Assembly (NCBI RefSeq): GCF_000169175.1
Contig: NZ_AAWS01000011.1
Coordinates: forward strand, 1 to 64,000
Direction of reading: 5' to 3'
DNA: 64,000 bases
Origin: Microscilla marina ATCC 23134
GTDB taxonomy: Bacteria > Bacteroidota > Bacteroidia > Cytophagales > Microscillaceae
Positions 1-64,000 of this stretch are shown here, one piece after another (position 1 is the first letter of the stretch; each line of letters opens with the position of its first letter). A program made the translations under genes and the position numbers. Below the pieces are notes generated by a model that worked only from the letters and a program-made list of their open reading frames with translations, was not told the DNA's origin and made no database searches.

Positions 1-1
1 A

Positions 2-481
2 TTGACATTGAGAGGCATACGAAGAAAAAAAGTGAATTATTATATCAAGGTACCCAAGGGGGTGGCGTTGGCAGTAAAACTAAGAAGTGTACACGCAGGA
101 CGCCTGGAGGTGAAAGATTTTGACGGAGAAATAGAAGTAAATGTGACGTACGCAAAGGTGTTGCTCCACAATGTATCGGGACCCGTATTGGTGAATGCTA
201 CCTACAAAGGAGCAAAAGTGGTATTTAGCAAGGTAAACCAAAGCAAACCTTCTTCTATAGTGTCGCCTTATGGCGATGTAGATGTAACTCTGCCCGGTAA
301 TACCAAAGCCAACATAGTGGCAGAGTCGTCTTATGGCGACATATTTACCAACCTGGACATTAAGCTGGGCAGTGGTAAAGGGTTGCAACGAAAAGCCAAA
401 GTAAAAGGTACACTCAATGGTGGCGGAGTAGACATAGAAGTTCGTTCACCTTACAAAAATGTGTATATCCGCAAGAAATAA
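2..481 (+). CDS. DUF4097-like secreted protein, 5'-truncated
   Basis: This is the C-terminal ~159 residues of a protein whose start lies before the window; the frame is open from the first base and the first codon shown is not a convincing start. It consists of short beta-strand repeats, including two YGD(V/I) turns (SPYGDVDVTLPG and SSYGDIFTNLD). It ends with a GGG-containing segment and a terminal VYIRKK. The same tail (GGG, then NIYLRKK or GNIYLRK) closes the next two genes, so the three are tandem paralogues. The pattern fits the DUF4097 family of repetitive, probably cell-surface or periplasmic beta-solenoid proteins of unknown function. Family assignment is by pattern only. Confidence 0.65.
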   Translation: MTLRGIRRKKVNYYIKVPKGVALAVKLRSVHAGRLEVKDFDGEIEVNVTYAKVLLHNVSGPVLVNATYKGAKVVFSKVNQSKPSSIVSPYGDVDVTLPGNTKANIVAESSYGDIFTNLDIKLGSGKGLQRKAKVKGTLNGGGVDIEVRSPYKNVYIRKK

Positions 482-510
482 TTCAGACTACCATATATAC
501 TATAACCATA

Positions 511-537
511 CAGGGGCAGACATAAACGCTGCCCTTG
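511..537. terminator. Hairpin between DUF4097-like genes
   Basis: Arms CAGGGGCAG and CTGCCCTTG pair with one G-U around a 9-nt loop. No U-tract follows, so it may attenuate or stabilise the transcript rather than stop it. Confidence 0.3.
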
Positions 538-578
538 TAATTTATTACACCATTAAAAAGATATAAAACCAAAATTCC

Positions 579-1361
579 ATGAAAAATTTATTGAATCTAC
601 AGCAGTGGGCATTTGCGCTTGCTTTGGTATCATTGACTGTTTTTGCTCAAGCCCAAACATTTAAAATTCCGGTAAAATCGGGTACGCTACAGATTGGCGA
701 AATGACGGGAAAACTCTTGTTGGAAGCCTACAATGGTTCAGAGATTTTGATAGAAGGTGGGCAAAGACATCGCCACTCTGACAATGAAAGAGCCAAAGGA
801 CTGAAGCCGATTACAGGAGGAAATGACAATACCCAAATAGGGCTCAATTATAAAACCGAAGGAGAGGTAACTACCATCAAGGCGGTGCGTAAGGTCAGCT
901 CTAGGCAGTATACCATCAAAGTACCCCAGGCAATGAAGCTCAGGGTAGATATTTCAAATAACTGGTTTAATAAGTTGATAGTCAAAGGGTTTGGTACTGA
1001 TGTAAACATTGATATACGCTATGGCAAAGTTTGGGTAGAGCAACTCAGCGGGAGTGTACAGATAGAGGCACGCTATGGGCTGGTAACGGCAGACTTTGCC
1101 AGTATGAGCAATAATGTGAGCATAGACGCCCGCTATGGAGGCATGGACATTAGCTTGCCGGCGAAAACAAAGGCCGACCTGAGAGCCAGTAGTCGCTATG
1201 GCGAAATATTTACCAACATGGACATTCAAACAGATAAGGCTCAAGAGAGTAGTTTGAAAAGCCTGACGGCTACCACCGAGGTGACTGCTAAACTCAATGG
1301 AGGGGGCAAAGCACTGGTATTAGAAGCCAGACATGCCAATATTTATCTACGCAAAAAATAA
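579..1361 (+). CDS. DUF4097-like secreted protein
   Basis: The 260-residue protein begins with a signal peptide (hydrophobic residues about 9-24, likely cut after AQAQ). The mature part is a run of beta-strand repeats with recurrent RYG turns (IRYGKV, ARYGLV, ARYGGM, SRYGEIF), as in DUF4097-type beta-solenoids. It ends with GGG and NIYLRKK, like both neighbours. The ATG follows a 97-bp gap after the upstream paralogue, and the next paralogue starts 55 bp after its stop, so the three may be one transcript. No catalytic motif is visible. A surface or periplasmic structural role is inference. Confidence 0.7.
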   Translation: MKNLLNLQQWAFALALVSLTVFAQAQTFKIPVKSGTLQIGEMTGKLLLEAYNGSEILIEGGQRHRHSDNERAKGLKPITGGNDNTQIGLNYKTEGEVTTIKAVRKVSSRQYTIKVPQAMKLRVDISNNWFNKLIVKGFGTDVNIDIRYGKVWVEQLSGSVQIEARYGLVTADFASMSNNVSIDARYGGMDISLPAKTKADLRASSRYGEIFTNMDIQTDKAQESSLKSLTATTEVTAKLNGGGKALVLEARHANIYLRKK

Positions 1362-1416
1362 ATTATATAAGGTATGTGCAGCGCCTGCACATACTCATCA
1401 CCAACTACATATTTCC

Positions 1417-2208
1417 ATGAAAACTAAAGTAAAGACCCTGGGTATCATATGTTTGACACTGTTGCTGAGCCTGCAGGCGTGGAGTCAAAAGACTCCAGTA
1501 ACTACCTCAAAAACGGCTAAAAAAATAGACAAAACCTTTGACTTTGATCAAAGCAAAGAGTTGTTTCTAAACTTGAAATATGCCAACAATATCAAGGTGA
1601 AAACCTGGAACCAAAATAAAGTACAAGTAACGGTATGGGTAGATATTAATGGGGGCAAACACAATGATAAATTTGAACTGAATACAGACAAAAGTTCAAG
1701 CGATTTTGAAATTCGTTCGCGGATTAAAGACTTATCGAAAATTACCAAGACCCTCATTGTTACTGGCGACGAGCATAATAATTATCAATCGTATGGTAAC
1801 TTGACAGTGTACAACGACGAAGATGGAAAACATCACGTCAATGGGCGTTTTTTATTGGCAAACATTCGCTATGAGGTAAATGTGCCTGCCAGTACTAAAC
1901 AGCTTAAAATAAAAACCATTAGTGGCAACATAGAAATGCAACACCCAAAAAACTGCCAGCTCAATCTAAAAAGTATCAGTGGTTTTATAGATGTAAGCAT
2001 TGCTTCGGGGCAAAAAGCCAACCTTGATATGCGCTCTTATTCGGGCGATGTTTTTTCAGACCTACCCATCAAAATAAAGCCCCCTATGGATAAGTCGTAT
2101 CGCAAAATAGGTGGACGAGCTCGTCTGAAGGGCAAACTGAATGGTGGAGGTACCGAACTCCGACTCAAATCGTTTCAAGGCAATATATATTTGCGTAAAG
2201 CAAAGTAG
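1417..2208 (+). CDS. DUF4097-like secreted protein
   Basis: The frame is open from 1333, but the ATG at 1417 is preferred. It opens directly into a signal peptide (MKTKVKTLGIICLTLLLSLQ, cut near AWSQ) and does not overlap the upstream gene. The mature ~240 residues contain repeated strand-turn units (KTISGNIEM, KSISGFIDV, RSYSGDVF), the clearest DUF4097-like repeats of the three paralogues. It ends with GGG, a short spacer and GNIYLRKAK. A middle insert (about residues 80-130) is absent from the 579-1361 paralogue. Function is unknown. Confidence 0.7.
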   Translation: MKTKVKTLGIICLTLLLSLQAWSQKTPVTTSKTAKKIDKTFDFDQSKELFLNLKYANNIKVKTWNQNKVQVTVWVDINGGKHNDKFELNTDKSSSDFEIRSRIKDLSKITKTLIVTGDEHNNYQSYGNLTVYNDEDGKHHVNGRFLLANIRYEVNVPASTKQLKIKTISGNIEMQHPKNCQLNLKSISGFIDVSIASGQKANLDMRSYSGDVFSDLPIKIKPPMDKSYRKIGGRARLKGKLNGGGTELRLKSFQGNIYLRKAK

Positions 2209-2286
2209 GGGCATAGTTTGGGCCCTGACAAGGTTCTAGGGACTCTAGGTGCCCCGCAAGCGGGATGTCGGCATAGCCTCCACTAG

Positions 2287-2341
2287 CAACTAACAAGTTG
2301 ATAAGTTATTTAATTTTAAGTGTTTATCAACTTGTTAGTTG
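2287..2341. other. Long perfect hairpin (18-bp stem)
   Basis: CAACTAACAAGTTGATAA and its exact inverse TTATCAACTTGTTAGTTG are separated by 19 nt. It lies 78 bp after the third DUF4097-like gene and may end that transcript, although no U-tract follows on either strand. A GC-rich mini-palindrome (CCCGCAAGCGGG) lies just upstream near 2255. Confidence 0.5.
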
Positions 2342-2380
2342 GGAACCTTGGCTAACCTGCCAACTCCAGGCTAAAAAACT

Positions 2381-2664
2381 AATAACTGATGTTACGCAGT
2401 AATTTCCAAGTCTGCTTATTTACTCAAGTTACGCAGTTTTCTGAAGGTCACCTGTTTCTATTGTTGAATGGCTTTATTGCGCAATGCGTAGCCAAACCAT
2501 TGAGCCATAAAGCCATATAACCATCAAAATAAGTAGGTCTGCGTAACTTCAGTTATTTATATTGTTTGATAGCTTTATTGTTTTATGGTTGCGCGATGCG
2601 TAGCCCAATCATTTAGCAATACAGCCATATAACCATTAAAATAAGTAGGTCTGCGTAACTTCAG
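2381..2664. repeat. Palindromic repeat cluster, MITE-like
   Basis: The left end AATAACTGATGTTACGCAG (2381-2399) is inverted with one mismatch at 2539-2557, giving a ~177-bp unit with 19-bp inverted ends. A second, partial unit follows directly (about 2562-2664). It repeats the unit's right half, including GCGATGCGTAGCC, CAGCCATATAACCAT and AAGTAGGTCTGCGTAACTTCAG-type sequence. The last bases of the second unit supply the TAG stop of the minus-strand gene at 2665. No protein is encoded. It could be a non-autonomous mobile element or a bidirectional terminator array. Confidence 0.55.
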
Positions 2665-3309
2665 CTAATAATATTCCACTTCTACCTCTTCTTCGGTAAT
2701 GTCGTATACCACCAGTCCCATTTGCCCATACAAGCGTAAATCGTTGAGGAGGATAGACTTAGGAATTGCCAATTCAGTAAAAAAATTGGTATGCTCGCGC
2801 CCTTTCCAGCTATGGTTTTTAAGCACTTCTTTATGTTGCACCAAATAGTCATAGAGATAATCGGCTTGTTTTTGGGTGTTAAACTGAGTTTCAAACGGAA
2901 ATACTGCCTCACATTGTCCCAATCCTAAGTCGTTGTACCATAGGTTGCTATACAAGTTAGGGTCTTTGTCGTGAATGGTAAGCGACGACACATACACAAA
3001 ATCTTTTTGAGGCTCAAGCACCAAATACCAAACATTGGGTGTGCCAATGACTGCCGGGCGCAAAATGGCATCTTCTCCCCGCATCAGGCGTTGGTATACA
3101 TCTCTAAACTGAAGTCCCATCATTTCTACGTGGCAACAGTTAAACTGGTGATAGCTTTGCTCATCGATATTAATGAGCAAGTAAGAACTTTTTAGGTTTA
3201 CCTGAGATTTTTCGATCCATCCCCTTTTAAAAAGCTCTATGTAGTCTATCAAAGAAACAACGTGGTCTTTGGCATACCAAACACCAATCTGAAATCTTGC
3301 TTGTGGCAT
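2665..3309 (-). CDS. Conserved-looking hypothetical protein
   Basis: A 214-residue soluble protein that I do not recognise. It has no signal peptide or membrane segment and is rich in aromatic and acidic residues. It ends in an acidic stretch (ITEEEVEVEYY). It starts at an ATG, its composition is coding-like, and it stands alone between the palindromic cluster and an unrelated esterase gene on the same strand 272 bp away. Its stop codon falls inside the repeat cluster at 2381-2664, so the C-terminus may have been altered by that element. Confidence 0.6.
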   Translation of the reverse strand: MPQARFQIGVWYAKDHVVSLIDYIELFKRGWIEKSQVNLKSSYLLINIDEQSYHQFNCCHVEMMGLQFRDVYQRLMRGEDAILRPAVIGTPNVWYLVLEPQKDFVYVSSLTIHDKDPNLYSNLWYNDLGLGQCEAVFPFETQFNTQKQADYLYDYLVQHKEVLKNHSWKGREHTNFFTELAIPKSILLNDLRLYGQMGLVVYDITEEEVEVEYY

Positions 3310-3581
3310 AAAATTCTACTTTCTGGTCTTAAACATCGTACAATAAAAATACAAGACTTATTGAGCAATAGTCCATAGTATTTAGTCGATAGTCCATAGC
3401 TGATTCGAATAAATGTTCACCTTGTTAAATGCTGTAAGCCAGTATTTTATATTAAGATTGCTTACTCATTTTATTTTTAAAAGCGTTTCGGTTTTACGCC
3501 TAAACACCCCATTAAATAGTTTTTAAATTCATCAATAACTGATCACCAGCAACCGATTTTGACTAAAATTACTGCTCAATA

Positions 3582-4922
3582 TTAATTCTTTTTTTTCAGA
3601 GTAAGCAAAGCGTAAAATATAAAATCAGGATCGCCCCGTTGTAACAGGGTCTCTATCATCGTTTGCAAGTTGGGCAACAATGTCCGCTTTTCGCTATATC
3701 CATCCTTTGTAAGGTAGATTGGTCGTTTAAAATCAACCATAGCAGGCCGAAGGTATATAGTGATGTCCTGCCGCCATTTTTTTACTTCTATTAGGTTTTT
3801 TATCCGGTCTATGGTCACCTCTACTTGTTCATTTTCGAGTGGTTTATTGTCGGCTTTGAGCCAATAAAATAGTGCACCATTTTGCGAACGACTGGAGGCA
3901 ACAGTGTTTCTGTGCCATACAAGGTGGTTGGGCAAAGGTTGGCGCGTATATTGGCTGAGCCACGCAATGGCGTTGGTAGTTGCCCTGCCCGGTTTTTTTC
4001 TTGAGGGGTTTTGCTGCCATTCATAAGGGTTGGCAATCACTACCGATTTTCTGTTTCTGGGGCAGTCGGCTACACTACTATGCCGTTTGCCCCAGTGTAC
4101 AAACACCTGATGTTTGAATTGTGATGGATACTTTTGTTGCAAACGCTTTAGCTTTTGGGCAAAACCCACTGTAGCCTTATTGCGTTGATAGGCATTGTCC
4201 AGTTCGCCTACCTGAAGCAAAAAGGGAACTTGCCCCAGATTCAAAGGAGATATATTGTTATGGTGACCAGCCGACATATTGGCGGCAGCCCAACGATCGG
4301 GCATGCGTGGCACCACCTGATATACTCCATCGCCCCCTGCCGAATACCCCAACAAATACACCCGATTAGGATCTACACCTCCAAACAATACCATATTTTC
4401 AATCAGGCGGTCATACAAAGGGTAAGACTCTGCTACAAAGTGTAGGTTCCAGGTATTGGTTACCCCACGCGGCGCTACATAAATACCATTTTGTACACAC
4501 CTTAAATAATAGCTTTGCATTGCCCGCCACTGACTGTCATTGAGGCGGGCGGGTGCACCACCCCCTCCGTGCAACGCAATATACAGTGGGTAGCCCTTGG
4601 CGGGTTTACGCCCTTTGGTAGTAGCAGTATAACGCATGGTTTTGTTACCAAAGCTAATGCTACGTTTGGTATATTCACGTTGACGTGCTGGGTTTTGGGT
4701 TTGTTCTTGTACATATTTTTGCCACAGTATGCTTTTTATTTTGTCGAGGTCAAGCCCCGATAGGTCATAGTTTTGAGACTTGACTAAAGCCTGGAGACTA
4801 GAGATTGACTGGTTTTTGATCAATTGAATGACTTCTTGGATATTTGACGGCTTTTGCATCTTTTGTGCCTGCAAATTGGTAAGTGTACTCAACCACAAGG
4901 CTGTAATTAGCAGTATTTTCAT
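3582..4922 (-). CDS. Secreted alpha/beta-hydrolase, PHB depolymerase/esterase-like
   Basis: The 446-residue protein has an N-terminal signal peptide (residues 1-20, ending LQAQ). The catalytic core runs from about residue 108. It has an oxyanion segment ALHGGGG (116-122), a nucleophile elbow GYSAGG with Ser194, a candidate acid in VGELDN (Asp242), and a His near 276-281 (VHWGKRHS). These are features of the LpqC/PHB-depolymerase esterase group, which cut polyesters or acyl esters outside the cytoplasm. The C-terminal ~150 residues are a separate unrecognised domain. The substrate cannot be told. It is a single gene by spacing. Confidence 0.75.
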   Translation of the reverse strand: MKILLITALWLSTLTNLQAQKMQKPSNIQEVIQLIKNQSISSLQALVKSQNYDLSGLDLDKIKSILWQKYVQEQTQNPARQREYTKRSISFGNKTMRYTATTKGRKPAKGYPLYIALHGGGGAPARLNDSQWRAMQSYYLRCVQNGIYVAPRGVTNTWNLHFVAESYPLYDRLIENMVLFGGVDPNRVYLLGYSAGGDGVYQVVPRMPDRWAAANMSAGHHNNISPLNLGQVPFLLQVGELDNAYQRNKATVGFAQKLKRLQQKYPSQFKHQVFVHWGKRHSSVADCPRNRKSVVIANPYEWQQNPSRKKPGRATTNAIAWLSQYTRQPLPNHLVWHRNTVASSRSQNGALFYWLKADNKPLENEQVEVTIDRIKNLIEVKKWRQDITIYLRPAMVDFKRPIYLTKDGYSEKRTLLPNLQTMIETLLQRGDPDFIFYALLTLKKKN

Positions 4923-5101
4923 AAGTGGGCAATAACGTATTTACAAATAGTTTGCAGAAGTGACAATATACGCCAAACTATTGGATGGCAGGCATTTATT
5001 GTGTTAAGTATTCTTAGATGACTGTAATAAACTTTTTGTTGGAGCTACCAATCAGGTGAAGCCTTTTTGCAACTAAAAAAAACTTAGACCTAAAAAATAC
5101 A

Positions 5102-5803
5102 ATGACTAAACTAATATCGAGTGTATTACTTTGCCTTGGCTTTGTGATTGGGCAGGCGCAAAACGCAGATAAAATTGTGAGTACCCACATTGAAAAACTA
5201 GGAGGCATTGACCAGCTCAGGGCAATGAGGGCGCGTGTTCAAAAAATGACAGTGCGATCGCAAGGGCAAAACATCCCAATGATAGAGTATCACAAGCGCC
5301 CCAACAGGTTGAAAATAGTGGTACAAATACAGGGAATGGACTTTGTAACCAGTGCTTATGATGGCAGGCAAGGCTGGAAAATGAACCCGTTAGGTATGCC
5401 AGAGAGGATGAGTGGCTACAACACCCGCAAAATGGGTGGCCGGGAGTTTGACAGGTTATGGGTAGATTACAAAAAAAGAGGGCATAAAATAGCCTTCAAA
5501 GGCAAACAAAGGGTCAAGGGACAAGACTGTTATAAATTATTAGTTACCAAAAAAGACGGGCAACAAGTGGCCTTTTGTATAGCTACCCAAAGCTATATGA
5601 TCTTAAAAGTAGAAAGTATCAGAGAAGAAACCGGAACTAAAGTAACTCGTTATTATACGGACTATAAAAAGGTAGGAGGGGTTATGTTTGCCCACAAAAT
5701 TACGGGTGTCACAGAAGGAACCAAGTTTGATATTACCATCAAATCAATAAAAATTAATGAGCCGATCAACGACAAATTGTTTGCCTATCCGGGAGACAAT
5801 TGA
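5102..5803 (+). CDS. LolA-like outer-membrane lipoprotein-sorting family protein
   Basis: The 233-residue protein has a signal peptide (1-19, ending GQAQ). The mature part begins ADKIVSTHIEKLGGIDQL and continues as amphipathic strands typical of the Bacteroidota LolA-like proteins. One strand is followed by the segment SAYDGRQGWKMNPLG, and near the C-terminus comes RYYTDYKKVGGVMFAHKI. Relatives bind lipid or lipoprotein acyl chains in a half-barrel in the periplasm. Whether this one sorts lipoproteins is unknown. The gene stands alone and faces the CpxP-like gene across a hairpin. Confidence 0.65.
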   Translation: MTKLISSVLLCLGFVIGQAQNADKIVSTHIEKLGGIDQLRAMRARVQKMTVRSQGQNIPMIEYHKRPNRLKIVVQIQGMDFVTSAYDGRQGWKMNPLGMPERMSGYNTRKMGGREFDRLWVDYKKRGHKIAFKGKQRVKGQDCYKLLVTKKDGQQVAFCIATQSYMILKVESIREETGTKVTRYYTDYKKVGGVMFAHKITGVTEGTKFDITIKSIKINEPINDKLFAYPGDN

Positions 5804-5810
5804 TAATGCC

Positions 5811-5839
5811 AACACCCACAAATACAGGTTTGTGGGTGT
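5811..5839. terminator. Hairpin between convergent genes
   Basis: ACACCCACAAA and its exact inverse TTTGTGGGTGT flank a 6-nt loop, placed between the stops of two converging genes. It is a plausible bidirectional terminator, although U-tracts are weak. Confidence 0.5.
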
Positions 5840-5849
5840 AAGCACTTGC

Positions 5850-6269
5850 TTATTCAGGTTTGTGGTGTTCTTTGCGATGGTGTCGGCGGGGTTTGCCTCT
5901 ACCTCGTCGTTCAAACCTCCGTTTCAAACGTTCCAGTCTTCTTCTCAAATACTCCATCTGATCATCTTCTAAATGAACCGAAACCTTTTTCTGAAAATCC
6001 TCCTCCATTTTTATCAAGTCATTAAAATGTTGTTTTCTTAATCCGTGCCGTTGCTTAAAGTGTGCTTCTATCATAGGCTCTATAATGACTTGTTGGTCTT
6101 CACTTACATTGAGGCGTTCTATCAAGTGATGTTTAAATCGGTCAGGCTCACGAAACCGCCTCGATATGTTTTTCACTTTTTTGCGCACAAAATACCCTGT
6201 ACCCAATGAGCCAAGCACAATGCCTATGAGCAAAGTAGCGATTAATATAACAGTTGTTTTTATTTTCAT
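5850..6269 (-). CDS. CpxP/Spy-like periplasmic sensor protein
   Basis: A 139-residue protein with one N-terminal membrane segment (about 6-28) followed by a charged helical domain. Segments such as HHLIERLNVSEDQQ and HFNDLIKMEEDFQKK match the helical layout of the CpxP/Spy/CnrX (heavy-metal resistance) group. The last 30 residues are extremely rich in Arg, Lys and His. It ends a minus-strand operon after the putative anti-sigma gene (3-bp gap) and the ECF sigma gene. In that context it may act with them in envelope-stress sensing. That role is inference. Confidence 0.6.
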   Translation of the reverse strand: MKIKTTVILIATLLIGIVLGSLGTGYFVRKKVKNISRRFREPDRFKHHLIERLNVSEDQQVIIEPMIEAHFKQRHGLRKQHFNDLIKMEEDFQKKVSVHLEDDQMEYLRRRLERLKRRFERRGRGKPRRHHRKEHHKPE

Positions 6270-6272
6270 AAC

Positions 6273-6686
6273 TTAGAAATTCTCCATTAAAAAATAGTCA
6301 GCATCTTCGGCAGCCACTTCCGAAATACCCAATAAGGTGTCGAGCGAAAAACTTCCCTCCATAAAATAAGTGTTGATAATGAGCAACACAATCACTGCCA
6401 TTCCTGACAAGGCCACCTTAGGAAACATTTTGGTGAGCCACTTGGCAAGGGCAGGTTCCTTGGGTTGTGTTTGTAGCGTGTCTATTTTATGCATGACCCT
6501 TCCGGCAAAAAATGGAGCAAATTCAGGCGATTGGGCAGCCGTCAACTTTCTCAGGTTTTGCAACGCTATCTTTTCCCGGCGTAAATCTTCTGATCTTTCC
6601 AGCCCTTGGTTCAAAGCGGTCTGCTCTTCGTCAGACAAATCGCGGTCAAACGATGCTACCAATAAATTATACAATGTTTGATCCAT
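6273..6686 (-). CDS. Putative anti-sigma factor (membrane protein)
   Basis: The 137-residue protein has a cytoplasmic N-terminal helical part with a DRDLSDEEQTALNQGLERS segment. A single membrane helix follows (about 90-108, LSGMAVIVLLIINTYF), then a short outside tail. It lies 6 bp after the ECF sigma gene and 3 bp before the CpxP-like gene. This topology and position are usual for anti-sigma factors that hold an ECF sigma factor at the membrane. No zinc-binding HxxxCxxC motif is visible, so the call rests on context and topology. Confidence 0.6.
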   Translation of the reverse strand: MDQTLYNLLVASFDRDLSDEEQTALNQGLERSEDLRREKIALQNLRKLTAAQSPEFAPFFAGRVMHKIDTLQTQPKEPALAKWLTKMFPKVALSGMAVIVLLIINTYFMEGSFSLDTLLGISEVAAEDADYFLMENF

Positions 6687-6692
6687 CTGGAG

Positions 6693-7268
6693 TTAGTTTA
6701 AATCTTTTAAAATTACTTTCAATTTTTCCTGGGCTCTTTTTAAGCGGGAAAGGACAGTGCCCAGTGGAATATTTAAAATTTCGGCGGTTTCTTTGGTAGA
6801 GTATCCGTCTATCATTCTTAGTACTACCACACTCCTAAAGGCAGGCTCCAGGGTTTGTACTGCCCGTTGTACTACCTCTTGGGTATCTTTATGGTGCTCT
6901 TTATTTTCGTCGGCAATTTCTCTTACATAGTCTTCCTGTTGTTTGTTAGACGAGAACAGAGAAAAAATACCCTTACGTTTACGTTTTTTCAGTTCGTTGA
7001 GCGATAAGTTAATAGCAATGCGGGTGAGATAAGTACCTACGTCAGCCTCTCCTCTGAATTTTGCCAGTGCTTTGTAGAACCTAATAAAAGTCTCCTGCCC
7101 CACGTCGTCAGCTTCGGGTGTATTGCCTAGCATACCTATTACAGTAGCGGCTACCTGAGCCTCATACTGTTTTATTAACGCCGTAAAAGCGGCCTGGTCG
7201 CCCGCTTGTGCCTGTTGCACCAATGCCCATGCTTCTTCACGCGAAACTCTCTGGTCGGTTTTATTCAT
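6693..7268 (-). CDS. ECF RNA polymerase sigma factor
   Basis: The product is a sigma-70 family extracytoplasmic-function factor that redirects RNA polymerase. Region 2 contains IKQYEAQVAATVIGMLGN and DDVGQETFIRFYKAL, and region 4 contains FRSVVVLRMIDGYSTKETAE followed by GTVLSRLKRAQEKL. A linker rich in Lys and Glu separates them. The start at 7268 is the first ATG; further upstream the frame has only a TTG. The gene heads an operon with a putative anti-sigma gene and a CpxP-like gene. A MITE-like element sits 49 bp upstream of the start (7320-7474) and may affect its promoter. Confidence 0.88.
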   Translation of the reverse strand: MNKTDQRVSREEAWALVQQAQAGDQAAFTALIKQYEAQVAATVIGMLGNTPEADDVGQETFIRFYKALAKFRGEADVGTYLTRIAINLSLNELKKRKRKGIFSLFSSNKQQEDYVREIADENKEHHKDTQEVVQRAVQTLEPAFRSVVVLRMIDGYSTKETAEILNIPLGTVLSRLKRAQEKLKVILKDLN

Positions 7269-7319
7269 TATGTATGTTGCATGTATTTGCAATGGTCAAA
7301 CTGCTTTGTTCAATACTTA

Positions 7320-7474
7320 GGAACATGTTCAAAATAAGTGTCGAGATTGAGGTCATAAACTCAAGGCTGACTGAGGCACTTTTTGCGGGCGTAGCAGCGC
7401 TACGGACAATAAAAGTAACGAAAGTCAGGAAAGAGGATATGTTCTAAACCGGACAGTTATTGCGATCACGTTCC
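7320..7474. mobile_element. MITE-like element, GGAAC family, copy 1
   Basis: A 155-bp non-coding element begins GGAACATG and ends CACGTTCC. It is flanked by TTA on both sides (7317-7319, 7475-7477). It is nearly identical to the element at 59750-59938 over the first 71 and last ~72 bp. The centre differs: here it is a short palindrome (GTAGC-AGC-GCTAC). The reading frame crossing it is shared with the other copy only because the DNA is repeated, so I do not call a gene. It lies upstream of the ECF sigma operon. Confidence 0.75.
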
Positions 7475-7533
7475 TTAATTTACAGTTTAGACAAACACAA
7501 GCAATACTTTATTCCCGAAAGGGGAGAAAAAAT

Positions 7534-7572
7534 AAAAAAAGCCTTGTCGAAGTGTTAGACAAGGCTTTTTTT
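7534..7572 (-). terminator. Rho-independent terminator of the OmpA-type gene
   Basis: The stem GCCTTGTC/GACAAGGC is framed by A7 and T7 around a 9-nt loop, 24 bp after the stop of the minus-strand OmpA-type gene. The sequence would work in both directions. Confidence 0.85.
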
Positions 7573-7596
7573 GTTACTATGACAGCTCTGCCCAAA

Positions 7597-8379
7597 CTAC
7601 TCTATCAAACGAACCTCAATTCTACGATTTTTGCTCCTTCCAACGGCGGTATCGTTGCTGGCTATAGGTGTCGTAGCCCCTTTGCCTATTACTTTTAGAC
7701 GGTGTGCCGCAATGCCCTGGCGGACAAAATAGGCCTGAACAAAACTGGCCCTTTTGAGTGACAACGCCTTGTTTTTTTGTGTATTTCCTACGCTGTCAGT
7801 ATGACCTTCTATCAAGAGGCGTGCTTTGGGGTATTTCTTTAGCAACTTTACAATGGCATTGAGCTGGGTATAAGTGCCAGAGTTGATTTGAGGGCTACCA
7901 GATGGAAACAATAAACCCTTGGTATACTTTGCCAGTGCTTGGCTGAGGCTGTTTTTCAGGACAGGAGGGGTACTATTTTCCGGGCAGCCTTTGTTGGCAT
8001 AACTTCCTTTCTTTTTTGGGCATTTGTCCTCAAAATTGGGAACCCCATCCGCGTCATCGTCCAAAATAACAATACTTACAGTATCTCTCTTTATTTCTTT
8101 GCCCTCCTTTTCGGTAATAGCAATGGTGTATATATGGGTAGCGGTTTTACTCACTATCTTTGTGGTTTTCAACAAGTCTACTGTATTGATGGTATCACGG
8201 GCAAAAGTATAAATACGGTTTTTTTTCGTTTCTACAATAGTATGTCGGTGCGACTCCGTCACCACTACCACAGTGTCTTTAGTAATTTTAGCAGCTCCTT
8301 TCAAAAACTTGGCTTTTTTGGTACAACTTGCCCAAAGCAATGAGCATATACAACAAGTGATTAACACAGATTTTTTCAT
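7597..8379 (-). CDS. OmpA-family lipoprotein
   Basis: The 260-residue protein has a lipoprotein signal peptide with lipobox WASC (Cys19). A middle region follows, then a calcium-binding thrombospondin type 3-like segment (DDDADGVPNFEDKCP), then a C-terminal OmpA/MotB peptidoglycan-binding domain. That domain shows LLIEGHTDSVG, LSLKRASFVQAYF and the closing SKNRRIEVRL. Such proteins tie the outer membrane to peptidoglycan. There is no N-terminal beta-barrel, so it resembles the Pal-like lipoprotein form. It has its own terminator and appears monocistronic. Confidence 0.85.
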   Translation of the reverse strand: MKKSVLITCCICSLLWASCTKKAKFLKGAAKITKDTVVVVTESHRHTIVETKKNRIYTFARDTINTVDLLKTTKIVSKTATHIYTIAITEKEGKEIKRDTVSIVILDDDADGVPNFEDKCPKKKGSYANKGCPENSTPPVLKNSLSQALAKYTKGLLFPSGSPQINSGTYTQLNAIVKLLKKYPKARLLIEGHTDSVGNTQKNKALSLKRASFVQAYFVRQGIAAHRLKVIGKGATTPIASNDTAVGRSKNRRIEVRLIE

Positions 8380-8429
8380 TGACTTATCAAGATTTATTGA
8401 GGATATATTACTTATCGTTTATTTTATAT

Positions 8430-8535
8430 AAGTACCGAGGCAGAATTAAATATACCTAATGAGTAGGAGTAACAACCATATTATGAATGAGTTACCCTTA
8501 CTTGTAGCTAACTACTTGCTGCTACTTCGTCACTG
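8430..8535. repeat. Dispersed ~105-bp repeat, copy 1
   Basis: Starting AAGTACCGAGGCAG, this stretch is clearly related to 57643-57752. Shared parts include ATTAAATATACCTAATGAGT and CTTACTTGTAGCT, then ACTTGCTGCTACTT. The ends are weakly inverted (AAGTACC and GCTACTT). No gene is encoded. Confidence 0.6.
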
Positions 8536-8636
8536 CTCAAATGTAGCAGATTATCATCATTACAGTCAAAGCCAAATAAAGCTTATCTGAGTAAAATAAT
8601 AAAGCCTTTTTTAGTAATCTAGTAAATATCATCGTC

Positions 8637-11357
8637 TTATTTCCCAATTAATACAAAAGGAGCCCAGTAAAAAGGTGGAATAGGATTGCCTTGGTAGTCC
8701 TTCCCTTCACTAATTAGTCGTAGCTTTGCTTGACGCAATGCCTCGTGCTTAGTTTTGCCGGCCAGTAAATAATCATAAAAATTGATCATCAATTGTGAGG
8801 TAGACTCGTCAGCTACCGACCAAAGCGATACCAGTACACTCTTAGCTCCTGCATACAGCAATGCTCGACTCAACCCTATAATTCCTTCTCCTTTAGAAAG
8901 TTTACCCAGCCCGGTTTCGCAAGCTGATAGGGTTACCAGGTTTGCACTGAGTTCCAGGTTAAATATTTCGCCAAAATAGAGTGCACCATCGTCTTTATTC
9001 CCCTTAGACAACAACACCCTGGAGAGCTCCGGATATTGTTCGTTTACTACTCCGTGGGTAGCCAGGTGCACATAGCGGTAGTTTTTCAACTCAGATGATT
9101 TTATTTGTTCCTCTCGTGCCTCTGTTTTAAGGTATAATCGTGTTTTTCCATTTTTTTTGGCAAAAAGCGCTTGTATTTGATTTACTTCCCGCTCGGTAGC
9201 GGGTAAATTACTCTGTTTTTTGAAACTGACGGGTGCCATCAACAAAATGTCTTTAGAAGTAGCTGACGCACTTATGGGGTCTTTACTTTGCAAAAACAAG
9301 GTAGCAGAATAACTATAGCTAACCCCTACCTTTTTGATCAAATAAGGGTAGTTGCGCAATGAGGTTTCCGGAGTTACCTTCGAGGTAATCAGTGCCTCAA
9401 AGGGAAGCGTACTCATGAAACCATCAGGAATAAGAATAAGCTTTTTGATTTTGCGTGAAATCTTTTGGGGAAACAACTGCTTGTACAGCTTGAGCCCTGT
9501 TTTGTCAATCCTTCGTTTAAAGTACAATCTGTTACGCATTGAAATAATGTGCTTGTCAAACCTCTCCATGAGCGGTAAATCCAGTGCTTTAAACTTGCGC
9601 TTGCTTATGTAAAAGTAGTACAGGCGTTGGGTTTTTTGCCCTATAAAGTAAAGTATCATTGCCGATTCATTGTCTAGGGTTAGTTGTATTTGTGGCACCG
9701 ACACGGTCAAAGTATTAAATTTTAGGTTGTAATAATCAGGGTAATTGGTTTCTAACTGTTTGGTAAAAACATCATATTGGCGATTGAATGCAAATAGTTT
9801 TTCTCTAAAAACCTTCTCTTTAGCAGTCTCCAGCCCTGCAGCAAGCTGCTGTTCATAATAAGATATGTCGGCTTTGAGTTGTTTCTCCTGAGCAAGTAGC
9901 TTGGGAGGAATGCCAGCAAACTGTTTGGCGTCAGTATCTGTAATAGCGTCAAGTAATACTGCCGACTTGCTTTTTTCGGCAAAATAAAACGCCTTTTGAA
10001 AGTAATGTTTTTTACGCAATGACACTTCACTCATTGCCATACTGATGCGAATGCCATCTTCATAAATTTCGCTGCCAATTTTCCCCAAGGCAATCTTATC
10101 ACTTTGGTTGGTACGCAACCTCCTTACTTTCTCTAACAAGTCGTCGCACAGCTCCAGGGTTTGCAATGCCATTTTTAAATCTCTAAACCTCAGGCTTTTG
10201 CCAAAATGGAGTGCTTCAAAAGTTTGTGCTTTGAGCAACAGCGAGTTTATCAGTATATCTGCATTATAATATTGGTTAATCTCAGGGTTGGTCAGTACAT
10301 CGGCACTGTTAAAATCTGGTACATTAGCCCTGAGTGCTTTTTGATAGGTATTGAGTGCAGTGCGGTAGTTGCTTTGCTTGGTGTGTATGGCACCCATCAG
10401 GTTGTAAACACTGGCGAGTTCGGGGTGCTTTTCGCCAAAGTTTTTTTTGTAAATGTCCAACGCTTTTTGCTGATATTCCAGTGCTTTAGGCAAGTTCTCC
10501 TGATCGGCGTATACCTGCCCTATATTGGTATACACAAAAGCCACATTAGGGTGTTGGTCATTGTACACCTTTTTGCGAATCGCGAGTACCTCATCGAAGA
10601 AATCAAGGGCTTCTAAAAAGTTTCTCTCCCGTTGCTTGATAATGGCCATATTGTTATAAGTATTGGCAACCTTTATAGGCTGTTTTTCTTTCTTGTAAAT
10701 ATCAAGGGCTTTTTCATAATATTGGTAGGCCTCTTTGGGTTTGTTTTGGCTGTAAATCAATCCTATATTATTGTAAGATGCCGCTACCTCGCTGTGTTGG
10801 GCACTATAAAGCGACTTGCGTAGTGTCAAGGCTTTTTGATGGTATTCAAGCGCAAGTGCCCGGTTGCCCGTGTTCCAATATACCAACCCCAGGTTATTAT
10901 AGCAGTGTGCTTTACCTGCGTCAAACTGCTGGCGGGTATAAATATTCAAGGCTTTTTGAAAGCTTTCAAGTGCCTGGTCATTTTGCCCTTTGTTCAGGTA
11001 TATTTCCCCGATCACATTGAGTACTCCACCTTGTTGTGTCAGTGCTTGAGCCGATTGATTTTTAAGGTATATTTGGGTGCTGCTACATACCTTCAGGGCT
11101 TCGTCAAGCTGCCCCTGGCGTACCAGATATTCACCTATTTTATTTTGGCAATCAATGTATAATTTCCAGTGTTTTGTTTTATTAAAATTTACACCCGCTT
11201 TTTTTAAGTAAATGATGGCCTGGTTATATTTTGCCTTATTCGCTAGTTGTCGGGCTTGCTTTACCAATAGCAATGCGCTGGCATTTTGTGCCCCAAGGCG
11301 TTCAACATTGCTAAACACAGCAATGATCAAGAGTAAAAGAATAGAAAGTTTTCTCAT
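8637..11357 (-). CDS. TPR-CHAT protein (caspase-like protease)
   Basis: The 906-residue protein has a signal peptide-like start (hydrophobic 5-17, then RLGAQNAS). About eight TPR repeats follow (residues ~25-370, such as ALESFQKALNIY, ALEYHQKALTLR and ALEYQQKALDIY). A helical linker leads to a C-terminal CHAT domain (~600-906). CHAT domains are caspase-fold cysteine proteases; the expected dyad is present as His768 (LATHG) and Cys813 (LSACETG). Further family hallmarks are GEGIIGLSRALLYAGAKSV, SLWSVADE and the closing WAPFVLIG. No obvious protease substrate gene (for example a gasdermin) is adjacent. The signal peptide points to an envelope location. Confidence 0.85.
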   Translation of the reverse strand: MRKLSILLLLIIAVFSNVERLGAQNASALLLVKQARQLANKAKYNQAIIYLKKAGVNFNKTKHWKLYIDCQNKIGEYLVRQGQLDEALKVCSSTQIYLKNQSAQALTQQGGVLNVIGEIYLNKGQNDQALESFQKALNIYTRQQFDAGKAHCYNNLGLVYWNTGNRALALEYHQKALTLRKSLYSAQHSEVAASYNNIGLIYSQNKPKEAYQYYEKALDIYKKEKQPIKVANTYNNMAIIKQRERNFLEALDFFDEVLAIRKKVYNDQHPNVAFVYTNIGQVYADQENLPKALEYQQKALDIYKKNFGEKHPELASVYNLMGAIHTKQSNYRTALNTYQKALRANVPDFNSADVLTNPEINQYYNADILINSLLLKAQTFEALHFGKSLRFRDLKMALQTLELCDDLLEKVRRLRTNQSDKIALGKIGSEIYEDGIRISMAMSEVSLRKKHYFQKAFYFAEKSKSAVLLDAITDTDAKQFAGIPPKLLAQEKQLKADISYYEQQLAAGLETAKEKVFREKLFAFNRQYDVFTKQLETNYPDYYNLKFNTLTVSVPQIQLTLDNESAMILYFIGQKTQRLYYFYISKRKFKALDLPLMERFDKHIISMRNRLYFKRRIDKTGLKLYKQLFPQKISRKIKKLILIPDGFMSTLPFEALITSKVTPETSLRNYPYLIKKVGVSYSYSATLFLQSKDPISASATSKDILLMAPVSFKKQSNLPATEREVNQIQALFAKKNGKTRLYLKTEAREEQIKSSELKNYRYVHLATHGVVNEQYPELSRVLLSKGNKDDGALYFGEIFNLELSANLVTLSACETGLGKLSKGEGIIGLSRALLYAGAKSVLVSLWSVADESTSQLMINFYDYLLAGKTKHEALRQAKLRLISEGKDYQGNPIPPFYWAPFVLIGK

Positions 11358-11785
11358 AAATAGTGTTTAAAAAGGGTAGTCAATATGCCTTTGTCAGATT
11401 ACTTTGCACTGAGTTCTATACAAAAATATTAAAAAATAGCAGGCTGCCTATGCTGTGGCATAACAAAAAATAACTTTTCAATTATATTCTTTGTCAAACT
11501 TTTGATGCTATGTATATAGCACAAAACCATAATAGATGGGTAATGGTTGCCTGTGTGCTACGAAAAATCGTGCGTGGTACGGTATTTCGTTATTTTTCCA
11601 CAGCGCTGAAAATTATTTGTTAATAATGTTAACTGATAATCTGCGTTTTATTGTGCTGATAATCAATGGGTTAATGTTTTTGTTTTATAAAAATTACGAT
11701 CGTGGCATTTGTTTTGAATAAATGTGAGTACAAGTCAATGACAATTGGCTAAAAGATATTTAATAAGCTTTGTGGTTAGGAAAGA

Positions 11786-11817
11786 GAAAAAGAGGTTGTT
11801 TTGCAGCCTCTTTTTTT
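11786..11817 (+). terminator. Orphan intrinsic terminator
   Basis: AAAGAGGTTG and CAGCCTCTTT pair with one G-U, followed by T7. It lies in the 560-bp gap between the divergent CHAT and LRR-Sel1 genes, where I see no convincing gene on the plus strand. A small RNA upstream (about 11400-11785) is possible. The rest of the gap is AT-rich without other recognised features. Confidence 0.55.
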
Positions 11818-11884
11818 ATGCCCTTTGCTCAACGACTTATTCGACCTTTTTTGGCAAAATGCCACTAGATATCTATACATTTTT

Positions 11885-11892
11885 TATATTTG
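11885..11892 (+). promoter_or_regulatory. Bacteroidota-type -7 box (TATATTTG)
   Basis: The octamer fits TAnnTTTG and lies 25 bp before the ATG of the LRR-Sel1 gene. No clear -33 TTG was found at the usual distance. Confidence 0.45.
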
Positions 11893-11917
11893 ATTGAACC
11901 CACACCCAAGTGTTTAA

Positions 11918-14809
11918 ATGGAACAATCAAATCTGGTATACCAACAATTAACCGAGAAACAAGGTGCAGCAGTACATACCGCTTTGGCTTTTCTGAAAAA
12001 CAAGCCTTGTGCAATCAATAAAGAAATAGGCACTGCTTTGTTTGGCTGGAGCTGTAGGGTTGAATATCCTGCTCTTTCTAAAGCTGCCTATTTGCTTTGG
12101 ATAGATTTGGTAGAAGGTGCGGCTCAAGTGGCAGCATTAGACATTTATAAAAATCATCAGAAACAACCTAATAATTTTTATCGCTTATGTCAACATGTGG
12201 TAGACTTGCCCAACTATGATGTACCAACACTCCAGTTGTTTTTTGATTGGAGGTATGATTCTAAAATAAACTTGTCAGGCAAAACAGACCAACCCTTAAA
12301 GAAAATTCCCCCTTTGTTTAGTAAGGCTAATTTTTGTATCAACATCAAAGAAATAAGCATTGAATACCATTACATAACCAACATTCCTACTGATTTTTTT
12401 AACCTTACCCAACTCAAAAAACTAAGTTTTGCCAACGGTCAATTACTGAGTATGCCCAAAGCTATCCAACAGCTGAAACACTTAGCAGTGTTAGACTTGT
12501 CACACAATGATCTGTCTACCTTGCCTAAAGCCCTCAGTTCACTATCAACTCTGGTGCAGTTAAACATCGATGGTAACCCCCTCAAAAGATTGCCATTATT
12601 TTTAGAGAAATTTGGTGTTTTCACTCGTTTTTTTGATGCTTATCAGTGTGGAGTTCCCAAAGGACAAGAGGATATATTTGTAGAAACGTTTAAAGGCTTA
12701 CCAGACCATTTAAGCCATCAACAAATGACCACATTATTTTGTGCCGGGGGTTTACACCCAGATAAAACAGTACGGAGCGAGGCAAAACAGCAGTGGTTAC
12801 AACGTTTGCCTGACGGAGTAGCAGAAAACTTATCTTATTGGGTGTATAGAGTCAAGCTCGACTACATAAAATTTTTGCTGTACTTTAATGAGGTGCAAGC
12901 GTTGGTTCCCTTGTTTGACAATGACATAGTAACAGGTTGGTTGAAAAGTATTGGCTTTCGTACCCGTAAAAAGGCAGCATTGATAGACCTGAACCTGGAA
13001 GCCATCCCTGATTTCTACTTTAAACCCTGGTCTACCTCCAGAGTTGACCTATCGGGCAATTTGTTTACACAGGTTCCAATGCAGGCTTTGTTGGGTATTC
13101 ATAAGTTAGTAATGCTTGATATGAGCCATAACCTCTTAGAGAGTTTGTCTGGGCAAGCTTTACAACAATTGAAAGAATTAAGAGAGTTGAACCTTGGGCA
13201 TAATTTTTTTAGTGCAGTTCCGGTACACCTGACAGAGTTAAACAAACTTGAGAGTCTTGACTTGAGTCATAACTTATTGACAGAGTTATCAAGTGAGTTG
13301 CCAGTATTGCCCAAGCTCCAAAAACTCAATTTATCGTTCAATGAATTGGCAAAAATTCCCGCCGAAATTACCCAGTTTACCAATCTACAGGAGCTGGATT
13401 TGTCTTATAACTTTTTGGGTGCTATCCAAAATAGTGACTATACCTATAGCTACGCCTTGCCTTTAGAAATAAGTTACCTTGATGCGCTTACCCATTTATA
13501 TTTGAGCCATAACCAACTTACCCAATTACCACCAGGCATTGGCTTGATAGAAATGCTCAAAGTGCTGGACTGTAGTCATAACCAATTTGTAGAAATTCCG
13601 TGCGAAGTATTTGAGGCAGAAACTTTAGAAGTACTTGATTTTTCTTACAATAAGCTTGAAGCAATCCCCGAAGATATTGCGCTCCTCCCTCAACTCAAAA
13701 AAGTAATACTTACCGGTAATCCACTTACTACAGGAGCAGTGAAAAAAGCCCGTCATTGGCGTAAAGATGTAGAATGGGTGTATAACCAAGAGCCGTTAGA
13801 GGTAAATGTTCCCGCATCGGTACGTCGCAAACCAGGCGAAGCCTTGTTATTGAGTCAAGGCAAAAGCTTTTATAAAGAAGAAAAATATGACGAAGCAACT
13901 ATTTGCTATGTTCAGGCAGCTGCTTTAGGTGGCTACGAAGGGCTCAATGCACTGGGCGAAATTAATCTGTACAAAAAAAAAGACTACCAACAAGCGTTGC
14001 ATTGGTGTAGCAAGGCAGCCAGGCTCCAAAGCCCGGAAGCAATGCTGTATTTGGGATGGATGTATTACAAGGGGCTGGGAGTAGCCGTCAATCTTACTAA
14101 AGCAACGCATTGGTTTGAGCAATCGGGAGCACTTGGGCTGATTTCTGGGCAGTACAATGCTGCGCTGATGTATCATCATGGACGTGGAGTAAAAGTAAAC
14201 TTTAGCAAAGCCGTGTTTTGGTATCATCAAGCAGCAGAACAAGGACATGCCAGCGCAGCGGCTAACCTGGGGTGGATGTATGCTGATGGCAAAGGAGTGA
14301 CAATAAACAAAAGTTTGGCTGCCGATTACTACCGCAAAGCGGCGCTTAAGGGGCAACAAGATGCACAACGAAACCTGGCCCATCTGTTAAGAGACGGTGA
14401 TGGAGTGGACAAAAATGAAGCAGAAGCGTTTAATTGGTACGAGAAAGCAGCCAGTAAAGGTGATGCCTCGGCATTGGTTAACTTGGGGTGGATGTATCAA
14501 AAAGGCAAGGGGTGTAGGCAAGATTACATAAAAGCACTCAAGTATTATACAGAAGCCGCCAACAAGGGGCACTCAAGGGCTCAGTATAATACTGGGGTAA
14601 TGTACCAGTTGGGGAAAGGAACGTTTAGGAATCTTTCCGAAGCTTTTGCCTGGTACAAACTGGCGGCCGAACAGGGGTATGCCAATGCTCAACAAAGAGT
14701 TGCCAAAATGTATGCTACTGGGTTGGGGGTAAAGCGAAACAAAAAGCTGGCAGAGAAATGGCGGGACGCCTACCTAAAAAGTGTCACCGATGCAAAGCAA
14801 AAAAAATAG
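11918..14809 (+). CDS. Leucine-rich repeat plus Sel1 repeat protein
   Basis: The 963-residue protein is without signal peptide. After an N-terminal region (1-~130) come LRRs of the bacterial 22-23-residue type (for example LAVLDLSHNDLSTLPKAL) at ~145-230. A non-repeat stretch (~235-350) and a second LRR block (~355-615) follow. The C-terminal third (~640-950) is about eight Sel1 repeats, a TPR-like SLR family marked by LGWMYYKGLGV and LGWMYADGKGV. Both repeat types mediate protein binding, so a scaffold role is likely, but no enzyme domain is seen. The gene stands alone downstream of an orphan terminator and a TAnnTTTG box. Confidence 0.85.
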   Translation: MEQSNLVYQQLTEKQGAAVHTALAFLKNKPCAINKEIGTALFGWSCRVEYPALSKAAYLLWIDLVEGAAQVAALDIYKNHQKQPNNFYRLCQHVVDLPNYDVPTLQLFFDWRYDSKINLSGKTDQPLKKIPPLFSKANFCINIKEISIEYHYITNIPTDFFNLTQLKKLSFANGQLLSMPKAIQQLKHLAVLDLSHNDLSTLPKALSSLSTLVQLNIDGNPLKRLPLFLEKFGVFTRFFDAYQCGVPKGQEDIFVETFKGLPDHLSHQQMTTLFCAGGLHPDKTVRSEAKQQWLQRLPDGVAENLSYWVYRVKLDYIKFLLYFNEVQALVPLFDNDIVTGWLKSIGFRTRKKAALIDLNLEAIPDFYFKPWSTSRVDLSGNLFTQVPMQALLGIHKLVMLDMSHNLLESLSGQALQQLKELRELNLGHNFFSAVPVHLTELNKLESLDLSHNLLTELSSELPVLPKLQKLNLSFNELAKIPAEITQFTNLQELDLSYNFLGAIQNSDYTYSYALPLEISYLDALTHLYLSHNQLTQLPPGIGLIEMLKVLDCSHNQFVEIPCEVFEAETLEVLDFSYNKLEAIPEDIALLPQLKKVILTGNPLTTGAVKKARHWRKDVEWVYNQEPLEVNVPASVRRKPGEALLLSQGKSFYKEEKYDEATICYVQAAALGGYEGLNALGEINLYKKKDYQQALHWCSKAARLQSPEAMLYLGWMYYKGLGVAVNLTKATHWFEQSGALGLISGQYNAALMYHHGRGVKVNFSKAVFWYHQAAEQGHASAAANLGWMYADGKGVTINKSLAADYYRKAALKGQQDAQRNLAHLLRDGDGVDKNEAEAFNWYEKAASKGDASALVNLGWMYQKGKGCRQDYIKALKYYTEAANKGHSRAQYNTGVMYQLGKGTFRNLSEAFAWYKLAAEQGYANAQQRVAKMYATGLGVKRNKKLAEKWRDAYLKSVTDAKQKK

Positions 14810-14867
14810 GTGAAGGCTTCATTGCCTCCACCCATGATAATGAATGTCTGTGAGCTTTAATAATGGC

Positions 14868-15419
14868 TTAGTTCAAAGAGTAGATAGGTTTCCACATTTC
14901 TACCATTTTCTTTACAGCATCTTCAGGAATGAACTTCATTTCGCTGAAAGGCTTACCAAATTGCTCAGTCATATGATTGTACATAGACTCAAAGTTGTCA
15001 TATACCTTGTTCATGTTCACTTTGTATAGTTCGATGAAGTCAGTATTAGCTACTTTGTCAGAAGAAGAACGCATATACTCATATACTTTCTGCGCAAATT
15101 TTTCTTGAGAATCAACCCACTCTTTCAAAAAGTCAGGAGCATCATCTAATTTCAATTGACCTTTAGCAGTGTCAACCATAGAATCTACAATTGATTTTTG
15201 CTTTTCAGACCAATCTTTGTACAATTCGTTCGCTTTTTGTGCAGCGTCAGTTCCTTCAACAGTTTTCTGAACTTTTTTAGCAGCTTCAACAAAGTTAGTC
15301 ATTAACTGAGTCTGAGCGTTTACAAAAGTTTCGAAAACCTCACGGGTACGAGTTTGTGCAGCTTCTTGAGTAGCTTCAACTTTTGAAGACTTTTGAGATT
15401 TTGTTTTTGTATTATTCAT
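14868..15419 (-). CDS. Phasin-like coiled-coil protein
   Basis: The 183-residue protein is almost wholly helical. It begins with a low-complexity N-terminus rich in Thr, Lys, Ser, Glu and Ala (1-25). A helical body follows with FVNAQTQLMTNFVEAAKKVQKTVEG and LYKDWSEKQKSIVDSM, as in phasin/PhaE-like proteins that coat polyhydroxyalkanoate granules. No PHA synthase is present in the window, so the granule link is inference. A stress-related coiled-coil protein is an alternative. A good TAnnTTTG box lies 30 bp upstream and codon use looks like that of a well-expressed gene. Confidence 0.5.
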   Translation of the reverse strand: MNNTKTKSQKSSKVEATQEAAQTRTREVFETFVNAQTQLMTNFVEAAKKVQKTVEGTDAAQKANELYKDWSEKQKSIVDSMVDTAKGQLKLDDAPDFLKEWVDSQEKFAQKVYEYMRSSSDKVANTDFIELYKVNMNKVYDNFESMYNHMTEQFGKPFSEMKFIPEDAVKKMVEMWKPIYSLN

Positions 15420-15448
15420 AGCAAAATACCTTTTTTAACTTCTTTGTA

Positions 15449-15456
15449 CAAATGTA
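15449..15456 (-). promoter_or_regulatory. Bacteroidota-type -7 box of the phasin-like gene
   Basis: On the minus strand the octamer TACATTTG matches TAnnTTTG and lies 30 bp upstream of the ATG, giving a short leader. The -33 element is not obvious. Confidence 0.5.
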
Positions 15457-15986
15457 TAAAGCTTGATGTGTTTTGTGAAATTTTTAAGTATATTTTTTTG
15501 TTTATAGTCCTTTATTTGCACATAACTAAGAAAATAGGGGGTGTTGATTGTATTTTTCTAATAAATGCAATGTCGGAGTAATATGAGGAAGGTGTTTTGT
15601 ACTTTGCAAATAAGCTTTTTGTTTTTAGATAGATTGATGGCTAAACTAAAAAACAAAATACTATAGCCTGGTAATATTATATGATAATTTGATAATATTA
15701 ACATTTAAATAATACAACTAAGTGAGTATAATATGAAAATTCGAATTTTTTTTATGAAAATTGCTATTTGTTGTTCATATATTACATCAGGGACTGATAA
15801 GCCTTCACACGTTTTTTGGGAAATCTAATTGAAATCAATAGTAGGGCAAGAGATCAGTAAAAGATGAAAGTTGAAGGTGGGAGTGTTTTGGGGCAGATAC
15901 ATTAAACCTTAAATACATACTACTCCTGTGAATAGTGATAAATGAGTGCTGGTCTAAAAAATTACTATTAAAATTGTAGCACAACC
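15457..15986. other. AT-rich intergenic region, no gene seen
   Basis: This stretch between the divergent phasin-like and rpsT genes is very AT-rich and has no coding frame I can support. Apart from the two flanking promoters I see nothing definite in it. Confidence 0.5.
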
Positions 15987-16017
15987 TTGAATAACTCAAT
16001 ATTTACTTATAAATTTG
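15987..16017 (+). promoter_or_regulatory. Promoter of rpsT
   Basis: TTG (15987-15989 region) and TAAATTTG (16010-16017) are separated by 20 bp, close to the Bacteroidota TTTG-N19-TAnnTTTG consensus. The rpsT ATG follows 57 bp later. Confidence 0.6.
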
Positions 16018-16074
16018 CGTCTCTTTTTTTGAAAAGCAGAACCATAGATATAAACGAAAAGAATTTAGTGAAGT

Positions 16075-16329
16075 ATGGCAAATCATAAATCAGCTCTTAA
16101 GAGAATTAGAGCAAACGAAAAAAAACGATTAAGAAATCGTTACCAAGTAAAGCAATTACGTGCTACTTTAAAGCAGTTGAACGCTACTAAAGAGAAATCT
16201 GAAGCTGAAACTCTTTTAAAAACAGCTAGTTCTCAATTAGACAAACTAGCCCGTAAAAACGTAATTCACAAAAATAAAGCTGCTAACCAAAAATCTAAAC
16301 TTACCAAACAAGTAAGTGCTTTGGGTTAA
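16075..16329 (+). CDS. rpsT: 30S ribosomal protein S20
   Basis: The 84-residue basic, helical protein begins MANHKSALKRIRANEKKRLR and contains NVIHKNKAANQKSKLTKQV, which are S20 signatures. The length is usual for the family. S20 binds 16S rRNA early in 30S assembly. It has its own promoter and is followed 116 bp later by radC. Confidence 0.97.
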   Translation: MANHKSALKRIRANEKKRLRNRYQVKQLRATLKQLNATKEKSEAETLLKTASSQLDKLARKNVIHKNKAANQKSKLTKQVSALG

Positions 16330-16445
16330 TATGAATTAGTAGCAAATTACTTCCCAAAAGATGAGGTGGAGCCGTATATTTTGTAATGTATGGCTTTTTT
16401 TATGCCTAATTCTGTAACTTGCCTCAAACAAAGGCTTTACATACT

Positions 16446-17219
16446 ATGCAAGATATTGTTTCGTCTCAGGCAAACAACAATGATGATCAAACGGTTGATA
16501 AAACAGCCAATAGCGAAGAGTCGTTTTTGGAGCCAGGTCGTTTACAGATCACCCGTTGGGCAGAAGAAGACCGTCCACGAGAAAAGTTATTGCTTAAAGG
16601 TAAACACTCACTTTCCGACGCTGAACTTATCGCAATATTGATTGGTTCAGGTACGGTGTCGGTAAGTGCAGTAGACCTTGCCAAACAAATACTCAACAGT
16701 GTAGGCAATAACCTGAACGACCTTGCCAAACTTAGTATCAAAGACCTGAAGAAGTTTAAGGGAATAGGAGAGGCCAAAGCTATTTCTATTATAAGTGCGT
16801 TGGAACTAGGACGCAGACGCAAAGAAAGTGAGCCGAGCCGCAAACCACGCATTACTTCATCAAAAAACGTGTACGACCTCATAGCTCCTCATTTGATGGA
16901 CTTGGGACACGAAGAGTTTTGGGCAGTGATGCTTAATAAATCCAATGTAGTAATAAAAAAAGAACAGATAAGCTCTGGTGGAGTGTCGGGTACCATTGCT
17001 GACCCTAAGGTTATTTTTAAAAAAGCAATAGAGGCATTGGCTTCGTCTATCATTGTGGTACACAACCATCCTTCGGGTAACCTGCAGCCTAGTCAGGCAG
17101 ACATAGGGCTTACCCGTAAGCTGGCCGAAGCAGGTAAAATGCTTGATATACCTGTATTAGATCATATGATTTTTACCGATTACAATTATTACAGTTTTGC
17201 CGATGAGGGCATGATGTAA
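16446..17219 (+). CDS. radC: RadC-family JAB/MPN-domain protein
   Basis: The ATG at 16446 gives 257 residues; upstream in frame there is only a TTG. The N-terminal part has a UPF0758-type helix-hairpin-helix region (DRPREKLLLKGKHSLSDAEL and LKKFKGIGEAKA). The C-terminal JAMM domain carries the metal-binding HNHPSGNLQPSQAD (HxH-x7-S-x2-D) and closes with LDIPVLDHMIF. RadC proteins were linked to DNA repair, but their biochemical role is unsettled; the fold is that of a metalloprotease. The DUF1684 gene follows after 20 bp. Confidence 0.93.
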   Translation: MQDIVSSQANNNDDQTVDKTANSEESFLEPGRLQITRWAEEDRPREKLLLKGKHSLSDAELIAILIGSGTVSVSAVDLAKQILNSVGNNLNDLAKLSIKDLKKFKGIGEAKAISIISALELGRRRKESEPSRKPRITSSKNVYDLIAPHLMDLGHEEFWAVMLNKSNVVIKKEQISSGGVSGTIADPKVIFKKAIEALASSIIVVHNHPSGNLQPSQADIGLTRKLAEAGKMLDIPVLDHMIFTDYNYYSFADEGMM

Positions 17220-17239
17220 ATTTGAAATAAGAAAAAACA

Positions 17240-17851
17240 ATGAGAAAAATATATTGGATTGTAAGTGTTGTTGTGGTGATTAGCCTGGTGTATTCTTTTT
17301 CAAGTACTGACAAAAAGAAAGTGTCTAAAGATTATGTAACCAGAATCATGGAGGCACGACAGGCAAAAGATGAGTATTTTGAAAGTGGTAAAGATTCACC
17401 AATCAAAGATAAAAAGGCTTTTCATGGCTTACATTATTATATACCTGATGCAGGGTATCGGGTACGTGCTACTTTAGAAGTAAGCCCTAAACCTGAAATG
17501 TTGGAAATGCCTACCAGCAATGGTAAAAACGAAAGTTATATAAAGTATGGCTATGTTGAGTTTAATTTATTAGGCAAAAAACATCGCTTGTTGGTGATGA
17601 AAAAAGAGCCCAAAGATAAAATACTATTTATAGCATTTACCGACCAAACCACCGGTGAAGAAACTTATGGGGCGGGCAGGTACTTGGATGTACCCTTGGT
17701 AAACGGCAACGAGGCCAACGTGATTTTGGACTTTAACCAGGCATATAATCCTTATTGTGCTTATAATGAATCTTATGTATGCCCCATGCCGCCTCAGGAA
17801 AATCACATGGAAGTAGCGGTGAGAGCAGGCGAAAAGGCCGAAAAGCATTAG
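17240..17851 (+). CDS. DUF1684 family protein
   Basis: The 203-residue protein has an N-terminal hydrophobic segment (6-20) that could be a membrane anchor or signal peptide. Its C-terminal half carries the DUF1684 hallmarks: TDQTTGEETYGAGRYL, LDFNQAYNPYCAYN and CPMPPQENHMEVAVRAGEK. The biochemical function of the family is unknown. It lies 20 bp after radC and ends before a strong terminator, so both are likely co-transcribed. Confidence 0.85.
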   Translation: MRKIYWIVSVVVVISLVYSFSSTDKKKVSKDYVTRIMEARQAKDEYFESGKDSPIKDKKAFHGLHYYIPDAGYRVRATLEVSPKPEMLEMPTSNGKNESYIKYGYVEFNLLGKKHRLLVMKKEPKDKILFIAFTDQTTGEETYGAGRYLDVPLVNGNEANVILDFNQAYNPYCAYNESYVCPMPPQENHMEVAVRAGEKAEKH

Positions 17852-17876
17852 AGAGCAGGCTTAAGAAAGCTATAGT

Positions 17877-17919
17877 AAAAAAGCCTGAAGTTGTTTTCTA
17901 ACAGCTTCAGGCTTTTTTT
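17877..17919 (+). terminator. Rho-independent terminator after the radC operon
   Basis: AAGCCTGAAGTTG pairs with CAGCTTCAGGCTT (one G-U), with flanking A- and T-runs. It lies between convergent genes and could serve both. Confidence 0.88.
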
Positions 17920-17943
17920 GGCTAATGATGTATGGTCTCTAAA

Positions 17944-18318
17944 CTAGATTTTTACTGCAAGTATTTTTTTCACTCTCACTGGCTTACCATTTTGTTTGCC
18001 TGGGTACCAGCGAGGGGCTTCTTGCAATACTTTGATGACAGCATTGTTACAGGCTGCACCTCCTAATCCTTTTAATACTTTGATATTACTTAACTTTCCG
18101 TCTTTTTCGACTACAAACTGTACAAACACATTTCCTGTAACTCCTTTTTTATGCCTTTGCACATTTTTGCTCACATAGTCATGAAAGGCCTCTAGCCCAG
18201 TGCGGGGTTTGGGAGCTTTTTGAGCCATTTTATATATTTTGTCTTGGCCTATACCTTGGTATGAGATGAAGGTAAACATTAGAAGGGGTAATACGAAAAG
18301 ATACTTTTTAAAGTTCAT
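17944..18318 (-). CDS. TonB C-terminal domain protein
   Basis: The ATG at 18318 opens into a signal peptide (MNFKKYLFVLPLLMFTFI, cut near SYQGIGQ); the frame extends 13 codons further without a better start. The mature part is a TonB C-terminal domain: GNVFVQFVVEKDGKLSNIKVLKGLG, then a helix and RWYPGKQNGKPVRVKKILAVKI. There is no proline-rich spacer or long N-terminal anchor, so it is a short secreted TonB-C protein rather than a classic energy transducer. It appears monocistronic. Confidence 0.82.
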   Translation of the reverse strand: MNFKKYLFVLPLLMFTFISYQGIGQDKIYKMAQKAPKPRTGLEAFHDYVSKNVQRHKKGVTGNVFVQFVVEKDGKLSNIKVLKGLGGAACNNAVIKVLQEAPRWYPGKQNGKPVRVKKILAVKI

Positions 18319-18475
18319 ATAGGGTTGTTTAGAGTAATTAATACAAAATAACATCATTTATTTGCACAAAAATAAACATTTTGGTAACTAAATACGTAGT
18401 CATCTGGGGATTTTTTTGATTTTCAACCTTTAAAATTACAATTTTATCTGATTTATAGCTTATTTCGAGAAGATA

Positions 18476-19435
18476 TCAATAGAATAGGTAAGGATTAAGG
18501 GTAAGGTGCAATACGCCCTGGCTTGGTTTAATGCGTTGGTTGGGTTGGTAGGTATAGGGCAACCCGTCAGCATCTATCATGGGTACATGAGGATTTTTAG
18601 AAGGGTTCCACTTACTGGGCACAAAATATAAGTCATGTATCAGTTTATTCTGAAGAAAATGTCTGATTATTTCTGCATCCAGCCCAACTTCAGCCCCTAT
18701 TATTTGTCTATAAGGTAAAGCCTGCAACACTTGCATGGTTAAAATACCATGCGAAAACCTGCCATACATAGCATTTGACATATCCCGGTAGCCATATTGT
18801 GCAGGGTAGTTGGCATTTTCAATGACTGGGGTTCGCCCTGAATTACCTGTCCAAAACCGGGTATTGAGTGCTATCATTGTATTTTGAACCTGGTAAGCGA
18901 TCCAAACCCCTCCCGTTCTAAACTTATCTACTGCCATATCACCCAAAGCATCATTCTCTGTCACGAGCCAAAACCGATTTGCTTGAAAAGCAATGGTTCC
19001 GGTGGTTTGCGAAGTTTTAATTTTGTCGTGATATACATTAAATACATACCCCAAAGCATTCAGACGTTTCATTTGGTTGCCAAAAGGCAGTAAAAAAGCG
19101 TACGCTTGTACTTCTGTTTGTTTGCCCCAGCCAAACATTAGCCCATAGTTGGTTTGTACCTCGATGCCAGGCAGCAAACGGGGAGGGCCATAAGTAGTTA
19201 CGTTGTATTGCCATCGGGTTTGGAAGTTGAACTGTACCTGTTCAAAAAAGTAATAGGCTTTGAACACCACACCCAGTGAGTTTTGGTGCGAGCCCAGCGA
19301 AAGCGAAATACCTATAGTGCCACCAACACCTTCGTTGAGGTTAGGTTGGGCTTGAGTAGATTTGGATAAGACGAGGTTGAAGAGTAAGCAAAATACAATG
19401 AAATAATGCCAGTAGAACAGTTTTTTTTGCTTCAT
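18476..19435 (-). CDS. Secreted protein of unknown function
   Basis: A 319-residue protein with a signal peptide (MKQKKLFYWHYFIVFCLLFN, cut near STQAQ). The mature part is rich in aromatic residues and alternating strands (VVFKAYYFFEQVQFNFQTRW), which suggests an outer-membrane beta-barrel or a periplasmic beta protein. I do not recognise the family. The last residue is aromatic (NPYLFY), as in many outer-membrane proteins that use the Bam machinery. No operon partner is evident. Confidence 0.65.
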   Translation of the reverse strand: MKQKKLFYWHYFIVFCLLFNLVLSKSTQAQPNLNEGVGGTIGISLSLGSHQNSLGVVFKAYYFFEQVQFNFQTRWQYNVTTYGPPRLLPGIEVQTNYGLMFGWGKQTEVQAYAFLLPFGNQMKRLNALGYVFNVYHDKIKTSQTTGTIAFQANRFWLVTENDALGDMAVDKFRTGGVWIAYQVQNTMIALNTRFWTGNSGRTPVIENANYPAQYGYRDMSNAMYGRFSHGILTMQVLQALPYRQIIGAEVGLDAEIIRHFLQNKLIHDLYFVPSKWNPSKNPHVPMIDADGLPYTYQPNQRIKPSQGVLHLTLNPYLFY

Positions 19436-19804
19436 TTTTCTAAATAATTGTCAAGTGATATTTATCTGTCCAATACCTGTTTGATTTGTGGAATCTTTGG
19501 TTTGGTCATAAAGTCCTTGTCTAACCAGGGTTTTCTTATAAAAGGCTCTTTAGGAGAATATACCCCAAAAAAAACGTATTCCCGCCTCGGGCAGTGTCTC
19601 CACGCCCGATCGAAACCTCGTACTTTGCAAGCTTCAGAGAGGCTTCTCAAGAATAGTTTTGAGAGGGTATAGCTTCAGTATAATATTAAGCGTGTATACA
19701 CTCAAATTCGGAAAAAGAGTATATCAGAAAGGAAATAACAAGGGGTTAGTAGGTACTTGCTGGCAGTTTATCACCCCATCAATGTCTAAAAACAACAAGT
19801 GTAT
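19436..19804. other. Intergenic region with possible coding remnant
   Basis: No confident gene. A minus-strand frame (19462-19650) gives a 62-residue product with a protein-like tail (FGVYSPKEPFIRKPWLDKDF), but it has no start context. The part around 19575-19620 is more GC-rich than its surroundings and contains small palindromes (CCCGCCTCGGG). It may be a remnant or part of a genomic repeat. Confidence 0.25.
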
Positions 19805-20488
19805 TTATAAACTACTCAAGTAAGACAAAACTACCCCGGCAAAGCGTGGGTAACGCCCGTTTTTGTCGCGTTTTTGGTACACTGTCATCGCGTGTTTGAT
19901 TTTTTCTTTGTCTTTTACCTTACGCAGTACCTTGGCAAGTTCAGTAATAATGGCTTTGCGTTGTTCTTTAAGTTTACTGGCGTTTAGGTTGAGTACTTCT
20001 ATAGTATTGAGCACAGTTTTTTCGCTGGGTGACAACTTGTTCATATTGAGCTGAATTTGTTTGATGGTGCGTAGCCCGTAAGCGTTTATTGGCACTACTT
20101 CGCCCAAAGTGTTATACTTAAAATAAGCATTGCAACGAGTGTCGTCCATAAATTTAGGAATGATGGCTTCATCTTTATGCGCAGCACAATGTTGGTATTG
20201 AGGAGGCATGCCTTCAGATGTACTGCATGATAAAAACAAGTTTTCGTAATTGAGTTCCTCTTTTTTAAAGTATTGTTGAGAGTGAAAATGCACCAGTCGT
20301 GAGGTTTGTTGGTTGATTTCTACCTGACAATAGCAACAAAGCCCACCCTGATAGTATAACAAAGAGTTGATGATGTCTTTGATGACCTCGTCTGGCAATA
20401 CATCATAAGAAGGTTTCCAGTTTTTGTGCTTTAAACCTTTGAAGTTTGTAAGTGACTCAGGTTCAGGTCCTTTTTGAATGTATCTCAT
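19805..20488 (-). CDS. HNH-type nuclease, TIGR02646/PtuB-like
   Basis: The ATG at 20488 (MRYIQKGPEPESL) is preferred over a start 18 codons upstream because MRYIxK is the typical start of the TIGR02646 family. From it the protein has 227 residues. It shows a zinc-type pattern CCYC (51-54), VHFHSQ (66-71), YENLFLSC (81-88) and HCAAHKDE (100-107), matching the HNH fold of that family. These proteins are partners of ATPases in Septu (PtuB) and some retron systems. It lies 118 bp downstream of the ATPase gene on the same strand. Cleavage of DNA or RNA after ATPase triggering is known for relatives; here it is inference. Confidence 0.75.
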   Translation of the reverse strand: MRYIQKGPEPESLTNFKGLKHKNWKPSYDVLPDEVIKDIINSLLYYQGGLCCYCQVEINQQTSRLVHFHSQQYFKKEELNYENLFLSCSTSEGMPPQYQHCAAHKDEAIIPKFMDDTRCNAYFKYNTLGEVVPINAYGLRTIKQIQLNMNKLSPSEKTVLNTIEVLNLNASKLKEQRKAIITELAKVLRKVKDKEKIKHAMTVYQKRDKNGRYPRFAGVVLSYLSSL

Positions 20489-20606
20489 ACAGTTTGATAC
20501 AGAAAAATTGTAAGTCCTACACCTGCTAATTGGCTCAACCAATCACCTGGGAGGTGGACGTAAAATAGTTAAATATAATTAGGCTGCAAGTTCAAATATA
20601 CGAATA

Positions 20607-21845
20607 TTATTCGTCTTCATAAAATGCCAGCAATACGTCGGCTCTTGCCAACTCCGGGTCATCGTTTCCAATGGCTTCTTCGAGTTGTTTACGCAGGTTC
20701 ATCGCATTTTCGCTCAAGCCTTCGCCCACTTCAATCAGCTCAAAATATAAGTCTAGCTTGTCTTGTACATCTTCTATGCGTTCGGGGGTAGCCATTACAT
20801 TACGCAACACATCATTGGCAGTGCGCCCATAAGTATTTACACTATAGTAAGCTTTGCCATCTACCATTGTTACAATACGGTCTTGTACCGTACTCAAAAT
20901 CAAGGGAGAGTGGGTAGTGACAATGAATTGAATTTTAGGGAACGAGGTTTTCAGGTTATTCACAATTTCTTTTTGCCAGGAGGGGTGCAGGTGTAAGTCC
21001 AGTTCGTCAATCAATACCAACCCTTCGGTCAATTGAGCCGCATCTTCGCCCAGGTGAGGGTTTAGCATTGCACAACGAAAAGCAATATCAGCCACTGTAG
21101 CAAGTGTGTTACGTACCCCATCACTCAAATATTTAAATGGCAATTTTCGCCCATCGTTGTACTCCATAATCAACTCGCGGCGGTTAAAATCGAAGTATAC
21201 ATTTTCGCAGCCATCCACACAATTACTTACTGTTTTGCGTACTACCTGAAGCCCTACCGATTCTTTGCGTTGTTGCAAAACCACCATTTCCTCTTTTTCA
21301 AACCACTTGGTAAAAAACTTGTTGTTTGAGGTCGCTTTCAAGCCATTGTAGTAGCCATCTTTGAGGCGCGAACCACTGATTTTGGTCGTATCAGAGCGTT
21401 CTTTCCAAAGGCGTTCGGTAGAGTAGTAAGCAACCATTGGCAAGTTTACGTTTTCGCCTGCCCGTACCCGGCTCTGAATCTCTTTGGCAAGTTCTTTTAT
21501 TTTAAGGGCTTTTACGTAAGTTGTCTTGTTTTTGGGGCCAGTCAACTCTCTGAGCCAACTGATTTCCTGCCCATTAATCACTCCCCAGGTTTCTACTTCT
21601 ACCGGAAACTGTTCGTTAATGTCAAACTCGGTGCTTAATACTCTGATATCTTCGGGACGAATGTGGCGGTTTTCGGCGTAATCGATGCCCAAAAAAAACG
21701 ACCCTGCAGCTACTGTCAATGCTTCCAGTACAGCGGTTTTTCCGGTACCATTGATACCAATGACAATGTTGAAGTTAGGGTGAAACTCGATTTCGGTTTC
21801 CTCATAACATCTAAAGTTTTTGAGGCGAATTTTATCAATTCTCAT
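20607..21845 (-). CDS. AAA/ABC-type ATPase, PtuA-like (RecF/OLD-like)
   Basis: The 412-residue protein begins MRIDKIRLKNFRCYEETEIE, the typical SMC/RecF/OLD-type opening. Walker A is GINGTGKT (30-37), an ABC-like signature region is YLSDGVRNTLATVADIA, and Walker B plus D-loop is LVLIDELDLHLHPSW near 275-288. It ends with a switch His in FIVTTHSPLIL. No Toprim nuclease domain follows, unlike OLD proteins. Such COG3950-type ATPases occur with TIGR02646 HNH proteins as Septu-like anti-phage pairs. The gene comes first, then the HNH gene on the same strand. The ATG at 21845 fits the family start. Confidence 0.82.
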   Translation of the reverse strand: MRIDKIRLKNFRCYEETEIEFHPNFNIVIGINGTGKTAVLEALTVAAGSFFLGIDYAENRHIRPEDIRVLSTEFDINEQFPVEVETWGVINGQEISWLRELTGPKNKTTYVKALKIKELAKEIQSRVRAGENVNLPMVAYYSTERLWKERSDTTKISGSRLKDGYYNGLKATSNNKFFTKWFEKEEMVVLQQRKESVGLQVVRKTVSNCVDGCENVYFDFNRRELIMEYNDGRKLPFKYLSDGVRNTLATVADIAFRCAMLNPHLGEDAAQLTEGLVLIDELDLHLHPSWQKEIVNNLKTSFPKIQFIVTTHSPLILSTVQDRIVTMVDGKAYYSVNTYGRTANDVLRNVMATPERIEDVQDKLDLYFELIEVGEGLSENAMNLRKQLEEAIGNDDPELARADVLLAFYEDE

Positions 21846-21993
21846 ATATTCAAGGGGTACACTTGCTAATTTCTAACTAAATTTTGTTCCCTAATGGATA
21901 GATATTAGGTGGTATAATACTGACTATCAGACATTTTAATGTAAAATAGGTTTAAAAAATATTTTACCGAATGAATGGTAAGAAAGTACAAAC

Positions 21994-22094
21994 GCATCTT
22001 CACAAATATATGTGAAATGCCTAAAGCTTTGCAAATAAAGCTACCCAAAAGTTATTGATAATTAAATAATTACCGAAGCTTTTGGGTGTTTTTT
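21994..22094 (+). other. Two hairpins, the second terminator-like, without a gene
   Basis: A bulged stem (GCAT-c-TTCAC with GTGAA-ATGC, 21994-22020) is followed by ACCCAAAAG/CTTTTGGGT (22043-22051 and 22079-22087) and a run of six T. It lies 149 bp upstream of the Septu-like ATPase on the opposite strand, where no protein gene is visible. A small RNA is possible. The remaining stretch to 22601 is AT-rich with nothing I can name. Confidence 0.4.
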
Positions 22095-22601
22095 AGAGCA
22101 GTTTTTTTAGTAAACCCCTCTCTGTAACAAAAAAATAAGCCAAGTCAGGGTAGTTAGAAACTATAAATAGGTAATTGTGTGATTTTTTCATAATGTTCTA
22201 TTATTTTTATCAACCAAGACAGATTATTTTGTAAGTTTATTTATATAAATATAAACGTTTTGAATGATATTTTGATCTTGTTTGGTTAGTTTAGATTTAT
22301 TGTTTTTTTTGTTTTTATTCTATGTAATGCTCATATTTTTAACACCTGGATAATATACGGTTAAGTTGTTTTTAGTCAGTAATTTATGGACTAGTTGAAC
22401 GACTCTGGAATAGTAAGTTAAACAACTTGATATTTTAGTATTATTTCCATAAAAAAGTGTTTCTAAAATAGTGTTTAATTATAAATAACTCATCCTGGGT
22501 GCATTTTAAACTTTCCTACAACGTATAATGTTATAGGGGCAAAGATCAAGCGCAGAGTCTGATATATACCCTGGTTTTTTGAATATAATTATTTAATTAA
22601 T

Positions 22602-23360
22602 ATGCGTCACCACATTCAATTATTTACGCTGATTTGTTTCAGTTTGATTACAACAAGTTGTATTAAACAAGACACGTCAGCACCTAAAACAACACTTAAC
22701 TTGAGGTTTACCAATGAGTTTGCCGGGCAGCCTTTACAATTAAACAAAACCTATACTACACTATTAAACGATGAGGTGGAGTTTACTACTTTCAATTATT
22801 ATATAAGTAATATTCAGCTTAAAAAAGCCGATGGTTCTGTTTGGGTACAACCAGAGAGTTATCATTTATTGAAAGTAACAGATGCCAACGCTGGAGTAGT
22901 GCCCATTAGTCTTACAGATGTTCCTCAGGGGCAGTATGCTGAACTGATTTTTTCGGTAGGAGTAGACGCTGTACGCAATAGTAGTGGGGCGCAAGAGGGG
23001 GCTTTAGACCCTATCAATGGAATGTTTTGGACTTGGAAAACTGGTTATATGTTTTTGAGAAGCGAGGGATTTTATATACAAAACGAGCAAAAACAAGGGG
23101 CTTTTGTCTACCACACCGGAGACAACACTGCTTATCAAACGGTTACTTTGGCGCTTAACAATGTAACCCTAAACACTACCAATAGTGAGTGGAAACTAAA
23201 GGCTGATGCTCAACAGCTTTTTGGTGGATTTACCGGGGCAGCCATTGACCTTGCAATGCCCGCAGGAGGCAATTCGGTCACTATTAAAGGAGGAGCAAAA
23301 GGTGCTTTGATTGCTAACAATTATAAGCAAATGTTTAGCCTTGGAGATTTTCAAAAATAA
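22602..23360 (+). CDS. MbnP-like lipoprotein
   Basis: The 252-residue protein has a lipoprotein signal with Cys20 (LITTSC). The mature part starts with a beta-strand LNLRFTNEFAGQPL. It continues FTTFNYYISNIQL, LIFSVGVDAVRN, GALDPINGMFWTWKTGYMF and FVYHTGD, which are marks of the MbnP family. MbnP relatives are periplasmic or outer-membrane proteins linked to copper binding in methanobactin producers. In Bacteroidota they are common near MbnH/TonB genes, none of which is here. Metal binding is inference. Confidence 0.75.
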   Translation: MRHHIQLFTLICFSLITTSCIKQDTSAPKTTLNLRFTNEFAGQPLQLNKTYTTLLNDEVEFTTFNYYISNIQLKKADGSVWVQPESYHLLKVTDANAGVVPISLTDVPQGQYAELIFSVGVDAVRNSSGAQEGALDPINGMFWTWKTGYMFLRSEGFYIQNEQKQGAFVYHTGDNTAYQTVTLALNNVTLNTTNSEWKLKADAQQLFGGFTGAAIDLAMPAGGNSVTIKGGAKGALIANNYKQMFSLGDFQK

Positions 23361-23407
23361 TAATAGGGGAGGGTAGTCTACACTTGTATAGGTTACCCTT
23401 TTCAACC

Positions 23408-25909
23408 TTATTCAAGGTAAAAGACCCGCTTTACCCGTTGACTAATGTTGGTCAGTATTTCATAGGGAATAGTGTCAATGCTTTGGGCTAAATCAAGGAT
23501 AGAAAGCTCTTCATTAAAAATAATTACCTCATCACCTTCAGTGGCTTCTACTCCTGTAACATCTATCATACACATATCCATACACACATTACCAATGACT
23601 GGTACTTTTGCCCCGTTGACCATTACTTTGCCTACCCCATTGCTAAATGCCCTACTAAAACCATCGGCATAACCAATGGCAACAGTGGCAGTTTTGGTAG
23701 TATGGCTTGCCACCCCTTTGCGGCTATAGCCTACCGTTTCGCCGGGTTGTAAATATTTAATCTGTGAAATAGTTGTAGTCAACCGGCTGATAGACTGAAG
23801 TTGACTTTGCGCAATTTGGTTGGCTTCTATTCCGTATAGTCCAATACCCAGCCGTACCATGTCAAAACTTGCTTCCGGAAAACGCACAATACCGGGTGAG
23901 TTAAGAATATGTTTGATGACCTCATAACCCAAGGCTGTTTCTATTTGCTTGGTAGCTGCCTCAAAGAGCGTAATTTGCTGTTGAGAGTAAGCGTTGTGAG
24001 TAGCCTCATCAGAGCCTGCCAAATGGCTAAATACCGATGCAATGCTGAGGTAATCCAAGGGGGCTTTTTGTTGTGTGTCGGGTTGTTGTAATACCTGAAG
24101 CAAACGGGGTACTTCTTCGACAACAAAGCCCAATCGGTGCATTCCAGTGTCTATTTTTAGGTGTACTTTGGCAGTGGTTTGTTGCTCTTTCAAGAAGTGA
24201 ATAAATTCGTCTAAAACCTTAAAACTATACATCTCAGGCTCCAGATCATACTGTAGCAGCTTGTCAAAAGTATCTTCGCTGGGGTTCATGACCATAATGG
24301 GCAAATCGATGCCACTTTCACGTAAAAATACCCCTTCATCGGCGTAAGCCACCCCCAGGTAATCTACCCGGTGAAACTGTAGCAAATGAGCAATTTCGGC
24401 GCTACCGCTTCCATAGGCAAACGCCTTTACCATGACCATCATTTTGGTGTGAGAGGGCAACTGTTCGCGGTAAAAGTTTAAATTGTGTACCAAGGCTCCT
24501 AAGTTAATTTCAAGCACAGTGCCGTGTACTTTTTGCTGAAGCTGATGTACGAGGTGTTCAAACCTAAAGCGACGGGCTCCCTTCACCAATATGACAGCAT
24601 TGGCAAGCCTTGCAAGTTCTACCTGGCTCTCTAACAAGTCTTTAGTTTGGTCAAAAAATACCACATCCAATACATTGAAACTCGCCTGGTGTTTCTTTAT
24701 CTCTTCGCCTACCGCTATTACTCGGTCTATAGCTTTGCTTTGCAGCAATTGGGCAATGGCTTGGTATAGTTTTTCGGGGGGCAAACCCGACTGCAACATA
24801 TCTGACAACACCACTATTTTTTGCAGGTTTACATCTTGTGTGCTCATAAAGTCGAGCGCGATTTTTAGCCCTGCCAAGTCGTTGTTATAACTGTCATCTA
24901 TCAGGTAAGTATTGCGCATGCCGCGTTTGAGTTCCAGGCGCATAGACACAGGACGCAACCGGGCAATACGACGTTGTATTTTGTCGAACGACAAACCCAA
25001 CAAACACATAGTGGCAACACAGTGCAAGATGTTCTCTACAGAGGCTTCGTCTATAAAAGGAGCTTGAATGAAATGGTTTTCACCTTGGTATTGTACTTTT
25101 AGTTGGGTTTGTTGCTGAGTCAGGTGTGTTTGCTTGTCCAGCAACCGTAGTTGGGCTTGTTCGTTTTTGCCCCACGTAAAGGGTTGTCCACTAAAAGAGG
25201 TCTTTGTGACAATATCGTGGTATGTTTGTAAATGTTCTGCACAGCAAACTACAGCTTTGCAATGTTCAAAAAGCTTCCACTTTTCAGCAAATTTTTGGGT
25301 GCGATTGTCAAAACCCTCATCATGAGCAGTACCCAGGTTAGTAAATATGCCTATGCTGGGTTGAATGACCTTTTGTAGGGCTGTCATTTCGTTTTTGGCA
25401 GAAATGCCCGCCTCAAAAATACCCATTGTATGGCGTTTGTTCATTTGCCACACCGACAAAGGAACACCTGTTTGTGAGTTGTAGCTTTTGGGGCTTTTTA
25501 CTACCTTAAAATCTTCTGCCAGTAGTTTGGCAAGCCATTCTTTCACCATTGTTTTACCATTGCTCCCGGTTACCCCAATGACTGGTATTTGATATTGGTT
25601 ACGGTGAGCTGCGGCTACTTGCTGTAGGGCATTTACTGCACTTGTTACCTTTAGTATGTTAGCGTTGGGTAATTTAACATGGGCAGGCAAATTTTCTTCT
25701 ATTACAAAGTTACGCACGCCCCTGGCGTATAGCTCTGCCACAAACTCATGCCCATTGTGGTGTTCGCCATTGATGGCAAAATACAAAGCTTGCGAGGGGT
25801 TGTAAAGCTTGCGACTGTCGAGCAATAAATGATATACAGCTTGATCTGACTGGGTTTGCTGAACAAGTGTTGCCTGAATGATGGGGACTATTTGCTTAAT
25901 AACTAACAT
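23408..25909 (-). CDS. murF-alr: Bifunctional MurF ligase / alanine racemase
   Basis: The 833-residue fusion has an N-terminal MurF part (1-~455) that adds D-Ala-D-Ala to UDP-MurNAc-tripeptide. Its P-loop is GVTGSNGKT (112-120), with NSQTGVPLSVW (144-154) and IDDSYNND (337-344) further on. The C-terminal part (~463-833) is a PLP alanine racemase making D-Ala, with the PLP Lys495 in MVKAFAYGSGS and later HLAGSD and GNVCMDMCMIDVTG. This fusion is a known Bacteroidota arrangement and couples D-Ala supply to peptidoglycan precursor synthesis in the cytoplasm. Length is usual. The gene converges on the MbnP-like gene with a 47-bp gap. Confidence 0.95.
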   Translation of the reverse strand: MLVIKQIVPIIQATLVQQTQSDQAVYHLLLDSRKLYNPSQALYFAINGEHHNGHEFVAELYARGVRNFVIEENLPAHVKLPNANILKVTSAVNALQQVAAAHRNQYQIPVIGVTGSNGKTMVKEWLAKLLAEDFKVVKSPKSYNSQTGVPLSVWQMNKRHTMGIFEAGISAKNEMTALQKVIQPSIGIFTNLGTAHDEGFDNRTQKFAEKWKLFEHCKAVVCCAEHLQTYHDIVTKTSFSGQPFTWGKNEQAQLRLLDKQTHLTQQQTQLKVQYQGENHFIQAPFIDEASVENILHCVATMCLLGLSFDKIQRRIARLRPVSMRLELKRGMRNTYLIDDSYNNDLAGLKIALDFMSTQDVNLQKIVVLSDMLQSGLPPEKLYQAIAQLLQSKAIDRVIAVGEEIKKHQASFNVLDVVFFDQTKDLLESQVELARLANAVILVKGARRFRFEHLVHQLQQKVHGTVLEINLGALVHNLNFYREQLPSHTKMMVMVKAFAYGSGSAEIAHLLQFHRVDYLGVAYADEGVFLRESGIDLPIMVMNPSEDTFDKLLQYDLEPEMYSFKVLDEFIHFLKEQQTTAKVHLKIDTGMHRLGFVVEEVPRLLQVLQQPDTQQKAPLDYLSIASVFSHLAGSDEATHNAYSQQQITLFEAATKQIETALGYEVIKHILNSPGIVRFPEASFDMVRLGIGLYGIEANQIAQSQLQSISRLTTTISQIKYLQPGETVGYSRKGVASHTTKTATVAIGYADGFSRAFSNGVGKVMVNGAKVPVIGNVCMDMCMIDVTGVEATEGDEVIIFNEELSILDLAQSIDTIPYEILTNISQRVKRVFYLE

Positions 25910-26041
25910 GCGTTAAGGGTTTATTTGCTGACTTTTGTGTGGGCAAAGTTAGTAAGGTTTTGCTTTTATGAAAGCGCTGTGTTGAGTACAGGGTGGGGGA
26001 GTAAGTGCAACAGAATAAACGGAACAGTAAGTGTTGTTGCT

Positions 26042-26079
26042 AAAAAAACCTTCCAAAACCGTCAGTTGTTTTGGAAGGT
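26042..26079 (-). terminator. Rho-independent terminator of the kelch gene
   Basis: A perfect 12-bp stem (ACCTTCCAAAAC/GTTTTGGAAGGT) is followed on the minus strand by T7, 47 bp after the kelch-protein stop. Confidence 0.88.
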
Positions 26080-26125
26080 GCATGGTATCAAGCCCAGGAA
26101 GGGGAACTTGATTGATAAGGAGAAC

Positions 26126-27406
26126 TTAATTTATGATCACTTGCTTTACTGTGTTGCCCCTATCAGTAGTGATTTTGACAAAATACAAACCCTTAGGCTG
26201 GAGGCTTAGGTCTACTAAAAAAGTTTGGGTTTTTTCGTGGTTATTTTCCAACGTCTCTACCACTTCACCTTTTACGTTAAATATTGCCACACTTAGGTAC
26301 TTTGTCGGAGCAGGAAGTACCACATTTATTTTGTCGTGGCTAGGGTTAGGGTATAGCTGTACATTTGGAGCTGTTGCCAACGCTTTTTTACTTTGTATAT
26401 AGGCAGAGGTTCTCCCACCTTTGTTCTTGCAGGGAATGTATGCCCAAAAATTATTTCTAAAATAATTGATGGCAATACCAAGTCCTACATAGGCAGTGGT
26501 ACCAATTACAAAACTTCGCGGGCTTATTCTGGCAGTACCAGCATAATCGGCCACTTGTGTCCAGGTATCTTTAGAGGGCGAATATTCCCACATTTTTCGC
26601 GATCCAGTATTATTTTCAGGATTTACCCCTCCACAAACATATCCTTTGTCATTTACGGCAAAAGCAGCGGCTTTTTTTGCTGGATTTTCCCCGAATTTAT
26701 TCTTTTGCTCCCAACTATTATCCTTAGGGTCATACGCCCATACATCTTTTAAAGCTGTACCACTAGTATCAGCTTCTCCCAAAGCTATAAAGCCTTTACC
26801 ATTAAGGGCAAACGACACCGCTTCTGAGCGTGCTTTGCCAGGTAGATCCGCTACTTTTGTCCAAGTGTCTTCGTCCTGATCATACCTCCATAAGTCATTG
26901 AAAGTGTTGGTTTTATCAAACGTGTCTCCTGTACCTATATAAGCTGTGTTGCCTATAGTAAAGCTTCGGGCGTTGTTTCTGCCTTGCCCCGGAAAGTTAT
27001 TCTTTCTTGTCCAGGCGTCTGTGGCTGGGTCATACTCCCAAATATCTTGTAAATAAGTATAAAACCGACTGCCCAAACCAATGTATCCTTTGCCATTTAC
27101 AGAGAAAGCCACACCTTGAGAGCGGGCATACCCCGGAAATCCGGTTTTTTGTGCCCAGGTATTTGTCTCAGGGGTGTATTCAAGTAAATAAGGAAGCCCC
27201 ACCAATATTTGGCATACATACGCCTTATTGCCAATGCTAAAGGTAAGCGACTGGTTGTCTCGTGAGTTGCGCGACATATTGGCAATGCCTGTCCATGAGT
27301 CGCATTGCTGGGTTTGCGCGTAACTGCTTGTACTAGCAAGGTTTATTGCAAGAGCTACTAGTATATAAAGGATGAAGTATTTTGTGAAAGCTGATTTTTT
27401 CATCAC
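26126..27406 (-). CDS. Kelch-repeat protein with T9SS sorting tail
   Basis: The 426-residue protein has a signal peptide (hydrophobic 11-28, cut near SSYAQ). About six kelch-type repeats follow (residues ~40-320), each with a core such as AYIGTGD, GFIALGE or AYVGLG and a DTWTKVADLPGKARS-like segment; they would form a beta-propeller. The C-terminal ~75 residues are a type A type-IX secretion sorting domain: LYPNPSHDKINV, then VKGEVVE, and GLYFVKITTD near the end. The protein is thus predicted to be exported by T9SS to the surface. The ligand is unknown. It is monocistronic with its own terminator. Confidence 0.88.
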   Translation of the reverse strand: MMKKSAFTKYFILYILVALAINLASTSSYAQTQQCDSWTGIANMSRNSRDNQSLTFSIGNKAYVCQILVGLPYLLEYTPETNTWAQKTGFPGYARSQGVAFSVNGKGYIGLGSRFYTYLQDIWEYDPATDAWTRKNNFPGQGRNNARSFTIGNTAYIGTGDTFDKTNTFNDLWRYDQDEDTWTKVADLPGKARSEAVSFALNGKGFIALGEADTSGTALKDVWAYDPKDNSWEQKNKFGENPAKKAAAFAVNDKGYVCGGVNPENNTGSRKMWEYSPSKDTWTQVADYAGTARISPRSFVIGTTAYVGLGIAINYFRNNFWAYIPCKNKGGRTSAYIQSKKALATAPNVQLYPNPSHDKINVVLPAPTKYLSVAIFNVKGEVVETLENNHEKTQTFLVDLSLQPKGLYFVKITTDRGNTVKQVIIN

Positions 27407-27546
27407 GAATAATTTAGATTATTGAATTTAAGTAAATCACACTTTAGCCCTCTATTTCTAAAATGTGTAAGTGTTGTTTGTCTGGTGTTTTTGCCAAAGC
27501 AGTCTGTACCAGAAGATAAAATGAATTATTAACTAATTTGATATAA

Positions 27547-27583
27547 TAAAAAGCCTCCCAAAATTTATACTTGAGAGGCTTTG
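27547..27583 (-). terminator. Intrinsic terminator on the minus strand, gene-less
   Basis: GAGGCTTT pairs with AAAGCCTC, with the U-run on the minus strand. No minus-strand gene ends nearby; the kelch gene starts further down. It may terminate a small RNA. Confidence 0.55.
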
Positions 27584-27667
27584 AGCTGCAAATATATGGT
27601 GGTTTGCTTAATTTATTACTATTCTTGTGGCAATACTATTTTTTTAGTGCGCCTTTTAACTGAAGCA

Positions 27668-27705
27668 CAAAAAAAATCGGTCAAAACTAAAAGTCTTGAC
27701 CGATT
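27668..27705 (-). terminator. Second minus-strand terminator, gene-less
   Basis: AATCGGTCAA and TTGACCGATT form a perfect 10-bp stem followed on the minus strand by T7 or more. Like the terminator ~120 bp further on, it ends no recognised gene. Confidence 0.65.
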
Positions 27706-28431
27706 CAACCTTGTAAACCAACCTTTTAATCTACACAACCAATGTGTAATCTTAAAACTATCTTATCTATGAGTGAAAAATTATCGTTTTAATACTTATT
27801 TTTTAGACAGCTTATCTCTGCGTAACTTGTTCATATAAAAATCCCTCAATATTTTTTATGATATGCAGAAAATTATGCTCATTGTTTAAGTGGAAAAAAT
27901 ACCAATATTGATTGGTGTTTTTTTCTATAATATTCAGTTTTTCAATTTGATCCTTTGTTGTTCTTATTTCCTTTATTGTTATTACAAAGGTAGGCTAAAA
28001 GCTAGGTAATCACAACCTTACGTGTAGGTGTTTATGTAAGGTTCACCCCCTGAAAAACGATATTTTTGAACATGTGTATAGAATGTGTGTTCTTGAAATA
28101 TTACAATAAAGGATTGCTGGGTATTTTTTTTGATCATATTTTAAAGGTTATATACTGCTTGTATGCACTTTAAATAAGGTTTTATCCATTGGTTGGTAAT
28201 AAAAGTGGTCAATTTTTATCCTCAATTATTGAGAATATCTCACATAAAAAGAAAAAGTAAATTTTGAAAGCATACTACCAAAAAATGGTGCACGAATGGG
28301 TCACTCATAACATCTGATAGTTTTGAAGAGCGATCGGGCATGCTACAATCCCGTGGTTTAGGGCTGTACTTGCAGCTTGGGTTTGTTTTGAGTAATTTCA
28401 AGGTGTTGTTAAACACCCTTAAAACAAAAAG
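27706..28431. other. Structured AT-rich intergenic region
   Basis: No convincing gene was found. Hairpins are AACCTTAC/GTAAGGTT (28014-28043) and ACCAAT/ATTGGT followed by T7 (27901-27923). A 12-codon minus-strand frame (27796-27834, MNKLRRDKLSKK) lies just before the two orphan terminators and might be a leader peptide or chance. Confidence 0.35.
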
Positions 28432-28878
28432 ATGGAAATAGAAAGAAAATTTTTAGTGAATGAACTTCCGCAGAACCTTGACAGTTACCCCAAAACCCGC
28501 ATTAAACAATGGTACATTACCATCAAACCAGCTGTCAGGCTTCGTGAGCGTGATGGAGTGTATACCTTTACGGTAAAATCAAAAGGACACTTGGTGCGGC
28601 AAGAGTTTGAAATGGAGCTTACCCAAGAAGAGTTTGCCAACTTATTTACTAAGGTGTCTACCCATGCTATAGACAAAATCCGCTATGAAATAAGCCTGGA
28701 CAATGGGTTAACTGCCGAGTTAGATGTGTTTTTGGGCAAACACAAGGAGTTAAATTTAGTAGAAGTAGAGTTTGAAACAGAAGAAGCTGCTCATGCGTTT
28801 ACTCCACCTGCGTGGTTTGGCGAAGATGTGACTCAAGAGGCTAAGTATAAAAATAATAACCTGGCATTGCCCCTATAA
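28432..28878 (+). CDS. CYTH-domain protein
   Basis: The 148-residue protein begins MEIERKFLV, the ExExK motif (Glu2, Glu4, Lys6) that defines the CYTH superfamily of triphosphate tunnel metalloenzymes. Further basic and acidic residues of the tunnel appear in AVRLRERDGVYTFTVKSKG, FEMEL, RYEI and LVEVEFETEE. Related bacterial proteins hydrolyse inorganic triphosphate or nucleoside triphosphates; some are class IV adenylyl cyclases. The length fits the short bacterial triphosphatase type. Which reaction it performs is not visible. It faces the dehydrogenase gene. Confidence 0.9.
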   Translation: MEIERKFLVNELPQNLDSYPKTRIKQWYITIKPAVRLRERDGVYTFTVKSKGHLVRQEFEMELTQEEFANLFTKVSTHAIDKIRYEISLDNGLTAELDVFLGKHKELNLVEVEFETEEAAHAFTPPAWFGEDVTQEAKYKNNNLALPL

Positions 28879-28923
28879 CAGGCATGGGCAACTTGTTTTT
28901 AACGAGTAAGAGTTCTTTAATCA

Positions 28924-28983
28924 AAATCAGGGGCAGCCTGTTGTCCGAAAGCAAAGTTCAGAGAAGTAGGCTACCCCTGATTT
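28924..28983. terminator. Long hairpin between convergent genes
   Basis: A 16-bp stem with one mismatch (AAATCAGGGGCAGCCT with AGGCTACCCCTGATTT) encloses a 28-nt loop. It sits between the CYTH and dehydrogenase stops and may stop both transcripts, although U-tracts are absent. Confidence 0.45.
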
Positions 28984-29041
28984 ACAGGGCAGACAAGAAA
29001 GCAAACAAAAATATGGATAGTTGCCTTACGTTTTATTTAAC

Positions 29042-30202
29042 TTAGTAAGCCATTTCCACAATTTCGGCAGCTACTTCAGGCGTAATGTCGCGGTGTTCGC
29101 CTAGTTTTACCATGCCGTGGGCTTTCAAATTCTCGGCTACTGTATCACCAAAACCTTGATAATTGTCAGTGTAGTCGCTTAGTTTGGTTTTAATGCCCAG
29201 AGAGTGGAAAAACTCCTCGGTTTTTTGAATGGCTACTTTAGCTTTTTCTTCCACAGTTCCGGTTTGTATATTAAAAACCCGTTCGGCATACTGGGCAAGC
29301 TTTTCTTTCTTTTGATCAAACTTTTTGGTGTAAGCACTGGGTAAAATAATCGCCAGCGTACGGGCGTGGTCAATGCCATAGTGAGCAGTAAGTTCGTGAG
29401 CGATCATGTGCACGCTCCAGTCAGTAGGCACTCCTTTCTGAATGTAACTATTGAGCGCCATTGTACAAGACCACATAAAGTTAGATGCTGCCACGTAGTC
29501 GTTAGGATCGGTCAAAACCTTGGGTGCTACTTCAATCAGGGTTTGCAAAATACCCTCAGAAATACGGTCTTGCAAAAACGCGTTTGCCGGGTAAGTCATA
29601 TATTGCTCCATTACGTGGGTATAGGCATCTGCCACTCCATTGGCAAGTTGGCGTTGAGGCAAAGATCGAATAACGGTAGGGTCACAAATAGAGAATTGTG
29701 GAAACAAGCCAGGTCCACCCATTGTCAGCTTTTCTTGGGTTTCTTTGCGGCTCACTACTGCGCCACTGTTCATTTCGCTGCCTGTGGCAGGCAAGGTAAG
29801 TACTGTACCAAAGGGCAAACCCTCGTAAGTACGAATACGGTTGGCGAGTATGTCCCAGGGAGTATCGCCTTCATATAATACTGCTGATGATAAAAACTTG
29901 GTGCCATCTATGACCGATCCACCGCCTACAGCAAGCAAGAAGCCTATATTTTCGTTTTTAATAATTTCCAATGCTTTGAGCAAAGTTTGGTATTGTGGGT
30001 TAGCCTCAATGCCGCTAAACTCTACTACCTTGTGACTGCTCAGTGCCTCGGTTACTTGGTCATAAACACCATTTTTTTTAATGCTTCCGCCACCATACAG
30101 CATTAGTACCTTCTTGCCTTTGGGTACAAGGTCGGTTAGTTTCTTTATCTCGCCTTCGCCAAAAACCAGCTTTGTGGGTACATATAATTCAAAATTGTTC
30201 AT
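29042..30202 (-). CDS. Iron/zinc-type alcohol dehydrogenase, YqhD-like
   Basis: The 386-residue protein belongs to the group III iron-dependent alcohol dehydrogenases. It has the NAD(P)-binding GGGS (37-40) and AVGGGSVIDGTKF (91-103), and metal ligands Asp192, His196, His265 and His279. These match the E. coli YqhD pattern with a constant offset of two. YqhD-type enzymes reduce aldehydes with NADPH in the cytoplasm. Substrate is likely short or medium aldehydes. The gene is alone with 239 bp to the next upstream gene on the same strand. Confidence 0.9.
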   Translation of the reverse strand: MNNFELYVPTKLVFGEGEIKKLTDLVPKGKKVLMLYGGGSIKKNGVYDQVTEALSSHKVVEFSGIEANPQYQTLLKALEIIKNENIGFLLAVGGGSVIDGTKFLSSAVLYEGDTPWDILANRIRTYEGLPFGTVLTLPATGSEMNSGAVVSRKETQEKLTMGGPGLFPQFSICDPTVIRSLPQRQLANGVADAYTHVMEQYMTYPANAFLQDRISEGILQTLIEVAPKVLTDPNDYVAASNFMWSCTMALNSYIQKGVPTDWSVHMIAHELTAHYGIDHARTLAIILPSAYTKKFDQKKEKLAQYAERVFNIQTGTVEEKAKVAIQKTEEFFHSLGIKTKLSDYTDNYQGFGDTVAENLKAHGMVKLGEHRDITPEVAAEIVEMAY

Positions 30203-30375
30203 ATTGTTATTTTATCAAACGTTTTGTTTGGGGTTGATTACTGCTTCTGTTTAGGTAACAAAGTTAAACAGACGATTGTTGATAAAAATTGATCTATGGT
30301 AAGAAAACGTAATGAACAGTACACCTATCTTAAGCGAAGTTTTGCTTGTTGCCAGATTTATAAAATAAAGTTCAT

Positions 30376-30413
30376 AAAAAAACCATCCTCTGTACAGTGT
30401 CAAAGGATGGTTT
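30376..30413 (-). terminator. Rho-independent terminator
   Basis: AAACCATCCT/AGGATGGTTT form a stem with T7 on the minus strand, 20 bp after the stop of the duplicated PD-(D/E)XK-like gene. Confidence 0.85.
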
Positions 30414-30432
30414 GTGGAGACGATAAGCTTCC

Positions 30433-31737
30433 TTATTTAGTCTCTACCACCTTTGCAATAATAGTTTTGAGGGTTTTGAGAATACGGTAAATGTCAAAAA
30501 TTTCCTGTTTGGTGGCATCATACGCTAGGCTTACACAATAGGTGTTTTTGTGCAACACCACAAAAAACCATTGTCGCCCCACAACATACGCCCCATATAT
30601 TGGAAAATCATCATGGTTGAGTTGTTGGGCGGTATACATAGCTGCCACCACTTGCCCCAGTGGGTCGTTGTCGCAACCCTTTTCCTTCTTATATTCGTGA
30701 AAGCAAAAATAAGGGCGTTCGGGCTCTTCTATGCCTTGTGCCACCATTACGTCTACCTTGCCTGATAGCTCTACATTGCCTACCCGTAAAGATAAACTTC
30801 TATTGGCAAACTCTTGAAAATGAGGGGTGTCAAAGTTAACCAAGCCTACCAAAGGGGCAATAAACTTTTTAATCAATTCTTGTTCGTTCCAGTTGTCTAC
30901 TCGTTTGGTCAATTTTTTTTGCAAGCGCAACAATACCTGTTCTTCATCACTGTTTGTTGGCAGCGATTGGTTTAGCCACTCTTTGAGTAGTTGGTTGCTT
31001 TGAGTTCTTTTTAGTTGAAAGTTACGGCGTAGTTGAGCCGTGGTGCAATCGCGAAAGTTAAGCATTTTTACAGGAGTTGGGTTAGAGTGAAAGATAGAAG
31101 CATTGGCTTGTTGCAAATCAAGTAATATTTGCTTAAGCTCTTTAATGATCATATAAATTTGAGTAAGACTGTTTTTGTTGGCAAGGTATACTTGGCTCAA
31201 TGCGTATTGATTGCCTTGTAACACCCCAAAATACCACCAGTGATTGTCCACCACCAATGCGCCATATATGGGCAACACATTTTTGTTCATGTGGTGGGCA
31301 GCCAACAAACTCGCCAAAAATTGCCCTTCAGGGGTAAACTCGTGGTGGTCGTTGCGTTCGTACACTCCCAAACAAAAATAAGGGTTTCCCAGTTGTTGGG
31401 TGCCTCCTCCTATTACCAAGTCGGTGGTATCATAAAAAACATGATGATCGGCAACATTCGCAAAGAGGTTTTCTTGGTGAAAGAGCCTAAAATGAGGAGT
31501 GTGCATGTCTGCCAGATGAAATAAAGGAGCAATAAAGCTAAACAGGGCATCTGACTTGGTCCAATTTTCGCCAAATGTATTGAGCCTTTTTTGCAATACT
31601 TGAAGCGTCTCGTTTTCAAGGGGAGACAGTTCGCTGTAGGTATCCAGCCAATCGTCGAGCAATACAGTAGGGCGGTACTCTAGCTGAAATACCTCCTGTA
31701 GTTTTGCCTCTGACCATTCATTAAAAAAACTATACAT
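30433..31737 (-). CDS. Protein with two PD-(D/E)XK-like halves
   Basis: The 434-residue protein is an internal duplication (about 1-205 and 225-434). Both halves share FIAPLxxL, DTPHF or HTPHF, PYFCxxxY, GQ followed by a helix, and PIYGAxVV then WWYF or WFFVV. The second half has a plausible PD-(D/E)XK core: Asp329 (GKVDVMVA), Glu348-Tyr-Lys350 as the ExK pair, and Gln362. At the aligned sites the first half has Val125 and Glu127 instead, so its catalytic pair seems lost. The nuclease assignment is inference from pattern. It is divergent from an XRE regulator, with a perfect palindrome between, so control by that regulator is likely. Confidence 0.6.
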   Translation of the reverse strand: MYSFFNEWSEAKLQEVFQLEYRPTVLLDDWLDTYSELSPLENETLQVLQKRLNTFGENWTKSDALFSFIAPLFHLADMHTPHFRLFHQENLFANVADHHVFYDTTDLVIGGGTQQLGNPYFCLGVYERNDHHEFTPEGQFLASLLAAHHMNKNVLPIYGALVVDNHWWYFGVLQGNQYALSQVYLANKNSLTQIYMIIKELKQILLDLQQANASIFHSNPTPVKMLNFRDCTTAQLRRNFQLKRTQSNQLLKEWLNQSLPTNSDEEQVLLRLQKKLTKRVDNWNEQELIKKFIAPLVGLVNFDTPHFQEFANRSLSLRVGNVELSGKVDVMVAQGIEEPERPYFCFHEYKKEKGCDNDPLGQVVAAMYTAQQLNHDDFPIYGAYVVGRQWFFVVLHKNTYCVSLAYDATKQEIFDIYRILKTLKTIIAKVVETK

Positions 31738-31876
31738 AAATAATTGGTTAATATGGTTTGAAAATATTATATTAGTTGTGAATTTTTACAAAATGTGTTC
31801 AACGAAAGGATTTCACTCCTTCTTAGAGATGTTTTAGTAAGTATTACCTTCTCTTTTTGTTAGTTAACACAAATTA

Positions 31877-31893
31877 TGTAAATAATATTTACA
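31877..31893. promoter_or_regulatory. Candidate XRE operator
   Basis: TGTAAATA-A-TATTTACA is a perfect 8-1-8 palindrome 25 bp before the XRE ATG and inside the divergent promoter region. It is a natural binding site for the dimeric regulator. Confidence 0.5.
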
Positions 31894-31918
31894 AACACAA
31901 ACTATCTCAACATTTTAT

Positions 31919-32290
31919 ATGAAAGATAACTATGGTATTGGCGACCGAATATTCGCCATTAGACGAAAATTAAAGTTAAGTCAACAAGATGTGGCAGATA
32001 AAGTAGGAGTTTCCCGTCCGTCGCTTTCGCAAATGGAAACAGGTACAATTGCTGTATCTTTGCATGCCATCATGAAGTTTGTAAGCTTGTTTAATACTAC
32101 TTATGAGTGGTTATTGACGGGTAAAGGTGATATGTTTGCTTCAGAAGAGGAGCGCCTGGAGTACCTGGATCCTAAGATTTTGCAAGAGAAGATAAGCTAT
32201 CTTGAAGAGCTACTTAAGACTAAAGAAGCACTAATTTTTGCCAAAGATGCACAGATTAAGTTATTGGAAGAAAAGCTGGAGAGAAAGTAA
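31919..32290 (+). CDS. XRE-family transcriptional regulator
   Basis: The 123-residue protein has an N-terminal helix-turn-helix of the Cro/C1 type (GDRIFAIRRKLKLSQQDVA, then VSRPSLSQMETGTIAVSL, residues ~7-70). A C-terminal coiled coil follows (KISYLEELLKTKEALIFAKD and onwards) that may dimerise or bind a partner. It is divergent from the duplicated PD-(D/E)XK-like gene and 30 bp upstream of the broken LRR gene. A palindrome upstream of its ATG suggests autoregulation. Confidence 0.9.
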   Translation: MKDNYGIGDRIFAIRRKLKLSQQDVADKVGVSRPSLSQMETGTIAVSLHAIMKFVSLFNTTYEWLLTGKGDMFASEEERLEYLDPKILQEKISYLEELLKTKEALIFAKDAQIKLLEEKLERK

Positions 32291-32660
32291 ATATTTTTAA
32301 CATTTGTGAAGTGCAAAGCCATGACAGATCAGGCGAAGCAAAAACTTCAAGTGGCTTTTGAGCAAGAGTTGCCATCACTTGACTTAAGTAATTGTGCTCT
32401 AACCAGTATGCCTGTAATGCTTAGTGAGATGCCTTGGCTTACTAAATTAAACCTAAGCAAAAACCCTTTTACCAACCTTGATTTAACTCCATTCAGTTGC
32501 TTACCTAATATGGAGGTTTTATACCTCGAAAGCCTACAGTTGAATAGTTTCCCTGAGACTTTACAATTATTAACTAAACTTAAAAACCTCCATCTTGCCA
32601 ATAACAACATTGTCAAGCTTGACGAAATGATTGATAAGTTGCCTAACCTGACCAAACTTA

Positions 32661-32852
32661 GGAATGGTGTAAAAATAAATTTCTATAGTTTAATAAAATA
32701 TTTTGTTGCTAGACGCGGCACGGCAATATCCAGTGGATATTGAGCGAGCTTGAGGGATGGTCGGCTAATAGCAGCGCTATTCGGCTATTTTTTAACAAAG
32801 TATAGCCTCAAAAGATGAGGTTAAGAATGTAAATTTATTTTGGTACCATTCC
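32661..32852. mobile_element. MITE-like element inside the LRR gene
   Basis: The 192-bp non-coding element begins GGAATGGTGTAAAAATAAAT and ends with its near-inverse, ATTTATTTTGGTACCATTCC (about 22-bp inverted ends with few mismatches). A TTA duplication flanks it (32658-32660, 32853-32855). The inside is full of palindromes, such as AATATCC/GGATATT near 32725 and AATAGC/GCTATT. GGCAATATCC-AGT-GGATATTGAGC-like sequence resembles the centre of the copy at 59750. Its removal restores the host frame. Confidence 0.88.
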
Positions 32853-33147
32853 TTAGTCTAAGAAACAACCAAATAGATATCATATCTAGTAATATAGCTT
32901 ACTTGCACAAGCTCCAATACCTTGATCTGGGGGGAATCAAAGGCAATGCGCTTACTCAAATGCCTGATGCCCTCTTCGAACTGACCGCGTTGGTTACTTT
33001 AGATTTAAGTGCCAATTATATTCATCAAGTGCCCCAACAAATACAACAGCTGCAGCAATTGCAAAGGTTGGTTTTACGTCGTAATAGGCTAACCCAATTG
33101 CCCAATGCTATCACAACATTACAAAAAATTCAGGTACTTGATGTATC

Positions 33148-34960
33148 CGACTTTCCGCACGTATGTTCGGGAAAACAAATAATTGATGTAATCACTTGAT
33201 TGCAAAAGCATTATTTTTTTATGTCGACCAAAAGTTTTACTTTTTGGTATGCAATCATTTCCCATAAGTAAAAACCTTGACCACTTAGGGTTGGTAAGTG
33301 GCATGTGTGATCGTTTAAACTTGAGCTCTAAAATAGATGAGCTTTTACCTAACACCAATGGGCTTCATCAAGTAAGCACAGGTACTTGCGTCAAAGCCTT
33401 GATTTTAAATGGTTTAGGTTTTGCCGAGCGTCGCTTATACCTGAGTCCTCATTTTTTTTCTGATAAGCCTGTTGCTCACTTATTAGGAGAAAATCTAAGC
33501 GCAGAAATGTTCAATGATGATCGTCTTGGTCGTTGCTTGGATGATTTGTATGCCTTTGGTGTAAGTGAGTTATTCAGCCATTTGGCTGCACAGAGTTATG
33601 AAATACTGGGTTTGTCAGAAGAAGTAGACTCAGAGTTTCGCCACTTGGATGCGACCAGTTTTGGGTTGGAAGGGCAATATAATAGTGAACTTAACGAAGC
33701 AGAGGTTTCTTGCCTTCACATCACCCAAGGTTACAGCCGGGATCACCGCCCTGACCTAAATCAGGTAATGCTTAACTTGGTAGTAGAAAACTCCTCAGGC
33801 ATACCTTTGCTTATGGAAGGTTTGCATGGCAATACAAGTGACCAAACAAGCTTTGGTCAAACCATTGATGATTATGTAGAACGTTTGCAGAATAATGGTC
33901 AGCCTATATGTTGGGTGGCAGATAGTGCCTTATACACTGAGGAAACCATCGGTAAAATCTCAGGTCGGCATTATTGGATCACCCGTGTTCCTTCCAAGCT
34001 TACTGCTGTTCAAGAATTACTCCTACAGGTACAGCCAGAGCATATGCAATTCTTCACAGAAGAAAAATTGAAAAACTACCGCTACCAGAAAGTATGCAAC
34101 AGCTATGGAGGTGTAAGACAAGAATGGATGGTTGTCTTTTCTGAGGCAGGTTATAAGCGAGATGTTCATAGTTTGAAAAAACGTTACCTAAAAAAAAGCA
34201 GTGAAGAGCACCAAGACTTTATCAAGCTTTGCAAAAAGGTTTTTAGCTGTAAACAGGATGCAGAAAAAGCCTGGGAACAATTTTCAAAAAAGTGCCAGTA
34301 CTTGTCAATAGAAGACCTGAATTTTCAACAAGTCAAGGGGTTTAAAAAACCAGGTAAACCTCCCAAAGGAGCTCAAAAACAGACCATAGGGTATCGTATT
34401 ACAGGGTGTCCACTAACCAAACTCACACACTATGAACAACTAAGACAAAAACAGGGCAAGTTTGTGATTGCTTCCAATGATACAGCACAAAGGTGGGGGA
34501 ATGGACATAAACTACTGGCTTACAAAGGACAATCTAATGTCGAGAAAGGTTTTAGGTTTTTGAAAGATAAAGCTTTCCTTGCTGATAGCTTCTTTGTAAA
34601 AAAGCCAGAGAGACTTGAAGCTATACTCATGATTATGGCATTGTCGCTGATGGTGTATGCAGCTTTGGAGAGAGAATTAAGAAAAAACCTGCAGCAGGAA
34701 AAGGAGTTTGTCCTGGATCAAACTAAAAAAGAAACTCAAAAACCCACAATGAAATGGATTTTCGAGTTTTTTAGAGGCATTCACTGCTTGTGGGTTAATC
34801 AAGAACAACCTATGCTCATTCTTAATATGAATGAGATGCATACAAAGGTCATTAGGTTACTGGGGCAAGAAGTTAGGAAATACTATCTCCTTGAATAAAC
34901 GCCTCATAAACAGTGGTTTAATAAATTACTCGGTTTTAGCTACACAGGTGCGGAAAGTCG
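33148..34960. mobile_element. IS1634-family insertion sequence
   Basis: The 1.8-kb element is bounded by inverted ends CGACTTTCCGCAC and GTGCGGAAAGTCG, which can be extended to ATCCGAC and GTCGGAT. A direct repeat GATGTATC flanks it (33140-33147 and 34961-34968); a 6-bp ATGTAT duplication with 14-bp ends is an equivalent reading. It carries one transposase gene and interrupts the LRR pseudogene. Confidence 0.9.
33249..34898 (+). CDS. IS1634-family transposase
   Basis: The 549-residue protein has the N-terminal DUF4277-like region (NLDHLGLVSGMCDRL and VKALILNGLGFAERRLYL) followed by a DDE domain. Candidate catalytic residues are Asp134 (RHLDATSFG), Asp225 (CWVADSALYTEET) and Glu432 (KGQSNVEKGFRFLKD). 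The length is usual and the frame is intact, so the element may still be active. It lies wholly within the inverted ends at 33148-34960. Confidence 0.93.
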   Translation: MQSFPISKNLDHLGLVSGMCDRLNLSSKIDELLPNTNGLHQVSTGTCVKALILNGLGFAERRLYLSPHFFSDKPVAHLLGENLSAEMFNDDRLGRCLDDLYAFGVSELFSHLAAQSYEILGLSEEVDSEFRHLDATSFGLEGQYNSELNEAEVSCLHITQGYSRDHRPDLNQVMLNLVVENSSGIPLLMEGLHGNTSDQTSFGQTIDDYVERLQNNGQPICWVADSALYTEETIGKISGRHYWITRVPSKLTAVQELLLQVQPEHMQFFTEEKLKNYRYQKVCNSYGGVRQEWMVVFSEAGYKRDVHSLKKRYLKKSSEEHQDFIKLCKKVFSCKQDAEKAWEQFSKKCQYLSIEDLNFQQVKGFKKPGKPPKGAQKQTIGYRITGCPLTKLTHYEQLRQKQGKFVIASNDTAQRWGNGHKLLAYKGQSNVEKGFRFLKDKAFLADSFFVKKPERLEAILMIMALSLMVYAALERELRKNLQQEKEFVLDQTKKETQKPTMKWIFEFFRGIHCLWVNQEQPMLILNMNEMHTKVIRLLGQEVRKYYLLE

Positions 34961-35079
34961 GATGTATCATGCACCCCACCCTGAAGAGACTACCTGATGC
35001 CATTAGGGAGATGCGAGCTTTGCATACATTGTATGTAGACAACAGGTTGCTTCAAAACCCCTTTAATCCTTCTCAATAG

Positions 35080-35542
35080 CTTTACAGTTTTGGGCACTGA
35101 TTTTTTTAGCTATTTTGGTGTCCACTGTTTTTTTTCTAATTTCGGAAAAGGTTTATGCAATACTATCACGAAAAATAGCAAAACTAACTTACTGGAAGGC
35201 TGGTTTTTATGCTGTACATCACACTTACCAGTTGCCCAACTTACACCTGGGTTTTGTTCACAAATACTTGCTTATTTTTAGGTATTGGTTAAGTTGGTAT
35301 TATTTTTTCATAATTTGGAGCTACCAGCCAAAGTAAACTGATCATTATTAGGTAAAAGGTAAATTAAAATAAGGCTTCACTACTCAAGAGAACGAAGTTG
35401 TTGGTTTTGTTGCTTGCTTATAAGTTGTGACCGATTACACACTACACAAGCACCACATACAGGCATAGAGCAGGCAAGGCAGCAATTGGTGCCTGCTTGA
35501 CAAGCTCTGAGAGTACTGAATGTATAGAAGGGGGATTATTGC
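35080..35542. other. Intergenic region before the SpoIIE cluster
   Basis: No gene is supported. A hairpin AGCAGGCA/TGCCTGCT (35469-35497), extended outward by AGAGC and GCTCT, lies 46 bp before the next ATG and may be part of its leader. Confidence 0.35.
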
Positions 35543-38500
35543 ATGAGAAGCTATCTTATATATATATTTATTTGTTTATGTGGCACCCACCTGTCTGTGG
35601 TAGGGCAAAACAATGCCATAAGGAATACATCCGAGTTTTTGATCAAAAACAAAGGCATTCCTTTCATTAAAAATTTTACTCCAAAAGATTATAAGGCATC
35701 TAACCAAAACTGGGCAATCACTCAAGATAATAGAGGGGTGATGTATTTTGGTAACAACAATGGAATACTAGAGTTTGATGGGAGCAATTGGCGTTTGATA
35801 GAGCTACCCAATAAATCGGTAGTAAGGGCACTGACCAAAGACGATCAAGGGCGAATTTATGTAGGTGCCTTAAGCGAAATTGGTTATCTGGCGCCCGACT
35901 CACTGGGCAAAATGGAGTATAAGTCATTGTTACCTTTACTGCCCAAAAATGAAAGAAATTTTAACGATATGTGGAATATATATTTGGGTTCTGACGCCAT
36001 TTATATGATTAGTTTCACAGGAGTTTATATTTTTCCAAAAGACCTGAAAAACGCCAAAGGCAAAGTAAAAGTCATTCGCCCTAGTAAAGGCAAACAATTC
36101 CATCGGGCATACCTGGTCAATGATCAGTTTTATGCCAGAGAGTGGGATAAGGGTTTATTGAAGCTCAAGGGGGATAAACTGGAACTGGTACCGGACGGCG
36201 AAAAATTTACCAAAGAACGCATCTACAGCCTACTGCCTTTTGCCGATAATAAAATACTGGTGGCTACCCGAACTGAAGGCTTTTATATATACGATGGGCA
36301 AACTTTTACCCCTTGGCGAACCGACCTTACTCCCTTTTTTAACAAAGCCGAGATATACAATGCTTCTTTTTTGCACAACAAATATTATGTTTTTACTACC
36401 CTTAACTCTGGAGTAGTAGTGTTGGATACTGCTGGCAATCCTGTACAACTGGTAGACCAACCCAAGGGACTTATCAGCAATTCGGTGTATTATGCTTACC
36501 TTGACTACAACCAAAACTTATGGCTAGGTTGCGAAAATGCCATCTCTATGTTACAAATTGGCTTGCCAATCTCTGTGTTTGACCAAAGAATGGGAGTAGA
36601 AGGAGGAACTAATGACATACACTTTTATAATGATCGTTTGTATGTGGCCACCAATCAGGGGTTATATTTCAAAAACTGGGATGGAAAAAGTGATATTTTA
36701 CAACCTGCCTCTAACCGCTTTCAATTGATGACAAACTCTTCGGGGCAAACCTGGAGCTTTTTTGAGCTGGATGGTAAGCTTCGGGCAGGTCATTTTGATG
36801 GGGTATTGGGTATACACAACCAACGCATACGAAAGGTATACCAAGGTCAAAATCACGCAATGAGTTTTGTACGTATGCCTGATGAAAAAATGTTGGTAGC
36901 AGGGGCTGAGGGCCTGGAAATGTACAACATAAAAAACCGTGAACAGTGGACAAAAATCAAGACCTACCCCCAGTATCCCAATACATTTGATCAATACCAC
37001 TACCTACAGCAAGACCAAAGCGGTACGTTTTGGTCTTCGCACGAAAACGCAGGCATTTTCAGTTTCCGGTTGGGCAAAAATGATAGCCTGAATAAGCTGA
37101 CTAAGTACAATGCCAAAAAGTACGGATTGCCCTCTAACCTCAACAACCGTATTTTTAAAATAGCTGGTAGAGTAGTGTTTGCCACTGAAAAGGGGATTTA
37201 TTCGTTTAATAAAGCAAAAAATAAATTTGTAAAAGATACTTTAGACCGCTATGTGCCCAATGGTGAAAGGGTGTTTTTTCTTGCCGAAGACCATCAAGGC
37301 AATGTGTGGTGCCAGATAGGTGATAAAATAGCTGTTCTGAAAAAGTCAGGTGAAAAGTATGTACCTAATTACAACCATTTTGCCCCATTAAAAGGTGCCA
37401 ATGTGTACTGTATTTCGACGCTCAAAAGTGGGGAGGTATTGATGGGAACTTCAGAGGGGATTATCCACTATAGTGGCGATCTTGACCGAAACTATAATGT
37501 TAGTTTTTCTACTTTTTTACAAAAGGTAGAGCTGGAAAATTCGGAAGGGCGTGACTCTTTGATTTTTGCAGGTATATTTAGCTCCAAGCAAGGGCAAACA
37601 TTTGACAAACAACCCAAAAATTTGGTCAAGGTTTTTCCCTTCAAATTTAACAATTTCCGGTTTGCATTCAGTACACCTTACTATACCCAATCAGAAACTA
37701 TTCAATACAGCTATTACCTGGAGAATTTTGACCAAAAGTGGTCGACTTGGGTAAACCACAAAGAAAAAGAATACACCAATTTGCCCGAAGGAACGTACAC
37801 TTTTCATTTAAAAGCCCGCAATGTATATGGCATAGAGAGTCCCGCAATGTCTTATAGTTTTATAATTACACCCCCTTGGTATCGCACAGTATGGGCTTAT
37901 ATAGGCTTTTGCCTGATGGCACTGTTGTTATTGTGGGGAGTGATTTGGCTCAATACGCGTCGTTTGCGGCAACAAAAAGATTTTTTAGAGCTTAAGGTAG
38001 AAGAAAGAACAACCGAAATAAGCAACAAAAATAAAATTCTGGAGGAGCAAAAAGAAGAGATTATTTCTAAAAACGAAGCCCTGGAATATCAAAAAGAAGA
38101 AATTACGGCAAAAAATGTAGAGCTCGAAACCCAAAAAGAAGAAATGATGGCTCAAGCAGAAGTGCTTAAGTCGGTTAATCGTGAACTTACCCAACAAAAA
38201 GATGAGATTGAACGTCAAAGAGATGAGATTGAATTGCAACGTGATAGCATACAACATCAAAAAAATGAAATTGAGTTGCAAAAAAACGAAATTGAGGAGA
38301 AAAAAGACGAAATAGAAAAGCAGCACAGCGTACTCGAAAAAACCAATCAGATTATTCATCGAAAAAACCAGGACATTACTGCCAGTATTAGGTATGCTCA
38401 AACAATTCAACAGGCAATACTGCCTTTTGAGGAGCGAATTAAACAATTGTTGGGAAATCATTTTGTGATTTATCGCCCTAAGGATATTGTATCAGGTGAT

Positions 38501-39133
38501 TTTTATTGGCTCGACAACTTAGATGATAAAGTATTGGTAGCTGCGGTAGACTGTACCGGACACGGAGTGCCAGGGGCATTTATGAGTATGATTGGCTATA
38601 CCTTGCTCAACGAAATAGTAAGCGATCGACGCATAGTACAACCTGCGCAGGTGCTGGAAGAACTACACGCGCTTACCCGCTTGGCTTTGCGACAAGAATC
38701 ACAGGCAAACTCTGATGGAATGGATTTATGCTTGTGTATGCTAGAGCCATTGGATGAGCAACAGGTTCAGGTAACTTTTGCTGGTGCCAAACGTCCATTA
38801 TACTATACCCCAAAAAATAGCCACCAGATAATAGAAATAAAAGGAAACAGGCACTCTATTGGTGGAGGTAAATACTCTGATGCCCCCAAGTTTACTCAGC
38901 AAGCATTTGCTGTAGAAAAAGGCTCAGTACTTTATTTAACTACCGATGGGCTCATAGATCAAAACAATCAAGAAAGAAAGAAATTTGGTACAGCTCGTTT
39001 CCAACAACTTCTGAAAGAGTGTGCCTCGCTTCCGTTAAATGTTCAGGAAGAAAAACTTATCAATGCCCTTGACCAACACCAGACAGGTACAGAACAACGA
39101 GATGATATTACAGTACTTGCAATAGAGGTGTAA
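35543..39133 (+). CDS. Beta-propeller/Y_Y_Y sensor with SpoIIE phosphatase
   Basis: The 1196-residue receptor has a signal peptide (1-~21) and a long periplasmic beta-propeller of the two-component-regulator type (~40-680; repeats such as NRGVMYFGNNNGILEFDG). A Y_Y_Y domain follows (~705-775; EYTNLPEGTYTFHLKARN), then one membrane helix (~782-803). Next come a long coiled coil of repeated EIELQ/KDEIE units (~810-945) and a PP2C-type SpoIIE phosphatase (~950-1196). Metal-binding Asp sites are present: GDFYWL, DCTGHGVPGAFMSMIG, TTDGLID and RDDIT. It probably senses an outside ligand and dephosphorylates a Ser/Thr protein in the cytoplasm. It is first of three such genes in a row. Confidence 0.92.
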   Translation: MRSYLIYIFICLCGTHLSVVGQNNAIRNTSEFLIKNKGIPFIKNFTPKDYKASNQNWAITQDNRGVMYFGNNNGILEFDGSNWRLIELPNKSVVRALTKDDQGRIYVGALSEIGYLAPDSLGKMEYKSLLPLLPKNERNFNDMWNIYLGSDAIYMISFTGVYIFPKDLKNAKGKVKVIRPSKGKQFHRAYLVNDQFYAREWDKGLLKLKGDKLELVPDGEKFTKERIYSLLPFADNKILVATRTEGFYIYDGQTFTPWRTDLTPFFNKAEIYNASFLHNKYYVFTTLNSGVVVLDTAGNPVQLVDQPKGLISNSVYYAYLDYNQNLWLGCENAISMLQIGLPISVFDQRMGVEGGTNDIHFYNDRLYVATNQGLYFKNWDGKSDILQPASNRFQLMTNSSGQTWSFFELDGKLRAGHFDGVLGIHNQRIRKVYQGQNHAMSFVRMPDEKMLVAGAEGLEMYNIKNREQWTKIKTYPQYPNTFDQYHYLQQDQSGTFWSSHENAGIFSFRLGKNDSLNKLTKYNAKKYGLPSNLNNRIFKIAGRVVFATEKGIYSFNKAKNKFVKDTLDRYVPNGERVFFLAEDHQGNVWCQIGDKIAVLKKSGEKYVPNYNHFAPLKGANVYCISTLKSGEVLMGTSEGIIHYSGDLDRNYNVSFSTFLQKVELENSEGRDSLIFAGIFSSKQGQTFDKQPKNLVKVFPFKFNNFRFAFSTPYYTQSETIQYSYYLENFDQKWSTWVNHKEKEYTNLPEGTYTFHLKARNVYGIESPAMSYSFIITPPWYRTVWAYIGFCLMALLLLWGVIWLNTRRLRQQKDFLELKVEERTTEISNKNKILEEQKEEIISKNEALEYQKEEITAKNVELETQKEEMMAQAEVLKSVNRELTQQKDEIERQRDEIELQRDSIQHQKNEIELQKNEIEEKKDEIEKQHSVLEKTNQIIHRKNQDITASIRYAQTIQQAILPFEERIKQLLGNHFVIYRPKDIVSGDFYWLDNLDDKVLVAAVDCTGHGVPGAFMSMIGYTLLNEIVSDRRIVQPAQVLEELHALTRLALRQESQANSDGMDLCLCMLEPLDEQQVQVTFAGAKRPLYYTPKNSHQIIEIKGNRHSIGGGKYSDAPKFTQQAFAVEKGSVLYLTTDGLIDQNNQERKKFGTARFQQLLKECASLPLNVQEEKLINALDQHQTGTEQRDDITVLAIEV

Positions 39134-39282
39134 CTATTTGACAGTGAATTGCCAATATATTTTTTTGAAATTTGGCAAAAATAGCCTTCGTCCAAATTAT
39201 TTATATAAATTGTCATTGTTTTTGTAGTGAAAAAAAACAAACTTGTAAGAGTGTTTTCAACTAGACAAAACTATTAGTACTT

Positions 39283-41826
39283 ATGCTAAAGTTGGCTAAA
39301 AGCTTTCATAACCTATCTATAAGATACAAACTATTTATTCCGCTGCTTGCCGTAATGCTCATCATTATTGCAAGTCAGTTTGTAATGCGTGGCTTTAACA
39401 GTGAATCAGTTGAGGAAACCAATAATTGGATCAACATTGCGGGGCGCAACCGGAGCCTGTCTATCAAAATATTGAGCCTAAGCCAACAAATTGCACATGG
39501 CGACCAAAGCGCCAAAAAAGAACTGGGTACTACTATCGCCGAATTAGAAACAGCACTACGGGTGCTACAACTAGGTGGCGAGGTCGTTTTTAATAATAAA
39601 GTAGTACATTTAAAGCCAGTCGAGTCAAGTGTCCTCCCCTTGTTCAATACCCTTCAGAAAGACTGGCAAGCCTACCAGGATCAAATACTCAAAATCAATA
39701 CGGAATCTTTTGGAAAGTACACCCCTGCCCAGCAAAGAGTCATTATTCAAAAAGCGGTGGCTGCCAATAATAAATTTACTGCTACTAGTAACTTTATTAT
39801 TGAAAAAGTAAATCTTACTAATAGAGCAAGTCAGCAAAAAGTAGCAGAGATGCGGCGCCTGGTCATACTAAGCAATGTATTTATTTTACTATTGGTGATT
39901 TATATTTTTTGGAAGTATGCTTTTCGCCCATTGCATAAGCTGAGCGAAGTGGCAAATAATATGGTTTTGGGCAACCTGGAAGAGGTGCTGGATATTGATC
40001 AAAAAGACGAAATAGGGCGCATAGCCAATGCTACAGCAGAGCTTGCTTATAATTTAAAAGAGGTGAAAACTTTTGTGAAGCACTTGGGGCAAGGCAACTA
40101 TGATGTTCAGCTGGAGATGGAAACCAAAAACAGGGTAATTGCTGAGGGCAGCCTTTTTATGACACTGGTAGTAGCACGCGATCGTTTGCGTCAGTTGATG
40201 GAAGAAAACCAAAAGCAAACCTGGACAAGCCACGGACTGGCTGAGTTTGGTGATACTTTAAGTGCAGGCAATACCGACTTGAAAGACTTGACCAGTTCAG
40301 TGATAAGTCAGTTGGTTAAATATATGAATGGCAATCAAGGGGGATTGTTTTTGCTCAACGAAATTAAAGAAACTGCCGATAAACCTGCTCAAAAACAGCT
40401 AGAGCTGGTGAGCTGTTATGGCTACAGCGAAAAACGACGGAAAGACCGTAAAATACTGTTAGACGATAACTTTGGCGGAGGGTTGTTGGGGCAAGCGCTC
40501 ATAGAGAAAGGTACTATACACCAAATAAAAGTGCCAGCTGATTACTTTGAGGTGTCGTTGGGTATGGATGAAATTGCCAACGGTAATATACTTATTGTGC
40601 CTTTGATCTCAAACCAAGTGGAGATAGGTGTGCTGGAGATAGGTTCATTCATTGAGTTTGAAAATCATCAAATAGAGTTTGTCGAGAATCTTGCCGATAG
40701 AATTGCTTCTACTATTTTGAACATTCAGGCGGGGGTCAAAACAACGTACTTGTTGATGGAGGCTGAAGAGCAAAAAGATATTTTACAGGCGCAAGAAGAG
40801 GAAATGCGCCAAAATGTAGAAGAGCTGAGGTCGATTCATGAGGTGATGGAGAAAAAACAAAAAGAGTTAGAACTTCAGAATCAACGGATCAAGTCGAGCG
40901 AGCTGGTATTGAAAAAGGCGTTAAAGCAGCTTGGAGAGCAAAAAATTGAATTAGAAGAAACCAATGAAATTTTACACGCGCAAGAAGAAGAGATGCGCCA
41001 AAATGTAGAAGAGTTGATCAGTACCCAAGAGGCACTAGCCCTGAAAAGTAAAAACCTTGAACATCAAAACAAATTTATTACTACCAGTATTTATTATGCA
41101 CAAAATATCCAGCAAGCCATTTTGCCCAGCCGAGAAGACCTGTTGAGCTTATTGAAAGGTGGCTTTGTGATTTATCGCCCCAAAGATATTGTATCAGGTG
41201 ATTTTTACTGGTTGAGTAGAGTAGAGGGAAAAGTGATTGTAGCAGCGGTTGATTGTACCGGACATGGAGTGCCAGGGGCTTTTATGAGTATGATAGGCAA
41301 CACATTGCTTAACCAGATCATTAATGAGAAAAAAGCAACTGATCCGGCAGATATTTTAAGGTTGCTCGATAAGAGTATTTATGAAGACCTGAACCAACAA
41401 AAAACAAGTAATCGTGAAGGAATGGATGTTTGTTTGTGTGTGATTGAGTATGAACAGGATAAGGCAAAAGTAATGTATGGAGGGGCTAAGCGAGGTTTGT
41501 ACTATTACCATAAAGACAACCTGGAAGAGTTAAAGGGAGACCGTTTTTCTATAGGTGGTTGGCAGTCTTACACAGAAAAATACTTTACGTCTAAAGAATT
41601 AATTTTAGATGTGGGCGATCGTGTTTATCTCTCATCCGACGGTTTTGTAGATACCCCCAACCCTAAACGCAAAAGCATGGGTACCAAACGGCTGAGGCAA
41701 ATTCTACAAACCAGTGCCAGTTTGTCAATGAATGAGCAACAAACTGCAGTAGAAAACGCATTGAATAACTTTCAACAAGACGCAGAACAAAGAGATGATA
41801 TATTGTTGATCGGGGTTGAACTCTAA
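39283..41826 (+). CDS. PilJ-HAMP-GAF-SpoIIE phosphatase
   Basis: The 847-residue receptor has two membrane helices (~16-35 and ~192-213) flanking a periplasmic PilJ-type sensor (NWINIAGRNRSLSIKILSLS). A HAMP domain (~214-265), a GAF domain (~310-485), a coiled coil (~490-605) and a SpoIIE phosphatase (~610-847) follow. The phosphatase metal sites are intact (GDFYWL, DCTGHGVPGAFMSMIG, SSDGFVD, RDDILL). The linker repeats an AQEEEMRQNVEEL unit twice. It lies 149 bp after the first SpoIIE gene. The different sensor suggests that several signals feed the same kind of output. Confidence 0.92.
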   Translation: MLKLAKSFHNLSIRYKLFIPLLAVMLIIIASQFVMRGFNSESVEETNNWINIAGRNRSLSIKILSLSQQIAHGDQSAKKELGTTIAELETALRVLQLGGEVVFNNKVVHLKPVESSVLPLFNTLQKDWQAYQDQILKINTESFGKYTPAQQRVIIQKAVAANNKFTATSNFIIEKVNLTNRASQQKVAEMRRLVILSNVFILLLVIYIFWKYAFRPLHKLSEVANNMVLGNLEEVLDIDQKDEIGRIANATAELAYNLKEVKTFVKHLGQGNYDVQLEMETKNRVIAEGSLFMTLVVARDRLRQLMEENQKQTWTSHGLAEFGDTLSAGNTDLKDLTSSVISQLVKYMNGNQGGLFLLNEIKETADKPAQKQLELVSCYGYSEKRRKDRKILLDDNFGGGLLGQALIEKGTIHQIKVPADYFEVSLGMDEIANGNILIVPLISNQVEIGVLEIGSFIEFENHQIEFVENLADRIASTILNIQAGVKTTYLLMEAEEQKDILQAQEEEMRQNVEELRSIHEVMEKKQKELELQNQRIKSSELVLKKALKQLGEQKIELEETNEILHAQEEEMRQNVEELISTQEALALKSKNLEHQNKFITTSIYYAQNIQQAILPSREDLLSLLKGGFVIYRPKDIVSGDFYWLSRVEGKVIVAAVDCTGHGVPGAFMSMIGNTLLNQIINEKKATDPADILRLLDKSIYEDLNQQKTSNREGMDVCLCVIEYEQDKAKVMYGGAKRGLYYYHKDNLEELKGDRFSIGGWQSYTEKYFTSKELILDVGDRVYLSSDGFVDTPNPKRKSMGTKRLRQILQTSASLSMNEQQTAVENALNNFQQDAEQRDDILLIGVEL

Positions 41827-41942
41827 GCCTGTTTTTTACTTATCAGTGTTTTTGTTGATTTATCTATTGATTGTTTATAAGATTACGTGCATTGTTTGTT
41901 TTTTATACTTTACTTTTTAGCAATTACTTACTTAAAAGTCTT

Positions 41943-41950
41943 TAACTTTG
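41943..41950 (+). promoter_or_regulatory. -7 box before the third SpoIIE gene
   Basis: TAACTTTG fits TAnnTTTG and lies 80 bp before the ATG, implying separate transcription of this gene. CAACCAAT and ATTGGTTG in the leader could pair. Confidence 0.4.
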
Positions 41951-42029
41951 GGGTCAATCAAATGCCCAACCAATTAACCAAAAATATATACAAGTTATCA
42001 CGGCACAAGATTGGTTGATGATATAATGA

Positions 42030-45000
42030 ATGAGCATGGTTCAGAGGTTTATATTTTGGGGAGTTTTATTGTACTTGAGTTTATTTAAGCTATACGCACA
42101 AGTAAGTCATACACTTAAGATCAGGAATAAGGGGATACCCCTGATGAAAAACTATGCGCTGGAAGACTACCCTAAGCTTTTCCATAATTGGCAAATTTTG
42201 CAAGGCTCACAAGGCTTGTTGTTTATAGCCAACGATCATGGAGTGGTAGAGTTTGACGGAGTAGATCAAAGGCTTATCTCACTCAAGGAACAAGCTCCAG
42301 CAAAAGCCCTTGCACAAGGAAAACAGGGTAAAATATATGTAGCAGGAAACGGACATCTGGGCTTTTTGCAACCAAGTGCTTCTGGTAAACTACAATATCA
42401 CTCGTTTTATCAAAAAACACTTCAGTTCAACGCTCCCTTACCTACATTTACCAAAATTATTACTACCCCCCATCAAGTTATTTTTTTTAGCCCAGTCGCA
42501 CTTTATATCTATTCTCTAACTACCCGGAAATTTATTCGAGTTCCGGCTAAAAAACGTTTTCATCGTATTTTTAAGGTACATCAAAAGGTATACATTGACG
42601 ATACAAATACAGGATTACAGCAATTACAGGGCTCGAAACTTAACTTAATACCTGAGGGACAATTGTTTGCCAATAAAAAAGTACATACGATGCTGCCCCT
42701 TGACAAAGAGAGAATTTTGATTGGGACTTTCAGGCAAGGTGTATACTTATATGAGGGAAATACAATTGCCCCCTGGAGCTCATCAGCTAACCAGTTAACC
42801 AAGCCAGCTCAGTTGTATACCGGGCTAAAACTCTCACCCAACTATTTTGCCTTTGGTACGCTCAATGCCGGAGTTTTAATTTTTGATAAAAAGGGGCGTT
42901 TAATCAAGAAAATTAACAAATCGCAAGGCTTAAAGTCTAACACCGTACTTTCGCTTTATCTTGATCGACAAGATCGTTTGTGGGCGGGGTTAGAGCGTGG
43001 AGTTGCTCATATTGACATATTTTCACCTTTTGCGGTGCTTAATGAAAAAACGGGATTGGAAGGGGTGATATATACTGCATTAAGGCATAATCAAAGCCTT
43101 TATATAGGCACTTCACAAGGCATTTTTCACCAAAAAATTTACGGCAAAGAATCAAATAACTATTTCAGCAAAATAGACAATACTGAGGGACAAAGCTGGT
43201 TTTTGACCCAATCGCATAACCAACAAATAATAGGGGGGCATTCATTGGGCATAGCTTCGCTCGATAATAATCAGAAGGTATCTTTTACTTCGCACAATAC
43301 CCATGTGCTGTCTATGATGTCTTTTATACAACAACCTGAATTGATGCTGGTTTGTGCTCAAGATGGTTTGTATAGGTTACGTTTAAATAAGAAAAATAGT
43401 GTACTTGAAAAGCTCAAGGGATTTGATGGAAGTTTTAATGAGGCAAGTTACCTGTTTGAGACCAAAAATGGCCATGTTTGGACAACTAATGCCAAGGGGT
43501 TACTCAAAATGAGTTTGAACAAAACCAAAGACAGTGTGGTCAGCTATACCCGCTATGGCAAAGCGCAAGGTTTACCCGCTGATGCTGGAAACCGGATATT
43601 CTTGATCAATCATAAGCTATTGGCCACCACCAAAAAAGGTGTATATGAATATAACCAGAGCCAAGACAAGTTTCAGCCACATGCATTATCAGCAGTCATA
43701 GGCAAAAACAAACCTGTGATGTGGTTACACCAAGATTCAAAGGGAAGAATTTGGGTATTGACAAAAGACCAAACCTGCATTGTAGAAAAAAGTACCAATG
43801 GTAAGTCTTACAAAAAAACTGACCTGAACTATGACATGTTTAGAGTCAGACAAACTCCTTTTATTTACTTTATCGATAAACAAAACGTTATTTTGAGCAT
43901 TAGCCAGGGAGTAGTTTGGTACAACCTTGGTCACAAGTCTACGAGGGATTCTTCTTTTAGTGCCTTGATCCGCAGGGTAGACTGGGAAAGAAATGAAGGG
44001 GCAGACTCCTTATTATTTGCCGGACATATAAGAGAAGATACTCCTCCCTCTGTTTTCACTACTACTATCAATGATTTTAGGTTTACAGTAGCATCCAATC
44101 ATTTCTCATTGCATAAATCTTGTCGTTTTCAGTATTGGCTGGTGGGCTACGATCAAAATTGGTCGGAGTGGATGGGTTCACGCAAAAAAGAGTATACCAA
44201 CCTTAGCCCAGGTACCTACACTTTTAAGGTAAGAGCAAGGGATACTAAGGGAGCGATTAGCAAAGCAGCTACTTATACTTTTATAATAGCTACGCCTTGG
44301 TATAAATCTACGTGGGTATACCTGTCAATATCTCTGTTGGTACTAGGTTTAGTTGTCATATTTATTTGGTGGAACTCGCGTCGGCTTAGCCTAAAAAATG
44401 AACGTCTGGAAGCCTTGATTGCAGAGCGTACCGAAGAGGTCACTCGACAAAGAGATAAGCTTCAGGAGCACTTCAAGCAGTTAGAGGAACAAAGAGGAGA
44501 TTTAATTTATAAAAATGTAAAACTGGAGCGTCAGCAGGAGGAGATAATGGCACAATCAGAAAGCCTACACGAAACTCTGCAGGAGCTGCAATCGGAAAAA
44601 AAAGAAAAAGAAGAGGTATTGCGACTGGTAGAAGCCAGAAATCATTACTACACCTCAGGCATCAGGTATGCCCAAACTATCCAACAAGCCATATTGCCTG
44701 ATGAAACCGCTATGCGCCAGGTTTTGACCGATCATTTTGTTTTGTATAGTCCTAAAGACATTGTTTCAGGAGACTTTTATTGGTTTTCTCATATCTCAGA
44801 AAATGTGTATGAACAAATTACTGGAGAGAAAAATAAAAGCATTACCCTTATTGCTGTCATCGACTGTACTGGTCATGGAGTTCCTGGTGCGTTTATGTCT
44901 ATGATTGGCAACACGCTACTCAACGAAATAGTAAATCAACGTCACTTTTTTTCGCCAGTACGTATTCTCGAAATGCTCAATACTAAAATAAGGCTATCAC

Positions 45001-45446
45001 TCCGACAAGAAGAAAAGTACAACGCAGACGGAATGGATGTTTGTTTTTGTTTGCTTGAGCCTACGCCAGACAAACAGGAAACATTGGTGTCTTTTACAGG
45101 TGCTCGTCGCCCGTTATACTATAAAGTAAATAAAAAAACATCTTTGAAAGAGTTAAAAGGAGATCGTAAAATAATAGGAGGTTGGCATCGTAAAAAACGT
45201 GCTTTTACTAATCAATCGTTGTTATTACCCAAAGGATCGGCCATTTACTTAACTACTGATGGTTTGGTGGGCTTGGCGGGTCCCGAAGGTATCAAGTTTA
45301 GTTCGCTCAGAATAAAATCTTTTTTTGACGAACATGCACATTTACCCATGTTAGAGCAAAAAAAATTACTACAGCAAGTAATCGCAGAGCACCAGCAAGG
45401 CATTGAGCAAAGAGATGATATTACAATCATGGGGGTAAGGTTATAA
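42030..45446 (+). CDS. Beta-propeller/Y_Y_Y sensor with SpoIIE phosphatase
   Basis: The 1138-residue protein repeats the architecture of the 35543-39133 gene. It has a signal peptide, a beta-propeller (~35-660), a Y_Y_Y domain (~680-750; EYTNLSPGTYTFKVRARD), a membrane helix (~758-780), a shorter coiled coil (~785-870) and a SpoIIE phosphatase (~873-1138). The phosphatase has GDFYWF, DCTGHGVPGAFMSMIG, TTDGLVG and RDDITIM. The phosphatase and Y_Y_Y parts are much closer to the paralogue than the propeller, as expected if ligand specificity has diverged. At the third metal site Gly replaces the usual Asp (DGLVG); the effect is unknown. Confidence 0.92.
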   Translation: MSMVQRFIFWGVLLYLSLFKLYAQVSHTLKIRNKGIPLMKNYALEDYPKLFHNWQILQGSQGLLFIANDHGVVEFDGVDQRLISLKEQAPAKALAQGKQGKIYVAGNGHLGFLQPSASGKLQYHSFYQKTLQFNAPLPTFTKIITTPHQVIFFSPVALYIYSLTTRKFIRVPAKKRFHRIFKVHQKVYIDDTNTGLQQLQGSKLNLIPEGQLFANKKVHTMLPLDKERILIGTFRQGVYLYEGNTIAPWSSSANQLTKPAQLYTGLKLSPNYFAFGTLNAGVLIFDKKGRLIKKINKSQGLKSNTVLSLYLDRQDRLWAGLERGVAHIDIFSPFAVLNEKTGLEGVIYTALRHNQSLYIGTSQGIFHQKIYGKESNNYFSKIDNTEGQSWFLTQSHNQQIIGGHSLGIASLDNNQKVSFTSHNTHVLSMMSFIQQPELMLVCAQDGLYRLRLNKKNSVLEKLKGFDGSFNEASYLFETKNGHVWTTNAKGLLKMSLNKTKDSVVSYTRYGKAQGLPADAGNRIFLINHKLLATTKKGVYEYNQSQDKFQPHALSAVIGKNKPVMWLHQDSKGRIWVLTKDQTCIVEKSTNGKSYKKTDLNYDMFRVRQTPFIYFIDKQNVILSISQGVVWYNLGHKSTRDSSFSALIRRVDWERNEGADSLLFAGHIREDTPPSVFTTTINDFRFTVASNHFSLHKSCRFQYWLVGYDQNWSEWMGSRKKEYTNLSPGTYTFKVRARDTKGAISKAATYTFIIATPWYKSTWVYLSISLLVLGLVVIFIWWNSRRLSLKNERLEALIAERTEEVTRQRDKLQEHFKQLEEQRGDLIYKNVKLERQQEEIMAQSESLHETLQELQSEKKEKEEVLRLVEARNHYYTSGIRYAQTIQQAILPDETAMRQVLTDHFVLYSPKDIVSGDFYWFSHISENVYEQITGEKNKSITLIAVIDCTGHGVPGAFMSMIGNTLLNEIVNQRHFFSPVRILEMLNTKIRLSLRQEEKYNADGMDVCFCLLEPTPDKQETLVSFTGARRPLYYKVNKKTSLKELKGDRKIIGGWHRKKRAFTNQSLLLPKGSAIYLTTDGLVGLAGPEGIKFSSLRIKSFFDEHAHLPMLEQKKLLQQVIAEHQQGIEQRDDITIMGVRL

Positions 45447-45574
45447 ACCTAAGCAATGGTGAAAAATGCCTGTATGTGCTGGTTTTAGCTTGCAGAGGCA
45501 ACAGCTGCCTGGCAGGTGTGAGTAATACTTGTTACACCAACTATACATCGGCTTACTTTAAGCCCATATAAAAA

Positions 45575-47317
45575 CTACAAATCTTCCCCTTCAATAAACA
45601 GACGTTGCCATATTTCTAAGGTGAGCATCATCCATATCAGTAGCCCGTGGCGATGAATCCCCGTGTCTTTATTATACTTCAGGATAGTTTTTACAGTGGT
45701 GGGGTTGAACAATTCACTACGTTTGATGCTTTTGGGTGAGAGTATTTTTTTTGCGTATTTTTTCATCTCCCCCTGAAACCAATAATGCAGTGGCACCCGC
45801 ATGCCGCTTTTAGGGCGTCGAATAATCTCTGGGGGTAATTCATTGGCATAAGCCTGTTTTAAAATATACTTTTCGATGCCTTGCTGTAGCTTGAGCTGCG
45901 AGGGCATTTCTATGCTGCTTTGCGCAATTTCTGAAGTAAACAAAGGGGATATAGGAGTAACTCCTACAGCACCCAACATGCGTTCTACTTTGGGCAAAAT
46001 AAGGTGTGCCCCCTTAAGCCGCATGTTAATGGTCATAAGTTTATCAAGAAAATTCTGATGCTTGCGCTCAAAAAATGGGGTCAGGATAGGCACCAAGTGT
46101 TGGTTTTCATCAAACCCTTCTAACAAACGAGGTGCGAGTATTTGCCTTAGGTAAGCATACCCCCGACGGTAAGAAGCCAGGTAAGCTTTTTCACGAAAAT
46201 AGGGGGGGTGTTCGATGCCTCCATACCAATGATTGAGCAACATAGGAATGTTTTTGGGACCACCAAAACAAGGATCACCCCCTTCACCATTAAACACTAC
46301 CCGCGTAGTTTGTGAGGCAAACAGGGCAAGTTCAAAGTTAGGAATGGTGATGGGGTCACCCACAGGGTCATCGAGGTGCCAAATAGCTTGACGCAACTGG
46401 GGAACAAAGTTTTTAGGCTTAATTTCTACCTCGTGGTGTTGGGTTTGGTAGCGTTGGGCTACTTTTTGGGCATAGTGCAATTCATTGCGGTATTTTTTGC
46501 CAAAATGAATAGAGTAAGTATGAATTTTTTTGGAGGATAGCTGTGCTACTCTTGCCGCTAAAATGCTAGAGTCGAGCCCTCCTGACAGAAATACTCCAAT
46601 TTCTTTTTCACCCGCCATTTTTGCCTCTATCTCTCGGTCTACCTCTTTCCTAATGCGGTCTATCCAATACTCAGTGCTTTGTTCTTGGGCTTTGGCGAAA
46701 GCCTCTAGCTCAAAAAAACGATGGGTTTGTGCCCCTTGCCTAGGGTGATAGTGCAAATACATACCTGCGGGTAGTTCATATACGTCTTGCATCATGGTAG
46801 TTTGCAAGGGCAAAAAGCTAAATGTAAAATATACCGGAATAGCGGCAAGGTTGAGTTGTTTGTTAAAATGAGGCAAGGCATAAATCCCCTTGGCTTCGTT
46901 GCAAAACGCCAAACGGTTTTGTTGGGTGGTATAAAATATGGTTCGTTGCCCAGTGCCATCACGGGCAATGTATATGTCCTCGCTATCAGTGATGACCAAC
47001 GTATAAGCCCCCCGAATACCTTTTAAAAAATCAATGCCTTGGTGGGTGTAAAGTTCCAGCAAGTGGGTAGGTGACAAAGGTTCAAAACCCTGATTGGTAA
47101 TATTGCCCGAAACTGCCAATAATATGCCTTGGTTTTGGGCAATGCCCGAACTGTAGCGGTGAATATGTTCATGCGCAGGAATGCTAAAACCTACTGAGAG
47201 CTGACTTTTTGGGGCAGTTGCCGACTGGTATTCGTGACTGCCTCGGTGTTTTACCTGAGCAAACATGCGGGACAATTCATTTGCTTGAGTGTGGGTACAT
47301 CCAAATATTACAGACAT
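45575..47317 (-). CDS. Asparagine synthetase B-like protein lacking Cys2
   Basis: The 580-residue protein has an N-terminal Ntn-type domain (HRGSHE at 24-29; GNITNQ; LLELYTHQGIDFLKGIRGAY). A C-terminal ATP-pyrophosphatase domain follows, with SGGLDSS (245-251), the NGEGGDPCFGG segment and RRPKSGMRVPLHYWF. In active glutamine-dependent enzymes the chain starts MCGI; here it starts MSVIFG, so the nucleophile Cys2 is replaced by Ser. It may use ammonia, or form an amide or lactam on another substrate in a pathway I cannot identify. It is not obviously in an operon; the next gene on this strand starts 79 bp upstream. Confidence 0.85.
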   Translation of the reverse strand: MSVIFGCTHTQANELSRMFAQVKHRGSHEYQSATAPKSQLSVGFSIPAHEHIHRYSSGIAQNQGILLAVSGNITNQGFEPLSPTHLLELYTHQGIDFLKGIRGAYTLVITDSEDIYIARDGTGQRTIFYTTQQNRLAFCNEAKGIYALPHFNKQLNLAAIPVYFTFSFLPLQTTMMQDVYELPAGMYLHYHPRQGAQTHRFFELEAFAKAQEQSTEYWIDRIRKEVDREIEAKMAGEKEIGVFLSGGLDSSILAARVAQLSSKKIHTYSIHFGKKYRNELHYAQKVAQRYQTQHHEVEIKPKNFVPQLRQAIWHLDDPVGDPITIPNFELALFASQTTRVVFNGEGGDPCFGGPKNIPMLLNHWYGGIEHPPYFREKAYLASYRRGYAYLRQILAPRLLEGFDENQHLVPILTPFFERKHQNFLDKLMTINMRLKGAHLILPKVERMLGAVGVTPISPLFTSEIAQSSIEMPSQLKLQQGIEKYILKQAYANELPPEIIRRPKSGMRVPLHYWFQGEMKKYAKKILSPKSIKRSELFNPTTVKTILKYNKDTGIHRHGLLIWMMLTLEIWQRLFIEGEDL

Positions 47318-47396
47318 GATGAGTTAAACGATTGGGTGTATTTTAATAACAAACAAGTGTTAGCTGTTGATTGAGAGCAAAGCAAGCAAAAAAGAC

Positions 47397-48395
47397 CTAT
47401 CCAAAATCATCAGCAATCAAGTCAATCATTAATATTCGATCCGACAACTCATCAGCTTCTATTACCGAGAGTTCTTCTTCGCTTAGTAATGCTTGTTGTT
47501 CGGCACGTTCTACAATGTATTTGTTAAAAATAGACGTAAAATGTTGGTGTTGCAAATAATCAAGTGGAGCGTGAGTATCATCAATGCCCTGAAGTAACCT
47601 TTTGAGAGGCTTGAGCTGATTAAAATGGGCAGGAGTAAGCCCTAAGTCTATGCAAGGGTGTCCTTCAGTAGCAAGCTCAGCCCGGTTTCTAAACTGTGTC
47701 ATTGTTTGCAAACCTTCTAGTGTAGCATCATGAATAAAAAACAGAGGCAAGTCAGGTTTTTCTTGCAATAGTTGCTTTAGGCGAGGGGTCAAATATGTAG
47801 GGTAGAGATGCTTAGATATAATCAATGCCTTGTATTGGGTGTGGTAATTATTTTTTACAAACAAATCTACGTACACATCCTGATCGGTTACAATGACTGC
47901 TTCTACTCCATAATTATAAATGTCTTTTTCACGCACGTTTTTGGGGAGTTTTAGCTCAGGTTGCAGCACCAAGTGTTTCACTTCTTTGACCAATTCGCTG
48001 CGGGTATACCAATGATTAAAAGTAGCCAAAAAGTTTTGCTCTGATAACCACGACTTTTTAAAAACTTCATATAAAATGGCTATAGTAAACCCTACACCTA
48101 CTACTACGGCTCCTTCGGGGCTACCACCTGCAAGGAATAGACTGATTACTATTGCACCAAAAACTAACATAGTCAATGCATAACTTTTTTTAAACTTACC
48201 CCTATACAAGGCATACAGTTGGCGTGGCGTAAAATATACTTGTCCCGATTGACTCACCTGTTCAATCCGCAATTTCATCTTGTAATCATTCAGGTGCCCT
48301 TTTTCTTTGGGGTCAATGATAAACTTGTACTTACAGCTGAGGCAGGTCATGCCTTCTTTGTATTTTTGTTCGTGTTCGCACTTAGGGCATTTCAT
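47397..48395 (-). CDS. Zinc-ribbon membrane protein, unknown function
   Basis: The 332-residue protein opens with a zinc ribbon, CPKCEHEQ with CLSCKYKF (two CxxC pairs, residues 3-22). Two membrane helices follow (~72-110; MLVFGAIVISLFLAGG and VVGVGFTIAILYEVF), then a ~220-residue cytoplasmic domain that I do not recognise. That domain has a regular VIVTDQDVYVDLFVKNNYHTQ and KALIISKHLYPTYL pattern, suggesting a Rossmann-like fold. It lies 7 bp after the cupin gene, so the two are very probably co-transcribed. Confidence 0.7.
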   Translation of the reverse strand: MKCPKCEHEQKYKEGMTCLSCKYKFIIDPKEKGHLNDYKMKLRIEQVSQSGQVYFTPRQLYALYRGKFKKSYALTMLVFGAIVISLFLAGGSPEGAVVVGVGFTIAILYEVFKKSWLSEQNFLATFNHWYTRSELVKEVKHLVLQPELKLPKNVREKDIYNYGVEAVIVTDQDVYVDLFVKNNYHTQYKALIISKHLYPTYLTPRLKQLLQEKPDLPLFFIHDATLEGLQTMTQFRNRAELATEGHPCIDLGLTPAHFNQLKPLKRLLQGIDDTHAPLDYLQHQHFTSIFNKYIVERAEQQALLSEEELSVIEADELSDRILMIDLIADDFG

Positions 48396-48402
48396 AGTTT
48401 TT

Positions 48403-49077
48403 CTAAAGTATAGTTCGGTTAATCATTGGGTGGTTTTGGTGGGTAGGTCCAAAATCAGAGTCAGGATGATAAGCCACTACCCGCAAGTCGTTTTGGTTGG
48501 TCTTAAAACTGTGTATACTATCTTTAGGAATATAAAACACCTGCCCTGGACTCAATTCAAAATTACCTTCTGGTGTAATACATTCGCCCATACCACTCAC
48601 GACCATGCCAACCCTAAACGAGGGATGTGTATGCTGCGACTGAAAGGTGTTGGTTGGAATGTGTAATAAGTTAAAGCAAGGGTCGCCCAATGTGGCAGGA
48701 GCAATCAATAATGTGTCGGTACAACCATCTATATACTGCAAACGCCCTTTTTGCTCTACTGGACCTCCCAGCATAAACATTCCCCGGTAGCCTGGCTGGG
48801 CAATCACAAAACCTTGTCCATTGCCTTGTAGCCTGGCTTGGTCTGATACCATAAAATACATTCCCTCTTGCAGTACAAACTCGCCTTGTGAGGTAGTGAG
48901 CCAGGCAGAACCTTGCCATACAAACCCTGTATAAGTAGTGTTAGGCTTTTTGTGAAGGGCAAGCGTTTCATTGTTCCAACCTGTTAACGCTCCCGAAAAG
49001 TTACTTTCATTGATGACTACCTTGAGTCGGGAAGTTGCCTGGTATAAATTGATTGATGTCACTTTGTCTATTTCCAT
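48403..49077 (-). CDS. Cupin-domain protein
   Basis: The 224-residue protein has two cupin-like halves. The first (~45-120) has FVWQGSAWLTTSQGEFVLQEG. The second (~140-205) has QSQHTHPSFRVGMVVSGMGE and then GQVFYIPKDSIHSF. The metal-type His residues (HTH in the second half and the later His in DSIHSF) are present, so it may bind a metal. Substrate is unknown. It is the first gene of a two-gene unit with the zinc-ribbon membrane protein (7-bp gap). Confidence 0.8.
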   Translation of the reverse strand: MEIDKVTSINLYQATSRLKVVINESNFSGALTGWNNETLALHKKPNTTYTGFVWQGSAWLTTSQGEFVLQEGMYFMVSDQARLQGNGQGFVIAQPGYRGMFMLGGPVEQKGRLQYIDGCTDTLLIAPATLGDPCFNLLHIPTNTFQSQHTHPSFRVGMVVSGMGECITPEGNFELSPGQVFYIPKDSIHSFKTNQNDLRVVAYHPDSDFGPTHQNHPMINRTIL

Positions 49078-49572
49078 AAAATAGGTTTTCTGTGATTTTT
49101 ATAGGTGCTAATAGGTTGATTTTGAGCAGTGTCTGTGTTTTTTTAAAAAAAACACTCCACTGAATACCACTTCTAATGTAATAAATATCAGAAACTTTTA
49201 CTAACAACATTTACTTTGAAAAACCACCGCCTGACGATTTACTTATCTCTCCTTTCTTGTAGGTGGTGGTTTTCTTAAAAATATTACAATAGTTTTTAAT
49301 GGGTTTTAGATTGAAACACAAAAAAGCTACTTCGTCTGAGGTAGCTTTTTTTATACCAGTGTGCACTGATATTATATTACCATGCAAACAATTTTTGCTC
49401 CCAATAGGTATATATAACCTGGCAATAGTTGAATGATCAAGGTTTTTTGGTGCGGCTCGCCAAGTAATAAACACACTTAGGACAAGCGGGTATACTGCCT
49501 GTAGCCTTCCCAAAAACATCCTAGTACTTTTACCTCATTGCCTGAAACACTTTTTAAAATTAAAAACTAAAC
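49078..49572. other. Gene-less region with two strong hairpins
   Basis: An imperfect 14-bp stem (GAAAAACCACCGCCT with AGGTGGTGGTTTTC, 49219-49274) and a terminator (49321-49352) lie between divergent genes. A reading frame across both on the minus strand is interrupted in character by the hairpins and is not called. A small RNA is possible. Confidence 0.35.
49321..49352. terminator. Bidirectional intrinsic terminator, gene-less
   Basis: AAAAAGCTAC and GTAGCTTTTT form a perfect stem with a 10-nt loop, with T- or A-runs on both sides. No gene ends here on either strand. Confidence 0.6.
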
Positions 49573-50010
49573 ATGATGAAGTTAAAACAATATTTATTGG
49601 CACTGGCATTGGTATTGGGTGGGTTGAGTATGGTTCAGGCACAGTCTACAAAGAAAATGTTGACCAAAGGCTGGAGGTTTTCTTTTGAGGGGATGATGGA
49701 AAATATGCCAGAGATAGAAAAACAACAGATGAGTAAAATGTCTGAAGAGCAACGGACGAAAATGAAAGCAATGATAGAACAATCCTACATCGTATTTAAG
49801 TCAGGTGGAACAGCGAAGGCCTCAATGAACGGCAAAGAAGAAGAAATGACCTGGAAGCTATCAGACAATGACAAACTCTTGACTACCACTGAGAAAAATG
49901 GCAAGGTAAGCCGATTGAAAATAATAAAAATTACCAAAGACAGCCTGGTGTTGCAGGAAGAAAGTGATACTAAAGGAGTGATGTTGGTGTTTAAGCCAAA
50001 GGTAGATTAA
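49573..50010 (+). CDS. Small secreted lipocalin-like protein
   Basis: The 145-residue protein has a signal peptide (residues 1-~23, ending VQAQS). The mature domain has TKGWRFSFEGMM, a helical acidic insert (EIEKQQMSKMSEEQRTKM), then IVFKSGGTAKASMNGKEEEM and TWKLSDNDKLLTTTEKNGK. This is the small lipocalin-like fold common in Bacteroidota. It is a tandem paralogue of the next gene (21-bp gap). Ligand is unknown. Confidence 0.75.
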   Translation: MMKLKQYLLALALVLGGLSMVQAQSTKKMLTKGWRFSFEGMMENMPEIEKQQMSKMSEEQRTKMKAMIEQSYIVFKSGGTAKASMNGKEEEMTWKLSDNDKLLTTTEKNGKVSRLKIIKITKDSLVLQEESDTKGVMLVFKPKVD

Positions 50011-50031
50011 TCCCTTTTTAGACAAAAATTC

Positions 50032-50496
50032 ATGAAAATGATAAAACTAAAAAAATGTATATTAATGGTCGCTCTTGTGTTGTTAGGAGCTGGTATGGTA
50101 CAAGCTCAGTCAGCTAAAGAAATGTTGACGCAACGTTGGGTTTTTTCTTTTGACGATATGGTAGAGCAAATGAAGAAGACCATGTCAGATGCTGAAAAGC
50201 AAAAATTTGCTAGTATGACTGATGAGCAAAAGGCTATGATGAAGTCTGTGATGGGTGATTTAAGTATTACTTTTAAAAGTGATGGAACTTGTGATGCTGT
50301 GAACAAGGGTAAAACCGAAAGTATGACTTGGAAATTATCTGATGATGGCAAAACCCTGACCACTACTGCCAAAGGTGATAAGGTAACCACCCTCAATATT
50401 ATATCGTTGAGTAGTGAAAAATTGATATTGAAAGATGAGGGGTCTTCCCAGTCTATGGCGATGATATTTGTATCTAAACCCAAAGGAGATGACTAA
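50032..50496 (+). CDS. Small secreted lipocalin-like protein
   Basis: The 154-residue paralogue of the preceding gene has a signal peptide (MIKLKKCILMVALVLLGAGM, ending VQAQS) and the same plan: TQRWVFSFDDMV, an acidic helical insert, ITFKSDGTCDAVNKGKTESM, then TWKLSDDGKTLTTTAKGDK. The two genes are probably co-transcribed and recently duplicated. A MITE-like element begins 19 bp after its stop and may separate it from its original terminator. Confidence 0.78.
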   Translation: MKMIKLKKCILMVALVLLGAGMVQAQSAKEMLTQRWVFSFDDMVEQMKKTMSDAEKQKFASMTDEQKAMMKSVMGDLSITFKSDGTCDAVNKGKTESMTWKLSDDGKTLTTTAKGDKVTTLNIISLSSEKLILKDEGSSQSMAMIFVSKPKGDD

Positions 50497-50514
50497 AGTT
50501 TTGTTTTGGTACTA

Positions 50515-50727
50515 GGTTAAACGCACTATGAAGAAACCTTCATATTTACTAGGTGTAAGAACCATATAAATCTACTCTTGAATGGTAAATATTGCTCAAG
50601 ATTGCCCGATTTTTTCGGAGTTTCTAGGAGTAATGGCATTCAAAAAGTTTTTTTTAAGGTTTTGCCTGTTGTGAGACATATCATTTGTATGGAAAACGGT
50701 TTCCAAATGATAATAGTGCGTTTAACC
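50515..50727. mobile_element. MITE-like element with 13-bp flanking repeat
   Basis: A 213-bp non-coding element has 15-bp perfect inverted ends (GGTTAAACGCACTAT and ATAGTGCGTTTAACC). It is flanked on both sides by the same 13 bp, TGTTTTGGTACTA (50502-50514 and 50728-50740). Inside is a long hairpin near 50680-50712 (ATCATTTG...GGAAA with TTTCC...AAATGAT). The long duplication differs from the 3-bp one of the GGAA-family elements, so it is a separate family. Confidence 0.8.
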
Positions 50728-50777
50728 TGTTTTGGTACTAAAAAAGTAGCAGAGGTTCAGCTTTTAGCTTATCTTGT

Positions 50778-50825
50778 AAACCATTAAAAACGTGGTGTTT
50801 TAATCACATTTTTAATGGTTTTTTT
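50778..50825. terminator. Intrinsic terminator
   Basis: AAACCATTAAAAA and TTTTTAATGGTTT form a perfect stem followed by T-run. It may end the lipocalin-like transcript, from which it is now separated by the element at 50515-50727. Confidence 0.75.
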
Positions 50826-50837
50826 GTACATGAAAAT

Positions 50838-51887
50838 ATGCAAGTCAAAGAGAAACACATAAGGTACACGGGGATCGTTGTACTGAGCTTGATGATATTT
50901 CTAGCCTCTTCGGTCGATATAGGCATTATTGGGCTTACCCACAACCTGGTGATGAGCTTTATCAACTGGCAGGGGGCAGTGTTGGTTATGTGGCATTACC
51001 AGAATAAATACCCCAAGCATTCGCAGGCATTCGTGCGCATATTATTAGAGTTTGTGGTGATGTGCCTCTTTATACTTGGTTTGGTTACCTTTAACCATTG
51101 GCTGGCAAGTGTATTATACAATGTACCTTGTCGTTGGTCATCTATCCCCAAAAGCATGGTTTTTAACCTGGTCATTACCTTATTTATTGGCGCATTTTAC
51201 GAGAGTCGTTACCTGTTTGAACGCTGGCAGGAGTCGGTCATCGAAACCCAAAAACTAAGGCGACAAACTACCCAATCGCAGCTCGAAGTACTGAAAAATC
51301 AGGTAAACCCTCATTTTTTGTTCAACAGCCTCAATACATTGCTTACTCTTATTCCAGAAGATAAAAAAACAGCCCAAAAGTTTACCCGTAAACTAGAGGT
51401 GGTGTACCGTTATATTTTACAGCACCAAAACCAAGAACTTACCACTGTAGCACGCGAGTTTGAGTTTATCAAAGCCTATTTGTTTTTGCAGCAAATTAGG
51501 TTTGGTGATAATCTAAAAGTGCAAATGTTGGTAGAAAAAGACTATTTGCAGCATCAAATAGTGCCCTTGAGCTTACAAATGCTGGTAGAAAACGCCATCA
51601 AGCACAATGTTATTTCCAGTGCCCGTCCGCTGTATCTAAACATTATAACCAAAAGTAATCACTTGATTGTGCGCAATAACCTACAGCTCAAAAAGGTTAC
51701 TTCAGGCATGCGCGAAAACTCAACCCATATTGGATTAAAAAATATCAAAGATCGTTACGCGTTTTTTACCCAACAACCCGTAACTATACAACCCAAGGTA
51801 GCCACTTTTGAAGTAAGGTTGCCATTGCTTGAGCAGCCAATATCAAACAAGTCGGTAGCCGAATCCTTAGCCCCTTTGTTGTCATGA
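50838..51887 (+). CDS. LytS/YehU-type sensor histidine kinase
   Basis: The 349-residue protein has four N-terminal membrane helices (~12-125), ending in a GAFYESRYLFERW segment. A His_kinase domain of the LytS/YehU group follows. The phosphoacceptor His159 lies in VNPHFLFNSLNTL, and the ATP-binding N-box is MLVENAIKHN (Asn252). The usual partner is a LytTR response regulator; none is in the window. It overlaps the next gene by 4 bp (ATGA), and that gene encodes a degenerate paralogue, so the two proteins are probably made together. Confidence 0.9.
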   Translation: MQVKEKHIRYTGIVVLSLMIFLASSVDIGIIGLTHNLVMSFINWQGAVLVMWHYQNKYPKHSQAFVRILLEFVVMCLFILGLVTFNHWLASVLYNVPCRWSSIPKSMVFNLVITLFIGAFYESRYLFERWQESVIETQKLRRQTTQSQLEVLKNQVNPHFLFNSLNTLLTLIPEDKKTAQKFTRKLEVVYRYILQHQNQELTTVAREFEFIKAYLFLQQIRFGDNLKVQMLVEKDYLQHQIVPLSLQMLVENAIKHNVISSARPLYLNIITKSNHLIVRNNLQLKKVTSGMRENSTHIGLKNIKDRYAFFTQQPVTIQPKVATFEVRLPLLEQPISNKSVAESLAPLLS

Positions 51888-52906
51888 GTTACTTTCGTAT
51901 TAGAATTTTTAAATGGCACTGGCGTTATGTCGGAATGTTGGCAATGAGTCTCCTTATACCACTTGCTATAGAACTGGCACCTCAAAATGTGACCCACTAC
52001 CCACAGAATGTACTTTTTTCATTTTTGTTTTCAATTGTTATTTGGGAAGGCGACCAGGCAATTGTACAAATGTTCAGGCAACGTTATGCCAAAATACAAC
52101 AAACCCAAATAAGAACCATAGCCACTATAGGGAGCACTGTATTATATACTTGTACAGTTATTTTCATCGGTTTGCGGGTAATTACCTGGAGCTATGGTAT
52201 TGCTTTTAGCCTGGTACCAGTGGGAACAATCATGGCAGTGGCTGCTTTGTTGACCTTAGTGCTGGGGGCTATTTATGAAAGCCGCTATTTTTTTGGTATG
52301 TGGAAAGCCACCCTGCTGGAGGCAGAGCACCTTAAGGGCGAAAAGGTGGTGTCAGAGTTTGAACTGCTCAAACAACAAGTAAACCCTGAGTTTTTGTTTG
52401 ATAGTTTACATTTGCTGGAAGCATTGATAGAAGAAAGCGAAGACGAAGCTTTAGATTTTACCGAAAAACTTTCGCAAACCTATCGATATATTTTACAGCA
52501 CAAAGACGAAGAACTGGTAGATTTACACACCGAAGTCGCTTTTGTAAAACAATACCTTTTTTTGTTGCAACACCAATTGACCCGCCCTGTGGAAATTGAC
52601 TGGCAGATAGCCCCTGCAATGGAGCATCGGCAAATTATTCCTTTTGCGATTCAATACATACTATTACCTATATTGACTGCTGCCCGGCAAAATTCTTTGC
52701 CCCAAATACAGGTGACTACCACCCCTCATGCTCGTTTGTTGCTGACAATACAGGGCAAACACCTCACCTTTGATGCCATAGAAGTGTTATTGTTGCCACT
52801 TCAACAAAAGTATGCTTACCTGAGTAATTTGTCATTGAAAACCGAAAAAGCCAATGATTATATGAAGGTCTATTTGCCTTTGCTTGAAGCAGTCAGTATA
52901 GGGTAA
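51884..52906 (+). CDS. LytS-like pseudokinase
   Basis: The 340-residue paralogue of the preceding kinase keeps the four membrane helices, the GAIYESRYFFGMW segment and the helical linker. However, the phosphoacceptor motif reads VNPEFLFDSL (Glu169 in place of His). The N-box region reads IQYILLPILTAARQN, without the ENAIKHN motif. It should therefore not autophosphorylate by the usual route. The frame is intact and translation is coupled to the true kinase by ATGA overlap, so it may be a regulatory partner or dimer subunit. Confidence 0.85.
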   Translation: MSYFRIRIFKWHWRYVGMLAMSLLIPLAIELAPQNVTHYPQNVLFSFLFSIVIWEGDQAIVQMFRQRYAKIQQTQIRTIATIGSTVLYTCTVIFIGLRVITWSYGIAFSLVPVGTIMAVAALLTLVLGAIYESRYFFGMWKATLLEAEHLKGEKVVSEFELLKQQVNPEFLFDSLHLLEALIEESEDEALDFTEKLSQTYRYILQHKDEELVDLHTEVAFVKQYLFLLQHQLTRPVEIDWQIAPAMEHRQIIPFAIQYILLPILTAARQNSLPQIQVTTTPHARLLLTIQGKHLTFDAIEVLLLPLQQKYAYLSNLSLKTEKANDYMKVYLPLLEAVSIG

Positions 52907-52931
52907 GTGATCTTATAGCATCATTGGTTGG

Positions 52932-52968
52932 TTTTTCCCTAAGCAACTTTCTGTTGCTTAGGGAAAAA
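52932..52968. terminator. Hairpin after the kinase pair
   Basis: CCCTAAGCAAC and GTTGCTTAGGG pair perfectly around a 5-nt loop, with T5 and A5 extending the stem. No U-tract follows, so it is only a possible terminator. Confidence 0.45.
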
Positions 52969-53043
52969 AAGTAAATGAACCGTGCATTGTTTTGGTACAT
53001 TTTGTAACTTAAGAGCAGATCGGTTTTTAACTCAGGTACCGCT

Positions 53044-53460
53044 ATGTCTATGGAAAAATGTTACGAAAATGATCAGGCGCTTATCGAATACGATGCGATC
53101 CATTATGCCTTGATACTTACCTGGAAGCACTTTGTACAAGGCGAAAAGTATCGGGAAACCCTCCTTGCTTTCTATGATTTATCAGAGCAAAAAAACATAA
53201 AAAAATGGTGTTTCGACGGCCGTGAACATGGTACCATTGCCAGAAATGATCAACAATGGGTAGCCAACGAAACTATCAAACGGGCTTTCCATATCAACCC
53301 TATCAAAACAGCCCTGATATTGTCACGCAATGTGTTTTTGCAACACTCTATAGACAACGTTATAGAAACCATTAATACCCGCACCAATTATGAAGCAAGT
53401 AATGACATTTACCGTATTTTTAAAACGAGAGAAGAGGGGTTGGAGTGGTTGTATGAGTAG
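53044..53460 (+). CDS. STAS-like small protein
   Basis: The 138-residue soluble protein alternates strands and helices: YALILTWKHFVQG, KKWCFDGREHGTIA, KTALILSRNVFLQHSID, then YRIFKTREEGLEWLYE at the end. The layout resembles STAS/SpoIIAA-like folds, and the closing (F)xT-xxxxLxWL pattern is shared with the broken gene at 58991-59420. No clear phosphorylated Ser motif is present. It may be a target of the SpoIIE phosphatases in this window, but that is inference. Confidence 0.5.
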   Translation: MSMEKCYENDQALIEYDAIHYALILTWKHFVQGEKYRETLLAFYDLSEQKNIKKWCFDGREHGTIARNDQQWVANETIKRAFHINPIKTALILSRNVFLQHSIDNVIETINTRTNYEASNDIYRIFKTREEGLEWLYE

Positions 53461-53552
53461 TTAGATGAGATGTAAGTCTAAATTTAAATATTTTCAGAGG
53501 CTTTTTATATGAGTTTTTCGTACAAAGCATCGTTATAACCCCATACTATTAG

Positions 53553-53560
53553 TAAATTTG
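53553..53560 (+). promoter_or_regulatory. -7 box of the unknown two-gene unit
   Basis: TAAATTTG fits TAnnTTTG 24 bp before the ATG at 53584. The -33 region shows only a weak GTT. Confidence 0.4.
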
Positions 53561-53583
53561 TAATTGAATCAATAACAAGAAAA

Positions 53584-54111
53584 ATGCAAGTCACACAAAC
53601 AATATCAAATTTTAGCAATGAGTTGAGTCTTGCTTATTTAACTGATTTATTAGGATCAATATTAAATGAAAAAAGAACAAGCTTTGAACTAAAATATATT
53701 GTTTATCAAGAAAAACGTAAGGTAAAGAAGGTTTATAAAACTTTTAAGGAAGTGAAATCTTTGATTTTTGATGGAGAAAGCATCAGTATTACTCCTCATA
53801 ACTATTTAGAGGCAAGAGTTTTTTTTGATAATTCACAAGACCTCCTTAATAATAGTAAAACTATGCAGTCGCACTGTGAGCAAATTAGGAGTTTAGAAGA
53901 GTTTGATGATTTTCCAAGAGTATTTAAGTCTTATGTGAATCTCACTTACGATTTTGTGAGTGATGTAGGTAATTGTGTGAAAGAAATAGAAAAGGGCTTA
54001 AACTTATTCAATAGTGGTGTAAAACCATCTGAATTACCAGAAGGCGTAAGAGCATTAACAGAAGGTGATTTGTGGAAAGAACGCAATAAGTCGTATCAGT
54101 TTGTAATATAA
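53584..54111 (+). CDS. Hypothetical protein, first of a two-gene unit
   Basis: A 175-residue soluble protein with no recognised domain. It has an N-terminal helix-strand region, a basic stretch (YQEKRKVKKVYKTFKEVK), then mostly helix with acidic patches. It starts at an ATG with a short leader after a TAnnTTTG box and is followed after 22 bp by a second unknown gene. Both are more AT-rich than the neighbours and have no close look-alike in the window. The pairing suggests a common function, perhaps accessory or mobile. Confidence 0.6.
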   Translation: MQVTQTISNFSNELSLAYLTDLLGSILNEKRTSFELKYIVYQEKRKVKKVYKTFKEVKSLIFDGESISITPHNYLEARVFFDNSQDLLNNSKTMQSHCEQIRSLEEFDDFPRVFKSYVNLTYDFVSDVGNCVKEIEKGLNLFNSGVKPSELPEGVRALTEGDLWKERNKSYQFVI

Positions 54112-54133
54112 ATAATCAGTTACTGCATTATAA

Positions 54134-54688
54134 ATGTTTGATTCTTTCTATAAAATCAACTACTTAGGTCCTAATACGTCGAGGGCTTCTGATAAAAAGC
54201 ATTTTAAAAGAGAGCACTTGTTTAATTTCAGAGATTCAAACAAAGTATTATATACCATATCTTTGGAAGAGTTTGAATATAACACTTTTGAGTTGAGTTT
54301 TTGTCTTCACAAAGATATCAATAGAAAAGATCGCTTTAACACTCTTTCTGGACTTTACAGGGGTAGTACAAAAGCTACTAAAGTGATCAGAACGTGTGTA
54401 GAAGCGATGCTTTTTTTCTATAAAAAAGATAAAAACTGTTCATTTATGTTTATAGGTGCTTCGTTAGCAGGTGAACGTGAAGAAAACACCAAGCGATTCC
54501 GAATATATAGTTTATTAATGAAAAACCTCTTTCCTCCTTATGCTTTTGCACACTATGAACGTAAAGATTTGAGTTTCTATCTTTTGCTAAATAAAAACCA
54601 AGAGCAATCTATTCCTTTTTTTCCAAAAAAAGTTTGGCAGATGATTAATGAAATCTACGTGCTACCCTCTGTTAAAAGAATGATGTAA
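54134..54688 (+). CDS. Hypothetical protein, second of a two-gene unit
   Basis: A 184-residue soluble protein that I do not recognise. It is rich in Phe, Lys and Arg with a central helix TKVIRTCVEAMLFFYKKD. That helix is followed by FMFIGASLAGEREENTKRFR, which looks like a small alpha/beta fold with an acyltransferase- or ATPase-like loop, but no family motif is clear. It converges on alkB with 7 bp between stops. Confidence 0.6.
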   Translation: MFDSFYKINYLGPNTSRASDKKHFKREHLFNFRDSNKVLYTISLEEFEYNTFELSFCLHKDINRKDRFNTLSGLYRGSTKATKVIRTCVEAMLFFYKKDKNCSFMFIGASLAGEREENTKRFRIYSLLMKNLFPPYAFAHYERKDLSFYLLLNKNQEQSIPFFPKKVWQMINEIYVLPSVKRMM

Positions 54689-54695
54689 AGCTCTT

Positions 54696-55808
54696 CTACA
54701 CTGTTGCTTGCACCACCTGCTTGATATGTTCAGCATCATACGCCTTACTTTTCCAGCGTTCCAGCCTTTTATTCATTACCCCAAACCAAAGCGGAGGTAC
54801 CAACGACATTAATATCATTACAGGGTAGCCTGAAGGCAATTGAGGGCTTTCGTCGAAGTGACGAAGCACTTGATAGGGACGTGCTGCATGGGCGTGGTGG
54901 TCAGAGTGACGCTGTAGCTGAAACAAAAAGAAATTGCTCACTCGGTGGTTTGAGTTCCACGAGTGTAGTGGGTTTACCCTTTCGTATTTGCCAGGAGCTA
55001 TTTCCCGGCGCACAATGCCATAATGTTCTACATAATTGACTGCCTCAAGTGATGAAAACGCCAGAATGCTTTGTGCCACCCAAAAAGCAGGTATTGCCCA
55101 TATTACAGCGCCACTACCCCAGCTTAATATAGTAGTAAGCAAGGTGCAAAAAATTAACGGCAACGCTATGTACCACAGCATAGCATTATGACGGCTCCAG
55201 GTTTTGAGTCCGTGACGTTGCAAACGGCGGCTTTCTATATCCCAGGCACTTTGCCAACCTCCAAATACTGATTGTACCCAAAAAGCATAAAAGGTTTGGT
55301 TTTTTTTGCTGGTGGCCGGGTCTTTAGGAGTGGCTACATGTACATGGTGCCCTTTGTTATGCTCTATAAAAAAATGCATATAACCCACCAACATCAGCGT
55401 AAGTTGGCTATGAAACTGTGCTACTTTGCTGCGCTTGTGCCCTAGTTCGTGGGCAATGTTGATACCACTGCTCATAAACAACATCACACTTAGTAACAAA
55501 CCTGTCCATTCGAGGGCGGTCATAGTTTGTAACGATACTACATAGCCTGCAAACAACACAATACCTACATGTACATACACTTGCGCGTATACCACGGCAT
55601 AAAAGTAACGGTTGCTGATGACCTGATCAAACGAGTCTTCGGTGATGTTTTCGGGGTCTTTGCCAATAATAGTATCCAACAGTGGAATAATTCCATAGCC
55701 AAATACAAAACCGCTAAATGTCCAGCCTCCACCCATATAATATCCCCATACAATGAGGGCTGGAATAGTGAATATGCTCAAGAAACCTAGTTTTTTTAGT
55801 AAACTCAT
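54696..55808 (-). CDS. alkB: Alkane 1-monooxygenase
   Basis: The 370-residue membrane di-iron enzyme hydroxylates the terminal carbon of alkanes. About six membrane helices alternate with the conserved His boxes HELGHK (120-125), EHNKGHH (149-155) and LQRHSDHH (298-305). NYVEHYG (258-264) and the HSWNSNHRVSNFFLFQLQR context are typical of AlkB. It needs rubredoxin, which is not in the window. A TetR gene lies upstream on the same strand, and both genes are preceded by the same palindrome, suggesting induction by substrate or fatty acid. Confidence 0.93.
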   Translation of the reverse strand: MSLLKKLGFLSIFTIPALIVWGYYMGGGWTFSGFVFGYGIIPLLDTIIGKDPENITEDSFDQVISNRYFYAVVYAQVYVHVGIVLFAGYVVSLQTMTALEWTGLLLSVMLFMSSGINIAHELGHKRSKVAQFHSQLTLMLVGYMHFFIEHNKGHHVHVATPKDPATSKKNQTFYAFWVQSVFGGWQSAWDIESRRLQRHGLKTWSRHNAMLWYIALPLIFCTLLTTILSWGSGAVIWAIPAFWVAQSILAFSSLEAVNYVEHYGIVRREIAPGKYERVNPLHSWNSNHRVSNFFLFQLQRHSDHHAHAARPYQVLRHFDESPQLPSGYPVMILMSLVPPLWFGVMNKRLERWKSKAYDAEHIKQVVQATV

Positions 55809-55861
55809 AGTAGAATGTTTTTGGTTTATTTTGGTGATTAAATTGTATGTTTTAATGAAAA

Positions 55862-55876
55862 ATGACTGAAAGTCAT
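55862..55876. promoter_or_regulatory. Candidate TetR operator upstream of alkB
   Basis: ATGACT-GAA-AGTCAT is a perfect 6-3-6 palindrome 53 bp before the alkB ATG. The same arms occur before the tetR gene at 56580-56594. Confidence 0.65.
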
Positions 55877-55932
55877 TTTTATGGCAAAAAAATATACAGG
55901 AATAACTTTATAGCAATTCCTGTAGTCATAGC

Positions 55933-56565
55933 TTAACTGCCCTTGAGCACATATTCAATCAGCTTAAAGTGCTGTACAATTAACTGATCAGCTTCTAATT
56001 GGTGATAATGAGTAACAATGGCCATTTTCTTTTGTACTAGCTGTAGTACCCCCATCGTTTGCCCCCAAAATACATACGCGGCTTCTATTGCTTTCAAATC
56101 ATTTCTGATACTACCATCTTGTTGCCCTTTTTCTATGAGTTGTGCCCCAAGTTCAATAATAGCCACTCCTTCGGCAAGGTAAATTTGTTGCTCCGATGCC
56201 ATGGCGTCCAAGTTGAACAAGTCATTTTGAAAATGTAAAATAGCATTGAAATAATGGGGGTGATTATAAAAAAATTCGAGGTATACCCTCAGTATGGTTT
56301 TCATATTTTCAAACCCAGTATTTTCTTCATCGAGAGCCTCTTCAAACTGTTTTTTTAAGGTAGCAAAAGCCCGGTATAAAATAGCCCGATACAATGCATT
56401 TTTACTCTCAAAATATAAATACAAGGTGCCTTTACCCAGTCCAGCTTGTTTGGCTATCTGGTCCATTGAAGCATTGTCAATTCCTTTAGAAAAAAACACC
56501 TTTTCGGCTGCATCTACAATCGCCTCATACCTTTGTTTTTTTCTGATGTCCTTTGGTGTTCCCAT
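55933..56565 (-). CDS. TetR-family transcriptional regulator
   Basis: The ATG at 56565 (MGTPKDIRKKQR) is preferred over a TTG three codons upstream. The ~210-residue protein has the TetR N-terminal helix-turn-helix (AAEKVFFSKGIDNASMDQIA, then KQAGLGKGTLYLYFESK, residues ~15-60). A helical ligand-binding C-terminal domain follows. It lies 124 bp upstream of alkB on the same strand. Identical palindromes before both genes point to autoregulation and control of alkB. The ligand is unknown. Confidence 0.9.
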   Translation of the reverse strand: MGTPKDIRKKQRYEAIVDAAEKVFFSKGIDNASMDQIAKQAGLGKGTLYLYFESKNALYRAILYRAFATLKKQFEEALDEENTGFENMKTILRVYLEFFYNHPHYFNAILHFQNDLFNLDAMASEQQIYLAEGVAIIELGAQLIEKGQQDGSIRNDLKAIEAAYVFWGQTMGVLQLVQKKMAIVTHYHQLEADQLIVQHFKLIEYVLKGS

Positions 56566-56579
56566 ATCTTTCAAATATT

Positions 56580-56594
56580 ATGACTGTGAGTCAT
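56580..56594. promoter_or_regulatory. Candidate TetR operator upstream of tetR
   Basis: ATGACT-GTG-AGTCAT has the same arms and spacing as the site before alkB. It lies 14 bp before the tetR ATG, where bound repressor would block transcription. Confidence 0.65.
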
Positions 56595-56837
56595 TTTTTC
56601 AAATCTAAAAAAAAGCCGCATAAACTCAAAACAAGTCAAAGTAAAAATATTAAATACTTTATTTGTAAAGTACTATTTAGTGTTTGCTTACTATTCCTGG
56701 GTTTTTTGTAAAACTTTGATTTTCAATGTTATAAGATGGTTGGGTGGCAAAAGTAATATTTGCATAGCGCTACCCCAGAGGTAATGGTTGCCCAGTTTGA
56801 AAAACAGCTTGCCTCCTTCAGGCATTTTGCTGCATAG

Positions 56838-56868
56838 TTGCTAAAAGCCCCAACAATAACTAATTTTG
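56838..56868 (+). promoter_or_regulatory. Promoter of trmB
   Basis: TTG (56838-56840) and TAATTTTG (56861-56868) are separated by 20 bp, as in the rpsT promoter of this window. The trmB ATG follows 73 bp later. The rest of the gap after tetR (56595-56837) shows no gene. Confidence 0.55.
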
Positions 56869-56941
56869 CCGAATATTTTAGGTAACAGACAATAGAGCAG
56901 AAGCCTTTTGTCTGTTTTTTGCCTAATCAAATAAAAAAACA

Positions 56942-57616
56942 ATGGGGAGAAGAAACAAACTAGAGCGTTTTAAGCAAAACGAAGAGAATCCGAATGTGGT
57001 ACAGCCAGGCAAACCTCTGTATGATACGATTAAGGGAAAATGGAGAGAGGAGTTTTTTAAAAACGACCGTGATATAGTATTAGAGTTAGCTTGTGGCAGA
57101 GGAGAGTATACAGTAGGGTTGGCGCAAGCATACCCCGACCGCAACTTTGTAGGGGTAGACATCAAAGGTGATCGTATCTGGAAAGGTAGCCAGTTTGCTA
57201 CTCAAAACGGATTGCAAAATGTAGGGTTTTTACGCACTTTTATCCAAAATATTGAGCAGTATTTTGCCCCTGGCGAAGTAAACGAAATATGGGTGGTACA
57301 CCCCGATCCACGCCCCAAAGACAGTGACGAACGCCGCCGCCTGACCAATGCCCGTTTTTTGACCATGTACAAAAACCTGTTGACGACCGATGGTTGGTTA
57401 CACTTCAAAACCGACAATGCAGGCTTGTTTGAATACACCCTGGAAGTGCTCAAAGATTGGAAAATTAAAGATTTTGAATTTACCCGTGACCTCTACAAAG
57501 AGGAGAAACTGCTTGCCCAACACCACGATATCAAAACCCGCTACGAACTCAAGTTTGTGGCCGAAGGGCACAAAATCCATTACTTGAAATTTAGGTTCGA
57601 TAGGGGAGAGGGCTAA
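56942..57616 (+). CDS. trmB: tRNA (guanine-N7-)-methyltransferase
   Basis: The 224-residue protein is a class I SAM methyltransferase that methylates G46 in the tRNA variable loop. It begins MGRRNKLERF, with the SAM motif LELACGRGEYTVGLA (~47-61), VGVDIKGDR, and a PDPRPKDSDERRRLT segment, the Bacteroidota form of the usual PDPWPKKRH motif. WLHFKTDNAGLFEY follows. Length is usual. It has its own promoter and appears monocistronic. Confidence 0.95.
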   Translation: MGRRNKLERFKQNEENPNVVQPGKPLYDTIKGKWREEFFKNDRDIVLELACGRGEYTVGLAQAYPDRNFVGVDIKGDRIWKGSQFATQNGLQNVGFLRTFIQNIEQYFAPGEVNEIWVVHPDPRPKDSDERRRLTNARFLTMYKNLLTTDGWLHFKTDNAGLFEYTLEVLKDWKIKDFEFTRDLYKEEKLLAQHHDIKTRYELKFVAEGHKIHYLKFRFDRGEG

Positions 57617-57642
57617 AAAATTATGCTATGGTGGAGGTAGAT

Positions 57643-57752
57643 AAGTACCAAGGCAGCATTAAATATACCTAATGAGTAGGTATATACCATATTACGAGTA
57701 GGTTGCTCTTACTTGTAGCTTATAGCTAATTACTTGCTGCTACTTAATCAGC
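57643..57752. repeat. Dispersed ~105-bp repeat, copy 2
   Basis: Begins AAGTACCAAGGCAGCATTAA and matches the copy at 8430-8535, with small insertions around the centre. It lies between the trmB and LRR gene ends. Confidence 0.6.
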
Positions 57753-57792
57753 AATTGTGGCGTATAATTGTAGTTCCTGATCATCTCACCGC

Positions 57793-58482
57793 TCAAAACT
57801 CCACCTCACAATTAGGCAACCATTCCATCAACTTCTTTTGATTATTGGCGTTCATAGGGTTGCCTCCCAGCCTGAGCACTTTTAGCTGGGTGAGTTGTTG
57901 TAGTTGTGAGGGTAAGTCCTGCAATTGGTTGCTATTGAGGTAAAGCCGTCGCAGGTTAGACAACTGACCTATTTCGACAGGTACTTGACTCAAACGATTG
58001 TGGTGCAGACTCAGGTCTTGTAGTTTGCTTAGTTGCCCAATTTCTTTGGGCAGGGTTTCCAGTTGATTTTCATACAAACTGAGTGATCTTAATTGATGCA
58101 GTTTTCCTATTTCGGCAGGCAGTGTTTTTATTTTGGTATTGGTGATCCAGAGCTCTTTCAAGTGGTGTAAATTACCAATTTCTATAGGCAGAGCCTGTAT
58201 TTGGTTGTACCCCAGCGATAGGTCAGTAAGATTGACTAATTGCCCAATTTCTGCTGGAAGCTGTTGAAGGTTCTTGTCAGAAATTAAAAGGTTGGTCAGG
58301 TTTTTATAAAAGCCTGGCTCAAGTTGATGCCTCACACAAAAAAACACGTGTTTATGTAGCTCTTTTGCTACAGCCTTATTGTAGCCCTTTCGAAGCCCCA
58401 CACAAAGCTGAAAAGCCAGCGCAATGTTTTGCTCGTCACCACTTTGCAACAGTTTTAATATTTTTTCGTTATTTTCAGACAT
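57793..58482 (-). CDS. LRR protein
   Basis: The ATG at 58482 (MSENNEKILKLLQSGD) gives 229 residues; the upstream in-frame start would be a TTG. A short helical N-terminus with NIALAFQLCVGLRKGYN is followed by about seven LRRs (~75-215) of the type LQDLSLHHNRLSQVPVEIGQ. It is a paralogue of the gene just upstream, which has the same N-terminal plan, and lies 8 bp after that gene's stop. It is the last gene of a three-gene operon. A protein-binding role is likely. Confidence 0.85.
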   Translation of the reverse strand: MSENNEKILKLLQSGDEQNIALAFQLCVGLRKGYNKAVAKELHKHVFFCVRHQLEPGFYKNLTNLLISDKNLQQLPAEIGQLVNLTDLSLGYNQIQALPIEIGNLHHLKELWITNTKIKTLPAEIGKLHQLRSLSLYENQLETLPKEIGQLSKLQDLSLHHNRLSQVPVEIGQLSNLRRLYLNSNQLQDLPSQLQQLTQLKVLRLGGNPMNANNQKKLMEWLPNCEVEF

Positions 58483-58490
58483 TTTAATTA

Positions 58491-58988
58491 TCAATCTTCA
58501 AAACGTTTGAATCTTATATCACAGTTGTTGGGCAACCATTGGCTTATTTTCCTTTTTTCTTCGGCAGATATTTTATTACCATACAAATACACATCTCTTA
58601 ATTGAGTAAGGCGACTTATTTCGGGCGGCAAACAGGTCAATTGATTATACTGTAGCGACAATACCCTTAAATGAGTCAATGCTCCTATTTCAACTGGCAA
58701 TTTAGTCAATTTATTCTTCCACGCCCACAGGCTATGCAATTGTTTGAGTTGTCCTATTGCTGGAGGCAATACTTCCAGCTGTTGGTTGTTTAGGTTGAGT
58801 TCTTGTAGGTTGGCACAAAAATCGGTCTCAAGTGCATACATTGCACAAAACAATGGGTATTGTTGCAATACCAATGCTACTTGTGGAGTATAGTTCCCTT
58901 GTAACCCTTTGCAAAGCTCAAAAGCCAGCTTAAGGTGAGAGAGATCGTTGCTTTGCAATAATTGCAGTAAACTTGATTCGTGTTCCAT
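58491..58988 (-). CDS. LRR protein
   Basis: The 165-residue protein has the N-terminal motif HLKLAFELCKGLQGNYTPQVA and then about four LRRs (~65-145), such as LHSLWAWKNKLTKLPVEIG. It is a shorter paralogue of the following gene. Its ATG lies 2 bp after the stop of the frameshifted STAS-like gene, so the three form one operon (STAS-like, LRR, LRR). Confidence 0.85.
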   Translation of the reverse strand: MEHESSLLQLLQSNDLSHLKLAFELCKGLQGNYTPQVALVLQQYPLFCAMYALETDFCANLQELNLNNQQLEVLPPAIGQLKQLHSLWAWKNKLTKLPVEIGALTHLRVLSLQYNQLTCLPPEISRLTQLRDVYLYGNKISAEEKRKISQWLPNNCDIRFKRFED

Positions 58989-58990
58989 GG

Positions 58991-59420
58991 CTATACATCC
59001 AGCCAGTTTAAAGCCTGTGTCAGGGTATTAAAAAACCTAAGTTGAAACTGTGGTTCCTTTGCCTCCTCGAGCAACTGTTCAATTGAAATTTGGGTAAAAT
59101 ATCCTTACTTTTGATCAACACAAGGTATTCGCTACCTGCAGCGTGCATAGCTTCTCCTATATGCAGTCCCGTCCATTGTTGATCTCACTGCCAAAAGTAA
59201 TATTGAGTCCAGTAGCATCTATAATTACTGTCTTGGGCTGTAGCATTACCTGATACTTTGCTACCACTTGAGCGTTTTCTATAAATATTTCAAAGTTTAC
59301 CCCCATTGTTTGGTTGTGGTTGCTCCATTGATGTATAAATAATGAAAGCGATTCGTCAAACCAAATACTTACGTATCTGGTGGCTTCTATCAGCTGCCAA
59401 TTGATCCTTGGATTGTACAT
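58991..59420 (-). pseudogene. STAS-like gene with two frameshifts
   Basis: Three overlapping frames continue one protein: MYNPRINWQLIEATRYVSI to EINNG, then GLHIGEAMHAAGSEYLVLIK, then FTQISIEQLLEEA to ALNWLDV. Each junction (near 59170 and near 59098) is one nucleotide short, so two -1 shifts are needed. The restored protein of ~143 residues resembles the gene at 53044-53460 in its strand-helix order and in the closing WL tail, and contains a VIIDATG segment like the STAS loop. Sequencing error is possible. It heads the operon with two LRR genes; the next ATG is 2 bp away. Confidence 0.7.
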
Positions 59421-59749
59421 AGTTATAATATGGTTTAGTAATCATAAAAAGAGCTTGATCAGAATTGTTTATAGTTTGATCGCATCACTTACAATCTTGT
59501 GAAAGACTAATGGGTTTTTCATTAAAACGAGGCGTGATTTATGTGCGTATTTTACAAAATAACAACAAAAATTGGCTTATTCAATGATGAAATGTAGACT
59601 TTTACAGAGGTTTTTATTCTAAAAGGGCGTATTGAGCAGTCAGACAGGTAAATCAAAACACCCGTATTTGGTCATTATAAACATTGAAACAAGGGCTGTT
59701 TTCACCAAGGTGACTTATGAGTGCAAATGCTCACTACATTGTAAATTAA
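59421..59749. other. Intergenic region, no gene seen
   Basis: AT-rich stretch upstream of the STAS-like operon. I see no gene or clear signal apart from the flanking element at 59750. Confidence 0.4.
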
Positions 59750-59938
59750 GGAACATGTTCAAAATAAGTGTCGAGATTGAGGTCATAAACTCAAGGCTGG
59801 CTGAGGCACTTTTTGCGGGCAAGGCAACATCCGGGGGATGTTGAGCCAGACCGTGGGACGGTACCACGGACAATAAAAGTAACGAAAGTCAGGAAAGAGG
59901 ATATGTTCTAAACCGGACAGTTATTGCGATTACGTTCC
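59750..59938. mobile_element. MITE-like element, GGAAC family, copy 2
   Basis: A 189-bp non-coding element begins GGAACATG and ends TACGTTCC, with TAA on both sides (59747-59749, 59939-59941). Its outer ~70 bp on each side match the copy at 7320-7474 almost exactly. The centre instead holds two palindromes, AACATCC/GGATGTT and CCGTGG/CCACGG. The inner AACATCC-type hairpin is also found, with changes, in the element at 32661-32852. Confidence 0.78.
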
Positions 59939-59989
59939 TAAGTAGCCTATTTTTAAATATTGAAGGGGAGCAAAAACTACCACATTTGT

Positions 59990-60709
59990 ATGAAAAAATA
60001 TATGTATATTGGCACTATATGCTTGTTGATGCTGGCAGGGGGATGCGGCACACGCCAGGTAAAAGAACAGTTGGGCAAAATCCACTGTAACAATGGAACC
60101 ATTCAACTCCGTACTGCTTCTTATCACAACCAAAAAGACCACAAGTTGTATATTCAAATAGACTTGATGTATAATGGTAAAGTAGTCTCACAAAACATAG
60201 GGCGCAAAGGCATACCAATGGCCAAAGCAGACAAGGAGGTGAAATTTATGAAAGTAAACCATAAAAGCGAAAGCGGTTTAAATATCTACATTGATCCTCA
60301 CCAACTACCTAGAGACAAATTTAACCAGCTAGTACGCTGTATTCAACTCAATGAACAAAAACTTGTATCACTCATCAACGAAGTTCCCAATCAACACATC
60401 TCTAAGCAAGACTTCAAAGAAAGACAAAGCATCAATACTTTGGTCTATGGCAATTATGACGATATGGGACAACTATTTTATGTAGGCAAACATTTAGATC
60501 AACCTTTGCATGTGTATGTAGCAATTGATGGAACTTGTCAGTTGAGAAACAACGATGAATGGCACCTGCTAGGTAGAGTATTTGAAGGGTATTTAGACAT
60601 TAGCGAAGTGCACTATAACCGTATAAAAAATTACCAAAGCCGCAAGGGAGTAAGGTTGGCAGACTACTTACGCCTGCGCAACATCAAGGTAGTATACGAA
60701 GACAGGTAA
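59990..60709 (+). CDS. Lipoprotein of unknown function
   Basis: The ATG at 59990 opens MKKYMYIGTICLLMLAGGC, a lipoprotein signal with the lipobox LAGGC; a TTG ten codons upstream would spoil it. The ~239-residue mature protein is rich in His, Asn, Lys and Tyr, with no motif I recognise. The element at 59750-59938 ends 51 bp before its ATG and may have brought or removed its promoter. Confidence 0.7.
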   Translation: MKKYMYIGTICLLMLAGGCGTRQVKEQLGKIHCNNGTIQLRTASYHNQKDHKLYIQIDLMYNGKVVSQNIGRKGIPMAKADKEVKFMKVNHKSESGLNIYIDPHQLPRDKFNQLVRCIQLNEQKLVSLINEVPNQHISKQDFKERQSINTLVYGNYDDMGQLFYVGKHLDQPLHVYVAIDGTCQLRNNDEWHLLGRVFEGYLDISEVHYNRIKNYQSRKGVRLADYLRLRNIKVVYEDR

Positions 60710-60816
60710 CCTCCTAACCTGTGTTACAAAAAGTGGAAGTACCCAGAGCATAAATCAATAGGAGCGACAAACTTTTGAGGTAGCTTGTCGCTTACTTGAT
60801 GGCAGGAGAGGGGGGC

Positions 60817-62157
60817 TTAGCTACAATACTTTCGGGCAATTTTATACGCCTTAGGGTGTCCATACTCTCCTGCTTTGCGCAAATTTTTACAAGCCTCCTC
60901 TTTTTTACCCATATACATTTGCGTCATTCCTTTGTTATAGTAAGCTTTATTGTTAAGCGGATCGAGCGAAATTGCCTTATCAAAGTCTTCGAGTGCCCCA
61001 GTAAAGTTTCTTGATTTGTACTTAATTACCCCACGGTGGTTATAAATTTCCGGGTTTTTGGGAGCCATTTTCATTGCCGTACTGAAGTCTTCCAGGGCTC
61101 CTTTGTAGTCCAGTTTTATTTCTTTGATTGTACCCCGTTGTATATAAGCCTCTACGTTTTTGGGTTGTTCATCTATAATAAATTGAATGTCCTGCATTGC
61201 CCCATCAAAATCTTTGAGCAAACCTTTGAGCCGAGCACGGCTAAAATAAAACTTTAGATTACGTCCGTCTAGCTCTATAGCCCGATCAAGATCTTTGAGA
61301 GCAGCTTTTAGGTCTTTGTTTTGTTCGTGCGCCTTTGCCCTTTCGGCAAAATAAGCTTCTTCTTTGTTATATATTTTAATTGCTTTGCTAAAATCGTCCA
61401 ATGCTTTGTCTTGCTTGCCCTCTGCTACAAAATAACTGCCCCGACTAAAATATGCTTCGTGATAAACAGGGTTTAGTCTGATGGCTTTGTTATAGTCGGT
61501 AAGTGCCCCATCATAATTAAGCTGCTTTTTGGCAAGCCCCCGATGGTAGTAAGCTTCTGCATACTTTGGTTTTAATCGAATAGCCTCATCATAATCACTG
61601 AGTGAGTTTTTGGAGTCTTTCAGTGCCACCCTGATCAACCCTCGGTAATAATTGAACTCTGGGCGAAATTTGTTTAGTTTCAAGGCTTTATTTATGTCCA
61701 TGAAGGCTGAGCGGTAGTCTGAAATATGGTATTTGGAAACTGCCCTTCTATAAAAAGAAAACGTATCTTTTTCGTGTAGCCTGATGGCTTCATTATAATC
61801 GTGAATCGCATCTTTGTAATCTTCTCTCAAAAACCTGCTATAAGCCCTTCCCCGGTAGGCTCCTGCCAGTTTGTTGTTAAGTTTAATTGCTTTGCTGTAA
61901 TCTTTAATCGCCAATGAAAGCTTCTTATTTGCCTGATAAGCCTTTGCACGCTTTGCATAAGCCATGGCATACGTTTTATCTTTTTTAATGGCTTGACTAT
62001 ACAGTCTAATGGCAGCTTTAACACGTTGTTCCTCTACTTTTTCATCTCCTTTACTCACCAATGCTTTAGCTGCTTCAGTGTCTTGAGCCTGCACAGGTTG
62101 CATAAGGCAAAATATGAATAGAAAAAATATTCCTGCTGTACGAATGAATTTTGGCAT
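60817..62157 (-). CDS. Secreted TPR-repeat protein
   Basis: The 446-residue protein has a signal peptide (hydrophobic 9-20, ending VQAQD). About eleven TPR repeats fill the rest, each of the form AIKDYSKAIKLNNKLAGAYRGRA or ALKDLDRAIELDGRNLKFYF. It ends with a basic tail that includes KKEEACKNLRKAGEYGHPKAY. TPR arrays bind other proteins, here presumably in the periplasm. No enzyme domain is present. The gene is monocistronic by spacing. Confidence 0.88.
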   Translation of the reverse strand: MPKFIRTAGIFFLFIFCLMQPVQAQDTEAAKALVSKGDEKVEEQRVKAAIRLYSQAIKKDKTYAMAYAKRAKAYQANKKLSLAIKDYSKAIKLNNKLAGAYRGRAYSRFLREDYKDAIHDYNEAIRLHEKDTFSFYRRAVSKYHISDYRSAFMDINKALKLNKFRPEFNYYRGLIRVALKDSKNSLSDYDEAIRLKPKYAEAYYHRGLAKKQLNYDGALTDYNKAIRLNPVYHEAYFSRGSYFVAEGKQDKALDDFSKAIKIYNKEEAYFAERAKAHEQNKDLKAALKDLDRAIELDGRNLKFYFSRARLKGLLKDFDGAMQDIQFIIDEQPKNVEAYIQRGTIKEIKLDYKGALEDFSTAMKMAPKNPEIYNHRGVIKYKSRNFTGALEDFDKAISLDPLNNKAYYNKGMTQMYMGKKEEACKNLRKAGEYGHPKAYKIARKYCS

Positions 62158-62457
62158 TATTTCAAATAATTGTAATGATTGTTGAAAAGTCGTATGAAAT
62201 TGTACGCTGAATTACCTTGGAGTATTTGTCCCTGTGAGAAAATTCAGTGCTTTTATAATCCAGAAGAAACCCAGGATAACTTCTCTCACTAAAATAAACT
62301 ATTTGATTGTGAAAACAGAAAATATGTAAGAAGGATTGTATAATTCAAGAAAAGGTTTGAATAAAAGCCCTGCTAAAAAAATAAACAAGGAGTGCCCAAA
62401 GTTAATAAGTGCTTGATAAGCAGTAATTTGATTACTATTGTGAATTATTTGCAAAGC
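62158..62457. other. Intergenic region, no gene seen
   Basis: AT-rich gap upstream of the TPR gene. It should hold that gene's promoter, but I cannot place it with confidence. Confidence 0.4.
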
Positions 62458-62498
62458 AAAAAGCCACCCACGATCAAAAGATGACCATGGGTGGCTTT
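62458..62498 (-). terminator. Rho-independent terminator of the subtilase gene
   Basis: AAAGCCACCCA and TGGGTGGCTTT pair, with T5 on the minus strand, 61 bp after the protease stop. Confidence 0.85.
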
Positions 62499-62558
62499 AG
62501 TTACATTTATAACGTATTCATTCACAGGTTTTTTGAGGTGGCACACCTGTGGATTAAT

Positions 62559-63998
62559 TTATTGTACACTTGCCACAGCCTTATAAGCATCTACCTTGCC
62601 CCAACCAAAGCTAGAGTTACGATTAGGATAAAACTCAGCACTACTTTTCAAGCGTTGCAATACAGTAGCACGAGACTGTGAAGGGTTGGTAGACCAAACC
62701 AAAGCCGCAATACCTGCCATAGTAGCAGTGGCTACCGAAGAGCCACCCACCTGATCGGGCGAGTTACCGCTCATAGGCAAGGTCAAGGCAGTGCGGCTGC
62801 TGCTGCCATCTCTTTGCATGACCAATACAAAATCTACCTTTCTACCATAGTGACAATTATGACACTCTTTGTAACCATTGCGGTCTGTTACCCCAGTTAC
62901 TGCTAAAATTTCTGACATAGTAGCTGGAAAAATCACCCCTACAATATTGTTAGCCCACGAGAATGAAGTACCTGCGGCACTAAAAATCATTTTACCTTTG
63001 CCATAAGCATACCTTACTGCATCGGCAATTTGCCCTACCGACCATAAGTTACCCAACGACATACTAATGATGTGTGTATTTTTGTTGGCAAGTAGTACCA
63101 AAGCATCACTCACCCCATCTTGCTCATCACCACTGTTTAGCATTACGTCGTCGGTTCCACGTACTGCATATAAGTTAGACTCATAAGCTACTCCAGTAGG
63201 AGTGCCATCGGTAGTTCTTGGGGCAGCCATTACTCCCGACATAGACGTACCGTGTCCACAGTCGTCATTAGGACCATCTATTTTACGTTTTTGCCAAAAC
63301 CATACGCTTGGAGCAAACGTGCCATAACGTTGAATTCTTCTGCCAACATTAGAGTAACCCCCATTAAAAGAACTACCTAATTTAGGCTGTGCCGGAGATG
63401 TTCCCGTATCAATCACCCCCAGGTTAATGTTGCGTCCTTTGCCGCTGATTCCCCAAGCTTGAGTTACCCGGTTTTTTTCTAAGTGCCATGACACTAAAGC
63501 ATTGTCCGAAGCCCTGAAATAATCAGCCGATGGAATGGTACCACTGGTTTCTGAACCACATCCTGGCGAACCAGTAATTCGGTGATTGTTTTGTCCTGGC
63601 ATAGTAAAATTATAGGTAGATGGTTCAGCATAACGTACCTTGGGTGAGTTACGTACCAGATCTACTACTTGGACGATAGAAACCGATACTTTAAAGAAAG
63701 GCAACACGTCATGTTCTCTAAGCACCAATTCTTTTCTGGTTTTGTTGATTCCATACTTTTTGTAAACGGCTTGAATATCGCTGATAAGCTGTTCTTTAGC
63801 TTTTACCCATTCGCTAGACTTTACGTCAATCTCATGCATGCGGGTATTGATATTTTTGAAGCCTTCGGGCATGTAGCCCACCGTCATTGAGCCATCGTTG
63901 CCATCTGTAATGGCCGAAAACAAAGTAGCATTGTCTACCCAAGCCCATTCAAACTCACCTTTAGTTTTAAGGTTGTCAGCAATGATCTTGTCTCTGGT
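62559..63998 (-). CDS. Subtilisin-like (S8) serine protease, 5'-truncated
   Basis: The frame is open through the right end of the window, so the start lies outside; the TTG near 63923 is not a natural start. The visible ~480 residues include a partial prodomain-like region and a subtilase domain. The triad is present: Asp in LGVIDTGTSP, His in DCGHGTSMSGVMAA, and Ser in GGSSVATATMAGIAALVW. The oxyanion Asn may lie in the FSAAGTSFSWANN region, where the usual AAGN reads AAGT, so that residue needs checking. No T9SS tail is visible at the C-terminus, which ends AYKAVASVQ. Confidence 0.88.
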   Translation of the reverse strand, partial: TRDKIIADNLKTKGEFEWAWVDNATLFSAITDGNDGSMTVGYMPEGFKNINTRMHEIDVKSSEWVKAKEQLISDIQAVYKKYGINKTRKELVLREHDVLPFFKVSVSIVQVVDLVRNSPKVRYAEPSTYNFTMPGQNNHRITGSPGCGSETSGTIPSADYFRASDNALVSWHLEKNRVTQAWGISGKGRNINLGVIDTGTSPAQPKLGSSFNGGYSNVGRRIQRYGTFAPSVWFWQKRKIDGPNDDCGHGTSMSGVMAAPRTTDGTPTGVAYESNLYAVRGTDDVMLNSGDEQDGVSDALVLLANKNTHIISMSLGNLWSVGQIADAVRYAYGKGKMIFSAAGTSFSWANNIVGVIFPATMSEILAVTGVTDRNGYKECHNCHYGRKVDFVLVMQRDGSSSRTALTLPMSGNSPDQVGGSSVATATMAGIAALVWSTNPSQSRATVLQRLKSSAEFYPNRNSSFGWGKVDAYKAVASVQ

Positions 63999-64000
63999 GG

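Follow-up and report, generated by a model that had tools for sequence, protein, structure and literature searches.

The window, a 64,000-nt stretch of Microscilla marina ATCC 23134, carries on its minus strand an ATPase gene followed by a gene for an HNH-type protein (ptuA, 21845..20607; ptuB, 20488..19805), at the place and in the order in which a first-pass annotation had described such a pair. The features that matter for what follows are listed here in the order in which the pair is read, with one gene from beyond it.

20607..21845, minus strand: ptuA, SMC/ABC-type ATPase, 412 aa (matched by the PADLOC PtuA profile PDLC00278 and by PtuA of structure 8ee4)
21735..21758, minus strand: Walker A of PtuA, GINGTGKT, residues 30-37 (G..G.GKT in 9/9 family PtuAs)
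21003..21017, minus strand: Walker B of PtuA, VLIDE, residues 277-281 ([VI]L[IV]DE in 9/9 family PtuAs)
20489..20606, no strand: gap between ptuA and ptuB, 118 bp (117/118 bases the same as in the sister species, G047)
19805..20488, minus strand: ptuB, HNH-type (TIGR02646) protein, 227 aa from ATG (matched by the PADLOC PtuB profile PDLC00332)
20291..20293, minus strand: codon 66 of ptuB (Val), the HNH acid column (D or E in 58/58 controls)
20288..20290, minus strand: codon 67 of ptuB (His), the HNH histidine, kept in the window (Gln in G116; Pro in G170 and G088)
20240..20242, minus strand: codon 83 of ptuB (Asn), the HNH asparagine (kept in 8/8 family PtuBs)
17944..18357, minus strand: TonB_C-domain gene (homologue also downstream of ptuB in G047, G031, and G153)

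By sequence and structure comparison, the pair is Septu (PtuA-PtuB) by descent. The search with PtuA and PtuB profiles that the first-pass annotation had proposed is positive for both genes, at 3.1e-144 and 1.5e-43 respectively. The best match of PtuA to a solved structure is E. coli Septu 8ee4 (2.1e-66, residues 1-403), with retron PtuA structures ranking behind it (1.4e-38 or weaker); its 12 Pfam matches include no Toprim family, in agreement with the earlier description of a Toprim-less ATPase, and the LSDG and H motifs are, like Walker A and Walker B, intact in all nine family PtuAs. The smaller protein, described earlier as TIGR02646-type, reaches 73.0 bits with that profile, whose cut-off is 52.15. 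For PtuB, an AlphaFold2 model built from eight sequences (mean pLDDT 75.8) matches eleven chains at E < 0.001, all of them from Septu or retron PtuAB complexes (Foldseek against 8eea_G, 1.2e-6). Motifs shared by PtuBs at large are likewise retained. A structure model of PtuA was weak (mean pLDDT 67.7) and was set aside.

The 118-bp gap does contain the ATTGG/CCAAT hairpin pointed out earlier, at 20529-20543. It does not exceed chance level: two hairpins of 5 bp are found, where 0.81 would be expected from 1000 simple shuffles, of which 21.9% reach two. G031, G116, and G178 lack the word pair in their gaps, and 58 bases separate the two words in G129; the hairpin was rejected as a signal. The stretch upstream of ptuA is clearly more diverged from the sister species than the gap is, and the high identity of the gap would be explained by a leader or by a longer ptuB, for which an in-frame TTG at 20542 (adding 18 aa) is available. 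An RNA family at the locus was rejected, as Rfam has no match up to E 1 between 19400 and 22700.

The window and the sister species are collinear over the 21 kb around the pair; among the neighbours one 84-aa protein is identical, and the other matched ones are 88-99% so. Ten neighbouring genes (14868-30202) were tested, and none has a Pfam reverse transcriptase match at E <= 0.001, as the first-pass annotation had it, or a PADLOC defence-gene match at E <= 1e-5. Directly downstream of ptuB, at 18476-19435 on the minus strand, is a gene matching Pfam Ntox23, "Bacterial toxin 23" (5.3e-68); it is present in the sister species (94%), and is not found between ptuB and the TonB_C gene in G031 and G153. 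On the other side, the minus-strand gene at 23408-25909 encodes a Mur ligase fused to an alanine racemase in a single 833-aa protein, with a match in 14 of the 15 family genomes searched. Between ptuA and a divergent MbnP gene, at about 22040-22100, lies an inverted repeat with a long loop, CCCAAAAG ... CTTTTGGG, followed by a T run on the plus strand; it is identical in the sister species, while the rest of the same intergenic stretch partly differs, and it is missing from the output of a terminator scan.

PtuA orthologues are found in 8 of the 14 other genomes of the family Microscillaceae that were searched, or 9/15 with the window's own, in 6 of 11 genera. They are 100% identical to the window's PtuA in the sister species and 62-77% in the seven other carriers. 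Matches of at least 64% occur only in this family among 291 genomes evenly drawn across the order (E <= 1e-40, at most 6 candidates per genome scored); the next best long match there is 41%, and among 395 genomes evenly drawn across the class (E <= 1e-50, at most 4 candidates per genome scored) it is 44%. A GTDB contig scan gave five close matches, from Microscilla, Microscillaceae (two), Cytophagales, and Bacteroidetes, followed by matches of about 30% identity in Phocaeicola and Prevotella; short partial matches outside the lineage reach 45-52% over some 50 residues. Plasmid and phage matches are 28-37% identical, with best values of 36.3% (plasmid) and 37.4% (phage), and such a source was rejected; a scan of viral contigs with PtuB found no relative. 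The nine family PtuAs form one group in the PtuA tree (support 99/99). PtuB orthologues occur in the same nine genomes and are 39-64% identical between genera. This is a small sample, nine genomes in six genera, and the five with titled records comprise four MAGs and one "uncultured".

Between genera, PtuA is 63-83% identical over residues 1-343, the comparison stopping there because the frame is broken in G153 (60-78% over full length), against 60-74% for RadC and 50-61% for the fused MurF-Alr protein. On these alignments the conservation of PtuA is close to that of RadC and exceeds that of MurF-Alr, a core-like rate; PtuB diverges faster than PtuA. Distances for PtuA and RadC have a Pearson correlation of 0.78 and a Spearman correlation of 0.56 (36 pairs), and those for PtuB and MurF 0.89 and 0.67 (21 pairs), where the pairs are non-independent and the Pearson values depend on a few near-identical ones; PtuA and PtuB distances are weakly correlated by rank (Spearman 0.30, p 0.12). 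In a RadC plus MurF-Alr tree the carriers fail to form a single clade and need 4 changes (equalled by 128 of 500 shuffles), and several losses or within-family transfers are therefore needed. As to features of a mobile island, the flanks are collinear with the sister species, the lineage is confined to one family in the samples searched, and the carriers are not monophyletic. Mainly vertical inheritance of the pair is probable.

The two genes are adjacent in seven of the nine genomes, with gaps of 54, 114, 118, 118, 185, and 388 bp in six of them (G153, with its broken PtuA frame, is left out). Orthologues occurring apart, which the first-pass annotation had named as a finding against its proposal, are seen in the other two. 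In G088, ptuA and ptuB are 2.2 kb apart on opposite strands with three genes between them, which we take to be a dprA-like, a yraN-like, and one other gene; in G170 they are in the interior of two different contigs. In both of these genomes ptuA is preceded by a gene that is presumably hisA-like.

In HNH nucleases, the acidic residue before the histidine is a metal ligand. The window's PtuB does not have the intact centre (D/E-H ... N): His67 and Asn83 are kept, and the acid is replaced by Val66. The acid is missing from the lineage as a whole, with D or E before the HNH histidine in 0/8 family PtuBs (all Val or Ile) as against 42/42 controls. Two further family copies have Val (a partial one, G178) and Thr (G075), so that the acid is missing in 10/10 readable. 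The 42 controls consist of a set of 11 (8 weaker PtuB matches and the PtuBs next to 3 PtuA loci from the GTDB contig scan), 28 loci of 56 matches (L134, a fragment, was left out), and 3 copies from the window's own genome; G047:C6, the closest sister of the family group, is one of the 42, and outside the set are 11 further weak PtuB matches with loci and 8 without, and the locus-less ones of the 56. Nineteen PtuB-type copies from the same family genomes, at loci outside the lineage, were also read; three were already among the 42, and the 16 new ones all keep D/E, for 58/58 controls overall. Controls longer than 350 aa were cut to a segment with a pattern that itself requires D/E-H, a slight bias in this count.

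The histidine is lost as well in three of the eight family PtuBs (G116, G170, and G088), and in G116 no histidine is found between the acid column and Asn83. One alignment makes His67 look invariant by shifting a downstream histidine of G088 (FIHAQ) into its column; ungapped comparison of G088 with G129 and G116 puts Pro there. In the window's PtuB, His67 and Asn83 are 16 residues apart, the same spacing as H75 and N91 of E. coli Septu. According to an excerpt of PMC13096335, these two HNH residues and the Walker residues are required for immunity; the excerpt describes no test of the acid. In Cas9, D839, which lies beside the histidine, is one of the residues that were mutated for their implication in cutting the target strand, and D839A prime editors performed about as well as H840A ones (both from an excerpt of PMC10063541); by analogy, D839 would be the equivalent of the PtuB acid. 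In a PtuB tree made by a quick method, from an alignment that kept the active-site columns, the family group (SH-aLRT 95) joins the IEH-bearing sister G047:C6 at 99, and the acid loss therefore looks derived. Loss of zinc ligands (G031 and G153 are without most of the Cys set) was rejected as proof of inactivity, because PtuB of E. coli Septu (CCYS) and controls L125 and L133 are also without the cysteines.

Such losses, differing among members as they do, might be those of a defence relic decaying under relaxed constraint. Two further observations could be read in this way. A tenth PtuB orthologue, in G075, occupies two reading frames and has no PtuA orthologue found beside it or elsewhere in that genome; and in G153 the reading frame of ptuA is interrupted close to its end. 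The title of the G153 record gives a coverage of 2.7, however, and the other PtuA and PtuB copies have no frame breaks as far as their contigs reach. The G075 copy (L078, 9419-10089, in overlapping frames, from a genome rated 99% complete) may represent a frameshift, a sequencing error, or an orphan PtuB. Against relaxation there are the substitution rates (calculated by NG86 in Biopython, leaving out the between-genus comparisons with saturated dS, which are the majority). Window and sister-species PtuA are identical at 412/412 residues (dN 0.000, dN/dS 0) despite a dS of 0.140, and their PtuBs have a dN/dS of 0.040. For G170 and G088, whose PtuBs have neither acid nor histidine and whose genes are unlinked, dN/dS is 0.043 for PtuB (dS 0.96) and 0.084 for PtuA (dS 0.60). 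These codon comparisons show both genes to be under strong purifying selection, also where histidine and linkage are lost; with dN/dS of 0-0.08 in both close pairs, decay is largely refuted, and we consider it very improbable. PtuB has lost a catalytic residue yet is tightly held, and should therefore have a function other than that catalysis.

Some residues appear to have become fixed in the lineage. Glu57 of PtuB is present in 8/8 lineage proteins and 1/42 controls, and Pro111, also invariant in the lineage, in 1/42; Asn126 (0/39 controls), Thr127 (3/39), Leu128 (0/41), and Glu130 (5/42) are likewise invariant in lineage PtuBs. Arg140 and Thr141 were dropped as lineage-specific, because only 3 controls have letters there. 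The others would mark a new constraint on the lineage PtuB. Glu57 could, judging by its conservation, be a relocated metal ligand, and with His67 and Asn83 kept the window's PtuB may still cut, weakly or in a re-wired manner; it nevertheless probably does not cleave.

For the same reason, that the window keeps His67 and Asn83 and that Glu57 might replace the acid, a re-wired active nuclease is the main rival: an ordinary working Septu, in which PtuB cuts tRNA or DNA through His67 and Asn83, with some other ligand, for example Glu57, in place of the acid, and protects against phage. Strong profile matches, the invariance of Glu57, the adjacency of the genes in most carriers, and the faster divergence of PtuB, as might be expected of an effector, are all consistent with it. 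It is nonetheless unlikely, given an acid that every control keeps and the lineage does not, a histidine lost in three members (two of whose PtuBs are demonstrably under selection), core-like conservation, and genes that have come apart in two genomes. Of the initial proposal of a Septu-like anti-phage pair, descent is borne out by the PtuA and PtuB profiles and by 8ee4; an anti-phage function is not supported, because the lineage as a whole has lost the HNH acid and some members the histidine too, conservation is core-like, and no defence gene was found among the ten neighbours tested.

Inactive subunits can act as dominant negatives within an oligomer, and the dead PtuB (with PtuA) could conceivably mix with canonical PtuAB and lower its toxicity. 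Additional TIGR02646 matches that amount to more than a fragment are present in seven of the nine carriers, and every one that was read has D/E-H. Such a brake on immunity is disfavored, because the partner to be restrained seems to be lacking in two carriers: no second TIGR02646 match is found in G153 (E 1e-4), and the only one in G031 lies in an 82-aa open frame. We regard it as improbable.

The reading that we prefer, with a probability of roughly 0.6 on the sequence evidence, is that a Septu was domesticated in the Microscillaceae, where the pair took on a core-like character and the canonical cutting centre was lost. A more specific version, to which we would tentatively give slightly less than even odds, is that an immune system has become a housekeeping one: an inherited, non-cutting ATPase complex found family-wide, its PtuB a pseudo-nuclease with a motif of its own (NTLGE) that is newly engaged in the surveillance or maintenance of nucleic acids. 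PtuA, its ATPase motifs kept, would cycle ATP and still assemble with PtuB, the two lineage proteins probably forming a complex. PtuB would now be a non-cleaving, probably nucleic-acid-binding or regulatory subunit, and the complex would sense or hold a nucleic-acid structure, or gate PtuA, with no destruction of DNA or tRNA.

A defence finder relying on profiles for PtuA and PtuB would score the pair as Septu, and since the profiles match strongly despite a nuclease centre changed throughout the lineage, Septu counts need an active-site check. If the preferred reading is true, the lineage is a natural separation of function, showing what a non-cutting PtuA-PtuB complex does. No description of an inactive or domesticated PtuB was recognized among the matches listed from the open-access literature; one may exist elsewhere.

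Among known systems, the window's PtuA and PtuB are related to the PtuA/PtuB effectors of type I-A retrons (Ec78/Eco7, Ec83), and TIGR02646 is by its NCBI description a retron-system HNH endonuclease. The window differs in having no reverse transcriptase among the ten neighbours and no Rfam match at the locus; its PtuA is 138 aa shorter than the retron PtuA chain (550 aa), and the pair misses the NCBIfam retron cut-offs (256 vs. 500 bits for PtuA, 106 vs. 150 for PtuB). Canonical TIGR02646 copies in the same genomes (for example G000:C6 and G047:C6) belong to the same protein family as the lineage PtuB; they differ in that D/E-H is present in all 19 read and in three from the window's own genome, and the PtuA beside G000:C6 falls outside the family PtuA group. 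G116 has an unusual load of PtuB-type genes, with ten TIGR02646 matches (L076, L081, and other contigs) in a 5.4-Mb genome. With E. coli Septu (8ee4/8ee7/8eea), the window shares the order ptuA-ptuB, a PtuA of similar length (412 vs. 465 aa) matched nearly from end to end, and a PtuB model that superimposes with a TM of 0.67. The E. coli PtuB reads IEH where the window's has Val66 in place of the acid, and the pair in this lineage differs further in its gaps of 54-388 bp, in being unlinked in two genomes, and in its core-like standing within one family.
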